Of a stretch of 60,933 nt of DNA, positions 1 to 60,933 are shown piece after piece. The position numbers were made by a program, and so were the translations under genes. The DNA is taken from contig CALFSX010000321.1 of NCBI GenBank assembly GCA_937916515.1, forward strand, positions 1 to 60,933, written 5' to 3'. Each line of letters starts with the position of its first letter. Within the stretch, counting starts at the first letter, position 1. This DNA is from an uncultured Planctomycetaceae bacterium. GTDB taxonomy: Bacteria > Planctomycetota > Planctomycetia > Planctomycetales > Planctomycetaceae. Below the pieces are notes generated by a model, which was not told the origin of the DNA, ran no database searches, and was given only the letters and a program-made list of their open reading frames with translations.

Positions 1-112
1 TGGTTGGTTGGTTGGTTGGTTGGTTGGTTGGTTGCAAGACATAGAACGCTGGAATCGCCGAGCCGCTCCGTTGTCGCTACGACCAACATGCGCGCACCGT
101 GCGCGCATCATT
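1..112 (+). repeat. Dispersed repeat A, copy 1, with TTGG microsatellite
   Basis: The first 35 bases are a TTGG tetranucleotide array of about eight units. It runs into a sequence shared with five other places in the window (near 16320, 38896, 48075, 50998 and 51147). The core reads GCAAGACATAGAACGCTGG, then a stretch containing CCGCTCCGTTGTCGCTACGA. The distal end is a 10-1-10 perfect palindrome at 88-108 (ATGCGCGCAC, C, GTGCGCGCAT). The microsatellite sits where other copies have GTGGTTGGCTG, so it looks like slippage expansion of that motif. The proximal hairpin seen in other copies is missing here or lies off the window. Confidence 0.85.
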
Positions 113-142
113 GACTCCAGCGAGGCGGTGCAAGGTCCGAAT

Positions 143-210
143 CAGCCGCAGGGCGTTAGCCCCGGTTTTGCGCCTGATCCGCAGGAACCGGGGCTAACGC
201 CCTGCGGCTG
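143..210. repeat. Large palindrome, two 25-bp perfect arms
   Basis: Positions 143-167 are the exact reverse complement of 186-210, with an 18-base spacer that itself holds a CCTG/CAGG inner stem (173-176 with 182-185). It lies between repeat A copy 1 and repeat B copy 1. In the other A-B pair (50878-51117, opposite strand) those two parts are joined by a short linker with no palindrome. This makes it look like a separate element inserted into the A-B composite. No ORF is associated with it. Confidence 0.9.
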
Positions 211-230
211 GTGGGGATCAACGGAAACTC

Positions 231-321
231 ACCATTTGAGCTGACGCTCAGAAACGCGACGACGTCGCTCAGAAAGCTTAACTCAACGTAAACAAGTTCG
301 CTGTTTTTAAAAGTCTAAGTT
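231..321 (+). repeat. Dispersed repeat B, copy 1
   Basis: This stretch matches the reverse complement of 50878-50970: ACCATTTGAGCTGACGCTCA, then GAAACG, CTCAACGT, AACAAGTTCGC and finally AAGTCTAAGTT. The last block overlaps the end of pheA and contains its stop codon (read on the minus strand as TAG). Confidence 0.8.
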
Positions 322-1514
322 AGTGGTTCGCTACGTGGGTACGATCCCAGAATTTCCAGACGGTCAGCCATAGCTTCCAGTTCAGCAAGAGTCTTCTTGA
401 TTTTCGCGTCAGAAACGTGACCTTCGAAGTCAAGAAAGAACAGGTAGCCAATTTCAGGCGATCGCAGGGGAAATGATTCGATCCATGTCAGGTTCACTTT
501 GCAACGCTTGAACACTTCCAGGGCGTCGGACAACGAGCCGGGTTTGTGAGGAATCTGCAGCAGGATTGCCGTTCGATCGTGCCCGGTGGCTTCGCCGACT
601 GAATCGCCAATGATGGCAAAGCGAGTCACGTTGTTGCGGTTGTCTTCAATCGATTCTGCCACAATCGGAATCGCATACTGGCTGGCCGCCTGCTGACTTG
701 CAACAGCGGCTGCTCCTGGTTTTTCCTGAGCCAGCTGTGCGGCCGTTGAAGTGCTGGTGACTTCAATTAGCCGGGCGTGAGCCATGTTTTTTGCCAACCA
801 GTCTCGGCATTGGCTGAGTGCCTGCGGCTTGCTGTAGATTTCAGTAATTTCACTGCGGTCGCAGCGTGCCAGCAAATTGTGATGAATGCTGATCTGCACT
901 TCACCGCAAATACGCAACGGCAGGCGAGTGAACATGTCCAGTGTGTCAACGATACGTCCGTCGGTACTGTTTTCGATGGGCACCAAACCAAAGTCAACGT
1001 GGCCTCGGTTTACTTCTTCAAAAACGGTTGCAATCGTGCTTACTGGTACAAGGTCTGCTGATTCTCCGAAACGATTGATGGCTGCCAGATGAGTAAAACT
1101 ATAGGCTGGCCCCAAATACGCAACTCGAGTGTTGCGAATTCGCTGACGTCCGGCGCTTAGCAGTGGGCGGAAAATGTACTTCAGTTCCGTTGTTGACAGC
1201 GGGCCTTTGCCGGCGCTATCCGCCAGTTCCCACAGTCGCATGTCGTCCTGCACGTTGAAAACGGCTTTGCGAGGCGAATCTGATTGAGCAATCTTTTCCA
1301 GAAACACTTCGACTCGTTCATTCATCAGATGAATCAACTTTTCGTCGATGCTGCTTAGCCGCTCATCGGGCGTCATGGTCGCCGCGCGACTGGCCTTGGG
1401 ACGGGGGGCTGGGGTCGGCTTCCTGGTTGTTTCAATGCTCGGCTTTGCAGTGGTTGCCTTTTTCTTTACGGCAACTTTCTTCTTGACCGGCGCTGTTGCC
1501 TTTTTCTTTGCCAT
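315..1514 (-). CDS. pheA: Bifunctional chorismate mutase/prephenate dehydratase (P-protein)
   Basis: 399 residues, cytoplasmic; makes phenylpyruvate from chorismate via prephenate for phenylalanine synthesis. I start at MAKKKAT (ATG at 1514) because GAGG lies 8 bases upstream; a longer ATG start nine codons earlier lacks this. Residues 2-45 are a Lys/Ala/Pro-rich basic tail not usual for the family. A chorismate-mutase-like helical region follows ([20 protein letters not shown]). The dehydratase domain shows [26 protein letters not shown] and the catalytic-type NNVTRF. The C-terminal ACT domain has [10 protein letters not shown], and WIESFP where the Phe-binding motif is usually ESRP. The mutase half looks divergent, so its activity is less sure than the dehydratase. 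The TAG stop lies inside repeat B. Confidence 0.93.
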
Positions 1515-1676
1515 GATGAACCTCAGACGATGGGCGTTCAAAAAATGATATGAACGAACGAATTTCAGGAAGGAACGGGACCCAAAGGGAGGAAATGTGA
1601 TCGCTTTGTCCCGCTTTAGTGCTTGTACAGGCCCGCAAAACGGAATTCAAGCAGCCTGTCGCAACCTTAGTCAAAG

Positions 1677-1703
1677 GTTGTTTTAAAGCCCGTCTAAAAC
1701 AAC
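1677..1703. promoter_or_regulatory. Inverted repeat with CIRCE geometry (9-N9-9)
   Basis: GTTGTTTTA (1677-1685), nine-base spacer, TAAAACAAC (1695-1703), a perfect match. The CIRCE operator of HrcA has the same 9-N9-9 layout but the sequence TTAGCACTC/GAGTGCTAA, so this is not CIRCE by sequence. It lies 163 bases upstream of pheA and 311 upstream of dnaK, and could serve either gene. Regulator unknown. Confidence 0.5.
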
Positions 1704-1740
1704 GATTGCCCGACTAATTCCAGCTCAGGAAAGACTGTCG

Positions 1741-1824
1741 TGCCAATGTGGCATTCATGATACTGGTGCCAAAATGGCACCTATCAGCCGGCGGTGAACT
1801 GCTGAAAGCCCTGCCAGTCTGGCA
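1741..1824. promoter_or_regulatory. Cluster of three TGCCA-N3-TGGCA palindromes upstream of dnaK
   Basis: Three copies of one 13-bp dyad: TGCCAATGTGGCA (1741-1753), GGTGCCAAAATGGCACC (1765-1781, arms extended to 7 bp) and TGCCAGTCTGGCA (1812-1824). The centres are 26 and 45 bases apart. The spacer triplet varies (ATG, AAA, GTC) while the arms stay constant, as expected for a dimeric repressor or activator site. I found no other copy in the intergenic parts of this window. A heat-shock operator for dnaK is the natural inference; the regulator is not known to me. Confidence 0.65.
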
Positions 1825-2014
1825 ACCAACTAGTGGCGTGGTGTTGTGGCATGATGCTTAACTTGTTGTTTAGTAGAGACTTGTGGTCAGTGCGGTTGTT
1901 TTGGCGCGCGTTGTGCAATCGGTGGGCTTGGCGAAAGTTCCTGCCCTCATCATCAAAACCAATCTGTTTTGCACATCAGCAAGACCAAATAAATAGTCAA
2001 TCAGGAGTCAGATC

Positions 2015-3913
2015 ATGGCAGTTTCCGGCGAAAAAATTATCGGCATCGACCTCGGCACCACAAACTCAGTGGTTTCCGTTATGGAAGGTGGCGAGCCCAA
2101 GGTTATCGCGAACCAGGAAGGCAGTCGCACAACTCCCAGTGTGATCGCGTTCACCGATAAGGGTGAAACTCTGGTCGGCGATCCTGCCAAGCGTCAAGCC
2201 GTCACCAACCCCACGAACACGATCTATTCGATCAAGCGATTCATGGGACGACGTCACAGCGAAGTTCAATCTGAAGAAAAGATTGTTCCTTACAAAGTAA
2301 TCGGTGGCGACAACGACTATGTGAAAGTCAATGTTAACGGCAAAGAACACACTCCCCCTGAAATTTCCGCGCTGGTACTGCGTAAGCTGAAAGAAGCTGC
2401 GGAAAGCTACCTTGGGCATAAGGTGAACAAAGCTGTTATTACGGTTCCCGCTTACTTCAACGATGCTCAGCGACAGGCTACAAAAGACGCCGGTCAGATT
2501 GCTGGACTTGAAGTGTCTCGAATTATTAATGAACCGACGGCTGCCGCTCTGGCTTACGGCCTGGACAAAAAGCAGGAAGAAAAGATTGTCGTTTTCGACC
2601 TTGGTGGCGGTACGTTTGACGTGTCGATTCTGGAAGTCGGCGACGAACTGGTGGAAGTTCTCAGCACTAACGGAGACACCCATCTGGGTGGTGACGACTT
2701 CGACGAAGTGTTGATTGGCCACATTGCAGATCAGTTCCAGAAGAGCGACGGCATCGACCTTCGCAAAGACCCCATGGCTTTGCAGCGGTTGCGCGAAGCG
2801 GCTGAAAAGGCCAAGAAAGAACTGTCTACGGCTCAGTCTTCTGACATCAACCTGCCCTTTATCACGGCTGACGCCACTGGTGCCAAGCACTTGCAGTTGT
2901 CGATTAGTCGAGGCGAATTTGAACGCCTGATTGATTCACTTGTGGAACGCTGCCGTGGTCCTGTTCAGAACGCATTGAAAGATGCAAAACTTACCAAAGC
3001 CGACATCAGCGAAGTTGTTTTGGTTGGCGGTTCAACCAGAGTGCCCAAGGTGCAGGCTCTGGTTAAGGAAATGTTTGGCAAAGAGCCTCATAAGGGAGTT
3101 AACCCGGACGAAGTTGTTTCTTTGGGAGCTGCCATTCAGGGCGGGATTATTTCCGGCGACGTTAAAGACGTGGTTTTGCTGGACGTAACTCCACTGTCTT
3201 TGGGAATTGAAACCGAAGGTGGCATCATGACCACGTTGGTGGAACGTAACACAACGATTCCAACAACCAAGTCGGAAACCTTTTCGACAGCAGCAGACAA
3301 CCAGCCAGCGGTAACTGTTCGAGTATTCCAGGGCGAACGCCGCATGGCAGTCGACAACCGGTTGCTGGACCAGTTTGACCTGAAAGATCTGCCGCCAGCT
3401 CCTCGCGGAGTTCCTCAGATTGAAGTGAAGTTCGACATCGACGTAAACGGCATTCTGAGCGTTTCTGCGAAAGATAAGGCCACCGGTAAAGAACACAGCG
3501 TTCAGATTAAGCAGTCCAGCGGATTGTCGGACGAAGAAATCGAACGTATGCGTAAAGACGGCGAAGCTCACGCCGAAGAAGACAAGAAGAAGGAAGAACT
3601 GGCGAAGGCTCGCAACGAAGCCTCCACTCTGGTTCATCAAACAGAAAAGACGCTGAAAGAACACGAAGACAAGCTGGACGAATCTTCAAAGAACGCCATC
3701 AACGCGTCCTGCGACAAGGTTAAAAAGGCTGCTGAAGGCGACGACGCTTCAGCCATCAAAAGTGCTCTGGAAGAACTCGCTCAGGCAAGCCAGGCGTTGT
3801 TTCAGCACATGCAGGCCGGTGCCGGTGAGGCAGGCGACGGCGAAGCCGCTGGAGCCACCGCAGGTGCGGGTGACGACGATATTATTGATGCAGACTTCGA
3901 AAAGAAGGAGTAA
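2015..3913 (+). CDS. dnaK: Chaperone protein DnaK (Hsp70)
   Basis: 632 residues, normal for the family; an ATP-driven chaperone that binds exposed hydrophobic stretches and works with DnaJ, GrpE and ClpB. The N-terminal nucleotide-binding domain shows [66 protein letters not shown] and [14 protein letters not shown]. The hydrophobic linker [15 protein letters not shown] precedes the substrate domain. The tail is Gly/Ala-rich and ends [19 protein letters not shown] lies nine bases before the ATG. No dnaJ or grpE is adjacent; a Uma2-type gene and clpB follow on the same strand. The upstream palindrome cluster is the likely control site. Confidence 0.98.
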
Positions 3914-3927
3914 CAGAGGAATATTGG

Positions 3928-3959
3928 CGGTGGCCGCGAGTTTTGAATCGCGGCCACCG
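3928..3959. terminator. Stem-loop after dnaK
   Basis: CGGTGGCCGCGA (3928-3939) pairs perfectly with TCGCGGCCACCG (3948-3959) around an eight-base loop, 14 bases after the dnaK stop. No T-run follows, so it may be an RNA-end stabiliser or a weak terminator before the Uma2 gene. Confidence 0.6.
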
Positions 3960-3998
3960 ACTGGCAAATCGTCTTCTGCCCTGCGCTAAGGTACGACC

Positions 3999-4598
3999 AT
4001 GGCAACTGTGACTCCAGCACTGACTGCTGACGAGTACATCGAACTTGAACGGACGACCGGCGAGCGAAATGAGCTTCGTAATGGAGAGGCGATTCCTGCG
4101 GTTGGCGGCAGCGGAAATCATTCACTCATTATTGTCAGTATTAGTTCAGAACTGTACGCTCGCCTGAAGCCAACTGGCCAACGAGTTCATTCGACTGAGA
4201 TGCGAATCGCAGTGCCAGACGGCGACAGCACTTCGTTTACCTACGCAGATGTAGTTGTCCCGGATGGCCGGGAAATCTACACTGCGACCAAAGATACGCT
4301 TACCAACCCAATGCTCATTGTCGAAGTGTTGTCACCTTCAGCCGAAGGCTATGACCGTGGCGAAAAATTCGACAACTATTGCACAATCGACACCTTTCGT
4401 GAGTACCTGCTGGTTTCGCAAAACAAGCCCAACGTAACTCAGTTTGTAAAACGTGACGGCAATTGGCTGCGGTTTCTGCACACCGATCCCAACGGCTCGA
4501 TCAACATCGAATCACTCAACTGCCAGATCGCCATGGCAGATATCTACGCTCAGGTTGACTTCACAAAGACCGACAACGCCAATGGCACGTCGACCTGA
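3999..4598 (+). CDS. Uma2 family protein (DUF820, PD-(D/E)XK nuclease fold)
   Basis: 199 residues. The family has a restriction-endonuclease-like fold and no settled biological role; it is greatly expanded in cyanobacteria and planctomycetes. The usual marks are present: TADEYIELE near the start, YADVVVPDG, LIVEVLSPSAEGYDRGEKF and TFREYLLV. The likely metal-binding set is Asp in YADVVV, Glu in IVEVLS and Lys in EKFDNY. It lies 85 bases after dnaK and 162 before clpB on the same strand, an odd place for this family. Whether it is cotranscribed with the chaperones cannot be told from sequence. The fold is fairly certain; nuclease activity is inferred. Confidence 0.85.
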   Translation: MATVTPALTADEYIELERTTGERNELRNGEAIPAVGGSGNHSLIIVSISSELYARLKPTGQRVHSTEMRIAVPDGDSTSFTYADVVVPDGREIYTATKDTLTNPMLIVEVLSPSAEGYDRGEKFDNYCTIDTFREYLLVSQNKPNVTQFVKRDGNWLRFLHTDPNGSINIESLNCQIAMADIYAQVDFTKTDNANGTST

Positions 4599-4760
4599 TT
4601 AACGCAGCGTCGAATTTTAAAATCCCATTCAACTTTGCGCTTCCGTTGCGCGCGGAGCTTTCCCACCAAACACACGTTTACACAATCGGTTGCAACGCTC
4701 CCCATCCGCCTGCATCTGAAAACTGCCCCACTGAAAACACTCGCAAGGAGTTCCCGTCCC

Positions 4761-7376
4761 ATGGCCTTTAACCCTGAAAAACTTACTGTCAAAGCCAGTC
4801 AGGCAATCCGCAATGCTCAGGAAATGGCAGAAGCGAAGCAACATCGCTTCATTCGCCCTTTACACCTGTTGAAGGCCTTGTTGGATGAAACCGATGGCAT
4901 CATGAAACCGCTGCTGCAGCGAATCGGTGCAAATGTTGCCCAGTTGAATAACATGGTCGATGGCGAACTGGGCCGACTGCCCCAGTCATCGGGAAGTGAA
5001 TCGATTGGAGCTGGCCCGGAAACCGTCAAGGTGCTTAATGCTGCCGATAAGCAAGCCAGCAGTATGGGAGACGAATACCTGTCGACCGAACACCTGTTGA
5101 TCGCGTTGACTCAAGTGGAAGACCAGGCCAAACGACTGCTAAACTTAAACGCGATCAACGAAGCTGACATTCTGGAAGCACTGAAAGAAGTGCGTGGAGG
5201 ACAAACCGTGACTGACCAAAATCCCGAAGAGAAATACCAGGCCCTGGAAAAGTACGGAGTCGATCTTGTTCAGGCAGCTCGCGATGGCAAAATCGATCCG
5301 GTAATTGGTCGCGATACGGAAATCCGACGCGTTATTCAGGTGTTGTCCCGACGTCGCAAAAACAACCCCGTGCTGATTGGTGAACCGGGCGTCGGTAAGA
5401 CAGCCATCGTCGAAGGGCTCGCCCACCGCATTGTTCTGGGTGACGTGCCGACAAACCTGAAAAACAAGAAAGTCTTTTCACTGGATCTGGGTGCCCTTGT
5501 GGCGGGAGCCAAGTATCGCGGTGAATTTGAAGATCGCCTGAAGGCTGTACTGAAAGAAGTCACGGATTCCAACGGCCAGATCATCATGTTTATTGACGAA
5601 CTGCATACCGTTGTGGGTGCCGGAAACAGCGAAGGGGCGATGGATGCGTCGAACCTGCTGAAGCCCGCGCTGGCTCGAGGCGAGCTGCATTGCGTTGGAG
5701 CAACCACTCTTGACGAGTATCGCAAGCACATCGAAAAAGACCCAGCTCTGGAACGCCGTTTTCAACCGGTGGTCGTTCAGGAACCAAACGTTGAAGACAC
5801 AATCAGCATTCTGCGCGGACTGAAAGATCGTTACGAAACTCACCATGGAGTTCGCATAACGGACGATTCCATTATTGCCGCGGCTACTCTGTCAGACCGC
5901 TACATCAGCGACCGTTTTTTGCCGGACAAGGCGATTGACCTGGTGGACGAAGCGGCCAGCCGTCTGCGCATGGAAATCGATTCGATGCCCGCAGAAATCG
6001 ACGAAGCGACTCGCACGCTGACTCGCATGCAGATTGAAGCGGCGGCGTTGGAACGTGAAACCAGTGGCGACAGCAAAGAACGTCTTTCTGAATTGCGTCG
6101 CCAAATTGCTGAAAACGAAGAATCGACCAACCAGTTGAAAGCAAAGTGGGAAGCCGAAAAGGCAGCCATTTCAGGGTTGAAGCCGCTTCGAGAAGAAATC
6201 GAAAAGCTACGAACAATCTCGACTCAAGCGTTTGCTCGTGCTCAACAAACAAACAGCAACGAAGACTATCAGGAAGCGTATGAATCCAGTGAGAAGCTGA
6301 AGGCGTCGGAAGCTCGGCTGGCTGAAATGGAACAGAAATCTGCAGAGCTGAACGAGGATCCAGACAGTCGGCTGCTGCGAGAAGAAGTTACCGAAGAAGA
6401 CATCGCTCGCGTTGTCAGCTTATGGACGGGCGTGCCAGTGTCGCGAATGATGCAGGGCGAACGCGAAAAGCTGTTGCGGATGGAAACCGAAATTCACAAA
6501 CGCATGATCAACCAGCACGAAGCGGTGGAAGCGGTTTCCAACGCCGTTCGCCGAGCACGATCGGGCATGCAGGATCCTAACCGTCCCATCGGGTCATTCA
6601 TGTTTCTGGGGCCAACCGGCGTCGGCAAAACTGAACTGTGTAAAGCGTTGGCCGGCTTCCTGTTCGATGACGAACGCAGCATGGTACGTATCGACATGAG
6701 CGAATTCATGGAACGCCACAGTGTTGCACGGCTTATCGGTGCACCTCCTGGTTATGTCGGTTACGAAGAAGGTGGTCGACTGACGGAAGCTGTGCGACGT
6801 AACCCGTATTGCGTGATTCTGCTGGACGAAGTTGAAAAAGCTCATCGTGACGTCTTCAATATCCTGTTGCAACTTCTGGACGACGGTCGTTTGACGGACA
6901 GTCAAGGCCGCACGGTCGATTTCAGCAACTGCATTATCGTGATGACAAGCAACATCGGCAGCCAGACAATTATGGAACTGTCCGGCGAAGGTGCGGATTC
7001 AAAGGAAATTCACAACCGCTGCATGGATGCTCTGCAGCAACACTTTCTGCCGGAGTTTCTGAACCGAATTGACGAAGTGATTGTGTTCCAGCCATTGGGA
7101 CGCGATGAAATTCGCGAGATCGTTGACCTGCAGGTGCAGCATCTGAACAAGCAGCTGGCAGGTAACGGTTACACGTTGGAAATCAGCGATGCGGCCAAAC
7201 AATTGCTGGCCAACGAAGGCTACGACCCAAAGTATGGAGCTCGCCCACTAAAGCGAGTTATCCAGCAGCGATTGCAGAACTCACTGGCGAACGAAATTCT
7301 GGCAGGCAACTTCCCGGAAGGTTCCTGCATCCACATCGACGCCGCCGCCGACGGTTTCATTTTTCAGGCGAAGTAG
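4761..7376 (+). CDS. clpB: ATP-dependent disaggregase ClpB (Hsp100)
   Basis: 871 residues. Hexameric AAA+ unfoldase that pulls proteins out of aggregates together with DnaK. I start at [12 protein letters not shown] because AAGGAG lies ten bases upstream; the frame stays open to 4635, but that extension does not resemble the family. Order: N-domain with two Clp_N repeats (about 1-145), NBD1 with GEPGVGKT and [13 protein letters not shown], a coiled-coil middle domain (about 400-525, [20 protein letters not shown]), NBD2 with [15 protein letters not shown] and [11 protein letters not shown], then the C-terminal lid. The middle domain marks it as ClpB rather than ClpA or ClpC. No TGCCA palindrome is seen in its own upstream region. 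Confidence 0.98.
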
Positions 7377-7515
7377 GGATTTAGCTCGTTGCATGGATCT
7401 GGCCGAACGGGCTTAGATTCATGCAATGGCCAACTTTATCGACCGCGAAAACGACGAACTTCGCAAGAATCTTAATAGCTGTCGCGAATTAACTTCTCTA
7501 TTCGCGTTCAAGGTG

Positions 7516-7577
7516 GGGCCGGTTCCTACCGGACGTCTAAGAGCCAACTTGCTTTGTCGGCAGGTAGGAACCGGCCC
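7516..7577. repeat. Inverted repeat between convergent genes
   Basis: GGGCCGGTTCCTACC (7516-7530) and GGTAGGAACCGGCCC (7563-7577) are perfect 15-bp arms around 32 bases. It lies between the ends of clpB and the minus-strand membrane protein gene. It could act as a two-way terminator, or be another dispersed palindromic element; only one copy is in the window. Confidence 0.8.
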
Positions 7578-7653
7578 TGCGAAAGTTGATTCGGTCTGTT
7601 TTTGAGTAGCTTTTTTCCCGTAGTTTGCTTCTCTCGCGGGGCCAGAGATCGTT

Positions 7654-8415
7654 TTATCCCAGATGGTTTCTGGGCATGGCGGATTGAGGGTTGCGGATGT
7701 ATTTGCCGAACGCGTTGATGACGTTGGCGTACATCACGAAGACGACCAATCCATAGATCATGGCAAAAACCATGAACAAAAGAACGCCGATGTTTGTGAA
7801 TGCCATACCGCGTTGTCCACCAACGAAACTCGGTGCGAAACCGCCGAAAACTGCAACGACAGCAATGATCGCTCCAACGATCAGCAGTATTAGAACTCGA
7901 CGAGCGCGTCTGGTCATATCCGGTCGTTGCATGTAAGTTCCCAGCTTTTGCAAAAACACCATAAGCAGCACGGTTGCGATTGCCGGAATCACCAATGTGA
8001 ACATCCAGTTAGCTCCCAGCCCCCCGGCAATAAATCTGCCAAAGTAGACGAATGCAACGCTGACAGCCTGAATCGCTGCACTGACGACAATCCACGCTTT
8101 GGCGCCGGATTCAGAGGGGACGGTTGTGCAAAGAAATCTGCCGACCAGCGACATCACGCCAACAAGAATGCCAAAAATTCCGAAAGCCAAAATGAAGTTT
8201 CCGAATACCAACGCGCCTGCTCCACGGCTCGCAAGTATGCCGAATCCGGCTCCAGCAAATCCCAGCAGCACCTGCAACAGGATTGCCACGTAGATCATGG
8301 TCAGCCCTGTTCCTGTCATCTTCAGGCTCGCAAAGTCAACCCCTGAGTTTTCATCATAAGGCAGCACAACGTCACCTTTAACGGTCGGTGCTGCAAACGG
8401 GTTATGTTCGTTCAT
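7654..8415 (-). CDS. Multi-pass membrane protein, planctomycete NPFAAP type
   Basis: 253 residues from MNEHNPFAAP (ATG at 8415); an upstream in-frame ATG would add 28 polar residues that look non-coding. The start motif NPFAAPTVKGD resembles the NPYAPP-like opening of many planctomycete membrane proteins. About six hydrophobic segments follow, for example MIYVAILLQVLLGFAGAGFGIL, LVFGNFILAFGIFGILVG and IGVLLFMVFAMIYGLVVFVMY (each quoted in part). The C-terminus is short and cytoplasmic-looking. No catalytic motif is seen and I do not recognise a function. It is convergent with clpB. Confidence 0.75.
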   Translation of the reverse strand: MNEHNPFAAPTVKGDVVLPYDENSGVDFASLKMTGTGLTMIYVAILLQVLLGFAGAGFGILASRGAGALVFGNFILAFGIFGILVGVMSLVGRFLCTTVPSESGAKAWIVVSAAIQAVSVAFVYFGRFIAGGLGANWMFTLVIPAIATVLLMVFLQKLGTYMQRPDMTRRARRVLILLIVGAIIAVVAVFGGFAPSFVGGQRGMAFTNIGVLLFMVFAMIYGLVVFVMYANVINAFGKYIRNPQSAMPRNHLG

Positions 8416-8822
8416 TCTGCATCTGCCTGTTTGAGTGCCGAAAGCTGAATTGCCGGGGGACGTTGGAAAATTCCGCTCGTACTGGTGGATCTGTCCCACT
8501 ACTGCGTCTTTTAGGCCCTCGGTGATTGGTTTTCAAACGTCAGGTGCGATCAGATCCGATTTCGGCACGTGAGACTGTGACGTTCAGGGGCATTCGTTGT
8601 GGTTTGAACGGCTGCTAGGAATTGTGTTCGCTTTTGGGCAAAGGCCTTCCCCGCAGGACTTGTCTTTCACAATCATCGCTGAACGCGACTGTTGGATTCA
8701 GTCTCAACGCCTGCCGTGCAAGTTCGCCTAAAGTGTGAAAATGCTCGCTAAAACGGTCTGCCCAGTTCGATTATTCGAGGTAACCGGGGTGTCGATTTGA
8801 ATTGTTGGTCGCGGATTCTAAC
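8416..8822. other. Divergent intergenic region, nothing distinct seen
   Basis: About 400 bases between the membrane protein and aldehyde dehydrogenase genes. It must hold promoters for both, but I see no clear promoter pair, dyad or conserved RNA. Confidence 0.6.
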
Positions 8823-10313
8823 ATGTCTCAAACAAATTCATTTCTTCACACCTCATCAAGAATCCCGCCTGAACTCATGATTGAAATTCCCGTAATTCGC
8901 TGGGGTAAGCCATACGAATCGCTCGAAAAAGCGGACGTCGTTCACTTCGAAACCGGTGAAGTGATGGCTCGAATGCATCAGGCCAACGCTGGGCTGGTGA
9001 AAATGGACATGCGCAAGTCTGCGAACGCTCGCGAAGCCTTGCGCAAATTTACGCCTCAACAACTGATTGAAATGTGCGTCAAGGCGGCTGACCTGTTTTT
9101 GACCGCAGAATTGCCGCTCGGCACGGGTACTCAAACTCCCGACCAGTTTTGCGAAATTCAATCGGCCACCACCGGCTTACCGTTAAACATGGCCAAAGGG
9201 AACATGGGCAAGATTGCCTTTGTTCTGAAAAATATGGGAGCAACTCTGGATGCTCTGACGCGAGGTCTTCCGCTGGATATCCTTCATAAAGGGTATGGCA
9301 TGGAATCGCGAGGCGTGATGGTCAGCTATCAGGCTACAACGGATACTCTGGGTTTGGTACTGCCTTCTAATTCGCCGGGCGTACACACACTGTGGTTGCC
9401 CGCGATTCCGTTGCAGGTCGGGCTGGTTTTGAAACCGGGGTCTTCTGAACCGTGGACTCCGTATCGAATGTTCGAAGCCTTCGTGGCCGCCGGTGTGCCT
9501 CGCGAAGCGTTCTGCTTGTATCCGGGGCCTCACGAAGTCGGAAACGCAGTTCTGGAAAAGTGCGAGCGAGCGATGATTTTTGGAGGCACGGCGACCGTCG
9601 AAAAGTATGCTGGCGATTCACGCGTGCAGGCTCACGGGCCAGGTTTCAGCAAGATTATTCTGGGCGACGACGTTGTCGATCGTTGGGAAGATTATCTGGA
9701 CCTGATGGTGAAAAGCGTACTGGTTAACGGCGGACGCAGCTGTATTAACTGTTCTGGCATCTGGGCGTCTCGACACACGGAAGAAATCGCAGAAGCCATT
9801 GCCAAACAACTGGGGCCGGTTGAAGCACTGCCTTCAACGGACGAAAACGCGGCTTTGGCGGCCTTCACCATGGAAGGCGCGGCAGAAGCGATGAATAACA
9901 TGATTGAGGAAGGCTGTAAGTCTTCTGCCGTAACAGAAGTATCAGCCAAATATCGCAATGGCGATCGCCTGATCAAAAAAGAACGCTGCGACTATCTGCG
10001 ACCAACTGTCCTGCATGTAAGTGATGTCGACGATCCAATGGCAAACACCGAATTTATGTTTCCATTTGTTTCGGTAACGAAGTGTCCTCAGGACAAAATG
10101 ATAAAAAAAATCGGCAGCACATTGGTGTGTACCGCCATTACGGAAGACGAAGCCTTCAGTGCCGATTTAGTGATCGCTCGAAACATCGACCGCCTGAATA
10201 TTGGAGCCGTGCCGACGTTCGCGTTGAACTGGCTGCAACCTCACGAAGGCAACATCATTGACTTCCTGTATCGCAACCGAGCATTCCAGAAAAGCATGCC
10301 TCCTGCACACTAA
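8823..10313 (+). CDS. Aldehyde dehydrogenase superfamily protein, possibly CoA-acylating
   Basis: About 496 residues from the ATG at 8823; a TTG seven codons upstream is the alternative. Likely NAD(P)-dependent oxidoreductase acting on an aldehyde or acyl-CoA. Seen: LGLVLPSNSPGVHTLWLPAI and KPGSSEPWTPYRMFEAF for the Rossmann part, FGGTATVEKYA for dinucleotide binding, and NGGRSCINCSG with the presumed catalytic cysteine (about 307). The general-base motif ELGG is replaced by HGPGFSKIIL, so the glutamate typical of hydrolytic aldehyde dehydrogenases is missing. CoA-acylating members lack it too, which suggests an acyl-CoA reductase-like reaction (inference). Single gene closed by a strong terminator. 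Confidence 0.85.
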   Translation: MSQTNSFLHTSSRIPPELMIEIPVIRWGKPYESLEKADVVHFETGEVMARMHQANAGLVKMDMRKSANAREALRKFTPQQLIEMCVKAADLFLTAELPLGTGTQTPDQFCEIQSATTGLPLNMAKGNMGKIAFVLKNMGATLDALTRGLPLDILHKGYGMESRGVMVSYQATTDTLGLVLPSNSPGVHTLWLPAIPLQVGLVLKPGSSEPWTPYRMFEAFVAAGVPREAFCLYPGPHEVGNAVLEKCERAMIFGGTATVEKYAGDSRVQAHGPGFSKIILGDDVVDRWEDYLDLMVKSVLVNGGRSCINCSGIWASRHTEEIAEAIAKQLGPVEALPSTDENAALAAFTMEGAAEAMNNMIEEGCKSSAVTEVSAKYRNGDRLIKKERCDYLRPTVLHVSDVDDPMANTEFMFPFVSVTKCPQDKMIKKIGSTLVCTAITEDEAFSADLVIARNIDRLNIGAVPTFALNWLQPHEGNIIDFLYRNRAFQKSMPPAH

Positions 10314-10402
10314 GGCAAGATCGCTAAAGTGGCTGGCACGCAAACGGCGTGATGCATCACCTGATTCTGTTGGCAGACACTTAACTCACACCAAACCTGT
10401 AC

Positions 10403-10440
10403 GGGGCGTTCTGAATCAGTTCAGGACGCCCCTTTTTATT
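10403..10440 (+). terminator. Rho-independent terminator of the aldehyde dehydrogenase gene
   Basis: GGGGCGTTCTGAA (10403-10415), loop TCAG, TTCAGGACGCCCC (10420-10432), one G-T pair, followed by TTTTTATTTT. The classic terminator form, 90 bases after the stop codon. Confidence 0.9.
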
Positions 10441-10505
10441 TTGCTCAGGCAATTTGCGGCAAGCGTTAACAGTCAATACCGCCAGACCGTTAAGCCCTTA
10501 CAACC

Positions 10506-10985
10506 ATGAATCAGCAAGACAGCTACGATCATACGCAACATGGCCCCTTTTGCTGGCTGCTGAACGGAATTGGTCTGCTGCTGATTGGGCTTGCCTGGGG
10601 GCTGCGAGTTGAACGGGGAATTCCGTGGGTCTTTCTGCCCGTTGGTCTGTTGATTTTGCTGCTGGGTGGTGGGTTTCATTTTCTGCGAGTTCGCGACATT
10701 GGCGAGCAGCTGTGTGTCGCATTTGGGCCGATTCCGCTATTTCGCCGAAAAATCGCCTACTGCAATATGACAGGCGTAGAAACCGGTCGCACCACGATTC
10801 TGGATGGCTGGGGGATTCACATGAGCCCTCGTGGAGGGTGGGTATGGAACATCTGGGGGCGAGATTGTGTGGTTTTGCAGCTTAAAAAGGGTATCCTGCG
10901 AATTGGTACTGATGATGCAGAACGGCTGACGGCCTTTTTACGTGTCAGGCTGCCGACAGCGTCGAAGCAATCACATTTATCCTGA
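10506..10985 (+). CDS. Small membrane protein of unknown function
   Basis: 159 residues. Two hydrophobic helices near the start (GPFCWLLNGIGLLLIGLAWG and PWVFLPVGLLILLLGGGFHF) form a hairpin. A short soluble C-terminal domain follows with beta-rich character (LCVAFGPIPLFRRKIAYC, GIHMSPRGGWVWNIWGRDCV, LRIGTDDAERLTAFL). The layout resembles small bacterial PH-like membrane proteins, but I do not recognise the family. It lies between the aldehyde dehydrogenase terminator and the His-rich gene, on the same strand. Confidence 0.7.
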   Translation: MNQQDSYDHTQHGPFCWLLNGIGLLLIGLAWGLRVERGIPWVFLPVGLLILLLGGGFHFLRVRDIGEQLCVAFGPIPLFRRKIAYCNMTGVETGRTTILDGWGIHMSPRGGWVWNIWGRDCVVLQLKKGILRIGTDDAERLTAFLRVRLPTASKQSHLS

Positions 10986-11065
10986 TGATCGCAGTAAGTC
11001 AGGCGAACGAATACAATTTTCGGTTCGTCGTCCGCATCCCATAAACACAACGCGAGGAACAAAAA

Positions 11066-11935
11066 ATGTCAACATTCAAATTAGCGACGCTGGCCGTCGT
11101 AGTCCTGGGGCTTTGCTCATTTGTATCAGCATCCGACATTGATGAGCTGCGCCACCAGGCAGAACGGCTTCACACGGAAGCTCGTGAACATGCGGAACGC
11201 GGTCATCATGATGAGGCCGCTGCTCTGGAACGCAGGGGCGACGAGCTCATGAAGAAAGCCGAACAACTTGTTCGAGACGGAAAGCCTGAACCGCTGTCTA
11301 AGGAATCGCGGAAGCTGAAGATTACTCACCTGAACAACCTTCTTCAGTCAACGTTGGAAAAACAGAAGTTGATGAAGGAGTCCGGAAAAAACTCTGAACG
11401 GTTTGACGAAATGTTTCGTGTGACAATCGCGGAAATGAAGTTAGCTTTGCAGGAACTGAAAGCTGAGGAAGAACCTGCCGAACACAAGTTGCGAAGAGAA
11501 ATTTCCGGGCGCCAGCCGGTTCGTATTTCTGAAGTACGCCGACCCGAACTGCATCGCCCTGAACTGCGTCGATTTGAGGTTCACCGTCCGGAGGTTCACC
11601 GCCCTGAACCGATTCATGAAGGCGTGCAACTGCATCGACCGGAAGATGCTCACCACGGCGATCGAGATGCCCACATGGCGGATGGCCCGCATCGTGAGAT
11701 TGCCGAACGTCTGGAACACATGCACCAGGCGATTCAGCATCTGCAGCATGCCGGGCTTCACGATATCGCAAATCACGTTGCCGAAAGAGTTCATGCCACA
11801 GAAGCGGAGCTTCACGAACATGAGTCACATCGCAGAAATGAACACATGGAAGACCTGGCCCGTCAGATGGACGAGATTCGCCACGAAATCGGGCGGCTGC
11901 ACGAACGTATCAGCGAATTGGACAAGAACCGCTGA
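11066..11935 (+). CDS. Secreted His-rich coiled-coil protein with HRPE repeats
   Basis: 289 residues. Signal peptide MSTFKLATLAVVVLGLCSFV ending near SASD. Residues 25-130 are a charged coiled coil (IDELRHQAERLHTEAREHAE; EAAALERRGDELMKKAEQLV). Residues 150-195 hold short repeats of the form R/H-R/H-PE-L/V (VRRPELHRPELRRFEVHRPE) and then a His/Asp patch. A second coiled coil follows (AERLEHMHQAIQHLQHAGLH). AACGCGAGGAAC lies just before the ATG. The His density suggests metal binding or pH sensing in the periplasm (inference). I know no named family. The kinase gene follows on the same strand. Confidence 0.8.
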   Translation: MSTFKLATLAVVVLGLCSFVSASDIDELRHQAERLHTEAREHAERGHHDEAAALERRGDELMKKAEQLVRDGKPEPLSKESRKLKITHLNNLLQSTLEKQKLMKESGKNSERFDEMFRVTIAEMKLALQELKAEEEPAEHKLRREISGRQPVRISEVRRPELHRPELRRFEVHRPEVHRPEPIHEGVQLHRPEDAHHGDRDAHMADGPHREIAERLEHMHQAIQHLQHAGLHDIANHVAERVHATEAELHEHESHRRNEHMEDLARQMDEIRHEIGRLHERISELDKNR

Positions 11936-12056
11936 TTCTTTGATGCAGTGACGGTAGTTGTTTTTTTTCAAAGAACACATTCACTGTACTTTGAAAACAG
12001 AACTTTTTAACCTCTGGCATGTTGGGGTTTCGAAAGTCGTTCAGGTATCGCCGGTT

Positions 12057-13157
12057 GTGACAAACACCATCAAATTCAGCGAAACGGATCGCGAACTGCC
12101 GAAGCACGTGAAAAACGGCTTCATGCGCTATCGCGATTTTGAACCGCTTACCCAGGGTGGTGAGGCGCTGCTGCGAACCTGTTTCGATGAAAACCTTGGC
12201 CGCACCGTGGTGATGAAGACGCTGTTGCCGCAGCTGCAAAACCTGGAAATCTATCGTAAGCGTTTTCTGCGTGAGGCCCGAGTCACGGCTCAGATCCCTC
12301 ACCCAGTGACCGTGCCGGTGTATGAAATCAGCCGTGACGCTGAAGGAAATGCCTACTTCACGATGAAGAAGCTCGGCGGTCGTGATCTGTGCGATATTCT
12401 GGATCACGTCGCCGAAAAGGACCAGGAAACGATTGAGAAGTTTCCGGTCGATCAACTGCTGAACGTGCTGATTCACGTGGGCCAGTGCCTGGCATTCGCT
12501 CACAATATGGGAGTCGTTCACCGAGATATTAAGCCGGCCAATATTATGGTTGGCGATTATGGCGAAGTGACTCTGCTGGACTGGGGATTGGCCAAAGTCT
12601 GGGATATGCAGCAGAACGACGATCTGGAAACGTTGGTTCTTAACGGACAGCAACACGTTCCCGGAAGGCTCACCGGCCGCGGCGATGTGCAGGGCACTCC
12701 GTTCTACATGTCGCCAGAGCAGGCTCGCGAAACCGGCGCTGTTGATGCGCGTACCGATATCTACAATATGGGGATTTTGTTATTCGAAATCCTCACCAAC
12801 CGAAGCTTCATGTCGGGCCGCAACTTCAAGGAGATCAAACGGAAGATTCTGGAAGATCCCGTTCGAGCACCGGCGGACATTATGCCACGACGATCAATTC
12901 CCGCTGACCTGAATGCGATCTGCCTGAAGGCACTGCAGAAAGATCCTGCAGATCGCTATCAGCAGATGGACGATCTGGTGAACGATATTCGAAATCATCT
13001 GCTGGGCAAGCCCGTTTCTGTTTACAGACAAGCTCCTCTGGTGCGTTGGCTGAGTACTCATAATCGTAGTGCGGTTGACCAAAGCTCTGTGTTTTGGATG
13101 GTGGTTGGAGCGATCTTGTGTGTCGTTTTTCAACTTACGTGGTGGGCATGGAATTGA
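12057..13157 (+). CDS. Serine/threonine protein kinase, C-terminal membrane anchor
   Basis: About 366 residues; the start is uncertain. The frame opens with a TTG at 11958, a GTG at 12057 and the first ATG at 12123; conserved-looking sequence (KFSETDRELPKHVKNGFMRY) favours 12057 or earlier. The Hanks-type domain has an unusual glycine loop (LTQGGEALLRTCFDENLG), VVMK lysine, HRDIKPANIMV catalytic loop, DWG in place of DFG (LLDWGLAKVW), SPEQAR activation segment end and DIYNMGILLFEIL. A hydrophobic tail (VFWMVVGAILCVVFQLTWWA) anchors it with the kinase domain inside the cell. No PASTA, WD or TPR sensor part is present. Substrate unknown; the His-rich secreted protein is its neighbour. Confidence 0.88.
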   Translation: MTNTIKFSETDRELPKHVKNGFMRYRDFEPLTQGGEALLRTCFDENLGRTVVMKTLLPQLQNLEIYRKRFLREARVTAQIPHPVTVPVYEISRDAEGNAYFTMKKLGGRDLCDILDHVAEKDQETIEKFPVDQLLNVLIHVGQCLAFAHNMGVVHRDIKPANIMVGDYGEVTLLDWGLAKVWDMQQNDDLETLVLNGQQHVPGRLTGRGDVQGTPFYMSPEQARETGAVDARTDIYNMGILLFEILTNRSFMSGRNFKEIKRKILEDPVRAPADIMPRRSIPADLNAICLKALQKDPADRYQQMDDLVNDIRNHLLGKPVSVYRQAPLVRWLSTHNRSAVDQSSVFWMVVGAILCVVFQLTWWAWN

Positions 13158-13373
13158 CGCGAGGCATTGTCGGGCCAATGATACGGTGTGCGCAGAAATC
13201 GGTGGTTGTTGAGATCACATGTCGTCGATCACATGCAATCGCCCGCAACCTCGTCGCATAACTTCAATCAGCTGACAATGGCGATTCATCAGCTTCCTGC
13301 CTTCCTACACATGGCTGCAATTTTACAAAGACCAGCCACCGCAAGTTCAATTACGGAACCAAGAAAGTCGTCT

Positions 13374-15239
13374 ATGTCATTCGTTCGTATTTTGCTGCCC
13401 TGTTTTGCTGCAGCCGCGTTGATCTCCAATCAGGCAACCGCTGCGGATTCCGTTGCTGAGGTTACTAAGCGAGTCGGCGACGATATTAAATACCTGGCCT
13501 CAGACGAGCTGCAGGGGCGTGGCGTTGAAACCGCGGGCATTGAACTTGCTGCTCAGCATATTCTGACGGAATATGAAAAGTACGGCCTGAAACCCGGCAT
13601 GCCTGACGGCACGTTTCGGCAGACTTTTGACATTACTGTGGGCGATTTAAAAATCAACGACGCTACCAAGGTTGTTTTCACAAACGCTTCCGGCGTCCAA
13701 AAATCACTCGCGATCGAAAAACAATTTCAGCCATTGCAACGTGGCAAGAATGGAAGCTGTTCAGGCGAGCTGTTTTTCATCGGCTACGGCATTGCGTCTG
13801 ACGAAGATTCCTACAACGAATATGCTGGAATGGATGTTGAAGGCAAGATTCTTGTAATGCTGCGTCGCGAACCGCAGCAGGCTGATGTTAACGGAGGGTT
13901 TAAAGGAACAGAGACAACCGCCCATTCGTATATTGACACCAAGCTTAGCCTGGCAATTAAAAACAAGGCTGCAGGAGTCATCTTCGTTAACGATACTCAA
14001 TCTGTGCCGACTGCCGAACAGGACGATTTAAGCGATCCCAGTAGTTTCGGAACTGTCGGTGCCGGAATTCCATTTGTGCACGTCAAGCAATCCGTTGTGA
14101 ACGAGCTGCTGTCAGGTAGTCCTTTAACTGTGACTGGAGTTGATGGCACACCTCAAACATTAACTAACCTGAAAAGCGTTTGCGAATTCATCGATGGCAG
14201 CCTGAAGCCCGTTTCGCAGGCAATGACCGGCAACAAGGCCGAAGTTAACACAGACTTCAGTGCTTCAAGCGTCGTTGCGACAAATCTGATTGGTGTTATC
14301 GAAGGTGAAGGCGAGCTGGCCAATGAAACAATCGTTGTTGGAGGCCACTATGACCACCTCGGTTACGGCGGCTATGGTTCGCGTGCTCAAAACCGAAAGG
14401 GTGAAATTCACAACGGGGCCGACGACAACGCCACTGGTACCGCTGCCGTTATGGAAATGGTACGTCGCGTTGCAACTGGCCCCAAACCAAAACGTCGGAT
14501 CGTCTTTATCTGTTTTTCTGGTGAAGAACGAGGCTTGCTGGGAAGCAAGTACTACGTTTCGAACCCTGTGTTCCCGCTGGAAAATACAGTCGCGATGCTG
14601 AACTATGATATGATCGGCACGCTTCGAAACAACAAGATTGAGGTGAATGGAGTCGGTACCGCAGCAGAGTTTGCCAATATCGTCGCGGCGGCCGATACTG
14701 TCTCTCCTCTTGATATCACAATTGTCGAACATCCGTTTGCTGGCAGCGATCACCTTCCCTTCTTCCAGAAGGAAATTCCGGTGATGTTTTGCTTTACGGG
14801 AGTGACGCCTCGTTATCACACTCCCGATGACGACTTCGAAACGATCAATGTTGAAGGCGTTGTCTCCGTAATTGACTTCACGGAAAGTCTGCTACGCGGA
14901 ATCGATGCATTGCCTGCGGCTCCTGAGTTCAAGAACGTTGTGCGAGGAAGTCGTCGTCGTCCAACTCAAGTGCCTTATCTTGGGGTGGCCCCAAACATGG
15001 GCGTCGATGCAGATCAACCGGGAATTCCGTTGCAGGTGATTCGCCCCGACAGCCCTGCCGAAAAGTCAGGGTTGAAAGTCGGCGATGTCATTACTGCCGC
15101 AAACGGCAAAGATGTGGACGGCTTTTCAGACCTGGTCACAATTCTGCAGAGTTTAAAGCCGGGAGCTAAGCTGAACCTAAAGGTTACTCGTGGTGAAGAA
15201 ACTCTGGAATTGACGGCCACCCTGGCCAGTCCGCAATAA
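13374..15239 (+). CDS. Secreted M28 family zinc aminopeptidase with PA and PDZ domains
   Basis: 621 residues from MSFVRILLPCFAAAALISNQ, a signal peptide with the cut near ATAAD; the frame is open further upstream but that part is not protein-like. A PA-like insert spans about 90-260. The M28 zinc site shows VVGGHYDHLGYGG, GADDNATGTAAVMEM, FICFSGEERGLLGSKYY, NYDMIG and PRYHTPDDD, giving the two-zinc ligand set. A PDZ domain closes the protein (PYLGVAP, RPDSPAEKSGLKVGDVITAA). It probably trims peptides in the periplasm or outside the cell. All expected catalytic residues are present. Confidence 0.93.
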   Translation: MSFVRILLPCFAAAALISNQATAADSVAEVTKRVGDDIKYLASDELQGRGVETAGIELAAQHILTEYEKYGLKPGMPDGTFRQTFDITVGDLKINDATKVVFTNASGVQKSLAIEKQFQPLQRGKNGSCSGELFFIGYGIASDEDSYNEYAGMDVEGKILVMLRREPQQADVNGGFKGTETTAHSYIDTKLSLAIKNKAAGVIFVNDTQSVPTAEQDDLSDPSSFGTVGAGIPFVHVKQSVVNELLSGSPLTVTGVDGTPQTLTNLKSVCEFIDGSLKPVSQAMTGNKAEVNTDFSASSVVATNLIGVIEGEGELANETIVVGGHYDHLGYGGYGSRAQNRKGEIHNGADDNATGTAAVMEMVRRVATGPKPKRRIVFICFSGEERGLLGSKYYVSNPVFPLENTVAMLNYDMIGTLRNNKIEVNGVGTAAEFANIVAAADTVSPLDITIVEHPFAGSDHLPFFQKEIPVMFCFTGVTPRYHTPDDDFETINVEGVVSVIDFTESLLRGIDALPAAPEFKNVVRGSRRRPTQVPYLGVAPNMGVDADQPGIPLQVIRPDSPAEKSGLKVGDVITAANGKDVDGFSDLVTILQSLKPGAKLNLKVTRGEETLELTATLASPQ

Positions 15240-15293
15240 AGTTCGTCAGACGGTTTCTTGCTGTTTCCAGAAGTCATCTGATTCCACCAACGT

Positions 15294-16319
15294 ATGGCAT
15301 CTTCGAGTCTCGACTGCGACGACTGGCAACCAACGTGTTCGCTGGAAATGCTGAAATTTCGCGCTGCCGCGTTGGCGGCGGCGCGATCGTTTTTTGCACA
15401 ACTAGGCTACATGGAAGTGGAAACACCATTGATGTCTCACGACATTGTGGTTGATGCTCACCTGGAACCATTTGAAATCCCGTCATCCGACGAACGGCTG
15501 TTTCTGCAAACCAGCCCGGAAGCTGGCATGAAGCGACTTCTGGCAGCTGGCAGCGGTTCTATCTTTCAGGTCACTCGCTCATTTCGGCGTCATGAATCCG
15601 GATCGAAACACAATCCGGAATTCACAATGCTGGAATGGTATGGAGTCGGCACAACCTGGCAGGATCAGGTTCTGTTAACGGAAAAACTGGTTCGCTGCAT
15701 TCAGGCGGCAATCAAAACGGCAGGTGCCGCAGCAATGGAATTTGCAGAACCGCACTTCAACCGTATTGCTTACGACAAGGCATTTCTAAGGACGCTGAAT
15801 CAGTCTGTGTTGGAATTGCCAGTCAAACAACTTCGTTGTTTGACCGCATCACACACAAGCTTTGCTGATAGCGATTGCCAGGCACTCGATCGCGACGAAT
15901 TGCTGAACATACTGCTTGCCGAATGCGTTGAACCGGTTCTGGGAACCGAACACCCGGAATTCCTGTACGACTATCCCGCATCTCAGGCAGCGTTGGCACA
16001 GCTAAATCCAGGTGACCATCGCAGTGACCATCGCACGGCGTGCCGCTTTGAACTGTATTGCAATGGGCTGGAACTGTGTAACGGCTATCAGGAACTCACA
16101 GATCCGGCCGAATTGAAAGCTCGCGACCAGCAACAAAACACAACTCGCACGCGGCAATCGGCAGACGCTTTGCCAGGTGCCACCCGCATGCTGGCCGCGA
16201 TGAACCACGGTCTTCCCGCCTGTTCCGGTGTCGCGTTGGGCTTCGACCGACTGCTGATGTGCCTGCTGCAGGAAACCGAAATCCGCCGAGTCATCCCCTT
16301 CCCCATCGACCGCGCCTAG
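15294..16319 (+). CDS. epmA: EF-P beta-lysylation enzyme EpmA (PoxA/GenX type)
   Basis: 341 residues, homologous to the catalytic core of class II lysyl-tRNA synthetase without the anticodon-binding domain. It attaches lysine to a conserved lysine of elongation factor P. Seen: FRAAALAAARSFFAQLGYME with ETPLMS (motif 1), RSFRRHESGSKHNPEFTMLE (motif 2), ELYCNGLELCNGYQELTDP, and GVALGFDRLLMCLL (motif 3). No efp or epmB lies in the window. The TAG stop is followed at once by repeat A (CAGGGGCTTCGCCCTT), so the repeat sets the gene end. Confidence 0.92.
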   Translation: MASSSLDCDDWQPTCSLEMLKFRAAALAAARSFFAQLGYMEVETPLMSHDIVVDAHLEPFEIPSSDERLFLQTSPEAGMKRLLAAGSGSIFQVTRSFRRHESGSKHNPEFTMLEWYGVGTTWQDQVLLTEKLVRCIQAAIKTAGAAAMEFAEPHFNRIAYDKAFLRTLNQSVLELPVKQLRCLTASHTSFADSDCQALDRDELLNILLAECVEPVLGTEHPEFLYDYPASQAALAQLNPGDHRSDHRTACRFELYCNGLELCNGYQELTDPAELKARDQQQNTTRTRQSADALPGATRMLAAMNHGLPACSGVALGFDRLLMCLLQETEIRRVIPFPIDRA

Positions 16320-16408
16320 CAGGGGCTTCGCCCTTGACACCGTGGCGTGGCAGGTACGAGCAAGTGGGAAGTGCTAATCGCCGAGCCGCTCCGTTGTCGC
16401 TTCGAGAT
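16318..16408 (+). repeat. Dispersed repeat A, copy 2 (distal end missing)
   Basis: It starts at the epmA stop (TAG, CAGGGGCTTCGCCCTTGAC) and includes GGCGTGG, then CCGCTCCGTTGTCGCTTCGA. The distal ATGCGCGC palindrome seen in copies 1 and 4 is not found. The rest of the gap to 16679 holds no feature I can name. Confidence 0.8.
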
Positions 16409-16679
16409 ACTCTCGATCGGCAACGCCGACGACTGCAGGTCGCGACATGTCACGAAGTCCTTCTCGGCAAGAAGGACCTACCGTTGGTGGTCTCGCTCGG
16501 GCGTCCGCTTCATAAAAACGCGGCATTTTCGCCAGCATAATCGCTTTAACCGGAATTCCTGAATTATCGCCACTACTCCTGACATTTTCGTGATCCTTGT
16601 GAACGAATCCACGTTTTGGATAGCGAATCCGGGCTGACGAGCCTGGATACTCGGGACCTCATCACTTGAAGGAAGTTCA

Positions 16680-17312
16680 GTGGAACAGTTCATCGAAAAC
16701 TGCTTCGCATGGCCCACGTGGCCGGCAACCATGCTGCTTTTGTGCGTTTGCGGCTATTGGTTGATGATGATGTTGGGAGCCGTTGATCTGGATTTTCTGG
16801 ATATTGATCTGGATCTCGACATGGATATGGAACTGGATGCAGACCCATCAATTCTGCAGTTTGGATTTATCCCCTTAAAGTTTTTAAACATCGGCAGCGT
16901 GCCAACCATGTTGTGGGTGAGCGTATTTTCGCTCACAGGGTGGATGGTTTCGCGACTGTGGAACAGTCCGTTGCCGCACGAATCGTTTTTGTGGAAGGCA
17001 GACACAATTGCCATTATTCGCGACTTTGGAATTGCTGCGTTAATGACCAAAGCGATCACTCAACCGTTAAGAGGTCGCTTTGATCCCGTGCAGCCGAATA
17101 TGCCGGCGCAACTTGTCGGTCGAGTTTGTGTGGTCACCACAACAGAAGTCTCCGACACATTCGGTGAAGCAGATCTACAAACCGACGCCGCTCCCTTAAA
17201 ACTGAAAATTCGAAACAACGAAGGCAACATCACCAAAGGCGACCATGTTGTGATTGTGGATTTCAGAAGCGAAGACAATATCTACTTTGTGCGCAGGTCG
17301 GAAGTGGTGTGA
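16680..17312 (+). CDS. OB-fold membrane protein, YqiJ/NfeD-like (flotillin partner)
   Basis: 210 residues, GTG start with GAAGGAAG six bases upstream. Hydrophobic segments lie near the N-terminus (PATMLLLCVCGYWLMMMLGA) and about residues 73-95 (VPTMLWVSVFSLTGWMVSRL). Between them is an Asp-rich stretch alternating with Leu and Met (LDFLDIDLDLDMDMELDADP). The C-terminal 70 residues form an OB-like domain (MPAQLVGRVCVVTTTEVSDT; KGDHVVIVDFRSEDNIYFVR). In E. coli yqiJ lies beside the flotillin gene yqiK, and NfeD proteins also pair with SPFH proteins. Here the flotillin-like gene begins 92 bases downstream. Family assignment is by resemblance. Confidence 0.8.
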   Translation: MEQFIENCFAWPTWPATMLLLCVCGYWLMMMLGAVDLDFLDIDLDLDMDMELDADPSILQFGFIPLKFLNIGSVPTMLWVSVFSLTGWMVSRLWNSPLPHESFLWKADTIAIIRDFGIAALMTKAITQPLRGRFDPVQPNMPAQLVGRVCVVTTTEVSDTFGEADLQTDAAPLKLKIRNNEGNITKGDHVVIVDFRSEDNIYFVRRSEVV

Positions 17313-17404
17313 TATCTCTCACCTGTGACATCAAGGTGAAGTGTCGCGCTGATTGAATTATTCAAATACAAAATTGACATCGAAAATAATTGGAGCCTAT
17401 CCTC

Positions 17405-19441
17405 ATGACAATCCCTGTTCTACTTGCCAACACCACAGAAAACGTGATGGTGTTTGGCGCCAGCGCAGTTGTGCTGCTGATCTTTTTGATCGGCATGGCG
17501 ACCGCCTTCTCGAAGTTCTATCGCAAACCTGGGCCGGAAGAGGCCATTGTTAGAACCGGTGTCGGCGGTCTTCAGGTGATCACTGGCCGAGGCATGGTGG
17601 TGGTTCCGTTAATTCAGGAAGCCCACGTGATGGACCTGTCGCTGAAGCGAATTCTGATCGCTCGCGATGGCGAAGATGGCTTGATCTGTCAGGACAATAT
17701 GCGAGCCGACATTAAGGTGACGTTCTTCGTTCGAGTCAACAATCAGGCCAGCGACATCAAGACGGTTGCTGAAACGATCGGCCCTAAGCGAGCGTCAACT
17801 CAGGACAAGCTGGAAGAACTGTTCGAAGCCAAGTTTTCTGAAGCATTGAAGACGGTCGGCAAGAACTTCGAATTTGTTCAGCTGTACACAGAACGCGACC
17901 AGTTCAAAGAGCAAATCCTGAAGGTTATCGGTACCGACCTGAACGGCTATGTGCTTGACGACTGTGCCATTGACTACCTGGAACAGACTCCGCTGGACCG
18001 TTTGAGCCCGACCAACATTCTTGACGCTGAAGGTATCAAGAAAATCACCGAACTAACGGCTGCTGAAAAAGTGAAGGAAAACTTCTTCACTCGCGAAAAA
18101 GAAAAGACGCTGAAAAAGCAGGACGTGGAAGCTCAGGAAGCCATTCTGGAACTGGAAAAGCAACGCGTCGAAGCGGTCGAAAAGCAAAATCGAGAAATCG
18201 CGGCCATCAAATCACGTGAGCAGGCCGAGGCTGCTCGGATTCAGTCGGAAGAGCTGCTGAAAGCCGAAACTGCTCGAATCCGAACCGAAGAAGAATTACA
18301 GGTTCAGGAAGAAAACAAACAACGGCAAGTGCTGGTTGCTCAGCGTAACAAAGAACGTACTGACGCTGTCGAGCAGGAACGAGTTACTCGAGATCGCGAA
18401 CTTGAAGTCACTGACCGGACTCGCGTGGTCGGACTGGCTGAGATCGAAAAAGAAAAAGTGATCGAAGTTGAGCGAAAGAATATTCAGGACGTCATTCGAG
18501 AACGAGTAACCGTCGAGCGAGCGGTTGTTGAAGAAAAGGAAAAGATCAAAAACACCGAAGCCTTCATGGAAGCTGACCGTCAGAAGCAGGTTGCCGTGAC
18601 GTTGGCCGAAAAGTCTGCCGAAGAAGCGATGGTGAAGCAGGTCAAGGCAGCCGAAGCTTCCAAAGCTGCAGCGTCGTTGCACGCTGATCAGGTCATTGTC
18701 GAAGCGGAAGCCAAACGGGCGGCCGCTGAAAAAGAAACCGAAGCCACCAAGATGCTGGCCGGAGCCAAGGCTGCCGACCACGCCGCTGTGGGGCTGGCAG
18801 AAGCCGAAGTGATGACCGCAAAAGCCGAAGCCACCGAAAAGACGGGTACGGCAGAAGCTCACGTGATGCAGATGAAGTTCACCGCCGAAGCCACCGGTAT
18901 TCAGGAAAAGGCCGAAGCGATGAAACTGTTCGACAGTGTCGGACGCGAACACGAAGAATTCAAGCTGCGACTGAACAAAGAAAAAGACATCGAAATCGCT
19001 GCCATTCAGACTCAGCAGTACATTGCTGAAGCTCAGGCCGGAATCGTTGGCGAAGCCTTGAAGACAGCTCGAATCGACATCGTCGGTGGCGAAAGCACGT
19101 TCTTCGAGCAGATCGTTAGTTCTGTCAAGGCTGGCAAGGCGGTTGATCGATTCGTCCACAACAGCGAAACGATTACCGATATCAAACAGACGTTCTTCAA
19201 CGGCGATCCCGAATACTTCCGCAACAAGCTGACTCAGTTTGCCGGACAATTCAACATGAGCTTTGAAGACGTCAAGGATCTGTCGGTTGTTGCGTTGATA
19301 GGCAAAATGCTGACGCTGGCGAAGACCGACGAATCGCAGTCGGAACTGACTCGCATGTTGGACACCGTGGCAGGTTCGTCCATGGCGGGCAAAAAGATCG
19401 GAGCCCTTGTAAGCGGACTTCCCGCGAAAAAGGACGCGTAA
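17405..19441 (+). CDS. Flotillin-like SPFH/band 7 membrane scaffold protein
   Basis: 678 residues from MTIPVLLANT; TTGGAG lies nine bases before this ATG, and a TTG five codons upstream is the alternative. One membrane helix (about 16-38, VVLLIFLIGMATAFSKFY). SPFH domain about 45-230 (GPEEAIVRTGVGGLQVITGR; DIKVTFFVRVNNQASDIKTV). A long Glu/Ala/Lys coiled coil runs from about 230 to 545, and ends in the Ala-Glu repeats typical of flotillins (AEAEVMTAKAEATEKTG). A C-terminal region of about 110 residues follows (ETITDIKQTFFNGDPEYFRN; QFAGQFNMSFEDVKDLSVVA). It probably oligomerises on the inner membrane and organises partners such as the neighbouring OB protein and AAA+ ATPase. Confidence 0.92.
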   Translation: MTIPVLLANTTENVMVFGASAVVLLIFLIGMATAFSKFYRKPGPEEAIVRTGVGGLQVITGRGMVVVPLIQEAHVMDLSLKRILIARDGEDGLICQDNMRADIKVTFFVRVNNQASDIKTVAETIGPKRASTQDKLEELFEAKFSEALKTVGKNFEFVQLYTERDQFKEQILKVIGTDLNGYVLDDCAIDYLEQTPLDRLSPTNILDAEGIKKITELTAAEKVKENFFTREKEKTLKKQDVEAQEAILELEKQRVEAVEKQNREIAAIKSREQAEAARIQSEELLKAETARIRTEEELQVQEENKQRQVLVAQRNKERTDAVEQERVTRDRELEVTDRTRVVGLAEIEKEKVIEVERKNIQDVIRERVTVERAVVEEKEKIKNTEAFMEADRQKQVAVTLAEKSAEEAMVKQVKAAEASKAAASLHADQVIVEAEAKRAAAEKETEATKMLAGAKAADHAAVGLAEAEVMTAKAEATEKTGTAEAHVMQMKFTAEATGIQEKAEAMKLFDSVGREHEEFKLRLNKEKDIEIAAIQTQQYIAEAQAGIVGEALKTARIDIVGGESTFFEQIVSSVKAGKAVDRFVHNSETITDIKQTFFNGDPEYFRNKLTQFAGQFNMSFEDVKDLSVVALIGKMLTLAKTDESQSELTRMLDTVAGSSMAGKKIGALVSGLPAKKDA

Positions 19442-19463
19442 CCAGCAGGCCACGTCTCAGAAC

Positions 19464-19492
19464 ACAGCCTGACACAAGCGGTGTCAGGCTGT
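19464..19492 (+). terminator. Stem-loop between flotillin and AAA+ genes
   Basis: ACAGCCTGACAC (19464-19475), loop AAGCG, GTGTCAGGCTGT (19481-19492), perfect 12-bp stem, then TATCTGTTTCG. The T-rich tail is weak, so partial termination (lower expression of the large downstream gene) is as likely as a full stop. Confidence 0.65.
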
Positions 19493-19546
19493 TATCTGTT
19501 TCGCCCTACCAGCATTTTCTGACCAACGGCCCTTCAAGCTTTCACT

Positions 19547-22500
19547 GTGTCTATGTCTGAAATCGCCAACAACTCCGCTAACGCAACTGTTCCCGACGTG
19601 GGGCTGGAAAGCGGTACGTATGAAATCATTCGCAGCAGATTGCAGGCGAGTGGAAAAGTACTTAGATCGAAGCTGGAACAACTGAATGATGCTCGCAAGG
19701 AAGTGTTCGGTTCGATCGACACAGCGTTGCTCAGCACAGAACGTATTACCACAGATCACAACTGTATCGCTCGCGACATGGTGGCGATCGGTAACCGATT
19801 GATTCTGGGCTACAACGTCCACTTCGGATTGAAGTCTGAAACCGACGTCAGCGACGTATTTGCGGTTTACAGTTTCAACGAAACTGACAAAACTCTTTCC
19901 TCTGTTCAGCCCTTTTCTACGATTCTAAGTGCCGAAACGGCTCAGGCATCGCCCTTTGCGAATATCGCCGTCTCAAAGTTTCCAACGCCGACTTCCGGCG
20001 CAGCCTCGTTATCTGGCGCAACAGCGTCATCCGCCGGAGCTTCCGGAAGTCCCGGATTTGAACGAGACTTCAAGGATTTGTTTCGTTACTACAAGAACGC
20101 CGTGTTTGCGAAGTTTTCAATTCGCGGGCCGCACTTGTTTATGGTGTTTCGAGTCGGCAAATCCGTCACCGAAATCAAGACCTTCAAGTGGCTGATCGAT
20201 CGCAGTGGTGGCAGCGGTCAGGTCTTTCTAAGATACGTTGATAACCGCAGCGACCACGAATTTCGCTTTCCGCCTCAACATGATTTCGAATGGATTCGGA
20301 CAACTCGCGATGATCATCGTTATGGGGGCCACCCGCATATTTCGATTAAAGATCGCGTGTTTGTGGAAACTGTTGGCGGCGATCTGACGATCAAGATCGA
20401 AAACAACACCGACAGCGGTGAAGGCATCTATGCAGAACCCGTCGATGATCGCGATCAGACACTGGACGATGGCGAAATCTATTACGCGATCGTCGGCAAT
20501 ATCATTCTGCTGAAGATGCGTCCGTATCAGGAAAAGCAGTTTCGCTATATCGTTTACAACGAAAAGCTGCAGACAGCGATGCGGCTGGATACGATCAAAG
20601 ATGCGTGTGTGCTTTTGCCAGACGATCACGGCCTGATCTTTCCAAATGGGTATTACCTGCAGGATGGCGAATACAAGACGTTCGATCACAGCCTGACGGA
20701 TATGCTGTTCGAACGAACAGTGATCGCTCCCAACGGAGAAGACTATCTTTACGTCTTCTACAATCGTGATTCGGGCACGTACGTACTTCTGCACTACAAT
20801 TTGATTGAGCAAACCGTTGAGACTCCGTTGATTTCCAATGGTTCAACGTTTCTGGAAGCCGGAGAACTGCTGTGCTTCAAATCGCAGGGTGACGTTCAGA
20901 AACATCACATGGTCCAGCTTTGGCAAACGCCATACGTTGGAGAAGACTTTGTTCCGCATGTGGTGGGCGATTCGTTTCTGAATAAGATCGGCAACAAAGA
21001 CATCGTGCGAGCGATGGCGGAGTGTCATGAAATTTTGAAATTGATCGGCAAGGAAGATTCCTATGCCAACCTCTACACAGACCTGGCCAGACAGTGCGGA
21101 GACATTACTGATTCGTACTTCTGGCTAACCAGAGACGATACCTTCAACCTCGCAGCTGCACTTGCCGACATCAGAGCGGCCGCCAGTGCGGCTGTTGATG
21201 AGTTCGATAAAGTTGTTCGAGTTCGCAAGAACACAGCCGACGAAACCCGGACGACTCAGAATCGTACAAAAGAAATTCTTGGCAAGGTTAGAAATCGTCG
21301 TTTCGAACACATCAACGATTTCGTCAGTTCGCTAAGCGACCTTCGCACAGTTCGCGGGCACATTATTTCGTTGAAGGATCTGCGCTACGTTGATTTGACG
21401 TTGACGGAAAGTCTGGAAAAAGAGGTTGCTGAAAACACCGAACGCCTGAGTCTCAAGTGTGTGCAATTCTTGTTGAAACCGGAGTCGCTGGCGCCATATC
21501 AACAGAAAGTCCGCGACGAACAGGCCGGAATTGAACATCTTGCGAAGGTCTCAGACGCCCGGGCACTCGAAGAAGACATCGCAAAGAGTGCTTCCGAACT
21601 GGAAATGCTGATTGAGATCGTCAGCAACTTGAAAATCGACGATGCGACTCATCGCACGGCAATTATCGACAATATCTCCGCAATCTTTTCCACGGTAAAT
21701 CAGGCGCGAGCCATCCTGAAAAAGAAGATTCGTGAGCTGGCTTCTGTGGAAGGAGTCGCGGAATTCAATTCGCAGATGAAGCTGCTGAATCAGGCAGTCG
21801 TCAACTATCTGGACATTTGCGACGCACCAGAAAAGTGCGAAGAGTTTCTTACGAAGATGATGATCCAGTTGGAAGAACTGGAAGGCCGCTTCGCGGAGTT
21901 TGACGAATTCATCGTTCAGCTGACAGACAAGCGCGAAGAAGTTTATAACGCGTTTGAAAATCGCAAGCTGGCTCTGGTGGAAGCCAGAAACAAGCGAGCG
22001 AACTCGCTGATGAATGCCGCCGAACGAGTGCTGAAGGGCATTCAGTCGCGAGTTCAAAGTTTCGAGACAGTTAACGACATCAACGGCTATTTCGCGTCCG
22101 ATCTGATGATCGAAAAGGTGCGAGACATTGTTGTCAGGCTGAAAAAACTGGACGACAGCGTAAAGGTCGACGACATCCAGAGCCGTCTGAAGACGATTCG
22201 CGAAGATGCTGTACGACAGTTGAAGGACCGCAAGGAACTGTTTGTCGACGGCGAAAACACTATTCGCCTTGGCACCCATTTGTTCTCCGTCAACACGCAG
22301 GCACTCGATCTGACAACAGTGCTGCGAAATGACCAGTTGTGCCTGCATTTGACCGGCACGAACTTCTTCGAGCCCATTCGTAACGACCGTTCGCTTTCGA
22401 CGAAGGATGTCTGGGATCAGGAAGTTGTTTCAGAAAATCGCTCTGTATATCGGGGTGAATATCTGGCGTGGAAACTCATTCACGAAGCAGTACGGCTAAA

Positions 22501-25147
22501 AAAGGTTCCTGACACCGGTTTTGGTCTGGCGGATGTTCAGAAGTTTATGGGCCCGCGGTACGGAGAAGCTTACACGAAGGGTGTGCACGATGTTGATGCG
22601 GCGAATATCGGTAAAGCTGTCTTCGAAATGCAACAGACGATTGGTCTGCTGAAGTTCGATTCTCAGTCGCGTGCTTTGGGGCTGTTGTATTGGCAGATCT
22701 TCGCTGACAAGAAGACCAAAACAGGCGTGGCGGCAAGAATGTCGGGTGCTGGAGCGATCTCGGCGGCTTTCTCACACCTGTCAGGCCGCGATGCATATGT
22801 GTCCGAGTTACTTGAGCTGTTAAACGGATTCATCGATTCACCGTTGGCCCCGTCCACAATCCGACAGGAACTAACGACCAATCAACGGCAGTCTGCGGCG
22901 GAATACCTGTTCTGTGAATTGTCCGGAACTGCAGCGTTCGCCATCAGCAGCGTTGCCAGCGAACTCATTGGCAGCTTTCGAAAACACCTGAACTCCAAAG
23001 GCTTCACGGAAGCGTTTCAAAAATCTGTGGCGGCAGTGGAAAAGGACAAAGCCAGCTGCTTTGTTCTTCTGCGAAATTGGGTGCACGCGTTTCTGTCTGT
23101 CGACAAACAGACAAGCTTGATTGAATATGCAGACGAAGTTGCCGTTGCTTTAATGCCGGCGTGGGCAGGCGATAAGGCTGTCATTGCTGGCAAAGTGGCT
23201 GCAGATCTGTCTGGCATCGTTGGCACTCACGGTGTCATCGATGGCGGCAACTATCACCTGAACTACAACCATTTCATGCAGCGGTTGTCTGACTTCGAAG
23301 CGACGGCTGTCCCGAAATTCAACGATTATGTTGCCTTGAAGCATGAAGTCGTGGAGCACGCTCGAGAAGAAATGCGGCTTGATGAGTTCCGTCCTCGAGT
23401 ACTCACTTCGTTTGTACGTAACAGGCTGCTGAACGAAGTTTACCTGCCGCTTATAGGAGACAATCTTGCCAAGCAAATTGGTGCCGCGGGCGAAGGTAAA
23501 CGCACCGACTTGATGGGGCTGTTGCTGCTGGTATCGCCGCCGGGGTACGGCAAGACAACGTTGATGGAATACATCGCCAATCGCCTGGGATTGATCTTCA
23601 TGAAGATCAACGGTCCGGCGCTGGGCCATCATGTTACTTCACTGGATCCATCGGAAGCCACCAACGCCGGAGCTCGAGAAGAAGTTGAGAAGTTGAATCT
23701 TGCTCTGGAAATGGGCGACAACGTCATGATCTACGTGGACGACATCCAGCATACAAGTCCCGAATTCCTGCAGAAGTTCATATCGTTATGTGATGCTCAG
23801 CGCAAGATCGAAGGCGTCTACAAAGGGAAGACTCGAACTTACGACCTGCGAGGCCGCAAAGTGGCGGTGGTGATGGCCGGAAATCCATACACCGAAAGCG
23901 GCGAAAAGTTTCAAATTCCGGACATGCTTTCCAACCGTGCCGACATCTACAACCTTGGCGAGATCATCGGTGATTCCAGCGAAGCGTTTGAAACCAGTTA
24001 TCTGGAGAATGCTTTGACGTCGAATCCGGCGCTGGCAAAACTTTCCAGTCGCAGCCAGCAGGATGTCTATTCGATTATCAAGATGGCAAACAACGAGCCA
24101 CGAGACGGCATCGAACTGGAAGGCAACTATTCGCTGGAAGAAATCAACGAACTTGTCGTAACCATGCAGAAACTGATGCGGGTTCGCGATGTCATTCTGA
24201 CGGTCAATAAAGAATATATTCGCTCGGCCGCTCAAAGCGACGATTACCGCACCGAACCGGCGTTCAAGCTTCAGGGTTCGTATCGAAACATGAATCGCAT
24301 TGCCGAGAAGGTTCTGCCAATCATGAACGACGACGAGCTCACGACGTTGATCGTTTCAAACTACGAAAATGATGCTCAAACCCTGACATCCGGCACAGAA
24401 GCGAACCTGTTAAAATTCAAGGAACTCACTGGCCTGCTGACGGCCGTTGAAGCCGAACGCTGGGAAGATATTAAGCGAACGTTCCGTCAGAACGTGAAGC
24501 TGAAGGGCTTTAGCAGTGATGACAAGACCGGACAGGTCATCGCGACTTTGGGGAATCTCAGCGACGGCCTGGAAGCAATTCGCAAGGCCTTGAATTCCGG
24601 CGTTACACAGTGGGCTGATCATAAAGCAACGGTGCCCGAACCAGTTGTCGCTCAGGTCGAGGATTCACAATCGCAGCAAACAGCCGCTGAATTGGCCGCT
24701 AAAACAGCCATGATGGAAGCCATCGCGAAAGAATTGTCCGGTCTGAAGTCCGGCCTGGCAGAAATCAATCTGTCGTTGTCGGACGGCCTTCAGCAGCTTA
24801 AAGATAGTAGTCCTGCCGCAGGTGAACGTCATCACGAACAAAGTCCAGTCGCTAAAGTTCGAAACGTCAGCAGCGCTGAAGAGGCGGCGGCTGAGAACGA
24901 AAGTTCTGTTGACGCAGGTGAAAGTGAGGGAGTGTCCAGTCCCTATCGAATCACGGTCGTGAACAAAATTCCGCCAACTCTGGTGTCCGTGCTGAAGCAG
25001 CAGTTCAAGCTCATGAATGCCTGGATGCAGCCAATTCACAAAGCGACTCAGGCACAGCGAGCTGACAACAAGAAACTGTTAGCTCACCTGGAAGAATGCG
25101 CTGACCTGTATGTGAAGCTGATTGAGCGCATTGAAGGCCGGAAATAA
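19547..25147 (+). CDS. Giant coiled-coil AAA+ ATPase (annotated elsewhere as DNA repair ATPase)
   Basis: 1866 residues. About 1-470 are beta-rich and repetitive in feel (for example FRYIVYNEKLQTAMRLDTIK, DGEYKTFDHSLTDMLFERTV). About 520-900 is mostly long helices. The AAA+ core shows Walker A PPGYGKTT (1331-1338), Walker B VMIYVDD (1393-1399, Asp1398-Asp1399), a sensor-like MAGNP (1443-1447) and a possible arginine finger in LSNRAD (Arg1464). The last 270 residues are again helical. From memory, similar proteins are called DNA repair ATPase or DUF3686; I could not verify this, and see no DNA-binding motif. Same strand and 105 bases after the flotillin gene, suggesting a shared complex at the membrane. 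Confidence 0.88.
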   Translation: MSMSEIANNSANATVPDVGLESGTYEIIRSRLQASGKVLRSKLEQLNDARKEVFGSIDTALLSTERITTDHNCIARDMVAIGNRLILGYNVHFGLKSETDVSDVFAVYSFNETDKTLSSVQPFSTILSAETAQASPFANIAVSKFPTPTSGAASLSGATASSAGASGSPGFERDFKDLFRYYKNAVFAKFSIRGPHLFMVFRVGKSVTEIKTFKWLIDRSGGSGQVFLRYVDNRSDHEFRFPPQHDFEWIRTTRDDHRYGGHPHISIKDRVFVETVGGDLTIKIENNTDSGEGIYAEPVDDRDQTLDDGEIYYAIVGNIILLKMRPYQEKQFRYIVYNEKLQTAMRLDTIKDACVLLPDDHGLIFPNGYYLQDGEYKTFDHSLTDMLFERTVIAPNGEDYLYVFYNRDSGTYVLLHYNLIEQTVETPLISNGSTFLEAGELLCFKSQGDVQKHHMVQLWQTPYVGEDFVPHVVGDSFLNKIGNKDIVRAMAECHEILKLIGKEDSYANLYTDLARQCGDITDSYFWLTRDDTFNLAAALADIRAAASAAVDEFDKVVRVRKNTADETRTTQNRTKEILGKVRNRRFEHINDFVSSLSDLRTVRGHIISLKDLRYVDLTLTESLEKEVAENTERLSLKCVQFLLKPESLAPYQQKVRDEQAGIEHLAKVSDARALEEDIAKSASELEMLIEIVSNLKIDDATHRTAIIDNISAIFSTVNQARAILKKKIRELASVEGVAEFNSQMKLLNQAVVNYLDICDAPEKCEEFLTKMMIQLEELEGRFAEFDEFIVQLTDKREEVYNAFENRKLALVEARNKRANSLMNAAERVLKGIQSRVQSFETVNDINGYFASDLMIEKVRDIVVRLKKLDDSVKVDDIQSRLKTIREDAVRQLKDRKELFVDGENTIRLGTHLFSVNTQALDLTTVLRNDQLCLHLTGTNFFEPIRNDRSLSTKDVWDQEVVSENRSVYRGEYLAWKLIHEAVRLKKVPDTGFGLADVQKFMGPRYGEAYTKGVHDVDAANIGKAVFEMQQTIGLLKFDSQSRALGLLYWQIFADKKTKTGVAARMSGAGAISAAFSHLSGRDAYVSELLELLNGFIDSPLAPSTIRQELTTNQRQSAAEYLFCELSGTAAFAISSVASELIGSFRKHLNSKGFTEAFQKSVAAVEKDKASCFVLLRNWVHAFLSVDKQTSLIEYADEVAVALMPAWAGDKAVIAGKVAADLSGIVGTHGVIDGGNYHLNYNHFMQRLSDFEATAVPKFNDYVALKHEVVEHAREEMRLDEFRPRVLTSFVRNRLLNEVYLPLIGDNLAKQIGAAGEGKRTDLMGLLLLVSPPGYGKTTLMEYIANRLGLIFMKINGPALGHHVTSLDPSEATNAGAREEVEKLNLALEMGDNVMIYVDDIQHTSPEFLQKFISLCDAQRKIEGVYKGKTRTYDLRGRKVAVVMAGNPYTESGEKFQIPDMLSNRADIYNLGEIIGDSSEAFETSYLENALTSNPALAKLSSRSQQDVYSIIKMANNEPRDGIELEGNYSLEEINELVVTMQKLMRVRDVILTVNKEYIRSAAQSDDYRTEPAFKLQGSYRNMNRIAEKVLPIMNDDELTTLIVSNYENDAQTLTSGTEANLLKFKELTGLLTAVEAERWEDIKRTFRQNVKLKGFSSDDKTGQVIATLGNLSDGLEAIRKALNSGVTQWADHKATVPEPVVAQVEDSQSQQTAAELAAKTAMMEAIAKELSGLKSGLAEINLSLSDGLQQLKDSSPAAGERHHEQSPVAKVRNVSSAEEAAAENESSVDAGESEGVSSPYRITVVNKIPPTLVSVLKQQFKLMNAWMQPIHKATQAQRADNKKLLAHLEECADLYVKLIERIEGRK

Positions 25148-25207
25148 ATCGCGTGATGGTAAGGTGCCATCACAAATGAAGGCTATCCAAAGCCTCCAAC
25201 TTGCCGC

Positions 25208-25235
25208 GTAGTGGATCTTGTTAAAGATCCACTAC
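25208..25235. repeat. GTGGATCTTGTTAAAGATCC repeat, hairpin copy
   Basis: GTAGTGGATCTT (25208-25219), loop GTTA, AAGATCCACTAC (25224-25235), a perfect 12-bp stem. The same sequence recurs at 27508-27530, so this is a dispersed element. It sits between the convergent ends of the AAA+ gene and the NodB-like gene, where it could also act as a terminator. Confidence 0.85.
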
Positions 25236-25265
25236 TTGAAATCCTTATCTTCAGGTGCATCAGGC

Positions 25266-26657
25266 TCACGACAGTTCAAGAACGGACGTGCCTTTTTGCA
25301 GTGCAAAACAGGCAGTGACTTGTTGGGCCTGTTGAAAGTAAGTACCGGGCATCAGATTAAGCAATCGCGATACGGGTTGCAGTTTTGAACGCTCTCCATT
25401 GACCAAACAGGCAACGCGACTCTGGCCCGGTGACTCCATCCGAACTGTGAATTCGGGACATTCATACGGAGCCGAAAATTCGAATCCGCCAACGACCTTT
25501 TTCACGGTGGTGAGTTCTTTCGCAGCCCAGTACCGAGCAATCTCACTTAGCTTCATCCAGTAAAGATGGTCATACTTGCGGTGCAGGCGGTCGACCACAC
25601 TTTTGAACACGTTAAATCCGTGTTCCTGTCCGTTGTAATAAATGCCCGGCCAGTGGCAGACCATCACGGCCGGTTCCTGACGTTCGATCACGTCCACCAT
25701 TCTTCCGTGGTTCAGGTCTTCTGAGATGAACTGATCCGGGTGGCCCGGTTCTGTTCCGTCCCAACCGCCGAACCAGTCTCCCGTGCAACCGACAACAGAA
25801 ACGACACAACGCGGGTCAGCCGTGTTTAGTCCGGAAGCGAACTGTACCTGAGGCACCACGCTGCGATCGTCGGTGTACAGGAATTTGAAGTAGTGAGGGA
25901 TCTTAGCATTGAATACGTCGGTTACCGATTGCATGGTTGCTTTAGCAAGTTCCGGAACGACCTTGCCAGCGAATCCACCCGGTGTCGTAATTCCTTCGCA
26001 AGGCAGCCCTGCTTCTTTCAGGATGCGCAACGAATAGCTGAGGTAATCGGCCAGCTGATCGACAGATTTTCCGTCCGTCCATTGCCAGTTTTCCATCCAT
26101 TGCGGCCCCTTGTTGGCATAAGGACGCCCCGTTTTCGTGTCGATGACTCGCGTGTGAGTGGCCATTTCCGGGTGAATGTCCCAGTTGGGCATCATCAGTT
26201 CCTGAACAAGCTTCACGCTGTCATTCAACTGCCGCGAGGACCAGCCGGGCAGTTCACGGTCCACCCAACCAACACAGGCGGGTTGAGGAACGATGCTGTA
26301 CTTGCCTTTGATGTTTCGTTCGGCACACCATTCGCCGAATTTGCGTACGAAGGAATCCGGAATTTCACGAGGCCATGTCCACCACGGCTTTTGATAGTCC
26401 TGCCGATTTGGCCACGCGTCTGCAAACTGAGGCATTGCGTAGTGAGCCAGGTTTACCAGGCATGTGGAATCGTCGATGATAAACGAAACCGGCACGCGAG
26501 CTCGCGGGTTAACAATGGACAGTCCACCGTCCTGAACGGGGCGATCTCCGGCGTTGGGATTTTCAACCGCAATGACATCAGCGACTGAGGCGTGGCGAGC
26601 CAACACAAGGCCAGCGGCAGAGGTGCCCAGAAAACTTCGACGCGTTAATGGGGGCAC
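25266..26657 (-). CDS. Tat-exported protein with NodB/polysaccharide-deacetylase-like fold
   Basis: 463 residues, GTG start with GGAG eight bases upstream. Twin-arginine signal TRRSFLGTSAAGLVLA. The mature part opens with PVSFIIDDSTCLVNLAHYAM, where the DD resembles the NodB metal-site start, and has IKGKYSIVPQPACVGWV, NWDIHPEMATHTRVIDTKTG and a later WPGIYYNGQEHG, consistent with a deformed (beta/alpha) barrel. A small beta domain ends the protein. Probable role: an exported carbohydrate-active enzyme acting on a polysaccharide (inference). It is the last gene on the minus strand after the ExbB/ExbD set; cotranscription is possible but not shown. Confidence 0.72.
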   Translation of the reverse strand: MPPLTRRSFLGTSAAGLVLARHASVADVIAVENPNAGDRPVQDGGLSIVNPRARVPVSFIIDDSTCLVNLAHYAMPQFADAWPNRQDYQKPWWTWPREIPDSFVRKFGEWCAERNIKGKYSIVPQPACVGWVDRELPGWSSRQLNDSVKLVQELMMPNWDIHPEMATHTRVIDTKTGRPYANKGPQWMENWQWTDGKSVDQLADYLSYSLRILKEAGLPCEGITTPGGFAGKVVPELAKATMQSVTDVFNAKIPHYFKFLYTDDRSVVPQVQFASGLNTADPRCVVSVVGCTGDWFGGWDGTEPGHPDQFISEDLNHGRMVDVIERQEPAVMVCHWPGIYYNGQEHGFNVFKSVVDRLHRKYDHLYWMKLSEIARYWAAKELTTVKKVVGGFEFSAPYECPEFTVRMESPGQSRVACLVNGERSKLQPVSRLLNLMPGTYFQQAQQVTACFALQKGTSVLELS

Positions 26658-26828
26658 GGCGAATCTCCAGCGTTAGCGATTTAGTGGCGTGTTACGGAGT
26701 AAAAGCGGGGGGCGTCCTGCCTGCCATTTGACTGCCCTGCGTTTCGCAGGCTGGAAACTTACGCCACAAGAATCCAACCGCAAAATCAGCAGTGGCAAAC
26801 CACTACCGAGGTTTTCTTAGGACGCCAA

Positions 26829-27335
26829 TTATTGCGGCTCGCGAATTGGGGCGAACTTGATCTTTTTGATGTAGCGAACCATCTTGCCGTCGACCATTTT
26901 TCCGGAACACGCACTGATGGCTGAAATGATATTTTTGTACTGCAGACCGTAGTCGGGATCGATCTCGACTTCCTGTTTGTCCAGATTGCTGGGACCAGCA
27001 GCGTTTAAGGCATTGACGGATTTCAGAATCTCAGAATTCAACCTCAGAAAGGCCTGCGGCCCGGAACCCAGAGGTTGGCTGTTGTAACTCAACATGGCCA
27101 ATTCGCCGGTGTCTGGATCTGCCTGCATGCGTACTTTGAAAGGTGGCAGATCTGCGTTATCCATAGACGATTGCTGAGGTGCTCCCAGTGGCATGTTAAT
27201 GTCGAAGTCGCCTTCCGGTTCGACAATCTTCAATGTCAGCATGAAGAAAATCAGCAGCTGAAACACAACGTCGATCATCGGCGCCATTTGTGTTTCAATT
27301 TTGTCGCCGCCCGAATGTCGTGCTCGAATTTTCAT
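26829..27335 (-). CDS. ExbD/TolR family biopolymer transport protein (second copy)
   Basis: 168 residues. N-terminal cytoplasmic stub, one membrane helix containing the proton-carrying Asp (MAPMIDVVFQLLIFFMLTLK), then a periplasmic domain (PEGDFDINMPLG; VEIDPDYGLQYKNIISAISA). ExbD-type proteins convert the proton gradient into motion together with ExbB/TolQ pentamers. This copy is 253 bases from the other exbD-like gene, with a palindromic repeat between. Its periplasmic part is more divergent, so the two probably form a heteromeric pair or serve different partners. Confidence 0.88.
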   Translation of the reverse strand: MKIRARHSGGDKIETQMAPMIDVVFQLLIFFMLTLKIVEPEGDFDINMPLGAPQQSSMDNADLPPFKVRMQADPDTGELAMLSYNSQPLGSGPQAFLRLNSEILKSVNALNAAGPSNLDKQEVEIDPDYGLQYKNIISAISACSGKMVDGKMVRYIKKIKFAPIREPQ

Positions 27336-27510
27336 TGCTTGAAACCTGTATTTCCGGAAAACGCGATGCCGTTTTCTTCTGGCTCTATCATCTGCGTCTG
27401 AGTGCAGATGTTGAAATATCGAAAACCGTCCTGTTGTGGTTCATTCCGTGCTCAGAAGCCTGAGCCATCGAGTGCGGTCACTCGGCCACGGATAATCATG
27501 GTTTGTGGTA

Positions 27511-27560
27511 GTGGATCTTGTTAAAGATCCCTGTGTGGCCCAATCTTTAACAAGATCCAC
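27511..27560. repeat. GTGGATCTTGTTAAAGATCC repeat, inverted pair
   Basis: GTGGATCTTGTTAAAGAT (27511-27528) is perfectly inverted at 27543-27560 after 14 bases. Each arm can also fold on itself. The same unit is at 25208. It lies between the two exbD-like genes and could reduce expression of the downstream one. Confidence 0.88.
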
Positions 27561-27588
27561 GACCCTGAAACTAAACCGTGACAAAACA

Positions 27589-28065
27589 TTAGTCTCTGTT
27601 CTGAGTTGCCTTCAACGCAAATCGCTGGAAGCCAATGCCATCTTCCTGACACAATTGAATGAGCTTCTGAACCATGCCCGAAGGCACTCCCGCATCAGCT
27701 CGAATTTCAACTGTGACATCTTTTAGATCAGTTCCAATCGTCTTATAGAACTGAGCCTCTGATCGCAGCTTCAAGCCGCTTTCTTCAACGGTGAATCGCT
27801 CGCCGCTGAAAAAGATGTACGGATTCGGATCAATCTTTTCGCCCAGCTTATTCTTTTCGTAGCCGAAGTTCAGCGTCAAAGAATTCTCTCGCTTTACTTC
27901 CGGCGGTTTTGCCAGTTGATCGCGAGGAAGTGTGACACGTTCGTCGGCCTGTTGTTGCTCAAAGTTTGTGATCACCATAAAGAAGGCAATCAGCTGAAAC
28001 ACGATGTCAATCATCGGCGTCATATCGACATCGGGTGGCCCGCTTCCGGAAGACTTAATTTTCAT
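27589..28065 (-). CDS. ExbD/TolR family biopolymer transport protein (first copy)
   Basis: 158 residues. Start MKIKSSGSGPPDVDMTPMID, then a single helix with the functional Asp (MTPMIDIVFQLIAFFMVITN), then a periplasmic domain (ERVTLPRDQLAKPPE; DVTVEIRADAGVPSGMVQKL). It acts with the ExbB/TolQ-like protein encoded 140 bases upstream to form a proton-driven motor. The target is probably the envelope machine that includes the two TPR proteins (inference from gene order). Confidence 0.92.
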   Translation of the reverse strand: MKIKSSGSGPPDVDMTPMIDIVFQLIAFFMVITNFEQQQADERVTLPRDQLAKPPEVKRENSLTLNFGYEKNKLGEKIDPNPYIFFSGERFTVEESGLKLRSEAQFYKTIGTDLKDVTVEIRADAGVPSGMVQKLIQLCQEDGIGFQRFALKATQNRD

Positions 28066-28205
28066 GAGCGTTTTACTCCGTTGAAAAGATCAGCAGCTTG
28101 TCGGCGGTGAATTCGTTGCCCCAAATTCACCGCCGAAACAAACGTGTCGATGCGACAGGACTAAGCAGACGATTTACCACCGGAACCAGTGAAGACCACT
28201 TGGGA

Positions 28206-29057
28206 TTATGTTCCGGCAGGCTTTGTGCCACCCTTGCCAACGGCCGCAAAACGGCTCATCAAACCTTCGCTGACCATGCCGATTTCCAGCACCAGTCGCT
28301 GAATTCGGTTCTTCAGAATGCTATAGAACACCATGGCGGGAATTGCGATTCCCAGACCAATCAACGTGGTAAACAGAGCAGTGGAAATACCTTCCGCCAG
28401 TTCGCTGGGTTTCGGAGAAACAGCTGAGGATGCAATCTTGTCGAACGACGCGATCATACCCTGAACCGTTCCCATCAGCCCCAGCATCGGTGCGACGCTG
28501 CCGATGAGAGCCAGATAGCTGAGTCGATGTTCCAGAGCCATGTTTTCATCTTCGCCAGCTTCCTGCATGCCTTCCACGGCTTCCGGATAGCCTCGGCTAA
28601 GTCGTCCCATGCCAGCCGCCAGAACTCGAGCAACAAACGAATCGTCGTTGCGAGCGATTTCGTAGGCTCCCTGAAAATCCTTACCGTTCAGCTTTTGTTC
28701 GAACTCTTCCACAAAGTCGTTCGGCAGCAGCACGTCACGGCGAACCTGCAGCAGGTTCATCATAATTAACGCCACCATCACAAATGACAATGCGGCGAAT
28801 ACCAGCATCCAGAACCAGCCCAGAGCATCGATCATCCATGTGAGAAAGTTGCGGCTTTTTACGGGGGCATCAGCGGCGCCGCCGGCGGCGGCATCGGCTG
28901 CAGGTGCATCAGCGACAGCACCTTCGTCCTGTGCCTGAGCTACCGAAGTCGTACCAGCCAGTGGAAAGGTGGCAAGGGCGATTGTGATAGACAACAGCAA
29001 CACACCCCAACTGCGGAGGGATCGGTGCCTTGCGACTTTTTCTGAAAGGCTAAGCAT
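28206..29057 (-). CDS. MotA/TolQ/ExbB family proton channel protein
   Basis: 283 residues. Signal-like N-terminus (WGVLLLSITIALATFPLAG) and an Ala-rich linker, then three further hydrophobic segments; the extra N-terminal part is common in planctomycete and other gram-negative ExbB relatives. The core shows WFWMLVFAALSFVMVALIMM, LAGMGRLSRG-like cytoplasmic helices (AAGMGRLSRGYPEAVEGMQE), YLALIGSVAPMLGLMGTVQG and ISTALFTTLIGLGIAIPAMV. GAGA-type ribosome site about eight bases before the ATG. Forms the pentameric stator with the two ExbD-like proteins encoded downstream. Confidence 0.94.
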   Translation of the reverse strand: MLSLSEKVARHRSLRSWGVLLLSITIALATFPLAGTTSVAQAQDEGAVADAPAADAAAGGAADAPVKSRNFLTWMIDALGWFWMLVFAALSFVMVALIMMNLLQVRRDVLLPNDFVEEFEQKLNGKDFQGAYEIARNDDSFVARVLAAGMGRLSRGYPEAVEGMQEAGEDENMALEHRLSYLALIGSVAPMLGLMGTVQGMIASFDKIASSAVSPKPSELAEGISTALFTTLIGLGIAIPAMVFYSILKNRIQRLVLEIGMVSEGLMSRFAAVGKGGTKPAGT

Positions 29058-29314
29058 ATTTATAACTTTCTCCGAATAACTAAGTTTTTCGCCGTTGAAG
29101 CCCGCTGGATATGCAACTGAAGACTGGACGGAATGTAGCCGCTTAAGTTCGCCGCGTCATCCAATTTACCCGGTCTACCGTCAACTGCAGGCACATTTTT
29201 CTATGTATGGTGGGGTTTCCGGACGACTAAATCTGGCTTGCCCGGCATGTACGCGACATTTGGAAAAGTCGAACAGCCAACAAATGCGTGTTCGACAACC
29301 TTTTCAGTGCCGAA

Positions 29315-30382
29315 TTAACCGCCGCTGGGCAGCTTGGCCCATGGGCTGTTGGGGTAACGTTCTGTAAGTCGAGTTTGTGCTTCAACCGCTCGATCTTCAT
29401 GTCCGCCTGGCCCCCATAACTGCGCTAACCGAGACAATGCTTCCGCGTGTTGAGCTGGTTCGCCGGGATACAGCACATCGACATGTAGATACGCCATTAA
29501 AGCGTCTTTCATCTGGTTCTTTTGACGGAAGCAATCACCTTTGCGGACCCATGCTTCGGCCAGAGTTTCTGTTTCGCTTTCTGAAGCCTGAGCGATCACG
29601 TCATTCAGCGTTTTGATGGCTTCATCCAGCTGGCCTTGTTGTTTCTGGCAAAGAGCCTTCCCCAGCATAGCTTCGTAAAGAGCCGCCTTAGCCAGAGGGT
29701 CGCCTGTTGTTTTGTCGGCCACATCTTTGAAGGCCGTTAAAGCTGCTGCGGGATCACCGCTGGCCAATAAAAGTCGTCCCAGCTGAACGCCCGCTTCCAG
29801 TTGAAACCCTTTCACAGGCGAATTCTGCACTTCTGTCAGCAAAGTTCTGGCTTCGTCTGTCTGGTTGCTTGCGGCCTGAATCGATGCCTGCAGCAACGTG
29901 GCTTCAAGGTAGCGAAAGTTCTTTCTGTTGGCCGTCCGAAATTTGTTGAGTTCATCAATAGCGGCTGGCACCTTGGCGGCGTCTGTCAGAGCCTGCTTGC
30001 CCATAATTCTGGCGATGATAAAGGCCAGGTCTGTCTTTGCCGGTGCGCTGGAGCCGTCAAAGTTTTTCTGAATGTCCAGCATTTTGGTCAACGCAGAATC
30101 CAATGCACCGCTGCGTTCTGTGCTGCGTGCCGGGTTTAGAGCACTTGGTTCGCCGTCGAACTGAACAGACTTCAGGTCGGCAACAGATACGGTTTCTTCC
30201 TGGCCGTTGGTTCTTTTCAGGACAATTTGCTCATTGTCCATTTTCGTAATTTCGCCTCGTAGAGCGATGTTGTCGCTGCGACGCGTCACAATATCAACGG
30301 CCTGACTGCTGGATGGCATCGCAAACGTCAACAGCGTTGCCGCAACGGCTGACTGTAGAGTTCGTTGAAAGAATATGTTCAT
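29315..30382 (-). CDS. Secreted TPR protein in the ExbBD cluster
   Basis: 355 residues; ATG with AGGA nine bases upstream. Signal peptide about 1-28 (TLQSAVAATLLTFAMPSSSQ). A small beta region follows (NIALRGEITKMDNEQIVLKR with EETVSVADLKSVQF) resembling an SH3-like start. About 130-350 is TPR-like: AALTAFKDVADKTTGDPLAK, EAMLGKALCQKQQGQLDEAI, EAWVRKGDCFRQKNQMKDAL. Tol-Pal systems have the periplasmic TPR protein YbgF/CpoB beside TolQR; this may be a distant counterpart. It lies between the giant TPR gene and the exbB-like gene on the same strand. Confidence 0.82.
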   Translation of the reverse strand: MNIFFQRTLQSAVAATLLTFAMPSSSQAVDIVTRRSDNIALRGEITKMDNEQIVLKRTNGQEETVSVADLKSVQFDGEPSALNPARSTERSGALDSALTKMLDIQKNFDGSSAPAKTDLAFIIARIMGKQALTDAAKVPAAIDELNKFRTANRKNFRYLEATLLQASIQAASNQTDEARTLLTEVQNSPVKGFQLEAGVQLGRLLLASGDPAAALTAFKDVADKTTGDPLAKAALYEAMLGKALCQKQQGQLDEAIKTLNDVIAQASESETETLAEAWVRKGDCFRQKNQMKDALMAYLHVDVLYPGEPAQHAEALSRLAQLWGPGGHEDRAVEAQTRLTERYPNSPWAKLPSGG

Positions 30383-30444
30383 CTTAACTGATCCTGCGTT
30401 TCAGATTCTGTTAACTGCTGGTCTGTTACCGCTTACCGAACACG

Positions 30445-30478
30445 ACTTGCTTGTCATATCCTATGGATGACAACAAGT
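30445..30478 (-). terminator. Stem-loop at the end of the giant TPR gene
   Basis: On the minus strand, ACTTG plus TTGTCAT pairs with ATGACAA, one bulged base, then CAAGT, directly after the TAA stop at 30478. No T-run. It may be an RNA processing or attenuation site between the two TPR genes rather than a full terminator. Confidence 0.45.
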
Positions 30479-33400
30479 TATTCTGCTGGTGGTTGTGGTG
30501 GACGCTTTTTGACGATCTTCTTTTTAACTGGCTGGCCCTGTACTGTCCCATCAGCTGGCGGAGCTTCTGCCGACGGAGAACGCTTGACGACCTTCCGTGG
30601 TTGAGCAGACGGATCGCCTGCTGCAGCGGCCGCAGCTGCTTGAGCCTTCAACTTGGCCGCTTTCGCAGCTCGGTATCTGGCGGCTTCTTCTGGTGTCAGC
30701 AGCCGCTTCTTCTTGACAGGAGCTGCCGCCGGATCAGCCGAAGCACCACCTGCTGGTGGAGCTGCGGCTGTTGGTTTGTCTGAAGTTGCTGGTCTGGTTG
30801 CCGCTGGTCTGGCTGCCGTTGGTGCGGCTGCCGTTGGTGCGGCTGAGCCTGCGGCTGGAGAGCCGGGTTTTGGCGAAGCCGTTTTCTTTCGAACCGGAGC
30901 AGTTGCAAGGGCTGCTGCTGGTTTGGCGGGAGCCGTCGCCGTTATTCCGGAGAAGTCCGGCATCCCATCTGCGCCTGTGCCACTGCTGGAAGCTTCAAAT
31001 CCACCAGCTCCGGCGGGCGGGGTGAATGATCCGCCCGCTGGGGCATAGGCCGTGCGAACTCGCTTGGCAGGTTTGCTCATTATCTTATAAAAGGCAAACC
31101 CTCCTCCCGCGGCCAAAGCGACGGCCAGCGATATCAGCAGAGTGTTGGAACCTTCTGGTTCAGTGGGTACCGCCGTTGTCGCTGTTTCTTCTGGCTTGGT
31201 TTCCTGTTCTTCAGGTTGAGCCACCAATTCTTCAGGCGGAATTTCCAGCTTCTCCGGACGCTGCAACGCGATGGGGCTTTTGCCCTGTTGAGCCTGAATG
31301 TCCTGATACAGTTGATCAAACCTCGAAAACCAGACGTCGTCCAAATCCGGGTATACCTGAACGAAGACGGTGACTTCGCCCATGGCTTTTTCCAGCTGTC
31401 CTGCGGCTTCAGCGGCCCCCGTTTTGGCGTATCGCAGACGGCTGTTGGTGAGTTCGTAACGAGCTTCCAGAAACGTGTCTTTCAGGTCGGCCCATTCGGG
31501 CGATGTTTGTCGCATCGCCAGCCGTCGAGTGATTCCGGACCAGCCCCAGATTGACTTTTTGCCATTGGCGTCTTCCAGTCCATCGATGGATGTCAGCAAC
31601 TGAGCTGGCACTCCGTTCGGATCGGCTCCCCAATCGGCCAGTACGTGAGCCGCTTCTGCCTGTACGTCCAGTGAAGCTTCGTTTTCGGCAAGAATTGATT
31701 GAGCCAATGAGATCGCTTCTTCGTAAGCCCCTTGAGCTCGCTTGCATCGCACAAGTCTTAGCTTGATGGCTACGGCACGCCCGCCATCTGCCAGGTTATT
31801 GTCCAGCATTTCCTGATAAGCGTCGGTGGCACGGCCGTAGTATGTCGCGGCAGCGGCTACGTCTTCTTTGACACCCTGGCCCAGGCCGAAATAAGTTTCA
31901 CCGATCCACAGCAGCGAGTTGTAGTCTGTCTTGTTTCGTTGAGCGTAAACTTTCTCCAGAAACTGTTCGAACGACGTGCGAACCTGAGCCAGCCGCTCTG
32001 TATCGCCAGCCGATTTCAGCCGTTCCAGTTCGTCCTGAAGTTCTTTGCCAAGTTGCGTGTAAACTGCGGTGATGTCCTGTCCGCCGATGCCTTCCAGCTT
32101 GCCCATGGCAACCAAAGCCTGATCGATGTTTTGAGTTCCTACGTAGGCTCGCAACAATGCTCGATAGGTCTGGCCTGCAAATGGAGCACTCAAAATACCG
32201 GACTCCGGTCGAGCTTCTCCTTCTGGAACTTCAATCGCCGCCAGCACCGAATTTTCGCCGTTGGCGGTGAGCCTTTGGATGGTTTGGTCGAACTGTCCGT
32301 CCTGATTCAGAATTGTGACCAGTGAAACTTCGGCGGCCGTCATTTCGTCGGTTGGCGCTGCTTCTCCAATTTTTTCGCGAGCTGCTTTCAGGCCGGCGGT
32401 CAGCAGGTCTTTGGCCTTGTCTTTGAACTCAGCAACTTTAGCGGCGGTTTCAACGGATGTGTCGTTGGTGGCCACCATTTTGCTGACAGCGTTGGCATGA
32501 GCGGCCCAATAAGATTGCCCTGCGCTGATTTGAGCCGACGGGAATTCGGAATAGTCTTTGGGTACGCTTAAGTAAACTTCAGCCGCTTGTTCTGGTTCGT
32601 CAAGGTCTCGATAAACCTGCCCCAGCCTCATGCGAGCTTCGTTACCTTTGGCTGATTGCGGATACTCCGACACAATCTGTTCGCAAATGCCTTTCACCAA
32701 ATCAAGTTCAAACGTTTTATCACCGTCTGGTGCATCGATATAAGCCTGCACGGCAGAAGCGATGGCAATTTCTGTGGCGTCGAGTGCAATATCAGGATTG
32801 TTAACTTTGTCGTGCGTCATGCAATAGCGTGCCAGAATGAACGCGTCGAAGCTTTTCCGTTGTCGCATAAATACATACGACAACAGGTAACGCGCCTGAG
32901 CGACAGCAGCCGGTGTTGTGTTTTCATCTCGCAGGCTCAACGCCAATTCAAACAAGCGACCGATTTCGTTGTAGTGAACGTTAAGAGCCTGTTGAGCTTT
33001 TTGACGTTCGTCCGGCGTCTTCGCTTTGCCTTTGGCTTCGTCCAGATCTTTAATCTGGCTGACCATGCCTTTGGCTCGTTCAAACGCGGTGTCAAAGTCG
33101 CGAGGTTCAGCGTCTTTTTCGCCCAGTTCGGCATTGATGCGTCGGCTTAATGCCAATGCGGATTCTTTGTAGGGCCCGGTAAAGCGACCGACCTGCTTGG
33201 CGTCTGCCAGGGCCTGTCGCAAAATGGCGTTCTTTTGAACGGCTTCCAATGTGCGATCTTTCGCCAGCTTTTCTTCGGCGATGGCTTTTTCCCACAGAAT
33301 TCCGAGGCCCGTTTCGCTGTACTGTTGGCTGCGATTATCCTTGTTCGCCAGCCATGTGCCGGCTTCCTGAATCACCAGCTGATAGTCGGCTCGTTCTTCG

Positions 33401-34326
33401 GTGTTAAGGCAGATCAAGCGGTACTGCAACGCGATCGATGCCAATTGACGAACGGTTGGGTTTGTGGTGTCGTAGCCCAGCATCTCGTTGTAAATACCGA
33501 GAGCTCGGTTAATGTCGTTCTGTTCCTGAAAACACTTTCCCATCATCAAACGCGACTGCAGGCCGATCGGGCTTTTGCGATAGGCCTGATGAATGGCTTC
33601 AAATTCTTTGGATGCCTGAATCAGAGTTTCATTGCGTTCTTTTGTGCCCATATCGAAGGTTTGACCGCGTTCGTAAGTGCAACGAACAAGGTTATAGTGA
33701 GCTCGCAGATACTTCACCTGAGCTTCAAAACGTATCCGATAACCTTCCGGATCTTCCTTCTCATCAATGAACTTCGGGAACGTCTTGTATTGAGCGTCAT
33801 ACTGATCGAAGGCGGCCTGATAAATTTTCTTTGCGGTGTCGATGATTGTTCGAGCCTGATCCTGCAGCTGCTTTTTCTTATCAGCATTGCCCGGGGCTTC
33901 GGCGTCCCAAATTAGTGACCGGGCTCGGTCAAACAGCAACTGACCCAGTTCTGCATTTGCAAAGGCCGCCCGCGGATTGTCCGCATGTTCCGCCGCGAAT
34001 TTTTTGAGATATTCTTCGGCCTTGCTTAACGCCTGATCACGATCTTCAGGAACACGAGAGGCGACTCCCAGGGCTCGGTAGGTCATTCCGAGTTCCAGGT
34101 CAATCAGGTCCGCAAACGCTTTCGGCACGCCCTGACGTTTGGAAAGGTCGTCCAGATAGGTGAGCGCCGTGTCGTAATAGCCGCGTTCTCTCAGCCCGCT
34201 GATGAATTGCTCAAACGGCTCATCAGCTCTGGCGGTGCTGCCTGCGCTGGAAACAACCAACAACAACCAGGCGATTGCCAGTTTTCCAGACAAATGAAAC
34301 GACGTCGTGGGTCTGAAGAATTGCAT
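30478..34326 (-). CDS. Giant TPR membrane protein with cytoplasmic basic Pro/Ala-rich tail
   Basis: 1282 residues from MQFFRPTTSF; the frame is open 30 codons further but that part lacks a signal. Signal peptide about 13-35 (LAIAWLLLVVSSAGSTARAD). Residues 35-1000 are TPR-like helical pairs (SKAEEYLKKFAAEHADNPRA; MGKCFQEQNDINRALGIYNE; MRLGQVYRDLDEPEQAAEVY). A Glu/Pro linker leads to one membrane helix (about 1061-1082, NTLLISLAVALAAGGGFAFY). The final 194 residues are Ala/Pro/Lys-rich with KKKR, KKKIVKKR clusters and a PTAA tandem, presumably cytoplasmic. First gene of the ExbBD cluster; it may be the periplasmic scaffold of that motor. Function inferred. Confidence 0.85.
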   Translation of the reverse strand: MQFFRPTTSFHLSGKLAIAWLLLVVSSAGSTARADEPFEQFISGLRERGYYDTALTYLDDLSKRQGVPKAFADLIDLELGMTYRALGVASRVPEDRDQALSKAEEYLKKFAAEHADNPRAAFANAELGQLLFDRARSLIWDAEAPGNADKKKQLQDQARTIIDTAKKIYQAAFDQYDAQYKTFPKFIDEKEDPEGYRIRFEAQVKYLRAHYNLVRCTYERGQTFDMGTKERNETLIQASKEFEAIHQAYRKSPIGLQSRLMMGKCFQEQNDINRALGIYNEMLGYDTTNPTVRQLASIALQYRLICLNTEERADYQLVIQEAGTWLANKDNRSQQYSETGLGILWEKAIAEEKLAKDRTLEAVQKNAILRQALADAKQVGRFTGPYKESALALSRRINAELGEKDAEPRDFDTAFERAKGMVSQIKDLDEAKGKAKTPDERQKAQQALNVHYNEIGRLFELALSLRDENTTPAAVAQARYLLSYVFMRQRKSFDAFILARYCMTHDKVNNPDIALDATEIAIASAVQAYIDAPDGDKTFELDLVKGICEQIVSEYPQSAKGNEARMRLGQVYRDLDEPEQAAEVYLSVPKDYSEFPSAQISAGQSYWAAHANAVSKMVATNDTSVETAAKVAEFKDKAKDLLTAGLKAAREKIGEAAPTDEMTAAEVSLVTILNQDGQFDQTIQRLTANGENSVLAAIEVPEGEARPESGILSAPFAGQTYRALLRAYVGTQNIDQALVAMGKLEGIGGQDITAVYTQLGKELQDELERLKSAGDTERLAQVRTSFEQFLEKVYAQRNKTDYNSLLWIGETYFGLGQGVKEDVAAAATYYGRATDAYQEMLDNNLADGGRAVAIKLRLVRCKRAQGAYEEAISLAQSILAENEASLDVQAEAAHVLADWGADPNGVPAQLLTSIDGLEDANGKKSIWGWSGITRRLAMRQTSPEWADLKDTFLEARYELTNSRLRYAKTGAAEAAGQLEKAMGEVTVFVQVYPDLDDVWFSRFDQLYQDIQAQQGKSPIALQRPEKLEIPPEELVAQPEEQETKPEETATTAVPTEPEGSNTLLISLAVALAAGGGFAFYKIMSKPAKRVRTAYAPAGGSFTPPAGAGGFEASSSGTGADGMPDFSGITATAPAKPAAALATAPVRKKTASPKPGSPAAGSAAPTAAAPTAARPAATRPATSDKPTAAAPPAGGASADPAAAPVKKKRLLTPEEAARYRAAKAAKLKAQAAAAAAAGDPSAQPRKVVKRSPSAEAPPADGTVQGQPVKKKIVKKRPPQPPAE

Positions 34327-34793
34327 ATCTTTGACCAGATGAACCTTTGCCGCAAATCTGCAGCACAAGACGGGACGAGTTCCGAAATCGAAACGAACGA
34401 CAGGATTTCTTAGCAACTTGCGAAACTACGTGTCGCAGAAATACACTTTTCGCGTCTCGAAAAGGATTCTGAAACAAGAAGAAACACGGGGTTTACCGCG
34501 AAAACCTGCGTCACGAAGTGATCAGAATAGGAACTTTTAGCGAAAATCGCAAAGAACACCGCTCGCATAACAACTTTCTGATTCTTTCACCTCAGCTTGC
34601 AACGCTTTGGAAGTGTTGAAACGGCATTACGGGTAGTATTTTATGGGCCAGACCGTTTGTAACTGCGGCGACGACTTAAACAGTCTTGCAACGGAGTTTC
34701 CGACTGCCGATCGCCCGGCGAACGGAAACCGCTGGAACCAAACTTCATTCTATGGATAACGCGTTGGCAGCGAGTCATCCGAAAGTTTCTGAC
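34327..34793. other. Divergent promoter region, giant TPR and EF-hand genes
   Basis: About 470 bases between the giant TPR gene (minus) and the EF-hand gene (plus). One promoter-like pair is seen at 34616-34644. No dyad or repeat stands out. Confidence 0.5.
34616..34644 (+). promoter_or_regulatory. Possible housekeeping-type promoter of the EF-hand gene
   Basis: TTGAAA, 17 bases, TTTTAT: five and four matches to the -35 and -10 consensus with ideal spacing, 150 bases before the chosen start. Weak evidence in a phylum whose promoters are poorly defined. Confidence 0.3.
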
Positions 34794-36512
34794 ATGAAAA
34801 CCCAAACGTCGCGTTTGCTATCACGAAAAAAACAAAGCTGTTGGCTATCGGCTTTGTTCGCCGTGGCAGCGACTAGTTGTCTTGTGGCAACGCTGGCCAC
34901 CAGCGAACTATTCGCAGACGAATCCAGTTTTGGTTCGTCAGCAACCGAACGCACGGTGATGGTCATCATGGCTTCCGATGGTCCCGTTTTGGCGGAAATG
35001 AAGATTTCTGTCGATGCTCAGCCCTATCGAACATGGGTGACCGGATTTCTTGCCAGGCGAGTCGACCTGGACGGCGACGGACAATTAGCAGAAACGGAAA
35101 TTGCGTTAATCCCCGAACGCCTGTTGCAGCAGACTCCCGCAAAAAACGCCAGGTCAGCGTTACGGAAGTCTGCCCAATCAAAGTCCGTCGAAAGCGTTGC
35201 CACCGAAGTTTTTAATGAATGGTTCGCGTCGCAGCTAAGTCGCAGCTTCAATCTTATTGCCGGTTCTGTGCAGGCGTCGGAAGCCGTGCGGCTGGCTTCG
35301 CTAATTGACGCCAACGGCGACGGCAAAGTTTCGCGAGAAGAAGTGGTCAACGGAAGCTACTCCATGCGTTTCCGAGATCTCGACGACGACCAAACCTTCA
35401 GCGCCACAGAGCTCATGCCGTTTCGAGACCCTCGCAACCAGCAGGCTGCCGTTGTGCCGGATGTTGCCAACCTTCCGTTTGTGCAACTGGGCGATCAGGC
35501 GTCAATCGATCGAACGGCCGCTCAGATAATTGGCCGGTATGGCAGCGAAGAAAATCTTAAAACGGCAACTCTACGATTGCCGCCGGAACAGCTGGCCAGC
35601 TTCGATATGGACGGCGATCAGTCCTTCAACCAGCAGGAGCTCAGCAGCTTTCTGAAACAACCGCCCGTGCATTTGGTGATGGACATTCGACTTGCAGATG
35701 CCGCCAATGCCAGCGACGTTGCGTTCGATGTTACGGATGCCGCAACTTCGTTTTGCCGGTTCGAACCGCTGCGTCGTGGGCGAGCCAAACTGGTGGTCGA
35801 TGATATGCCCATCGAAATTCGATCACGCGGTGGCAGCAAAAGTTCACGCGGGTTTATGGTGAACTTTCTGCTGCAACGAATGTCGTCGTACGATGCTGAT
35901 AAAAATGGTTACCTGTCGGAAGATGAGTTTCCTGAAATGCAGCAGCAGATGGCGCAGATTCAGGTCAACGGCAGCTTTGCAGAAGTAGACATCAACGGCG
36001 ACAAAATGCTGTTTCGAGACGAAATTAAGACCTACATCGAACGAGATGCCATTGCGACTCAAAGTCAGATTGAAGTCAGCGTTAAACAGGACGGAAAGAC
36101 TTTGTTTAAGCTGATTGACCAAAACAGCGATCGGCGACTTTCTGAACGAGAACTGCAGGGTGGCTTCGATGTGCTGCTGGAATATGACATTGACAAGGAT
36201 CAGTTTCTAACCGAAGCAGAACTGGGCACTGCGTACACTCTGAATATCGGATTGGGCCAGGCAGCATCTTTGAGACTGGACAACATGACGTCGATAGGAA
36301 TGGCCAACCGCACTGCCGATGCGATCCTGCCGGGAGTGTCCGGGATGGATGGCCCTGAATGGTTTCGCCGTATGGATCGTAATCAGGATCGAGACGTTTC
36401 GTTTCGCGAATTTCTGGGGACTCGCGAATTGTTCAGCGAATTGGATTTGAACAAAGATAACCTGCTGAGTGCTGACGAAGCCGAAAAGCTGGATCAGGAA
36501 GCATCTGAGTAA
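34794..36512 (+). CDS. Secreted EF-hand protein with about ten calcium-binding loops
   Basis: 572 residues from MKTQTSRLLSRKKQ, which gives a clean signal peptide (LSALFAVAATSCLVATLATS); TTG at 34686 and ATG at 34752 are alternatives. Ten EF-hand-like 12-residue loops can be read: DLDGDGQLAETE, DANGDGKVSREE, DLDDDQTFSATE, DMDGDQSFNQQE, DADKNGYLSEDE, DINGDKMLFRDE, DQNSDRRLSERE, DIDKDQFLTEAE, DRNQDRDVSFRE, DLNKDNLLSADE. Some lack the standard glycine at loop position 6 (DQNSDR, DRNQDR), so affinity probably varies. No enzyme domain is seen. Probably an extracellular or periplasmic calcium-dependent structural or adhesive protein (inference). Confidence 0.88.
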   Translation: MKTQTSRLLSRKKQSCWLSALFAVAATSCLVATLATSELFADESSFGSSATERTVMVIMASDGPVLAEMKISVDAQPYRTWVTGFLARRVDLDGDGQLAETEIALIPERLLQQTPAKNARSALRKSAQSKSVESVATEVFNEWFASQLSRSFNLIAGSVQASEAVRLASLIDANGDGKVSREEVVNGSYSMRFRDLDDDQTFSATELMPFRDPRNQQAAVVPDVANLPFVQLGDQASIDRTAAQIIGRYGSEENLKTATLRLPPEQLASFDMDGDQSFNQQELSSFLKQPPVHLVMDIRLADAANASDVAFDVTDAATSFCRFEPLRRGRAKLVVDDMPIEIRSRGGSKSSRGFMVNFLLQRMSSYDADKNGYLSEDEFPEMQQQMAQIQVNGSFAEVDINGDKMLFRDEIKTYIERDAIATQSQIEVSVKQDGKTLFKLIDQNSDRRLSERELQGGFDVLLEYDIDKDQFLTEAELGTAYTLNIGLGQAASLRLDNMTSIGMANRTADAILPGVSGMDGPEWFRRMDRNQDRDVSFREFLGTRELFSELDLNKDNLLSADEAEKLDQEASE

Positions 36513-36756
36513 ACCAGATGATGGAGCTTTTGGAATCCGCCTGATTCACATTATTCACAGTCGCGGAGCGACAGCATGCGATAGCCTCGGACTTCAGTTC
36601 GAGCTCGTCAGCTGGCTGCAACGAAAGTCGCGGATTGACGATATGTGAATTTTCCACAGGTCGATGTTCAGCGGCTTGTTTTCTGCGTAATCGCGGCAAA
36701 CGTCGGGTTGAAACCCGACGCGATCATATGCTGTCGATCAACGGCTCACCTCTTGG

Positions 36757-38616
36757 TTATCGTTTTCTGCGACCGGCGATCAGGCCGACGATTGTGACGA
36801 AGCTGCATAGCATGGCAAATACATCGCCGAATTTTGAATAGAAGGTCACTCGACCATCCAGCGGGACCTGTCCGCACATCACAGCTGAACACTGTCGATG
36901 ACGAAGGCCGGTTGTTTTGTCGTACATGGAATCAACAGCCGTGAAGTCCGCGACGACGCCCGCCGTGGTTTCTTCCATAATGAAGAAGTGTTCGGGCTGG
37001 CGGATTCGTCCACTGGAATCAATAAACGCCGAAATGCCAGCATTGACGGCTCGCACCATCGGTCGGCGATTTTCGATACAGCGGAACGTGGCGGTAATCA
37101 GGTGTTGATCCAGTTCGCTGGAACCTCGAAACCAGCCATCGTTCGTCATGTTCACTAAAACATCGGGCGTCTTGCCGGATTCATCCGGGGTGCTGGCCGC
37201 GTGTCGCACAAGCTGTGGCACCGTGTCTTCAAAGCAGATAATCGGGCTGTAGCGAACTCCGCCGTATTCGAAGCTGGCCGAACGTGTTCCGGCGTCGATT
37301 CCAAAACCATCACCAAACGGAGTTACCTTTGCCAGCCACGGCAGAACACTTCTTAGCGGAATGTATTCGCCAAACATCACTCGATGAATTTTGTCATAAC
37401 GTCCGACATATCCAAGGTCCGGTCTGATGAATGCGGCGGAGTTGAATTTTTCGTGACCGTTCTTCCGGGCGACTTCCGTAATCATTCCGATCAAAAGGGC
37501 GGCTCCTGCTTCCTGACTGCGATTGATCAATAGTTCTCGAGCGTATTCACGGTGCCAGCGTTCGATTTCTTCCTTTGCGAATTCGCTGTTGGACCCCGCG
37601 CCGGGTAAAGTGACCAGGTTGACCAGATCTTCGTCGGTGACACCTTCGCCGATAATTAAATCCGGAACGGGAAACATTGTTTCCGGCCAGATAATCAGGT
37701 CGGGCCGTAACCCGGCAGCTCGGCGAGTCAGGATGTCGTGTTCGCGAACCATGCGCAGCCACATATCCGGATCGTGCTTCAATTCGGGAGTGAAATTTCC
37801 CTGAGCTACGGCAATCACCGGACCTTCGCCGATGGTGTCCACTGGCTGCATTCTCATCGAACCATACAACACGCTTAGCAGCACCATGCCAGGACATGTG
37901 GCTGTGCCAGCCATCTTGCTGAATCCGGTTGGTGATGAAACTTCGTCCGTCGATGACGCCAGACCAATTTTTACAAGAAGACGTTTGGGCAGCACGTCGG
38001 CAATGATTCCGCTGGACATGGCGATCAAAAACGAAACGCCGTACGCTCCGGTAATGTCTGCAATTTGGACCAGCGATGTCCATTGATATTGCGAATGAGC
38101 CAGATAGTACCAGGAAAACCCTGTCAGCAGGTAAGCTCGAAGAAAATCCAGTGCCGTCCACACCAACGGAACCGCCAGCCATACCGGGCCACCCGCTTTC
38201 ACCATGCGGCGAGACAAAAAGACGAATGCTGGAAAATAGAACGACAGATAAAACGACAACGCGGCAAGTGCTCCATACATCGTCGGGTGCCCCAATCGCA
38301 TCCATTGCAGCGTGACAACGGCCCACAGAAAACCGCAGAAAGCCAGAGCTCGGTGTGTGCGACGAGGAAGCTTTTCAACTCGCACCAACAGGCACAGCGG
38401 AACGATGGCAACCCAGGCGATTGGAGCCAGTTCAACCGGTGTGAAACTTAGCCACAGCATCACAGCCGACAGTAGTCCCATGCCGAGCACCGGGCGCAGG
38501 CTGCCGGAAGATACTTCGGCCATCCGACCGGATTCGATGATCTTCGAAATCTCCGGTCGCAAATTCGGCCGTTGTGGTGTGGCGTCAGAATCGGGTTGAA
38601 CTTCTGCACTGGACAA
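36757..38616 (-). CDS. lnt: Apolipoprotein N-acyltransferase Lnt
   Basis: 619 residues if started at the TTG at 38616 (reads SSAEVQPDSDATPQRPNL), which has AAAGGA seven bases upstream; the ATG at 38697 would add a Cys-rich stretch unlike the family. Several hydrophobic helices in the first 230 residues, with GFSWYYLAHSQYQW. The carbon-nitrogen-hydrolase-like domain shows the catalytic set: Glu in LIIWPETMFP, Lys in GRYDKIHRVMFGEYIPLRS, Cys in IICFEDTVPQ. NMTNDGWFRGSSELDQH is also typical. It adds the third acyl chain to lipoproteins in the inner membrane, in line with a gram-negative envelope. Confidence 0.93.
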   Translation of the reverse strand: MSSAEVQPDSDATPQRPNLRPEISKIIESGRMAEVSSGSLRPVLGMGLLSAVMLWLSFTPVELAPIAWVAIVPLCLLVRVEKLPRRTHRALAFCGFLWAVVTLQWMRLGHPTMYGALAALSFYLSFYFPAFVFLSRRMVKAGGPVWLAVPLVWTALDFLRAYLLTGFSWYYLAHSQYQWTSLVQIADITGAYGVSFLIAMSSGIIADVLPKRLLVKIGLASSTDEVSSPTGFSKMAGTATCPGMVLLSVLYGSMRMQPVDTIGEGPVIAVAQGNFTPELKHDPDMWLRMVREHDILTRRAAGLRPDLIIWPETMFPVPDLIIGEGVTDEDLVNLVTLPGAGSNSEFAKEEIERWHREYARELLINRSQEAGAALLIGMITEVARKNGHEKFNSAAFIRPDLGYVGRYDKIHRVMFGEYIPLRSVLPWLAKVTPFGDGFGIDAGTRSASFEYGGVRYSPIICFEDTVPQLVRHAASTPDESGKTPDVLVNMTNDGWFRGSSELDQHLITATFRCIENRRPMVRAVNAGISAFIDSSGRIRQPEHFFIMEETTAGVVADFTAVDSMYDKTTGLRHRQCSAVMCGQVPLDGRVTFYSKFGDVFAMLCSFVTIVGLIAGRRKR

Positions 38617-39121
38617 GGTGTGTTCCTTTTGACATCTTCGACAGGTGGTTCCTTTGGCGAAGCAAGATATCAGATGCCAGAAATTTCCGGCACCCATAAT
38701 TTACGGGCCTGAAGTCGGCGGCGGAAAGTTGCGGGGGCAGATCTGCTGAGGAACGGTTCCGACAGGCAGCCCGACTTGTGAATACTGCAGTTTGCTGACA
38801 TTGGCATAACACAGTGGGTGGCAGCCTAATTCGGTATCCACGTGACTTTGCACTTTGCAGCGTAAGACTGCTTAACGGCGTTAAGCTATGCCCTTGCCGC
38901 GCAGCGACAACCGAGCGACTCGGCGGTTAAAACGCCCCACGTCTTTCCGCAATCTACGCCACCGGGGCAAGGGCGAGCCCTTGTGGGGGAAAATCGGCGG
39001 AAGACGGTGTACAATGGTGGAAAACCGGACTCTGAATTGTGATTCTTCTGCTTCATGTGGCTGCCTGGGTGGCCATAATCAAGATTTCTGCAACCGCCTA
39101 ACAGATTTGTGACAACGCCTG
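38617..39121. other. Divergent intergenic region with repeat A copy 3
   Basis: About 500 bases between lnt and the lipase gene. It holds repeat A copy 3 at 38896-38982; the rest shows no feature I can name. Confidence 0.6.
38896..38982 (-). repeat. Dispersed repeat A, copy 3 (divergent)
   Basis: Read on the minus strand it starts AAGGGCTCGCCCTTG, continues with GGTGGCGTAG and AAGACGTGGG, and ends near CGGTTGTCGCTGCG. Clearly related to the other copies but the most diverged; the distal palindrome is absent. Confidence 0.65.
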
Positions 39122-40060
39122 ATGACGGAGAAAACGGCGAATGTTCAGGTTCATTCGAAAATTGAAGGACCGATTGAGCAGCATTCAATGTTGCATCGGT
39201 CGCTGCTTTTTGCGGAATTGTCGAGTATTTCGTACTACGACGAACCGATCGCGAAAGGGCTGGCGGAAGTTGTCGGCTTTGAGGGCTGCCGCTTTTTCGA
39301 TCGCGACGGTGCTCAAGCCTTCATGTTCTGGAACGATCACGACTGCGTGGTGGCATGTCGCGGCACTGAACCTAACGAATGGAACGACATTCGAGCAGAC
39401 GTGAATGCCGTGGCCGTTTTAACGGAAACCTTTGGGCGAGTTCACAAGGGCTTTATGCAGGAAGTTGACGACCTGTGGCCGATGCTGGAAGACGCGTTGG
39501 TTGAAAACAGGAAGACGCTGTGGTTTGCCGGACATTCTTTGGGAGGAGCTATGGCCACCATTTGCGCGGGCCGTTGTTATCTTTCTGAGATTGAATCGAT
39601 GCCGAAAGCGTTGTACACGTATGGCAGCCCCAGAGTCGGCGACAAACGCTTTGTGAACTTTGTGGAACTTGATCATTCTCGGTGGGTGAACAATAACGAT
39701 ATCGTGACTCGAGTCCCTCCCGCATGGATGGGCTATCGGCATGCGGGAAAAGAGCTGTATCTGGATCGCAACGGCGACATTAAAGATGTTAACGGCTGGA
39801 CACGAACGTACGACGGCCTGAAGGGTTTTTTGCTGGGGCTGCTGAAATTCAAAATCGACCATTTCTCCGATCATTCCATTGATCGGTATGTGGAATACAT
39901 CAAGAAGGCCGTTCCTGAACAAGCAGAAGAAACCACGACAACAGTTGACCTTCCTGCGTCTTCGCCGGAAGTTGTCGCAGCCCAGGCAGTGGCCGCTAAC
40001 TTAGAGGCCGCTCACTTAGAGAACGTGATGGCGGAAGCGGATCAGGTGAAGCCTGAATAA
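39122..40060 (+). CDS. Class 3 lipase family protein (alpha/beta hydrolase)
   Basis: 312 residues, no signal peptide. Nucleophile elbow GHSLGGAMATICAG (Ser139), acidic residue probably Asp in NNNDIVTRVPP, and His in FSDHSIDRY, giving a Ser-Asp-His triad in the normal order. ALYTYGSPRVGDKRFVNF is a lipase_3 signature. CRGTEPNEWNDIRADVNAVA resembles the oxyanion-side RGT motif. Likely hydrolyses lipid esters in the cytoplasm. The last 45 residues are Glu/Ala-rich and variable. It precedes the PhyH-type gene by 50 bases, so the two may be cotranscribed. Confidence 0.9.
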   Translation: MTEKTANVQVHSKIEGPIEQHSMLHRSLLFAELSSISYYDEPIAKGLAEVVGFEGCRFFDRDGAQAFMFWNDHDCVVACRGTEPNEWNDIRADVNAVAVLTETFGRVHKGFMQEVDDLWPMLEDALVENRKTLWFAGHSLGGAMATICAGRCYLSEIESMPKALYTYGSPRVGDKRFVNFVELDHSRWVNNNDIVTRVPPAWMGYRHAGKELYLDRNGDIKDVNGWTRTYDGLKGFLLGLLKFKIDHFSDHSIDRYVEYIKKAVPEQAEETTTTVDLPASSPEVVAAQAVAANLEAAHLENVMAEADQVKPE

Positions 40061-40110
40061 AACGCGATCGCATCAGATTTAATTTTCGTTCCATTCAAAG
40101 AGGCAGTCTT

Positions 40111-40971
40111 ATGCTGGATCTTGCCGAATCGCATCAGTTTGTTTCAACATTGTTCAGCGACGACCCGGCAATTGCAGAACCGCTGTCGGCGGAGCAATTG
40201 GAACTGTACGAACAGCAGGGTTTTCTTGTGGGGCCTCGATTGCTGAACAATGTTCAGATCGACGCCCTGAAAAGCGAACTGGCGGAACTTACGAACCCAC
40301 AGCACGAAGGACGTGATTTGTGGTATGAGTACCATTCCAACGAATCCACGGATGCCAGCACGGTGCTGTTTCACGCTTTGGGATCGTGGCGACTGCGTCC
40401 TGCGTTTCACGACGTGCTGTGGAATGCCGCGTTCACTGTTCCTGCCAGTCAGTTGCTGGGCGGAAGCGTTCGGTTTTGGCACGATCAACTGTTTTGTAAA
40501 CCCGCGTTGCACGGTGGAGTTGTTGCGTGGCACCAGGATTATTCATACTGGACCAGAACAGCTCCCATGGCTCATCTGACTTGCTGGATCGGCCTGGATG
40601 ATGCCACTGTCGATAACGGTTGTGTGCATTACATTCCCGGCAGTCACAAGTGGAATCTGCTGCCGATTACCGGACTGGCAGGTGACATGGCTGGCATCAA
40701 AAGCGTGTTGAATTCTGATCAGTGGGAGTTGTTTAATAATCCCGTCGCTGTGGGGCTGAAAGCGGGAGAATGCGTGTTCCATCATCCCCTGACGGTTCAC
40801 GGTTCATTCGCCAACCGCACGCCTCAACCACGAAGAGCATTAGTGTTGAATGTCGTTAAAGATGGTGTGTGCAGTTGCAGTGATGAGCCGCTGTTGGGGG
40901 GCACGGATATTATTCCTGCCGGCCAGCCTCTTGATGGTAAGTTCTATCCGCTGCTCCGTTCTGTGCTGTAG
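40111..40971 (+). CDS. Phytanoyl-CoA dioxygenase (PhyH) family protein
   Basis: 286 residues. Fe(II)/2-oxoglutarate oxygenase of the PhyH superfamily. Iron ligands: WHQDYSYW (His141, Asp143) and HHPLTVHGS (His230). An arginine just after (RRAL, 241-242) can bind 2-oxoglutarate. NGCVHYIPGSHKW is also typical. The substrate cannot be told; the family includes hydroxylases of small metabolites and lipids. The stop codon TAG lies in a 15-bp sequence that is repeated 85 bases downstream around a palindromic element. Confidence 0.92.
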   Translation: MLDLAESHQFVSTLFSDDPAIAEPLSAEQLELYEQQGFLVGPRLLNNVQIDALKSELAELTNPQHEGRDLWYEYHSNESTDASTVLFHALGSWRLRPAFHDVLWNAAFTVPASQLLGGSVRFWHDQLFCKPALHGGVVAWHQDYSYWTRTAPMAHLTCWIGLDDATVDNGCVHYIPGSHKWNLLPITGLAGDMAGIKSVLNSDQWELFNNPVAVGLKAGECVFHHPLTVHGSFANRTPQPRRALVLNVVKDGVCSCSDEPLLGGTDIIPAGQPLDGKFYPLLRSVL

Positions 40972-41057
40972 TCGAAGTAGGGTAGGCATCGCCCACCAAT
41001 TCATTTGTGTGGTTGTGTCTGGTGGGCGGTGCCCACACTACGGTTCTGTGCTGTAGT
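40958..41057. repeat. Palindromic element flanked by 15-bp direct repeats
   Basis: GTTCTGTGCTGTAGT occurs at 40958-40972 (end of the PhyH gene) and exactly again at 41043-41057. Between them are 70 bases forming an imperfect palindrome: GGCATCGCCCACCA against TGGTGGGCGGTGCC with GTAGGGT/ACACTAC outside. The layout is like a small inserted element with target duplication. Confidence 0.8.
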
Positions 41058-41111
41058 TCGACCAAAGTTACTATGCGCAAAATATCGCAGCCCGCTTCAT
41101 CCGGACAACGC

Positions 41112-41143
41112 AAAAAGCCCGCGTTCTGGAGGAAACGCGGGCT
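41112..41143 (-). terminator. Rho-independent terminator of the coiled-coil protein gene
   Basis: On the minus strand: AGCCCGCGTT (41143-41134), eight-base loop, AACGCGGGCT (41125-41116), then TTTTTG. Perfect 10-bp GC-rich stem, about 73 bases after the stop at 41216. Confidence 0.88.
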
Positions 41144-41215
41144 CTTGGGGTTTTGCAACCACTCAACTTCAATCAACAATGCAGACTGTGGCGGGGCTGC
41201 TTGTTGCTGTCCGGA

Positions 41216-42505
41216 TTACTGGATGCTGCGAGCTTCTGGTGGCAGTGGAACCAGATCGCTGTTTTCATCAATTCCGGCTTCGATGTTGGCTTCAATCGCC
41301 TGGTCGATTGCATTGTTGGAATGAGACAATCGAGTTGTACGACCGTTCAGGATGACTCGAGCAGCTTCGCGAACTTCGGTCTGGCTAAGGCGTCGCAGGT
41401 TGCTAAGTTCCGTTAGAGGAGCCATGACTTGTGCAACTCGACCAACCGTGGTTTCCATCATGGCCAGTTCTACAAGCGTTCGTCGAAGTCCTGCCAGCGA
41501 GTGTACATGGGTTGATACTTCGCTTTGGAAGTCGTCCAGAATTTCCAGGTTCTGAATGGCCGATGCAACTCGTTCACCCTGATTTCCAAGTTCTGCCTGC
41601 AGTCGCAGCATTTCGGAAAGGTTCTTTCCGGCGATATCCAGTTTCAGGCCGGGACCGGACAACGCTTCGTGCATGGCAACCAGTGTGCGAGCGTTGTTGT
41701 CTGCTGTTTCGATACCTTCGTTGGCGTTCAGGATCTGGTCTTTCAGTGCGGCCAGTTTGGTGCTGGTTTCGCTGGCCTTGTCAAAGCTGGCAACGGCGTT
41801 GTTGAAGGAATCAGCAGATGCAATCATGCGATTTTGCAGGCCGATAAAGTCATCAAACCGTGCGGCAGCGACCTGCAGATTTTCGTTGCTGTCGACAAGT
41901 CGTTGAGTCAGGTCAGACATGTGAGCAATGCTCTCACTGGCTTTTTCATAGCCATTGGAAGCCGCGATGACTCGCTTTTGCAGTGCGACCATACCATTCA
42001 GGCTGTTGTCGGCCACTTCTGTCTGGCTGCCACCGCTTAGAACTTCGTCACGCAATGCTTCCAGTCGTTCAATCTGAACAGACGCAATGTCTGTCTGCTG
42101 TCGCGACGAGATGACTCGTTTCTGTACAGATGCCAGTCGGTCCAGTTGAGCCAACGCGACGGTTGCTGACTTGGCTTCGCTTTCGAGTGACTCGCGAAGT
42201 GCTGCAACATCGTCGATAGCGGCTTTCATTTCAGCCAGCTTGGCAGACTGTGCTTCCAGGCCAGACAGCAGGCTGTTGGTTTCCATGACGCCATCGTTGG
42301 TGCCAACCAATGTTTTGAGTTGGTCGTCGGAATGGTCAAGGCGAGTCTGAATGCCGTCAAGCCTTCCTTTAAGAGGACCAACCATCATCAGTTGCATTCC
42401 GAAGAAGACAACGGCCAGCGACATCAACATGGAGATCCACATGAAGTTGCGAAAGCTTTTGTTTTGGTTGTTGGAATTATTACGGCGTATTGTTGTTGTG
42501 CTCAC
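41216..42505 (-). CDS. Membrane-anchored coiled-coil protein with tandem helical repeats
   Basis: 429 residues. Short basic N-terminus rich in Asn (TIRRNNSNNQNKSFRN), one membrane helix (FMWISMLMSLAVVFFGMQLM), then a helical region to the end with degenerate repeats of about 35 residues: LASVQKRVISSRQQTDIASV, LEALRDEVLSGG, MVALQKRVIAASNGYEKASE, LTQRLVDSNENLQVAAARFD, IGLQNRMIASADSFNNAV, LAALKDQILNANEGIETADN. The pattern resembles chemoreceptor or structural coiled coils but there is no signalling tip or HAMP. GGAGG lies about ten bases before the ATG. Probable role: a periplasmic rod or spacer (inference). No family recognised. Confidence 0.85.
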   Translation of the reverse strand: MSTTTIRRNNSNNQNKSFRNFMWISMLMSLAVVFFGMQLMMVGPLKGRLDGIQTRLDHSDDQLKTLVGTNDGVMETNSLLSGLEAQSAKLAEMKAAIDDVAALRESLESEAKSATVALAQLDRLASVQKRVISSRQQTDIASVQIERLEALRDEVLSGGSQTEVADNSLNGMVALQKRVIAASNGYEKASESIAHMSDLTQRLVDSNENLQVAAARFDDFIGLQNRMIASADSFNNAVASFDKASETSTKLAALKDQILNANEGIETADNNARTLVAMHEALSGPGLKLDIAGKNLSEMLRLQAELGNQGERVASAIQNLEILDDFQSEVSTHVHSLAGLRRTLVELAMMETTVGRVAQVMAPLTELSNLRRLSQTEVREAARVILNGRTTRLSHSNNAIDQAIEANIEAGIDENSDLVPLPPEARSIQ

Positions 42506-43250
42506 TTGTGTTCCTCCAGTAGCGTGAATAAGTCGATTGGAACGGCTGCCCCGTCAAATCGTTTATTTGTTGTTGAGATCGAAAAAGTCTTCGTGCTCGC
42601 CCATGCTTGTGTAACTTACCTGAAAGTTATCGCCATTCAGGATGCTGCAGTTTTCGCCATCGGAACTGTTCCGGCAGTTATTGCTGCTAGAAAGTTCCGG
42701 GCTTCCCTACGAGCGGTTCCGCCGTCAATGGCGACAGCACGGTCGCTGCCGAACCATGCTTGGCAAAATTGTGTGAAGATTGGCAACTGAGCCTCAAGAT
42801 CGCCGCCGGAAATGATTTGGAATGGCTCTCGTTACGGGCTGTCGCGCGTGAATTTTGCACAACTGTCGACGAATTCCGTCGTCAGGGAACTCACGTGTTT
42901 TCCGGATTGGCCAATTTTGAGCGATCGCCATCATTGGGCAATTGCCGGCCGTTTTACTAACATCCGCCGTCTGGCGGGTTTTGTCGTCGCAACGTGATTT
43001 TCGTTGTTGCCGACGCTACGCGGTCGGATTTTGAGTGTTTGATCGATTTTTCCACGGTAGGCGTGGTGAGAGCGAAACAATGGGCTTCATTTTTTGAGCT
43101 CAGGCCAGCCCTGGCTATTCGTGACGTCCCGGAAGCAGTGTCCCCAAGTACCATTAAGCCGCAGTGCCAGATCCATAAGCAGACCGTTTTCGGTGGGCAG
43201 CTTTTAACAGTATCGAGCAATAACGCAGGAACAGAAATAGAAAGCGGCGA
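42506..43250. other. Long divergent intergenic region
   Basis: 745 bases between the coiled-coil gene and terC. A frame at 42760-42960 is open but has only a TTG start and no recognisable product. It is followed by a short stem CCGCC/GGCGG (42964-42977) and TTTTG. I see no manganese (yybP-ykoY) riboswitch signature before terC. Confidence 0.5.
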
Positions 43251-44075
43251 ATGGAAGCCATAGCGGCCCTGCTGGCACTGACTCTGATGGAGATCGTGCT
43301 GGGTATTGACAATATTATCTTCATCACAATTCTTACCGACCGCTTGCCGGAAGATGAGCAACCACTTGCGCGCCGACTTGGGTTGCTGCTGGCCATGGGA
43401 AGTCGGATCGCGCTGCTGTTTCTGATCAGCTATATCATTCAGCTGAAGGAGCCTTTGTTTTTGCTGACAAGTATAGGCTTTCCTGAGTCGTTGTTGACGA
43501 AAATGGCAGGCGAGAATTTTTTGACAGTGAACGGCGTTTCCGGGAGAGACCTGACATTACTATTGGGCGGTCTGTTTTTGATTCGTCACAGCGTGAAAGA
43601 AATTCACGAGCAATTCGACGGCCATGCTGATGATGCGACTCAGCATGCCACAGCGAAAACGTTTGCCTCTGTGTTAATCAACATCACAATTATGGACGTG
43701 GTGTTTTCTTTGGACTCCGTCATCACTGCTGTCGGTATGACGGAAGAACGCTGGATTATGGTTCTTGCCGTGGTGTTGTCGGTGGGCGTGATGATGATTT
43801 TTGCGGGACGCATCAGTCGATTTGTGAAGACGCATCCAACAATCAAGATGCTGGCACTTAGCTTTCTGATTTTAATTGGAGTCATGCTGGTGGCTGAATC
43901 TTCCGGCACGCACGTCAACAAAGGCTACATCTATTTTGCGATGGCGTTTTCTTTAATTGTGGAAGCTCTGAACATACGCGTCCGCACTTCGACGCCCAAT
44001 CCAGCGTTAAGCACGGCGGGCTCAAGCGAGCCACCATCCGGTGCCAGACTGCATGAACCGGACGATGACGTATGA
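43251..44075 (+). CDS. TerC family integral membrane protein
   Basis: 274 residues with about seven or eight membrane helices. The family marks are the paired acidic motifs within helices: EIVLGIDNIIFITI near the start and DVVFSLDSVITAVG in the middle. TerC proteins are linked to metal (manganese) export, possibly to metal loading of exported proteins, and to tellurite resistance. No ter operon genes surround it, so a housekeeping metal-homeostasis role is likelier than tellurite resistance. The C-terminal 30 residues are polar and variable. The stop overlaps the xseA start (ATGA), showing cotranscription. Confidence 0.93.
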   Translation: MEAIAALLALTLMEIVLGIDNIIFITILTDRLPEDEQPLARRLGLLLAMGSRIALLFLISYIIQLKEPLFLLTSIGFPESLLTKMAGENFLTVNGVSGRDLTLLLGGLFLIRHSVKEIHEQFDGHADDATQHATAKTFASVLINITIMDVVFSLDSVITAVGMTEERWIMVLAVVLSVGVMMIFAGRISRFVKTHPTIKMLALSFLILIGVMLVAESSGTHVNKGYIYFAMAFSLIVEALNIRVRTSTPNPALSTAGSSEPPSGARLHEPDDDV

Positions 44076-45295
44076 CGGAAATGCCCACAATATCGGTCAC
44101 GGAACTGGTGACCGCATTCAAGGAAGTCATTGAAAATACGCTGCCACCGGTTTGCGTGCAGGCGGAAGTTTCCAACTGCAAACGTTCGGCTGCCGGGCAC
44201 TACTATCTGACGTTGAAAGACGAAACGTCAGAAATTGGTGCGGTGGTATGGAAAGGCACCGCGTCGCGGCTGAAGTTTCAGCTGAAGGACGGCCTGAAAG
44301 TGCTGGCAACAGGAGCACTGCAGGTTTACGTTGCTCGCGGCACGTGTCAGTTTGTGATAAACCATTTGCAGCCCGATGGCGTGGGTGAACTGGAACTTGC
44401 TTTCCGGCAACTGCGTCAGAAGCTTGAAGCGGAAGGTCTGTTCGACGCAGATCGTAAGCGACCGCTGCCACGGATTCCTCGACAGGTCGCGTTGATTACC
44501 AGTCCCACTTCAGCTGCTGTGAAAGACATGATTCAAGTGATGACCAGACGCTGGCCGTCAGTGAAAATTGTCATTTTGCCGGTTCCCGTTCAGGGCGAAG
44601 GTGCGGCAATTCGTATTGCCAAAGCGTTGCGTTTTGTGGGCAACATGCCAGGCGTGGATGTCGTGATTACCGGTCGTGGCGGTGGCAGCCTGGAAGACTT
44701 GTGGGCCTTCAACGAAGAAGTTGTTGCGCGAGCCATCGCGGATTGCCCGATTCCGGTGGTGAGTGCGGTGGGCCACGAAATCGACGTTTCGATTGCGGAC
44801 CTTGTGGCGGATCGTCGAGCACTGACGCCCAGTGAAGCTGGTGAACTGGTTGTTCCGTCCGTTGACGAATTTCGTCAATATCTGCAAAACACGGCCGCCA
44901 GAATGCAGCGAGTTCTTCGAGACCGAGTTGATCGGCTGCGACTGCAGCTGCAAGCCATTGAATCACGGAATGTTCTGCGACGTCCGATGTCGTTGGTGGA
45001 CGAACGTCGCCAGAAATGCGACGAACTTTCTGAACGAGCCGAACGGGCCATTCGTCTGAAGGTTGAACGTTTGGGGCAGAAGATTGCCACAATTGCTGGC
45101 ACCCTGGATGCCTTGAGTCCCCTGAAAGTGTTGTCACGTGGTTATTCGTTGACCATGATGGACGATGCATCAGTGATCAGCGCCGTAGACCAGGTTTCGC
45201 CGGGCATCGAAATTCAAACGCAGATTGCAGATGGCACAATCTGGAGCACCGTCACTGACGTGCAGGTTGCTGTCGCCAATCAGCCATCTGTTTGA
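44072..45295 (+). CDS. xseA: Exodeoxyribonuclease VII large subunit
   Basis: 407 residues. It cuts single-stranded DNA from either end with the small subunit XseB. The N-terminal OB domain binds DNA (VCVQAEVSNCKRSAAGHYYL; AVVWKGTASRLKF). The catalytic part shows VALITSPTSAAVKDMI, VITGRGGGSLEDLWAFN and SAVGHEIDVSIADLVADRRA, LTPSEAGE. The C-terminal helices form the coiled-coil stalk for XseB. Overlaps terC by four bases. No xseB lies downstream in the window; the next gene is a methyltransferase. Confidence 0.96.
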   Translation: MTEMPTISVTELVTAFKEVIENTLPPVCVQAEVSNCKRSAAGHYYLTLKDETSEIGAVVWKGTASRLKFQLKDGLKVLATGALQVYVARGTCQFVINHLQPDGVGELELAFRQLRQKLEAEGLFDADRKRPLPRIPRQVALITSPTSAAVKDMIQVMTRRWPSVKIVILPVPVQGEGAAIRIAKALRFVGNMPGVDVVITGRGGGSLEDLWAFNEEVVARAIADCPIPVVSAVGHEIDVSIADLVADRRALTPSEAGELVVPSVDEFRQYLQNTAARMQRVLRDRVDRLRLQLQAIESRNVLRRPMSLVDERRQKCDELSERAERAIRLKVERLGQKIATIAGTLDALSPLKVLSRGYSLTMMDDASVISAVDQVSPGIEIQTQIADGTIWSTVTDVQVAVANQPSV

Positions 45296-45412
45296 AAACC
45301 AGCTGCCATTTTTGTCGCCGTTTCGTATACTCATTGTGGAAGTTTCGCATGTCGCAGTCGCGACCGCGGAAGCTGTTTCGTATCAAGCCGATCAACGCAG
45401 TGTGACCTAAAA

Positions 45413-46066
45413 ATGATCAGCCCCAAACTCTACAAGAGCAGCCGCACATACGACTTCTTTATGAAGTTTCTGGGCTACGAAAGCGGTATCGATCGTTTCT
45501 TGACCGGTCTGAAACTTGACTGTGCCGATGACTGCCGCATTCTGGACGTTGGTTGTGGAACAGGCTTGCTGGGACTTCATTTTCTGGAACGCTATTCGCA
45601 ATCCAGCCTGCAGGCGACGGACCTGGAGCCGAACTTTCTGCAGGCAACTCTGGACAACGCGACTCGCCGGAAAATCGCTCATGATCGCATTTCGGTAGGT
45701 GTTTCCAATGTTTCCAGCCCCACGCAGGTTACATCATTGGATGGCACTTTGAAGACTCTTTCGGCGGACAGCTTTGACTTGATTTGTATGGGAGCCGTCG
45801 TCGGCTACGCTGACGATACGGAACACAGCGTTCGCGAACTGCTTCATTTGGTGGCTCCTGGAGGCTATCTGATCAACATTGAAATGAATGAAAGCCCCAC
45901 CGGAAAATTCGTTTCTCACCGATACCACTATCGGAATATTCCTTTGCAGCGAATGCAGCAGGTTGTCATCGATACCGGATGCGAAGTGTCAGTCAGCAAG
46001 CTGAAACTTAGTCACCTGCCCGCAAAATTCACTCGAACCGCCATCATCGCTCGCAAACCTGCTTAA
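45413..46066 (+). CDS. SAM-dependent methyltransferase (class I)
   Basis: 217 residues. Rossmann motif I is ILDVGCGTGLLGLHFLERY, the acidic end of strand 2 is LQATDLEPNFLQ, and motif IV is SFDLICMGAVVGYADD with LLHLVAPGGYLINIEM next. It resembles the small trans-aconitate/TPR-linked type methyltransferases but the substrate cannot be told. 117 bases after xseA on the same strand; no clear terminator lies between. Confidence 0.88.
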   Translation: MISPKLYKSSRTYDFFMKFLGYESGIDRFLTGLKLDCADDCRILDVGCGTGLLGLHFLERYSQSSLQATDLEPNFLQATLDNATRRKIAHDRISVGVSNVSSPTQVTSLDGTLKTLSADSFDLICMGAVVGYADDTEHSVRELLHLVAPGGYLINIEMNESPTGKFVSHRYHYRNIPLQRMQQVVIDTGCEVSVSKLKLSHLPAKFTRTAIIARKPA

Positions 46067-46311
46067 ACGACGTGATGATCTGGTTCCAGAAATTCTGGGC
46101 CCGGATATTCTGTTTTTGTCGCGGGCTTTAGCGGCTGACGTACTGCGAAAGTCTGCAGTTGTGCGTGGACTTCTCAGCCAAAACAACAGGCTGTAACTGA
46201 GTCACAGATCACAGAATCCACCGCTTTCAGTTAACAAACAGGGGTGTCAGCCGTTAAGCTGGAGATCCAATGCTGTACAAATTTCTAATTGATAACAGGT
46301 TCATCACTATC

Positions 46312-47865
46312 ATGAAACGTTTCTGGTTTTCCGCTTTGCTTTTAGTCATTTCATTTTTGCCGTTGACTGTGGCAGAGGCTGCAAGGCCAAACGCTGCAAA
46401 GCCAAACATCGTCGTCATTATGGCGGACGACCTGGGCTATGGAGACATTTCCTGCTACGGCGCCACTTCGCTGAAGACTCCAAATATTGATCAGCTTGCA
46501 GCAGAAGGAATTCAGTTTACCAGCGGATATTGTTCTGCTTCGACGTGTACTCCCACTAGATATTCATTGCTGACCGGAACCTACGCTTTCCGAGGCGAAC
46601 GGACGGGGATTGCTCCACCAAATGCCCCAGCGATTATCCAGCCGGGAACGGCGACGATCGCTTCCATTCTGCAGCAGGGTGGCTATGCAACGGGAGTTGT
46701 TGGGAAATGGCATCTTGGATTGGGTGGCCCTGATGGCCCGGATTGGAATGGCGATCTGAAGCCGGGCCCGCTGGAGATCGGTTTTGATTCGTGCTTTTTG
46801 TTGCCAACCACAAACGATCGAGTTCCCCAGGTTTATGTTCAGAATCATCGAGTGTTAAATCTTGACCCAACTGATCCATTGTGGGTGGGAACAAAGAAGC
46901 CATCGCCTGATCATCCAACTGGTGAGACGCATCGTGACACATTGAAGATGGATTGGTCGCACGGACACAATTCCACAATCCATAACGGAATCAGCCGTAT
47001 TGGATTCTATACGGGCGGACATGCGGCTCGATTCCGCGACGAAGACCTGGCAGACAAGTGGGTGGAAAAGTCGAACGAGTTCATTGAAGAGAATCAGGAC
47101 AAGCCGTTCTTTCTGTTCTTTTCGTCACACGATTTACACGTGCCAAGGATTCCCCACGAACGTTTTCAGGGAGCCACTTCACTGGGTTTCCGCGGTGATG
47201 CCATTGTGGAACTGGATTGGTGCGTGGGCGAAATTATGAAAACTCTGGATCGCCTGAAGCTGGCGGAAAACACGTTGGTCGTTTTCTGTTCTGATAACGG
47301 CCCGGTTCTGGACGACGGCTACAAAGACGGAGCGATTGAAAAAATTGGCAACCATCGCGCTGCGGGACCCTATTCCGGCGGAAAGTACAGCGTCTACGAA
47401 GGCGGCACGCGGACTCCGTTTATTACTCGCTGGAAAGGCCGCATTAAGCCAGCTGTCAGCGAAGAAATCGTGTGTACCATTGACCTTGCTGCCAGTTGTG
47501 CTGCGTTGACAGGCCAGTCACTTGCTGCCGATGCGTGTCTTGACAGCCTGGACGTGAAAGCCGCCCTGTTGGGGGAAGACGGTGCCAAAGGTCGCGATCA
47601 CATCGTGCAACAGGATAACGGCAGCAGCGGAACTTATGGTTTGCGAGTCGGCAATTGGAAGCTGCAACGTTACGACCGCAAGTCTGCCAGAAATGTTGTG
47701 GTTGAAAAAGAGCTGACAAACAACAAGGTGCCAACCTATCAACTGTTCGATCTGTCAACGGATGCTGGTGAAAAGAAGAACGTCATCAACGGTCATCCTG
47801 AGGTTGCAAAACAGCTTCAGGATCAACTGGCAAAGATTATCAGCGAAGGCCGAACTCGCCCATAG
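46312..47865 (+). CDS. Secreted sulfatase (arylsulfatase type)
   Basis: 517 residues from MKRFWFSALLLVISF, a signal peptide with the cut near VAEAA. The sulfatase signature is STCTPTRYSLLTG, where Cys79 (C-T-P-T-R) would be oxidised to formylglycine. Metal ligands: IMADDLGYGD at the start and FCSDNGPV later. GVVGKWHLG is typical. It removes sulfate from sulfated polysaccharides or aryl sulfates outside the cytoplasm; planctomycetes carry very many of these. No sulfatase-maturing enzyme or carbohydrate cluster is adjacent. The small stem CGGCGG/CCGCCG (47882-47898) after the stop may end transcription. Confidence 0.95.
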   Translation: MKRFWFSALLLVISFLPLTVAEAARPNAAKPNIVVIMADDLGYGDISCYGATSLKTPNIDQLAAEGIQFTSGYCSASTCTPTRYSLLTGTYAFRGERTGIAPPNAPAIIQPGTATIASILQQGGYATGVVGKWHLGLGGPDGPDWNGDLKPGPLEIGFDSCFLLPTTNDRVPQVYVQNHRVLNLDPTDPLWVGTKKPSPDHPTGETHRDTLKMDWSHGHNSTIHNGISRIGFYTGGHAARFRDEDLADKWVEKSNEFIEENQDKPFFLFFSSHDLHVPRIPHERFQGATSLGFRGDAIVELDWCVGEIMKTLDRLKLAENTLVVFCSDNGPVLDDGYKDGAIEKIGNHRAAGPYSGGKYSVYEGGTRTPFITRWKGRIKPAVSEEIVCTIDLAASCAALTGQSLAADACLDSLDVKAALLGEDGAKGRDHIVQQDNGSSGTYGLRVGNWKLQRYDRKSARNVVVEKELTNNKVPTYQLFDLSTDAGEKKNVINGHPEVAKQLQDQLAKIISEGRTRP

Positions 47866-47951
47866 GCTTCAAATGCTGGAACGGCGGAATAGCCGCCGCG
47901 AAATCGCGATGGTTGCTGCTGGATGGCACTGTAGGTGGAGTGGTTGTTTGA

Positions 47952-48011
47952 CCCGACTCGCAGAGGAGGAAGCCGCCACTCAATCCATGCCCTCCTCCTC
48001 TACGAGTCGGG
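47952..48011. repeat. Inverted repeat with 19-bp arms after the sulfatase
   Basis: CCCGACTCGCAGAGGAGGA (47952-47970) and TCCTCCTCTACGAGTCGGG (47993-48011), 18 of 19 positions paired, 22-base spacer. It could act as a transcription end between convergent genes, or be another dispersed element; only this copy is in the window. Confidence 0.8.
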
Positions 48012-48074
48012 GCAAACGATTTCTTTTGGAATCAGGTCTACTTCTGCGTCACCGCTAAGATTCACTACCCTAAT

Positions 48075-48193
48075 AAGGGCTTTGCCCTTGACGCCAGTGG
48101 CGTGGTTGGCTGGAAGACGTGGAACGCTGGAACCTCCGAGACGTTCCGTTGGCGCTACGAGCAACATGTGCGCACCGTGCGCACATGTTTTTA
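48075..48193 (+). repeat. Dispersed repeat A, copy 4 (full length)
   Basis: Proximal hairpin AAGGGC-TTT-GCCCTT (48075-48089), core GTGGCGTGGTTGGCTGGAAG, then ACGTTCCGTTGGCGCTACGA, and a perfect 12-1-12 distal palindrome at 48164-48188 (ACATGTGCGCAC, C, GTGCGCACATGT). Against copy 1 the distal stem has a C-G pair replaced by T-A on both sides. Confidence 0.9.
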
Positions 48194-48291
48194 AGTAAGA
48201 CGCTAAGATTCAGCAGTGAAGCAGCGTTAATGCCTGTCAGCCGGGAATTCCACGTAGCCGGAGTCGCCAGATTTCGGGATTCCATGCATTA

Positions 48292-50541
48292 CTAAACAAC
48301 CGCGTCTTCGTGTTCTGCTGGTTGTTGATTTCTTCTTGCTTCGCCAAGTTCGCCCAGTTGGCGGGCTCTTGCAAGGCTGGTGTCCAGTACCAGTCGCAGG
48401 TCGACTGACCATGAGCCGTTTTCCGGGACTACAAATTCCCAGTGCGGAACAACGGCCACGCTTTGGTGAACCAGTTCGAAGCCCGATTCAGACTGGCTGA
48501 TGGTTTCGATCGGAAACGCCCACAACGTGGCGTTTTGTGAAATCTCCAGGCTCACATCCAGCCCCTGCCATTCATCGACCAGGCCGATTCGTTCTACATC
48601 ATCCAGCTGTTGCAGGGAATCCAGAGTTCCCAGCTGAACACCTGTGGAGTCGTAGTAGTAACGGTCCGACGCTCCGCCCGGCATAGTGGCGAAGTTAAAT
48701 TCCATGCCGAAGTGAATTGTGTCGCCAGCGGGTAAATCAAACAGTTGATACTGAATGACCAATTCGTTGGGACGAGCCTTTGAGATTGTGACCGACTTGC
48801 GAATTTCGACGTTTTGCTGACCAACGTCTCCGCGCCCTCGCATTTCGAGGGCGATTTCCGAATCACCTCGACGAATCGACGCTTCGTAGGTGGAACGGGC
48901 AAAATTTCCAACGATGCCGTTGCCTTTATGGAAGTCTTCAAAACTGAGGCCCGGTTGCATGAAGTGATCGACCAGGCTTTTACGTTCCCACTTGTCGTAG
49001 GCGATTTTTTTGTCCAGATCCGGCTGTTTGAATCGAACCAGATCGTGAATGCTGGATACGTTGTCGTGCAGTTGTTCGCCACGTGCGGCGGCATCACGCA
49101 TGTTTTGGGCGTGAGCGAAAATCTTTTCGTGATAGGCTTCGTGTCGGCGATTCAGTGTTGCCAGCAGATTTGATTTGCAGGTACGGAGATCCAGTTCGTA
49201 CATGTGGCCGCCAACGGCTGGCGAAAACATGGCCACCATACGATGGTTGCTAAGGCGTACTTCCTGACGGGCGTCCAGATTCAAGTCGCCAACAAGAACG
49301 TCAACCCACTGGTCTTCTGTTCGAGTAATCTGTTCCAGTATGCCGTCGGCTTCAATCAGGTTGGAATAGACCGCATTTCGCAGGTGTGGCAGATACAAAC
49401 CACCGAACGCTCCGTGCCAGAAACTGCAGTTGCACTGACTGCGATACAGGCAGCGTCTGGCATCTTCCAGCAGTTCGGTTTGATCGGAATTCAGGTCATT
49501 GCGAACTTCCAATTGAGCGATGCGCGCACTGACTTCCATGGCTCGCGCGTACATTTCGTTGCTTTCCGAATACTTGACTCGGAAGTTTCTCCAGAACCCG
49601 CCGCTGGAATACTGCTTCAGCTTTTCCCAGTCCGGATCATCGTGGCGTTCCTGGTGAGTCAGGCGATGCAGTTCGGCCTGCGATTCTGACGGCAACGCCC
49701 ATTCTGTCATTTCGCGATAGCTGGCGTTGGGCAGATAGAAGGATCCCTGCGGAGCAACGTGATCGAGCGTTTCAGATGGAGTCGTGACCTTGATCCACGA
49801 ATCGTTTTCTCGCAACGCCGTCAGAAAGCGTTCCAGCCAGCGATCTTCGTAAACATGTTTATAAGTTTCCGGCCAGGTGCCAAATTTTTCTCCGTCGTCT
49901 CCAAACACCACAACAGCGTCTTCGTAGGTGTTGGCGATTTCCCGAAGGTACTCAACCGTTTGGTACGGATCCTGAAACGGAATCAGATATCGCAGGCGTT
50001 CGCTGCCAGGGAAGACGGACAGCAATCGTCCTTCATCTTCTGTGACGTAATAGCCGAAAAGTTCTTCCTGCTTTTTTCCACCGGCGCGGAAGTGGTGGTC
50101 GTCCAGAATTGTGTAACGAATTCCGGCCGCCGTAATATCGCCAGCGAACGAAGGTTCCCAAACTCGTTCAGGCACCCACATGCCGCGAACAGTAGTCTTA
50201 AACAGAGACTCCAGATGTTCCGTGTACATCCGGATTTGGCCAATTCTGTCGCGGCGAGGAATGTTGGCGAGAATCGGTTCATAGAACGCGCCCCCCATAA
50301 TTTCGATCTGGTTCTGTGCCACCAGGCTGCGCACGCGATCAATGTATTCCGGGTGAGCCGTCTGTAACCATTCCAGCAAACTGCCGGAGGTGTGCAGAGA
50401 GAACGGCACATCGGGGTATTCCTGCAGTACGTTCAGAAACGGCAGATAGCTTTCCTGGTACGACTGCTCAAACACACCGTCAAAGTTGCCAACTGGCTGA
50501 TGGTTGTGAAAAGCCAGAATTAGGCGGACATTCCCTGCCAT
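48292..50541 (-). CDS. Glycoside hydrolase family 57 (alpha-amylase/4-alpha-glucanotransferase type)
   Basis: 749 residues, cytoplasmic (no signal). Acts on alpha-1,4-glucans such as glycogen. GH57 motifs: HNHQP (12-16), GGAFYEPI (83-90), MWVPERVWEP (121-130, Glu125 as nucleophile), VVFGDDGEKFG (211-221, Asp215/216 as acid/base). The C-terminal half has beta-sandwich domains of the DUF1925/DUF1926 type (FGMEFNFATMPGGASDRYYY; WSVDLRLVLDTSLARARQLG). TGGGAG lies nine bases before the ATG. Choosing between amylase and transferase needs comparison with characterised members. The gene stands alone. Confidence 0.92.
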   Translation of the reverse strand: MAGNVRLILAFHNHQPVGNFDGVFEQSYQESYLPFLNVLQEYPDVPFSLHTSGSLLEWLQTAHPEYIDRVRSLVAQNQIEIMGGAFYEPILANIPRRDRIGQIRMYTEHLESLFKTTVRGMWVPERVWEPSFAGDITAAGIRYTILDDHHFRAGGKKQEELFGYYVTEDEGRLLSVFPGSERLRYLIPFQDPYQTVEYLREIANTYEDAVVVFGDDGEKFGTWPETYKHVYEDRWLERFLTALRENDSWIKVTTPSETLDHVAPQGSFYLPNASYREMTEWALPSESQAELHRLTHQERHDDPDWEKLKQYSSGGFWRNFRVKYSESNEMYARAMEVSARIAQLEVRNDLNSDQTELLEDARRCLYRSQCNCSFWHGAFGGLYLPHLRNAVYSNLIEADGILEQITRTEDQWVDVLVGDLNLDARQEVRLSNHRMVAMFSPAVGGHMYELDLRTCKSNLLATLNRRHEAYHEKIFAHAQNMRDAAARGEQLHDNVSSIHDLVRFKQPDLDKKIAYDKWERKSLVDHFMQPGLSFEDFHKGNGIVGNFARSTYEASIRRGDSEIALEMRGRGDVGQQNVEIRKSVTISKARPNELVIQYQLFDLPAGDTIHFGMEFNFATMPGGASDRYYYDSTGVQLGTLDSLQQLDDVERIGLVDEWQGLDVSLEISQNATLWAFPIETISQSESGFELVHQSVAVVPHWEFVVPENGSWSVDLRLVLDTSLARARQLGELGEARRNQQPAEHEDAVV

Positions 50542-50841
50542 GTAACCAAACTCCCAGTGTTACCGAATGGTGCGGAACACAACTCATAAATACGGCTAAA
50601 TCGCCCAGATCGCCTGTCTTCAAGCTTTTTGCTGCAAGCATGATCTCTGCGATGCACAATAGCAGAATATGCAGAAAACTCGATGCGCATCCCGGGCGCT
50701 GTATGCTTATCGTTTTGGTGACCATGGAAGATCCAGCACGAGCGGTGCGACCGGGAGACTTTTTGCAGATTGCCCAGTGGCTCAAAGTAATGTTTTCCAC
50801 GCAGTCACCCCAGTTTGCCTTTGGGTGAAGGCGCAACAGAA

Positions 50842-50870
50842 GCGGCCATCACGGATAAGGTGATGGCCGC
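50842..50870. repeat. Perfect stem-loop next to repeat B copy 2
   Basis: GCGGCCATCAC (50842-50852), loop GGATAAG, GTGATGGCCGC (50860-50870). Strong 11-bp stem but no T-run, and no gene ends nearby on either strand, so a terminator role is doubtful. Confidence 0.75.
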
Positions 50871-50877
50871 CCGGAAG

Positions 50878-50970
50878 AACTTAGACTTCTTAAAGCCGCG
50901 AACTTGTTCACGTTGAGTCAAGTTGTTTGAGCGACAACGGAGCGTTTCTGAGCGTCAGCTCAAATGGTTT
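50878..50970 (-). repeat. Dispersed repeat B, copy 2
   Basis: The reverse complement matches 231-321: ACCATTTGAGCTGACGCTCA near one end and AAGTCTAAGTT at the other. It is followed, in the same relative order as at the window start, by a repeat A copy (50998-51117). Confidence 0.8.
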
Positions 50971-50997
50971 GCGGCACGGCCTCGTTAAAGTCTTACT

Positions 50998-51117
50998 CAA
51001 AATGATGCGCGCTCGGTGCGCGGATGTTGGTCGTAGCGACAACGGAGCGGCTCGGCGATTCCAACGTCCCATGTCTTGCAGCCAACCACGCCAGTGGGTC
51101 AAGGGCGAAGCCCTTGT
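50998..51117 (-). repeat. Dispersed repeat A, copy 5
   Basis: On the minus strand: CTAACAAGGGCTTCGCCCTTG at the proximal end, GGCGTGGTTGGCTGCAAGAC, then CCGCTCCGTTGTCGCTACGA and an imperfect distal palindrome. It lacks the TTGG expansion of copy 1 but shares its GCAAGACAT wording. Confidence 0.88.
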
Positions 51118-51146
51118 TAGAATTTGTTGCAGTGAACTCGTACTCA

Positions 51147-51267
51147 AAAATGATGCACGCACGGTACGCGCATCATTCTCGTAGCGACAACGGAGCGGCT
51201 GGGCGATTCGAGCGTTCCATGTCTTCCCGCCAACCATGCCACCGGGTCAAGGGCGTAGCCCTTGCTA
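51147..51267 (-). repeat. Dispersed repeat A, copy 6
   Basis: On the minus strand it begins TAGCAAGGGCTACGCCCTTG, where TAG is the stop codon of the cytochrome c gene, and ends in a distal palindrome whose two departures from perfect pairing are both G-T. It is separated from copy 5 by 29 bases, making a head-to-tail pair. Confidence 0.88.
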
Positions 51268-54200
51268 ATTTTTAAACATGCCGTTGTTCCGGTCGCCTCG
51301 GCTTAACAGGTAAGCCATCAGGTCCAGAACCTCTTCCTTGTTTAGCGTGTTCAGTAAGCCGGCTGGCATCATGGAAACTTTCGATTCAACCATTTCTTCG
51401 ATTTTTCGACGGTTAACATTGGTCAGGTTTCCAGGTTTCATCATGTCCGTTTGAACTCGAAAATCGTCGCCCGCCAGGTTGATAATTCGACCATTAATGA
51501 CTTTGCCATCGGTGGTCACGATTTGCACGCTGCCGTATTGGTCGCTGATCTGTTTGCTCGGTTCCATCACGGATTCCAGAATGTCTCGCGGGCTGAAGCG
51601 ACCGGATAGAATTGTCAGGTCTGGCCCAACAGATCCGCCCTGATTGTCAAAGCGGTGACACGCGAAGCAGGAAGCCGCACCGAACATCTGCCGTCCGTGT
51701 TCGAAGTTGCGTTCCTTCAGGCCGGTTTCCAGCATGGGAACCAGTTCAGCCATCGTCCATTCTTTAACAAATTTTCGCGGAGCGGACGTGAACAGTGGAG
51801 CTCCACCTTCTGGCTTGGCGTCGATGATTGGCTGCAGGCGAGACTTGTCTTCGGCAGACAGCTGAGCCACGGCATCAGCTTTGATGTTGCTGACAAACAA
51901 TTGGAAGCTGGAACCACCCTGATAAGCAGCTGAACGAGTGAACCACTTGAAGTAAGTTTCCTGCAGTTCAGGCGTCCAGCCGGTTGTGGCGTATCGCAGG
52001 GTGCGAGCGTAATCAATCTGCTCTTCCTGACTTGGTGAACCTTCCAGCAACGCCACAATCTTTTCAGCGGCGTATGGGGCCTGAAGGTAAACCAGCAGCT
52101 GTGCGATTTCTGAATTCAGTGATTGAGTTTCTGCCGGAAGAGCATCTTCCAGGTGTCCAATCATGGCCGCTCGCTCTTCAGCGTTAGGCGGGCTGACTCG
52201 CACAAAGGTCAGAGTCAGCAGGCGAAGCAAATCCAGCTTTTGGTTATTCGAAAGGTCTGCACCAACGACAGGTCGTAGCGAAGCCAGAATGCTGCTGGTG
52301 ATTGCTGCACGCTCAGCGTCCGGGGTGAAACTGTTCCAGTCAGGCGCTGGCGTGTCAATGTTTTCGCCTTCGCCCTTGTTCTGGCGTTCGAAGGTTCGAG
52401 CATACGCCAACAGAGCTGTCAGCTTTGTTTGAGGATTCGATTCCGCCAGTGCTTTGTCGCGCCAGACTTCCGTGGGGATGCGTTCCAGAGCAACTCGAGC
52501 CGCATAGCGTACGGCGCGTGATGACGATGACAGTGACGGCCAGATTGGGCCAACATTGGTGTTGTCCACGGGCAGATTTTCCAGAGCCATCCGTTTGGCG
52601 GCATCTGTGTCCACAGTGGTGACGTTTGTGTCTGCGGTGTCGCTGGAATTTCCTGTGTAGGTAACTTTGTAAAGTCCCGATTGCACTTTGCGTCCACCGA
52701 TGGCGAAATACATCGCTCCATCAACCGGATTCACAATGACGTCCGTCAATGGCAATGGTGTTCCCGTGATAAAGTCTTCCAGTTGACCAGTAAAGGTGCC
52801 ACCCGCAGGTGTCAGGTGCACGGCGTACATTTTGCCGTAGCTCCAGTCGCAGGCAAACAAGGCCTGTTGATACTTCGCTGGAAATTTTGCTCCCTTGCCA
52901 AAGCAGACTCCGGTGGGCGAACCAGGGCCGACGTTTACAACGGGAGGTACGCTGTCCGGGTAATAAACGGGCCATTTGCCACCGCCGCTGCGCCAGCCGA
53001 ATTCACCACCATCCACAACATGGCAAATTCGCGTTGGGCGATACCATGGCAGGTTGATGTCCCATTCCATGTCTGCGTCGTAGGTGAACAGTTGGCCGTT
53101 GTCGTCGAAGGCGGCGTCGTATTGATTGCGAAATCCGCTGGCCAGTACTTCCCACGATTTGCCATCCGGATCGATCTTGTACATGCATCCGCCGGGAGCT
53201 CGCGTTCCCTTCATGAATTTTCCGGTCACGCGAGGCAGCAGCAGGTCTTCGTCCCATGATGGAACGCGTGAGCTGACAATTTCTGTCAGGTCTGTGCGGT
53301 TGCCGCACACAACGACAAGGTTTTTGCCGTCCGGGTGAGGCAATACGGCATGCGGGCCATGTTCGCCGCTGCCGTTGAGTGCTCGCAACGTTTCCAGGCT
53401 GTCTAATTGATCGTCGCCGTTTGTGTCACGAACTCGGTAAAGTCCGCCAGGGTATTTCTGGCCTTTGTTGACGCTGACATACAGGCTGTCGAACGCCCAC
53501 AGCAGTCCTTGAGCTTCACCGATATCAACGTTGATCTTTTCGACGTTCAGTTCAGCGGCGCCCAGAATTCCGGAAGGTGTGACTCGATACAAAGAACCGT
53601 ATTGATCGGAAACAATCAACCGGCCCTTGGGGTCGGTGCACATGTTAACCCATGATCCCTGAGTGTCTTTAGGGACAGAATACAGCAATTCTACGTTGAA
53701 GCCCTTGGCAACTTTCAGGTCTTTTACGGCTGTGGCTGTGGGAATTTTCAGGCCCGCTTCTTCTTTGGGGGCAGCAGGTTTTTCTTTGGTTTTAGGTTTC
53801 TGCATTTTGGCTGCGGTTGCCGTGTTCGCGAGCTTCTTTAGTCGCAGGTTGCGGAATTGAGCCTTCATCGCTTTGCCTCGGTGAACCTGTAGCGCGATGA
53901 CGCCGTCTGTTTCTGCTTCCGCTTTTTGATTGTCAGTAATGTCAACGGTCACAACGCCGTCGATTTTGTGCACAAGATGATTACCGTTGGCGATAATTGT
54001 CAGTTCGTGCCATTGGGTGACGTCGATCGGAGTGATCTCTTCTTTTGTCAGTTTGGTGACGGTCTTCTTGCCGTCGTTGGCGATGACCACTTTTTCGCCG
54101 CGTTTCGCAATGATGCCTCGACCTTTTTCGTCGTACAGCATTCCGGTGTAAGGTGCGTTGGCGTGAATGTCAGCCTGATAGCCGACGCATACAAATTCGC

Positions 54201-54513
54201 CCTTTTCCTTGTCGTGAACGCTTCGGTATTGGACACCGGAATTATTGTCGCCTTCAAGTTTGAACTCGCAGCGAAATTCGAAGTTGGCGGCAGTGCCGTC
54301 CCAAATCAGAAACTTGTTGTATGCCAGATGGTCCGGCCCGTTGGTCTTGCCGGTGATGCAGCCGTCTTCAACCGACCACAGCGACATGTCGCCTTTCCAG
54401 CCGGTCAGATCTTTGCCGTTAAACAGTTGCTGTTCGCCGTTTTGAGCCGAAGCGGCAGGGGAAAGCAGCGGCAAGACAAGTAAGGACAACAATAATAAAG
54501 AATAGCGAATCAC
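51265..54513 (-). CDS. Secreted fusion: DUF1080-type domain, beta-propeller, HEAT-like region, cytochrome c
   Basis: 1082 residues from a GTG at 54513 that gives a signal peptide ([20 protein letters not shown]); the ATG at 54603 would hide it. About 30-230 is a DUF1080/3-keto-disaccharide hydrolase-type beta-sandwich ([36 protein letters not shown]). About 260-640 is a dehydrogenase-like beta-propeller ([38 protein letters not shown]). About 660-910 is helical, HEAT-like. The C-terminus is a planctomycete c-type cytochrome: [18 protein letters not shown], with [19 protein letters not shown] after. Probably oxidises sugars or similar outside the cytoplasm. The TAG stop is part of repeat A copy 6. 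Confidence 0.9.
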
Positions 54514-54804
54514 AAAGTCGTCTTTCAAAATTCGGGCAGATAAAGGTAGGTTGCAGGAAACACTCGGGCCAAAGATTGTCACCAGCTGGCTTGCAGATAG
54601 CAAGGCACGCGAGAACGTTCTAAATAGAAACCGTTCGTTGCAGCAGCAGCGCGAAAAATGCCTGTTGGAATCGGCGATTCCGGGGGGACAAAGCCAATAT
54701 CACACGCCGGTTTGACTTCCTGAAGGTTCGGAAGACAATCCCTTGCCCGGCAATTCACTTACAGTGAACGCGGCTTCGAACGGATTCAGCAAAAACGATC
54801 ACCT

Positions 54805-57777
54805 ATGCCTATCCAACGTCAATTTATCGACTGGAATCAACCCGTACTTCCGGCAACGGCTGACTACACTATCAATCGCTATGCATCGGGACGCGAACTG
54901 GATCTGCGAAGCGTGGTGTTGGTATTTACCGGACGCCGTGCTTCCAGGCGAATGCTGGAACTGCTGTTGGAAAAAGCGGCGAAGAAATGGCCCGCATTTA
55001 TTCCGCCGATCATGACCACGTTTCAGCAGTTTCCTGAAATGCTGTACCGACAGCGAAACCAGCTGGCTGACGACCTGACTCAGTTACTGGTCTGGAAGAA
55101 AGCATTGAGTTCAATTTCCGCCAGAGAATTGAAAGCGGCTTTGCCAAACATTCCGAAAGATGATGCTGTTCCTTCGTGGTTGTCGTTGTGTGAATCTTTG
55201 CGAACTCAGCACAACGAACTTGCTGAAGACGGCATGGAGTTTGACGAAGTCTTCACCGCATTGTTGAAGGCGGGCAATCGAGAAGAAGGTGAACGCTGGA
55301 AGGCGTTGCGGCGAATTCAATCAGAGTACCTTGTTCAGATGGATAACCTGGAACTCTGGGATCGCCAGGCGTCTCGACTAATCGCCGTGCAGAACAAAGA
55401 ATGCGTCGCCGACTTCGACATTCTGCTGATCGGAACAGTTGATATCAGCAAAGTGGTTCGTCAAATGCTGGATCAGGTGGCAGACAAAGTGACCGCGATT
55501 GTACACGCGCCGGAATCGGAAGCCGATTCTTTTGATGAGCATGGATGTCTGATTCCTGATGCGTGGACCGAACGACGGCTGGATATTTCCGTTGAGAATT
55601 CTCGCATTGCCAACAATCCGGACGAACAGGCAGAACTGGTTGTTCATGAAATTGCCAGCCATGACGGGGCCATCCGCCCGGATGATGTGACGATCGGAAT
55701 TGCTGACGACACTTTGGTGCCGACGGTGCTGCAGAAGCTGGCAGACGCGGGAGTTTCTGGCCGATGGCCCGTCGACATGCAGCTTAAGAACACTCGTCCG
55801 TGGCGTTTGCTGAATGCGGTTGTGGAACATTTAGGTTCCGCTCGTGATGGAGAACCGCCGGACTTTCGAACCTTCTGTGCGTTAGTGCGGCACCCGGACG
55901 TAAGCTTGTGGGTGGACAATTCTGTAGCGGCCGCTTTGAAGTCAAAACGCATTGGGGAAATCGACTGGCTGACGGAGCTTGATAATTATACGGCTCGCCA
56001 TCTGCAAACGAGTCCGGGCGTGTTGCTGGGATCGAGCAGCAGTCGCGAAGCCGTGGGAGCCGTCATTTCCGCCGTTGAACAAATGCTGGCTCATATCTGC
56101 ACCGAAAAAGTGGCCCCGGAAACCTCAGCGTCTTCGGCTCGAAAAGCGAGTAAGTCGCGGCAGTTGACGTTCGACGATCAGGCGGCGCTCACTTCTCAAA
56201 CTGTGCGTAGTCAGCTGGAATCTCAGATGCCGCTGGGCCTATGGCTGAACGGAGCGTTAAAGATGCTGGCCGCCGTTTATCGTGATCACGAATTGCACGT
56301 GACAGAATCACGTGATCGAGGCATTACGGCCTGCTTCAAAGAATTGGCGTCCGCCGCAGATCAGCTATCAAAGGTTCCTGACACCGTTATGCCGCGATGT
56401 TCAGCGTCTCAGGCAATTCAACTGATGCTGCGGCAAATCGGCGATGAACCGGTGCCTCCCGAAACCGGCGACGATGCGGTGGATCTGCTGGGCTGGCTGG
56501 AACTGCCGATGGACGACGCTCCACAATTGATTCTGACAGGATTCAACGAAGGCTACGTTCCCGAATCAATTACGTCCGACGTTTTCCTGCCGAACAGTTT
56601 CCGCAGCCAGTTGGGTTTGCGAGATAATAAGCGTCGGTATGCCAGAGACGCGTATGCTGTGACGGCGTTGATGCACAGCCGCGAAAAGGTCGTGTTTCTG
56701 TCGACTCGCCGCGATTCCAAAGGCAACCCCATGATGCCAAGTCGGCTGTGGTTTGCCGCTGACGTGGAATCTCTGCCTGATAGAGTAAAACGTTTTTACG
56801 ACGAAGAACACCAGCCTGCATCACTGATCGCCGTTGATGCGGCAGAAATTGAACCTGAAGTAAATGATGGTGGTCTGAAAATCAGTGGTTTCCGGATTCC
56901 TGAACCAACGTTAGTGCCACCCGCTCCAGATGAAATTTCTGTGACTTCGTTCAAGGAATATCTGCACTGTCCGTATCGCTACTTTTTGAAGCGAGAACTA
57001 CGGCTGAAATCTGTCGCGGATGAAACGCTGGAACTGGATGCGGCGGCGTTCGGAAGTCTGATGCACGATGTGCTGAAGGCCTTTGGCACGTCAGATTTTG
57101 TTCACGCTTCTCACCCGGAGCCCATTGAAACGTTTCTGCTGTCCAGTCTGGCATCCATCGCCAACAAACGGTTTGGTCGTAAACGCAGCGCGACCGTTGC
57201 CGTTCAGCTGCAGATGTTGCAAAATCGGTTGTCCGCTTTTGCGCTATGGCAGGCTCAAACAGCAGCCGAAGGCTGGCGAGTTGCTTACACAGAGGAAGAC
57301 CTGAAGTACCCCGAGTTTAAGGATGCAAAGGGGCGTTCCGTGATTCTGGCGGGGCGAGTTGACCGGATTGATCAGCACAACAAAACCAAACGTTGGCGAG
57401 TATTGGATTACAAGACCAGCGAAACTGCTGAAAAGCCGGATTCAACTCATCGGAAAAAGAATGAGTGGGTGGACCTGCAGTTGCCACTGTATCGGCTGTT
57501 GGTGCGGTCGTTGGGAATCGATGACGACGTGGAGCTTGGCTATGTGCATCTGCCGGGAGACCTTTCCAGCATTGGAGCCAGTATTGCGAAATGGGATCGA
57601 GCGGACTTCGAATCTGCCGAAGAGACGGCTCGATCAGTTGCGGCAAATATTGTCGACTTGAAGATAGATCGTATTGCCCCCGGGCAGGAACACCGGTTTA
57701 CGGAATTCGCCAGAGTCTGTCAGGATACAGTCATCGATCGCAGCATTCCGTGGCTGGACGGCTGGCCAGGGCGATAG
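54805..57777 (+). CDS. AddB-like PD-(D/E)XK nuclease with inactive helicase-like part
   Basis: 990 residues. Layout of AddB, the nuclease partner in the AddAB recombination exonuclease. The first 300 residues resemble the helicase-like fold but have no Walker A (VVLVFTGRRASRRMLELLLE in its place). A Lys/Arg-rich insert is at about 435-455. The C-terminal RecB-type nuclease shows ISVTSFKEYLHCPYRYFLKR, AFGSLMHDVLKAFG, GRVDRIDQHNK, VLDYKTSET and DLQLPLYRLLV, with Asp and Lys of the active site in place. Only two cysteines lie where AddB proteins place the four of their iron-sulfur cluster. No addA is next to it. DNA end processing is the likely job. Confidence 0.88.
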   Translation: MPIQRQFIDWNQPVLPATADYTINRYASGRELDLRSVVLVFTGRRASRRMLELLLEKAAKKWPAFIPPIMTTFQQFPEMLYRQRNQLADDLTQLLVWKKALSSISARELKAALPNIPKDDAVPSWLSLCESLRTQHNELAEDGMEFDEVFTALLKAGNREEGERWKALRRIQSEYLVQMDNLELWDRQASRLIAVQNKECVADFDILLIGTVDISKVVRQMLDQVADKVTAIVHAPESEADSFDEHGCLIPDAWTERRLDISVENSRIANNPDEQAELVVHEIASHDGAIRPDDVTIGIADDTLVPTVLQKLADAGVSGRWPVDMQLKNTRPWRLLNAVVEHLGSARDGEPPDFRTFCALVRHPDVSLWVDNSVAAALKSKRIGEIDWLTELDNYTARHLQTSPGVLLGSSSSREAVGAVISAVEQMLAHICTEKVAPETSASSARKASKSRQLTFDDQAALTSQTVRSQLESQMPLGLWLNGALKMLAAVYRDHELHVTESRDRGITACFKELASAADQLSKVPDTVMPRCSASQAIQLMLRQIGDEPVPPETGDDAVDLLGWLELPMDDAPQLILTGFNEGYVPESITSDVFLPNSFRSQLGLRDNKRRYARDAYAVTALMHSREKVVFLSTRRDSKGNPMMPSRLWFAADVESLPDRVKRFYDEEHQPASLIAVDAAEIEPEVNDGGLKISGFRIPEPTLVPPAPDEISVTSFKEYLHCPYRYFLKRELRLKSVADETLELDAAAFGSLMHDVLKAFGTSDFVHASHPEPIETFLLSSLASIANKRFGRKRSATVAVQLQMLQNRLSAFALWQAQTAAEGWRVAYTEEDLKYPEFKDAKGRSVILAGRVDRIDQHNKTKRWRVLDYKTSETAEKPDSTHRKKNEWVDLQLPLYRLLVRSLGIDDDVELGYVHLPGDLSSIGASIAKWDRADFESAEETARSVAANIVDLKIDRIAPGQEHRFTEFARVCQDTVIDRSIPWLDGWPGR

Positions 57778-57840
57778 ATGACCGGGCGATAGAGGGCCGT
57801 GTCTAAAGGTAAATGTTTGCTAACGTTTGGAATCCCGGCG

Positions 57841-60600
57841 TTAGTTGTCGGCAGGCGACGCGAGACGATTTATCACGTTTTTCAGTTGGTGAAACGTGTA
57901 TGGTTTCGCGATGGCATTTTTGAAGCCGAACTTGGCGAAATCAGACATGACGGGATCGTCGGCATACCCGCTTGTGCACAAGACGCGGGCATTCGGGTCA
58001 AGTTCCAGAATCTGCTGGACGGCAAATTTTCCGCCCGGGTCTCCAGGAACAGTCAAATCCAGAATCACAAAGTCAAAGGGACACTGGCGACTTAATGCGT
58101 CGGCAAACGCTTCGACTGCTTCAGACGAATCAATGCTTGTTGTCACACGCATACCCATTTGGCAAAGCATGTTTTCAGTGACCTGCAGAATATCAGGCTG
58201 ATCGTCCATCAAAAGGATGCGCTTGCCCATGACATTGGGGGCATTGGCATGGGGCTCAGGCAACTCACCGGTGCAGGTTTGCGTTTTCTGTGTTGCGGGC
58301 AGCAGGATTGTGAACGTGGTTCCTTTTCCCGGTTTAGACGCAACTTCGACATGACCGTTGTGGCGTTGAATAATGGAGTATGAAGTGGCAAGCCCCAATC
58401 CATGTCCGGTAGGTTTTCTGCTGAAGTACGGTTCAAAAATGCGGCCCAGGTCACCCGGTTCGATGCCGACACCAGTGTCTCGCACTGTAACAGCAACGTG
58501 TTCGCCAACCTTCAGGTTTCGGAAATCCGTTCGTGAAATGGTCGTATTACGTGCTGCAATTTTTAGTGTGCCTCCATCGGGCATTGCCTGCGCGGCGTTA
58601 AGAATCAGGTTTGAGAACACCTGTTGAAGTTGGCCGAAATCTCCAAACACGCAATGCAGCGGATCCTGGAACGAGAATGCGGCCTTGACGTTACTTCCAG
58701 CCAGATCAAACGTGGCGATACCGACCAGCAGGTCTTTAATGTCGATCAACTTGATGATCGGCGCTCCGCCTTTTGCAAATGTTAATAGCTGGCCTGTTAA
58801 GCGGGTGGCACGATGAATGGACCTTTCAGCTTCATCCAGAAATTTGGTGACCTGCTGAGCATTCTGGCTGTCATCCTGGTCTATGGCCAGACGCGCCAGA
58901 GACACGTTGCCGAAAATTCCGGTCAGCACGTTGTTGAAGTCGTGAGCAATGCCACCTGCCAGGGTGCCCAGGCTTTCAAGTCGCTGCATTTGCTCAATCG
59001 TAGCTGCCGCTCGTTTCTTTTCTGTGATGTCGATGACGATGGAGTGCAGCAATTGGTGGCCATTTACCGACACTGGCCCAGTGTGCACATGAACATCACG
59101 AACCTCTCCGTTCGCCAGGCGGTGTTGACCTTCAAACTGTCGAACTTCACACGCTGCTGCCAGGCCAAGTTTTTCCTGAACCTGCTGTTGGTTGCTGATA
59201 TTGATTTCAAAAATCGTCAGCAGGGCGAGTTCTTGCGGACTGTATCCATAGAATTGGCAGGCTGCGGAATTCGCGTGTACGATTCGTCCGTTTTCCGGAG
59301 CGATCAGAAGCTTTACGGCTGTGCTGTTGTCAAACAGGTCTCGATACCGGCTTTCGCTTTCCAGCAAAGCAGCTTCGGTGTTCTTACGCTCCGTGATGTC
59401 TACGCAGGCTCCAGACGCTACTTCGGCCTGGCCATTGTCGGACCATTGAGATACGGTGCCGCGATTGTGAATCCAGATCCAGTGACCGTCTTTGTGACGC
59501 ATTCTGGTTTCCAGCTTGTAGTACCTGGATTTTCCACGAAGGCAGTCTTCTGCGTTTTTGATGGTCGCAATTCTGTCATCCGGGTGGCACAGCGAAATCC
59601 ACAGATCGATACTGCCGCTGCCGAGTTCGTCCAGTTGGTAGCCCAGAATTTCTGCCCAGCGCGTGTCCCAGGTGATTTTTGCACGTCGGACGTCCAATTC
59701 CCAGGTTCCAGCACCGGTTCCCAGCAGCACGTGGTCCAGACGAAGGCGTTCTTTGGCCAGTGAATTCCTGGCCAGTACGTTATCCGTGATGTCCTGAAAA
59801 CTGCCCTGCAGCTTAGTTACTTTTTCGCCAGCTGTTTGCGGACGGCAAATGGTTCGTACGTGACGCAAGTTCCCTTTAGCTGTAATAATTCGCAACTGCA
59901 GGTCGTACGGCACCGCCAGTGTGGTTGCCTTGTGAATTGCCAAACTAAGTTTCGACCGATCATCGGGATGGTAGTATCCGATTGCCTCGGCTAACGTCGG
60001 TGGAGTCCCCTGAGGCAGTTCGTGAATGCGAAACGTTTCTGATGTCCATTTGACGGTTTCGGAATCACAACAAAGCTCCCAGCCGCCAATACCCGCCATG
60101 ATGGCGGTGGCGCGAATCAAATCGTCATTGTCGTCGACGATGACGCGAGTTTCCGGTGCAACACGAAAACTGACGAGCATATAATCATTCTGGACCGACT
60201 GTTTGTGATGTTGGGCCTGACCAGGTCGCTCGGTGTCATCGGTGGTTACGAGGTCGGGTAGTTTAGCTGCGTGTTGACGAACGCAATCTGAAATAAGAAA
60301 CGGACCTTCGTCTCCCACGTACATTCTCACATCGGAATTCGGTTGGAATGGTGCTCCGGCAACGAATCTGAAAAGCGGATTTTCAATTGAACACGCTCGG
60401 GATGCGGATTCAAACCTGGCGACGTCGAAGAAGGATTGGGCGTAGAGATCTTCCTGACTGTGCAGCAGCAGTTGTTCTGCGGAGGATGTCATGGCTGCAA
60501 CATCGCCACAGAAGGTAAGCAGGATTGCTGGCTTTGTCATGCGAGCCAGCGTGGGCCATTCTGCAGCCATAATGGCGGTGTCATTGAGGTTTCTGTTCAA
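57841..60600 (-). CDS. PAS-containing hybrid histidine kinase with receiver domain
   Basis: 919 residues from a TTG start (AAGGA ten bases upstream); ATG at 60570 is the alternative. No membrane helix is clear, so cytosolic sensing is likely. Three PAS domains: about 160-285 (GGWELCCDSETVKW), 290-410 (WDTRWAEILGYQLDELGSGS, then VDITERKNTE) and 415-540 (CQFYGYSPQELALLTI, IVIDITEKKRA). HisKA: LGTLAGGIAHDFNNVLTGI with the phospho-His. ATPase boxes: NLILNAAQAM, VRDTGVGIEPGD, GHGLGLATSY. Receiver: RILLMDDQPDI, VILDLTVPG (Asp), CTSGYAD, AKPYTF. No separate response regulator gene is adjacent, so a phosphorelay partner must be elsewhere. Confidence 0.95.
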   Translation of the reverse strand: MNRNLNDTAIMAAEWPTLARMTKPAILLTFCGDVAAMTSSAEQLLLHSQEDLYAQSFFDVARFESASRACSIENPLFRFVAGAPFQPNSDVRMYVGDEGPFLISDCVRQHAAKLPDLVTTDDTERPGQAQHHKQSVQNDYMLVSFRVAPETRVIVDDNDDLIRATAIMAGIGGWELCCDSETVKWTSETFRIHELPQGTPPTLAEAIGYYHPDDRSKLSLAIHKATTLAVPYDLQLRIITAKGNLRHVRTICRPQTAGEKVTKLQGSFQDITDNVLARNSLAKERLRLDHVLLGTGAGTWELDVRRAKITWDTRWAEILGYQLDELGSGSIDLWISLCHPDDRIATIKNAEDCLRGKSRYYKLETRMRHKDGHWIWIHNRGTVSQWSDNGQAEVASGACVDITERKNTEAALLESESRYRDLFDNSTAVKLLIAPENGRIVHANSAACQFYGYSPQELALLTIFEINISNQQQVQEKLGLAAACEVRQFEGQHRLANGEVRDVHVHTGPVSVNGHQLLHSIVIDITEKKRAAATIEQMQRLESLGTLAGGIAHDFNNVLTGIFGNVSLARLAIDQDDSQNAQQVTKFLDEAERSIHRATRLTGQLLTFAKGGAPIIKLIDIKDLLVGIATFDLAGSNVKAAFSFQDPLHCVFGDFGQLQQVFSNLILNAAQAMPDGGTLKIAARNTTISRTDFRNLKVGEHVAVTVRDTGVGIEPGDLGRIFEPYFSRKPTGHGLGLATSYSIIQRHNGHVEVASKPGKGTTFTILLPATQKTQTCTGELPEPHANAPNVMGKRILLMDDQPDILQVTENMLCQMGMRVTTSIDSSEAVEAFADALSRQCPFDFVILDLTVPGDPGGKFAVQQILELDPNARVLCTSGYADDPVMSDFAKFGFKNAIAKPYTFHQLKNVINRLASPADN

Positions 60601-60933
60601 TGTCCGGTCATCCTTGCCTTTTTACCCCAGCATTCAAACCCGCGTTCGCAGGCAATTTTCAGGAGATTAGCAAGTCAGGTTTCGAAGGGCACTCAGTCGT
60701 GTAGTTTAGTATCGCGGTGGTAGGGTTTCCGATACTTTCATGTGGACGTTTTTTGCGGGGGGAGGGACGCCAGCCTGGCCTGCGCAGGTCTTAAGTTAAC
60801 AAAGGGAAGTGATCGCCTCCACGGCTCGCGTATGTTGGAACCCCGGTTTAGGGCACAGGTGCTGACGGGGTGGGGCTTGGGGAAGTTGTTCTAGCAGCGT
60901 GTCCGGGAAGCCATTCTTTGTTGTTGCCAATGG
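60601..60933. other. Window end, no gene seen
   Basis: About 330 bases upstream of the histidine kinase. It contains the presumed kinase promoter. I see no dyad, repeat A/B copy or RNA gene. A G-run (TTTTTTGCGGGGGG near 60750) is the only oddity. Confidence 0.5.

What the first reader, a model, noticed from the sequence alone, without database searches (positions are those of the whole stretch)
16680..25147. OB-fold protein, flotillin and giant AAA+ ATPase encoded as one set
Seen: three genes on one strand with gaps of 92 and 105 bases encode an OB/YqiJ-like membrane protein, a flotillin-like SPFH protein and an 1866-residue coiled-coil AAA+ protein. Known: SPFH proteins recruit AAA+ machines (HflKC with FtsH) and flotillins pair with NfeD/YqiJ proteins. 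Inference: the AAA+ protein is the working part of a membrane-scaffolded machine, for example for membrane stress or remodelling. This is my main candidate for a little-described system.
Basis: partly seen in the sequence, partly recalled or inferred. Interest (0 to 1): 0.75.

Follow-up and report, generated by a model that had tools for sequence, protein, structure and literature searches.

The report
Membrane scaffold with giant AAA+ motor
Three neighbouring bacterial genes, found together in many phyla, encode a membrane anchor, a scaffold protein and a giant motor protein that very probably work as one uncharacterised machine at the cell membrane; the grouping was already noted once in print, but I found no experimental test of it.

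Summary
In detail: YqiJ-like (16680-17312), SPFH (17390/17405-19441) and an 1866-aa AAA+ protein (19547-25147) lie on one strand. The AAA+ protein is Pfam DUF3686, "DNA repair ATPase" in RefSeq relatives. An SPFH gene lies within 3 kb upstream in 113 of 116 testable loci, over eight or nine phyla; the three exceptions keep the pair divergently or elsewhere in the genome. The SPFH subtype is present in 39 of 39 AAA+-bearing planctomycete genomes (294 sampled) and 6 of 6 Bacteroidota (198 sampled).

The set is not unknown: Ravi et al. 2024 (PMC11237479) described it as a PspA/CesT-Tir-associated operon and as "abbreviated operons". New here: AAA+-coupled SPFHs lack Pfam's flotillin domain (0 of 11 scanned) and carry their own stalk and C-terminus, absent from six AAA+-less YqiJ-SPFH pairs examined; the AAA+ core resembles MoxR/MCM/RuvB and has an invariant Asp-Asp Walker B; PspA is rarely in the operon outside Bacteroidota; hairpins are enriched between the SPFH and AAA+ genes.

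Most likely it is an SPFH-scaffolded, non-proteolytic AAA+ remodeller at the membrane. Function and complex formation are inferred, not shown.

The parts
16680..17312 (+). YqiJ-like (NfeD2-type) small membrane protein, 210 aa
   Evidence: ORF; YqiJ_N sub-threshold; homologous gene upstream of the AAA+ in 102 of 109 testable loci; one hydrophobic segment, residues 14-37, at the threshold used
17390..19441 (+). SPFH-domain membrane scaffold protein of the AAA+-coupled subtype (TTG 17390 or ATG 17405)
   Evidence: ORF; Band_7 48.2 bits; SPFH-subtype profile 344.8 bits; hydrophobic segment residues 15-45
17492..18034 (+). SPFH domain (residues 35-215), shared with the AAA+-less YqiJ-linked SPFH proteins examined
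   Evidence: conservation; profile
18590..19438 (+). second coiled coil and C-terminal region (residues 401-683) specific to AAA+-coupled SPFHs; candidate AAA+ docking part
   Evidence: planctomycete-trained profile finds it in 55 of 55 non-planctomycete trio SPFHs, not in 6 of 6 AAA+-less SPFHs examined nor in E. coli YqiK; Flot absent
19464..19492 (+). 12-bp-stem hairpin between SPFH and AAA+ genes; candidate partial terminator or mRNA-stabilising element
   Evidence: no other copy with up to 3 mismatches in the 8.33-Mb genome; SPFH-AAA+ gaps enriched for hairpins
19547..25147 (+). DUF3686-family AAA+ protein, 1866 aa (relatives are 'DNA repair ATPase' in RefSeq)
19724..20926 (+). N-terminal beta-propeller (about residues 60-460, in DUF3686)
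   Evidence: AlphaFold2 model pLDDT 86; Foldseek to beta-propellers including clathrin N-terminal domain
20975..22240 (+). long helical / coiled-coil middle (residues 477-898, includes DUF7902)
   Evidence: Pfam
23399..24526 (+). AAA+ core (about residues 1285-1660): Walker A 1330-1337, Walker B 1393-1399 (DD), hairpin 1420-1433 before sensor-1 N1446, R1464, R1580
   Evidence: model pLDDT 91, Foldseek; G1335, K1336, T1337, D1398, D1399, N1446, R1464 in 102 of 102 rows, R1580 in 101; motif names recalled
24587..25144 (+). poorly conserved C-terminal tail of the AAA+ protein (residues 1681-1866)

Best explanation
The trio is one machine. YqiJ and the SPFH protein form an oligomeric scaffold on the inner membrane, probably a cage as in other SPFH complexes. 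The large soluble AAA+ protein assembles as a ring (probably a hexamer) and is recruited to the scaffold through the SPFH's own stalk and C-terminal region. Its beta-propeller and helical arm bind a client, and the ATPase core remodels or disassembles that client at the membrane without proteolysis. In Bacteroidota and a few other operons the client may include PspA; elsewhere another envelope complex. A hairpin between the SPFH and AAA+ genes would help make many scaffold subunits per motor. Shown: gene linkage, co-occurrence, largely shared inheritance, domain anatomy (predicted), and the matching SPFH subtype. Inferred: physical complex, ring assembly, docking site, client, stress role and the role of the hairpin.
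For: SPFH same-strand within 3 kb upstream in 38/38, 11/11 and 64/67 testable loci; the three exceptions keep the pair elsewhere (L105, L109) or divergently (L145). Two-way presence/absence: 39 AAA+ genomes of 294 all have the SPFH subtype, and the two SPFH-only genomes are cut by contig ends 36 and 245 bases after the SPFH gene; 6 and the same 6 of 198 Bacteroidota. Flanks mostly not kept. AAA+ and SPFH distances correlate inside phyla, r 0.90-0.93, and 59 of 99 tree splits are shared. AAA+-specific SPFH stalk and C-terminus. AAA+ core highly conserved, fold near MoxR/MCM/RuvB/Lon. No hydrophobic segment in the AAA+ protein, one in the SPFH protein. Hairpin enrichment.
Against: No interaction, expression or phenotype data. 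Gene linkage does not prove binding. The Walker B position where Glu is usual (recalled) is Asp in 102 of 102, so ATP turnover is not assured. 15 of 78 well-supported AAA+ tree splits conflict with the SPFH tree. Two AAA+ genes are not next to the SPFH gene (L105, L109). In some loci other genes or transposases lie between the SPFH and AAA+ genes, so tight co-transcription is not universal.
Confidence: 0.6

Rival explanations
1. A bacterial Vps4-like machine: the AAA+ protein's dedicated client is PspA (bacterial ESCRT-III), and the trio recycles PspA polymers at the membrane.
For: PspA upstream of the trio in 21 of 28 testable Bacteroidota loci and in the same run of genes on pQBR103, CesT/Tir in 20 of 27 Bacteroidota loci; PspA in 28 of 39 AAA+ against 48 of 255 other planctomycete genomes; PMC11237479.
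Against: PspA upstream in only 2 of 51 testable planctomycete loci and 0 of 13 verrucomicrobial, 0 of 3 Bacillota, 0 of 3 actinomycete loci; 9 of 39 AAA+ genomes have no PF04012 hit, one of them 98% complete. AAA+-less SPFH genes also lie beside PspA (G041, G145, G044). No MIT domain found. The window genome has another PspA next to a separate AAA protein.
Confidence: 0.2
2. A mobile stress-tolerance or phage-defence module.
For: Patchy: 39 of 294 and 6 of 198 genomes; on 12 plasmid-collection records, some of them chromosome-sized; flanks mostly not conserved.
Against: Only a weak PADLOC hit (mad8, E 0.00058, to the ATPase core); no match in the phage collection and none confirmed of 15 candidates in viral contigs; five window neighbours scanned with Pfam show no defence family.
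Confidence: 0.1
3. A DNA-repair ATPase, as Pfam and RefSeq label it.
For: Pfam and RefSeq names. In the six annotated regions seen the one further label of that kind is a LexA-family regulator near the Hymenobacter operon.
Against: Constant membrane-scaffold partner; the RuvB resemblance is confined to the AAA+ core and is shared with MoxR, Lon and MCM. Repair genes in the neighbourhoods were not searched for systematically.
Confidence: 0.03
4. The genes are co-inherited and co-regulated but the proteins do not form one complex.
For: No direct interaction data.
Against: An SPFH stalk and C-terminus seen only where the AAA+ exists (6 AAA+-less proteins and YqiK as contrast); the SPFH subtype stays with the AAA+ even where the genes are apart.
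Confidence: 0.07

Closest known systems
CesT/Tir-PspA + band-7 + YqiJ + 'novel AAA+ ATPase' operons and their 'abbreviated operons' (Ravi et al. 2024, PMC11237479)
   Same: Same three genes, same domain architecture (beta-propeller, coiled coil, AAA+)
   Different: The window lacks the CesT/Tir-PspA dyad; the AAA+-coupled SPFHs scanned here have no Pfam Flot domain, although the paper writes 'band-7 + coiled coil + flotillin'; the section read gives no obligate pairing and no AAA+-specific SPFH subtype
HflK/HflC-FtsH
   Same: SPFH membrane assembly with an AAA+ protein
   Different: FtsH is membrane-anchored and proteolytic (recalled); here no hydrophobic segment and no peptidase family matched, different AAA+ clade
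E. coli YqiJ-YqiK / B. subtilis YuaF-FloT (SPFH2-NfeD2 pairs)
   Same: YqiJ-SPFH gene pair
   Different: No AAA+ beside YqiK, DUF3686 absent from both genomes; YqiK has the flotillin C-terminal domain in place of the stalk and C-terminus found here (FloT not tested)
MoxR-type AAA+ chaperones (NorQ, CbbQ)
   Same: AAA+ core fold with hairpin before sensor 1
   Different: Giant N-terminal propeller and coiled coil, SPFH partner, no helix-2 insert seen in the model, DD Walker B

Membership tests
DUF3686 (PF12458) AAA+ family | DUF3686, DUF7902 and AAA domains over cut-off in the window protein | tested here: met
   16 of 16 aligned members hit all three at E 0.01 or better
PspA-associated band-7/YqiJ/AAA+ operon (Ravi et al.), abbreviated form | adjacent YqiJ, band-7 and propeller-coil-AAA+ genes | tested here: met
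   YqiJ family hit sub-threshold for the window protein
PspA-associated band-7/YqiJ/AAA+ operon (Ravi et al.), full form | CesT/Tir-PspA dyad in the operon | tested here: not met
   none found in the window with my profiles; three PspA genes elsewhere in the genome
YqiJ / NfeD2 small membrane protein | OB-fold C-terminal domain | tested here: inconclusive
   no OB family hit in the window protein; among 12 relatives YqiJ_OB hits 1 and NfeD 3
Flotillin (SPFH + Flot domain) | Pfam Flot C-terminal domain | tested here: not met
   no hit in the window SPFH nor in the other trio SPFHs scanned, 0 of 11; positive controls YqiK and 4 of 6 AAA+-less SPFHs
SPFH/Band 7 superfamily | Band_7 domain over cut-off | tested here: met
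   48.2 bits against cut-off 23.6 in a genome search; hmmscan of the whole protein gave none and only 4 of 12 SPFHs, YqiK included, hit it that way
HflKC-FtsH-type SPFH-AAA+ protease | peptidase domain and membrane anchor in the AAA+ protein | tested here: not met
   no peptidase family, no hydrophobic segment
MoxR AAA+ | hairpin before sensor 1 | tested here: met
   strands 1420-1425 and 1428-1433 before 1439-1445 in the model; feature recalled
MoxR AAA+ | helix-2 insert | tested here: inconclusive
   no strands between 1356 and 1392 in the model; feature recalled
MoxR AAA+ | VWA-domain partner gene | not tested
   no search of the neighbourhoods for VWA; partner recalled from memory
Vps4 | MIT domain | tested here: not met
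   no such Pfam hit
Known anti-phage defence systems (PADLOC) | specific model hit | tested here: not met
   only mad8 at E 0.00058 over the ATPase core

The most novel reading that the evidence does not exclude
A further kind of SPFH-AAA+ machine besides the protease-type ones (HflKC-FtsH, prohibitin with its AAA protease; recalled): an SPFH cage whose flotillin domain is replaced by an adapter for a megadalton, soluble, MoxR-like ring with a client-reading propeller, so that the cage holds a non-proteolytic remodelling chamber on the inner membrane of bacteria from eight or nine phyla, usually independent of PspA, with subunit ratio tuned by a hairpin between the genes.
Probability: 0.25. 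Interest if true: 0.78.

Novelty: new variant of a known kind. Interest (0 to 1): 0.56.

Why it matters
SPFH cages are known structurally but what most of them hold or serve is unclear. Here a giant AAA+ motor is tied to one SPFH subtype with what looks like its own adapter, which makes the question of what an SPFH assembly works with directly testable. It also argues that the RefSeq label 'DNA repair ATPase' may mislead. DUF3686 is absent from the 14 control genomes, E. coli and B. subtilis included, which may be why my searches found no experimental study.

Tried and rejected
Considered and rejected: (a) chance neighbours: flanks vary, trio kept. (b) The L089 AAA+ 'fusion' of 3320 aa: a run of N, an artefact. 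(c) Genes between SPFH and AAA+ in some loci as a fourth component: few have homologues in other loci; two scanned are a Y1/IS200-like transposase and an AbiEii-type protein. (d) The window hairpin as a repeated genomic element: no second copy. (e) My first PspA profile, made of two sequences, missed L055 and L039; redone. (f) Viral or phage origin: nothing found. Not possible: complex prediction (single chains only), VIA-align.

Rows dropped and limits: 13 of 80 genome-contig loci lack 2.5 kb upstream and were left out of the adjacency count. The genome-contig scan kept the best 80 of at least 573, so it leans to near relatives. Hairpin statistics use 74 of 130 loci, with gaps of 40-320 bases and no N; the control is 150 of 230 gaps between roughly called ORFs, with a slightly different shuffle for the z-score; the like-for-like measure within one search is the hairpin score. 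The trio set for conservation and trees is 102 of 130 loci; the blocks for the planctomycete-trained profiles were cut from an alignment of all 102. Structure alignments: 74 of 75 eligible rows (L089 dropped) and 75 of 78 (L100, L146, L154 dropped). Only 6 of the 24 weaker SPFH genes (14, 10) were examined. 11 of 12 plasmid-collection records were fetched. L045 and L046 are 98% identical. The own genome (planctomycetes) and G297 (Bacteroidota) were the centres of their samples and bear the trio by choice.
Full report
WHAT IS THERE. Three genes follow each other on the + strand: 16680-17312 (210 aa), 17390 or 17405-19441 (683 or 678 aa) and 19547-25147 (1866 aa). The last is Pfam DUF3686 + DUF7902 + AAA. 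RefSeq calls relatives 'DNA repair ATPase' and one YqiJ-like neighbour 'DUF1449 family protein'. The YqiJ label of the window protein rests on a sub-threshold YqiJ_N hit and on its homologues; an OB fold was not shown.

IS IT ONE UNIT? In nine loci of the same family (20-kb stretches) the trio is always present, while of ten flanking genes of the window nine are found in 0 of 9 and the kinase in 1 of 9; in 50 other planctomycete loci the kinase has a homologue in 9 and the tRNA-synthetase-like gene in 1. In 38 other planctomycete genomes, 11 plasmid-collection records and 80 genome contigs, an SPFH gene lies on the same strand within 3 kb upstream of the AAA+ in 38 of 38, 11 of 11 and 64 of 67 loci with room (13 of 80 had none); the YqiJ-like gene in 35 of 35, 10 of 11 and 57 of 63. 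By group, window included: Planctomycetota 55/55, Bacteroidota 27/29, Verrucomicrobiota 16/16, Gammaproteobacteria 5/5, Bacillota 3/3, Actinomycetota 3/3, Desulfobacterota 2/3, Deinococcota 2/2, Kiritimatiellota 1/1; the one 'Chlorobi' locus had no room. Exceptions: L145 has the pair divergently beside the AAA+; L105 and L109 have a YqiJ-SPFH pair of the right subtype elsewhere in the genome. The SPFH gene is within 300 bases in 88 of the 116; in the rest the gap is larger, in some with inserted ORFs.

TWO-WAY TEST. A profile of the SPFH domain from 18 trios (A4) was run over the same 294 planctomycete genomes as DUF3686. All 39 DUF3686 genomes (the window's own among them) have a match of 287 bits or more; only two others do (G221, G252), and their contigs end 36 and 245 bases after the SPFH gene; the next match is 181 bits. 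Fisher p is about 1e-46, with species treated as independent, which they are not. In 198 Bacteroidota, 6 have DUF3686 (one is G297, around which the sample was drawn) and the same 6 have the SPFH at 343 bits or more; the next is 228 bits. AAA+ and SPFH distances correlate at r 0.93, 0.90 and 0.92 within Planctomycetota, Bacteroidota and Verrucomicrobiota; 59 of 99 tree splits are shared (0 or 1 in 20 label shuffles), although 15 of 78 well-supported AAA+ splits conflict with the SPFH tree.

A DEDICATED SPFH SUBTYPE. Six of the 24 weaker SPFH genes (130-228 bits) were inspected: YqiJ-like gene adjacent in 6 of 6, AAA+ near in 0 of 6, and none of those six genomes has DUF3686. Profiles trained only on planctomycete trios find the second coiled coil (residues 401-545) and the C-terminal region (546-683) in 55 of 55 non-planctomycete trio SPFHs (minimum 54.9 and 16.8 bits), but not in the six AAA+-less SPFHs (at most -11.5 and 4.8 bits) nor in E. 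coli YqiK (-7.2 and -0.8). Conversely, Pfam's flotillin domain is in YqiK and 4 of the 6 AAA+-less proteins but in 0 of 11 trio SPFHs. So, where the AAA+ exists, the end of the SPFH protein is different and conserved: the best candidate for a docking part. In the flotillin cage the C-terminus stabilises oligomerisation (PMC11260169, passages), so the region may instead serve assembly.

THE AAA+ PROTEIN. AlphaFold2 models from window plus fetched relatives: residues 1-930, pLDDT 86, pTM 0.67, a beta-propeller (about 60-460) followed by long helices; residues 885-1690, pLDDT 91, helical domain and AAA+ core. Foldseek: the first half matches beta-propeller proteins, clathrin heavy chain first, and long helical proteins, all with low TM-scores; the core matches MCM, MoxR (CbbQ, NorQ; best target TM 0.63 in the rows shown), RuvB and Lon. 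A hairpin lies before sensor 1 (1420-1433). The Walker A residues G1335, K1336 and T1337, N1446 and R1464 are invariant in 102 of 102 rows, R1580 in 101 of 102; Walker B ends in Asp-Asp in 102 of 102, where Glu is usual ('usual' and motif names are recalled). No hydrophobic segment and no peptidase family.

PspA. PspA precedes the trio in 21 of 28 testable Bacteroidota loci, in 1 of 5 Gammaproteobacteria (pQBR103, with five genes between), in 2 of 51 Planctomycetota, and in none of the other groups tested; CesT/Tir in 20 of 27 Bacteroidota. In three planctomycete loci (L055, L092, L126) a PspA gene also lies downstream. PspA is enriched in AAA+ genomes (28 of 39 against 48 of 255 over cut-off; 18 of 29 against 41 of 248 without the window's own family), but 9 of 39 have no hit and 2 only a sub-threshold one; G111, without a hit, is 98% complete. 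So PspA is a frequent, not obligate, companion. Relatedness and genome size may explain part of the enrichment.

HAIRPIN. A 12-bp-stem hairpin (19464-19492) stands between the SPFH and AAA+ genes and has no second copy in the genome. Gaps between SPFH and AAA+ fold better than shuffles (z -2 or lower) in 50 of 74 loci, against 7 of 29 YqiJ-SPFH gaps and 45 of 150 control gaps (p 1.4e-7); the best hairpin beats all 20 shuffles in 41 of 74 against 38 of 150 (p 1.4e-5). Only 15 of 74 have five or more T in the next ten bases, so few look like full terminators. SPFH cages hold 24 (HflKC) or 44 (flotillin) subunits (PMC11260169, passages), a motor ring probably six: a hairpin that lowers or protects one side of the message would fit. 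This is inference. A Y1/IS200-like transposase sits in this gap in L073 (Pfam), with homologues in L070 and L122, so some gap hairpins elsewhere may be mobile palindromes.

WHAT IS KNOWN. Ravi et al. 2024 (PMC11237479; [quoted passage not shown] That is this system. The SPFH2-NfeD2 pairing is in PMC2636767 (passages). PspA beside band-7 genes is also in PMC9239133 (passages). In PMC13086221 (passages) the P. aeruginosa SPFH loci named carry NfeD, rtc and other genes; the word ATPase does not occur in it. PMC10936438 (passages) links SPFH proteins to ESCRT. Searches for DUF3686 and for PF12458, DUF7902 and PF25472 found no paper using those names; in the rows listed (5 of 5; 12 of 199) none holds 'DNA repair ATPase'. 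The library holds open-licence papers only, so experimental work may exist elsewhere.

VERDICT. Real, widespread, one functional set; not a first discovery. The new parts are the two-way pairing, the AAA+-specific SPFH end without the flotillin domain, the loose tie to PspA, the DD Walker B and the hairpin. The mechanism given is the most economical one and is untested.

Noticed in passing
L171:6837-7577 and 7674-9473 (own genome, contig C81): A PspA-family gene followed by a 600-aa protein with an AAA domain, a separate PspA-AAA pair in the same genome; it may be the PspA-linked AAA+ protein mentioned in PMC11237479.
   Followed up: partly
L055:4618-6093: Two PspA-like genes directly upstream of a planctomycete trio and a third downstream.
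   Followed up: partly
AAA+ residues 1398-1399 (window 23738-23743): Walker B Asp-Asp, where Asp-Glu is usual, in all 102 relatives aligned; unexplained.
   Followed up: no
L070, L073, L122, L102 (gap between SPFH and AAA+): Insertions in the gap: Y1/IS200-like transposase (L073, homologues in L070 and L122) and an AbiEii-type protein (L102).
   Followed up: partly
window 15294-16319: A class II tRNA-synthetase-like protein (tRNA-synt_2), EpmA-like by recall, just upstream; a homologue in only 1 of 59 other planctomycete loci.
   Followed up: no
window 26829-29057: Two ExbD/TolR-like genes and one TolQ/ExbB-like gene on the minus strand; names by recall from the sequence, no family search done.
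   Followed up: no
L077 (pQBR103): The trio on a plasmid directly after a YjfI-PspA-rhomboid-DUF2491-DUF350-DUF1190-glutathionylspermidine synthase run of genes, joining two operon types that PMC11237479 lists separately.
   Followed up: no
L142:5190-5567, L152:9546-9920, L154:2287-2661: Three verrucomicrobial loci share a homologous gene of about 125 aa between SPFH and AAA+; not identified.
   Followed up: no
L089:9923-19885: Apparent 3320-aa AAA+ ORF is an N-run artefact.
   Followed up: yes
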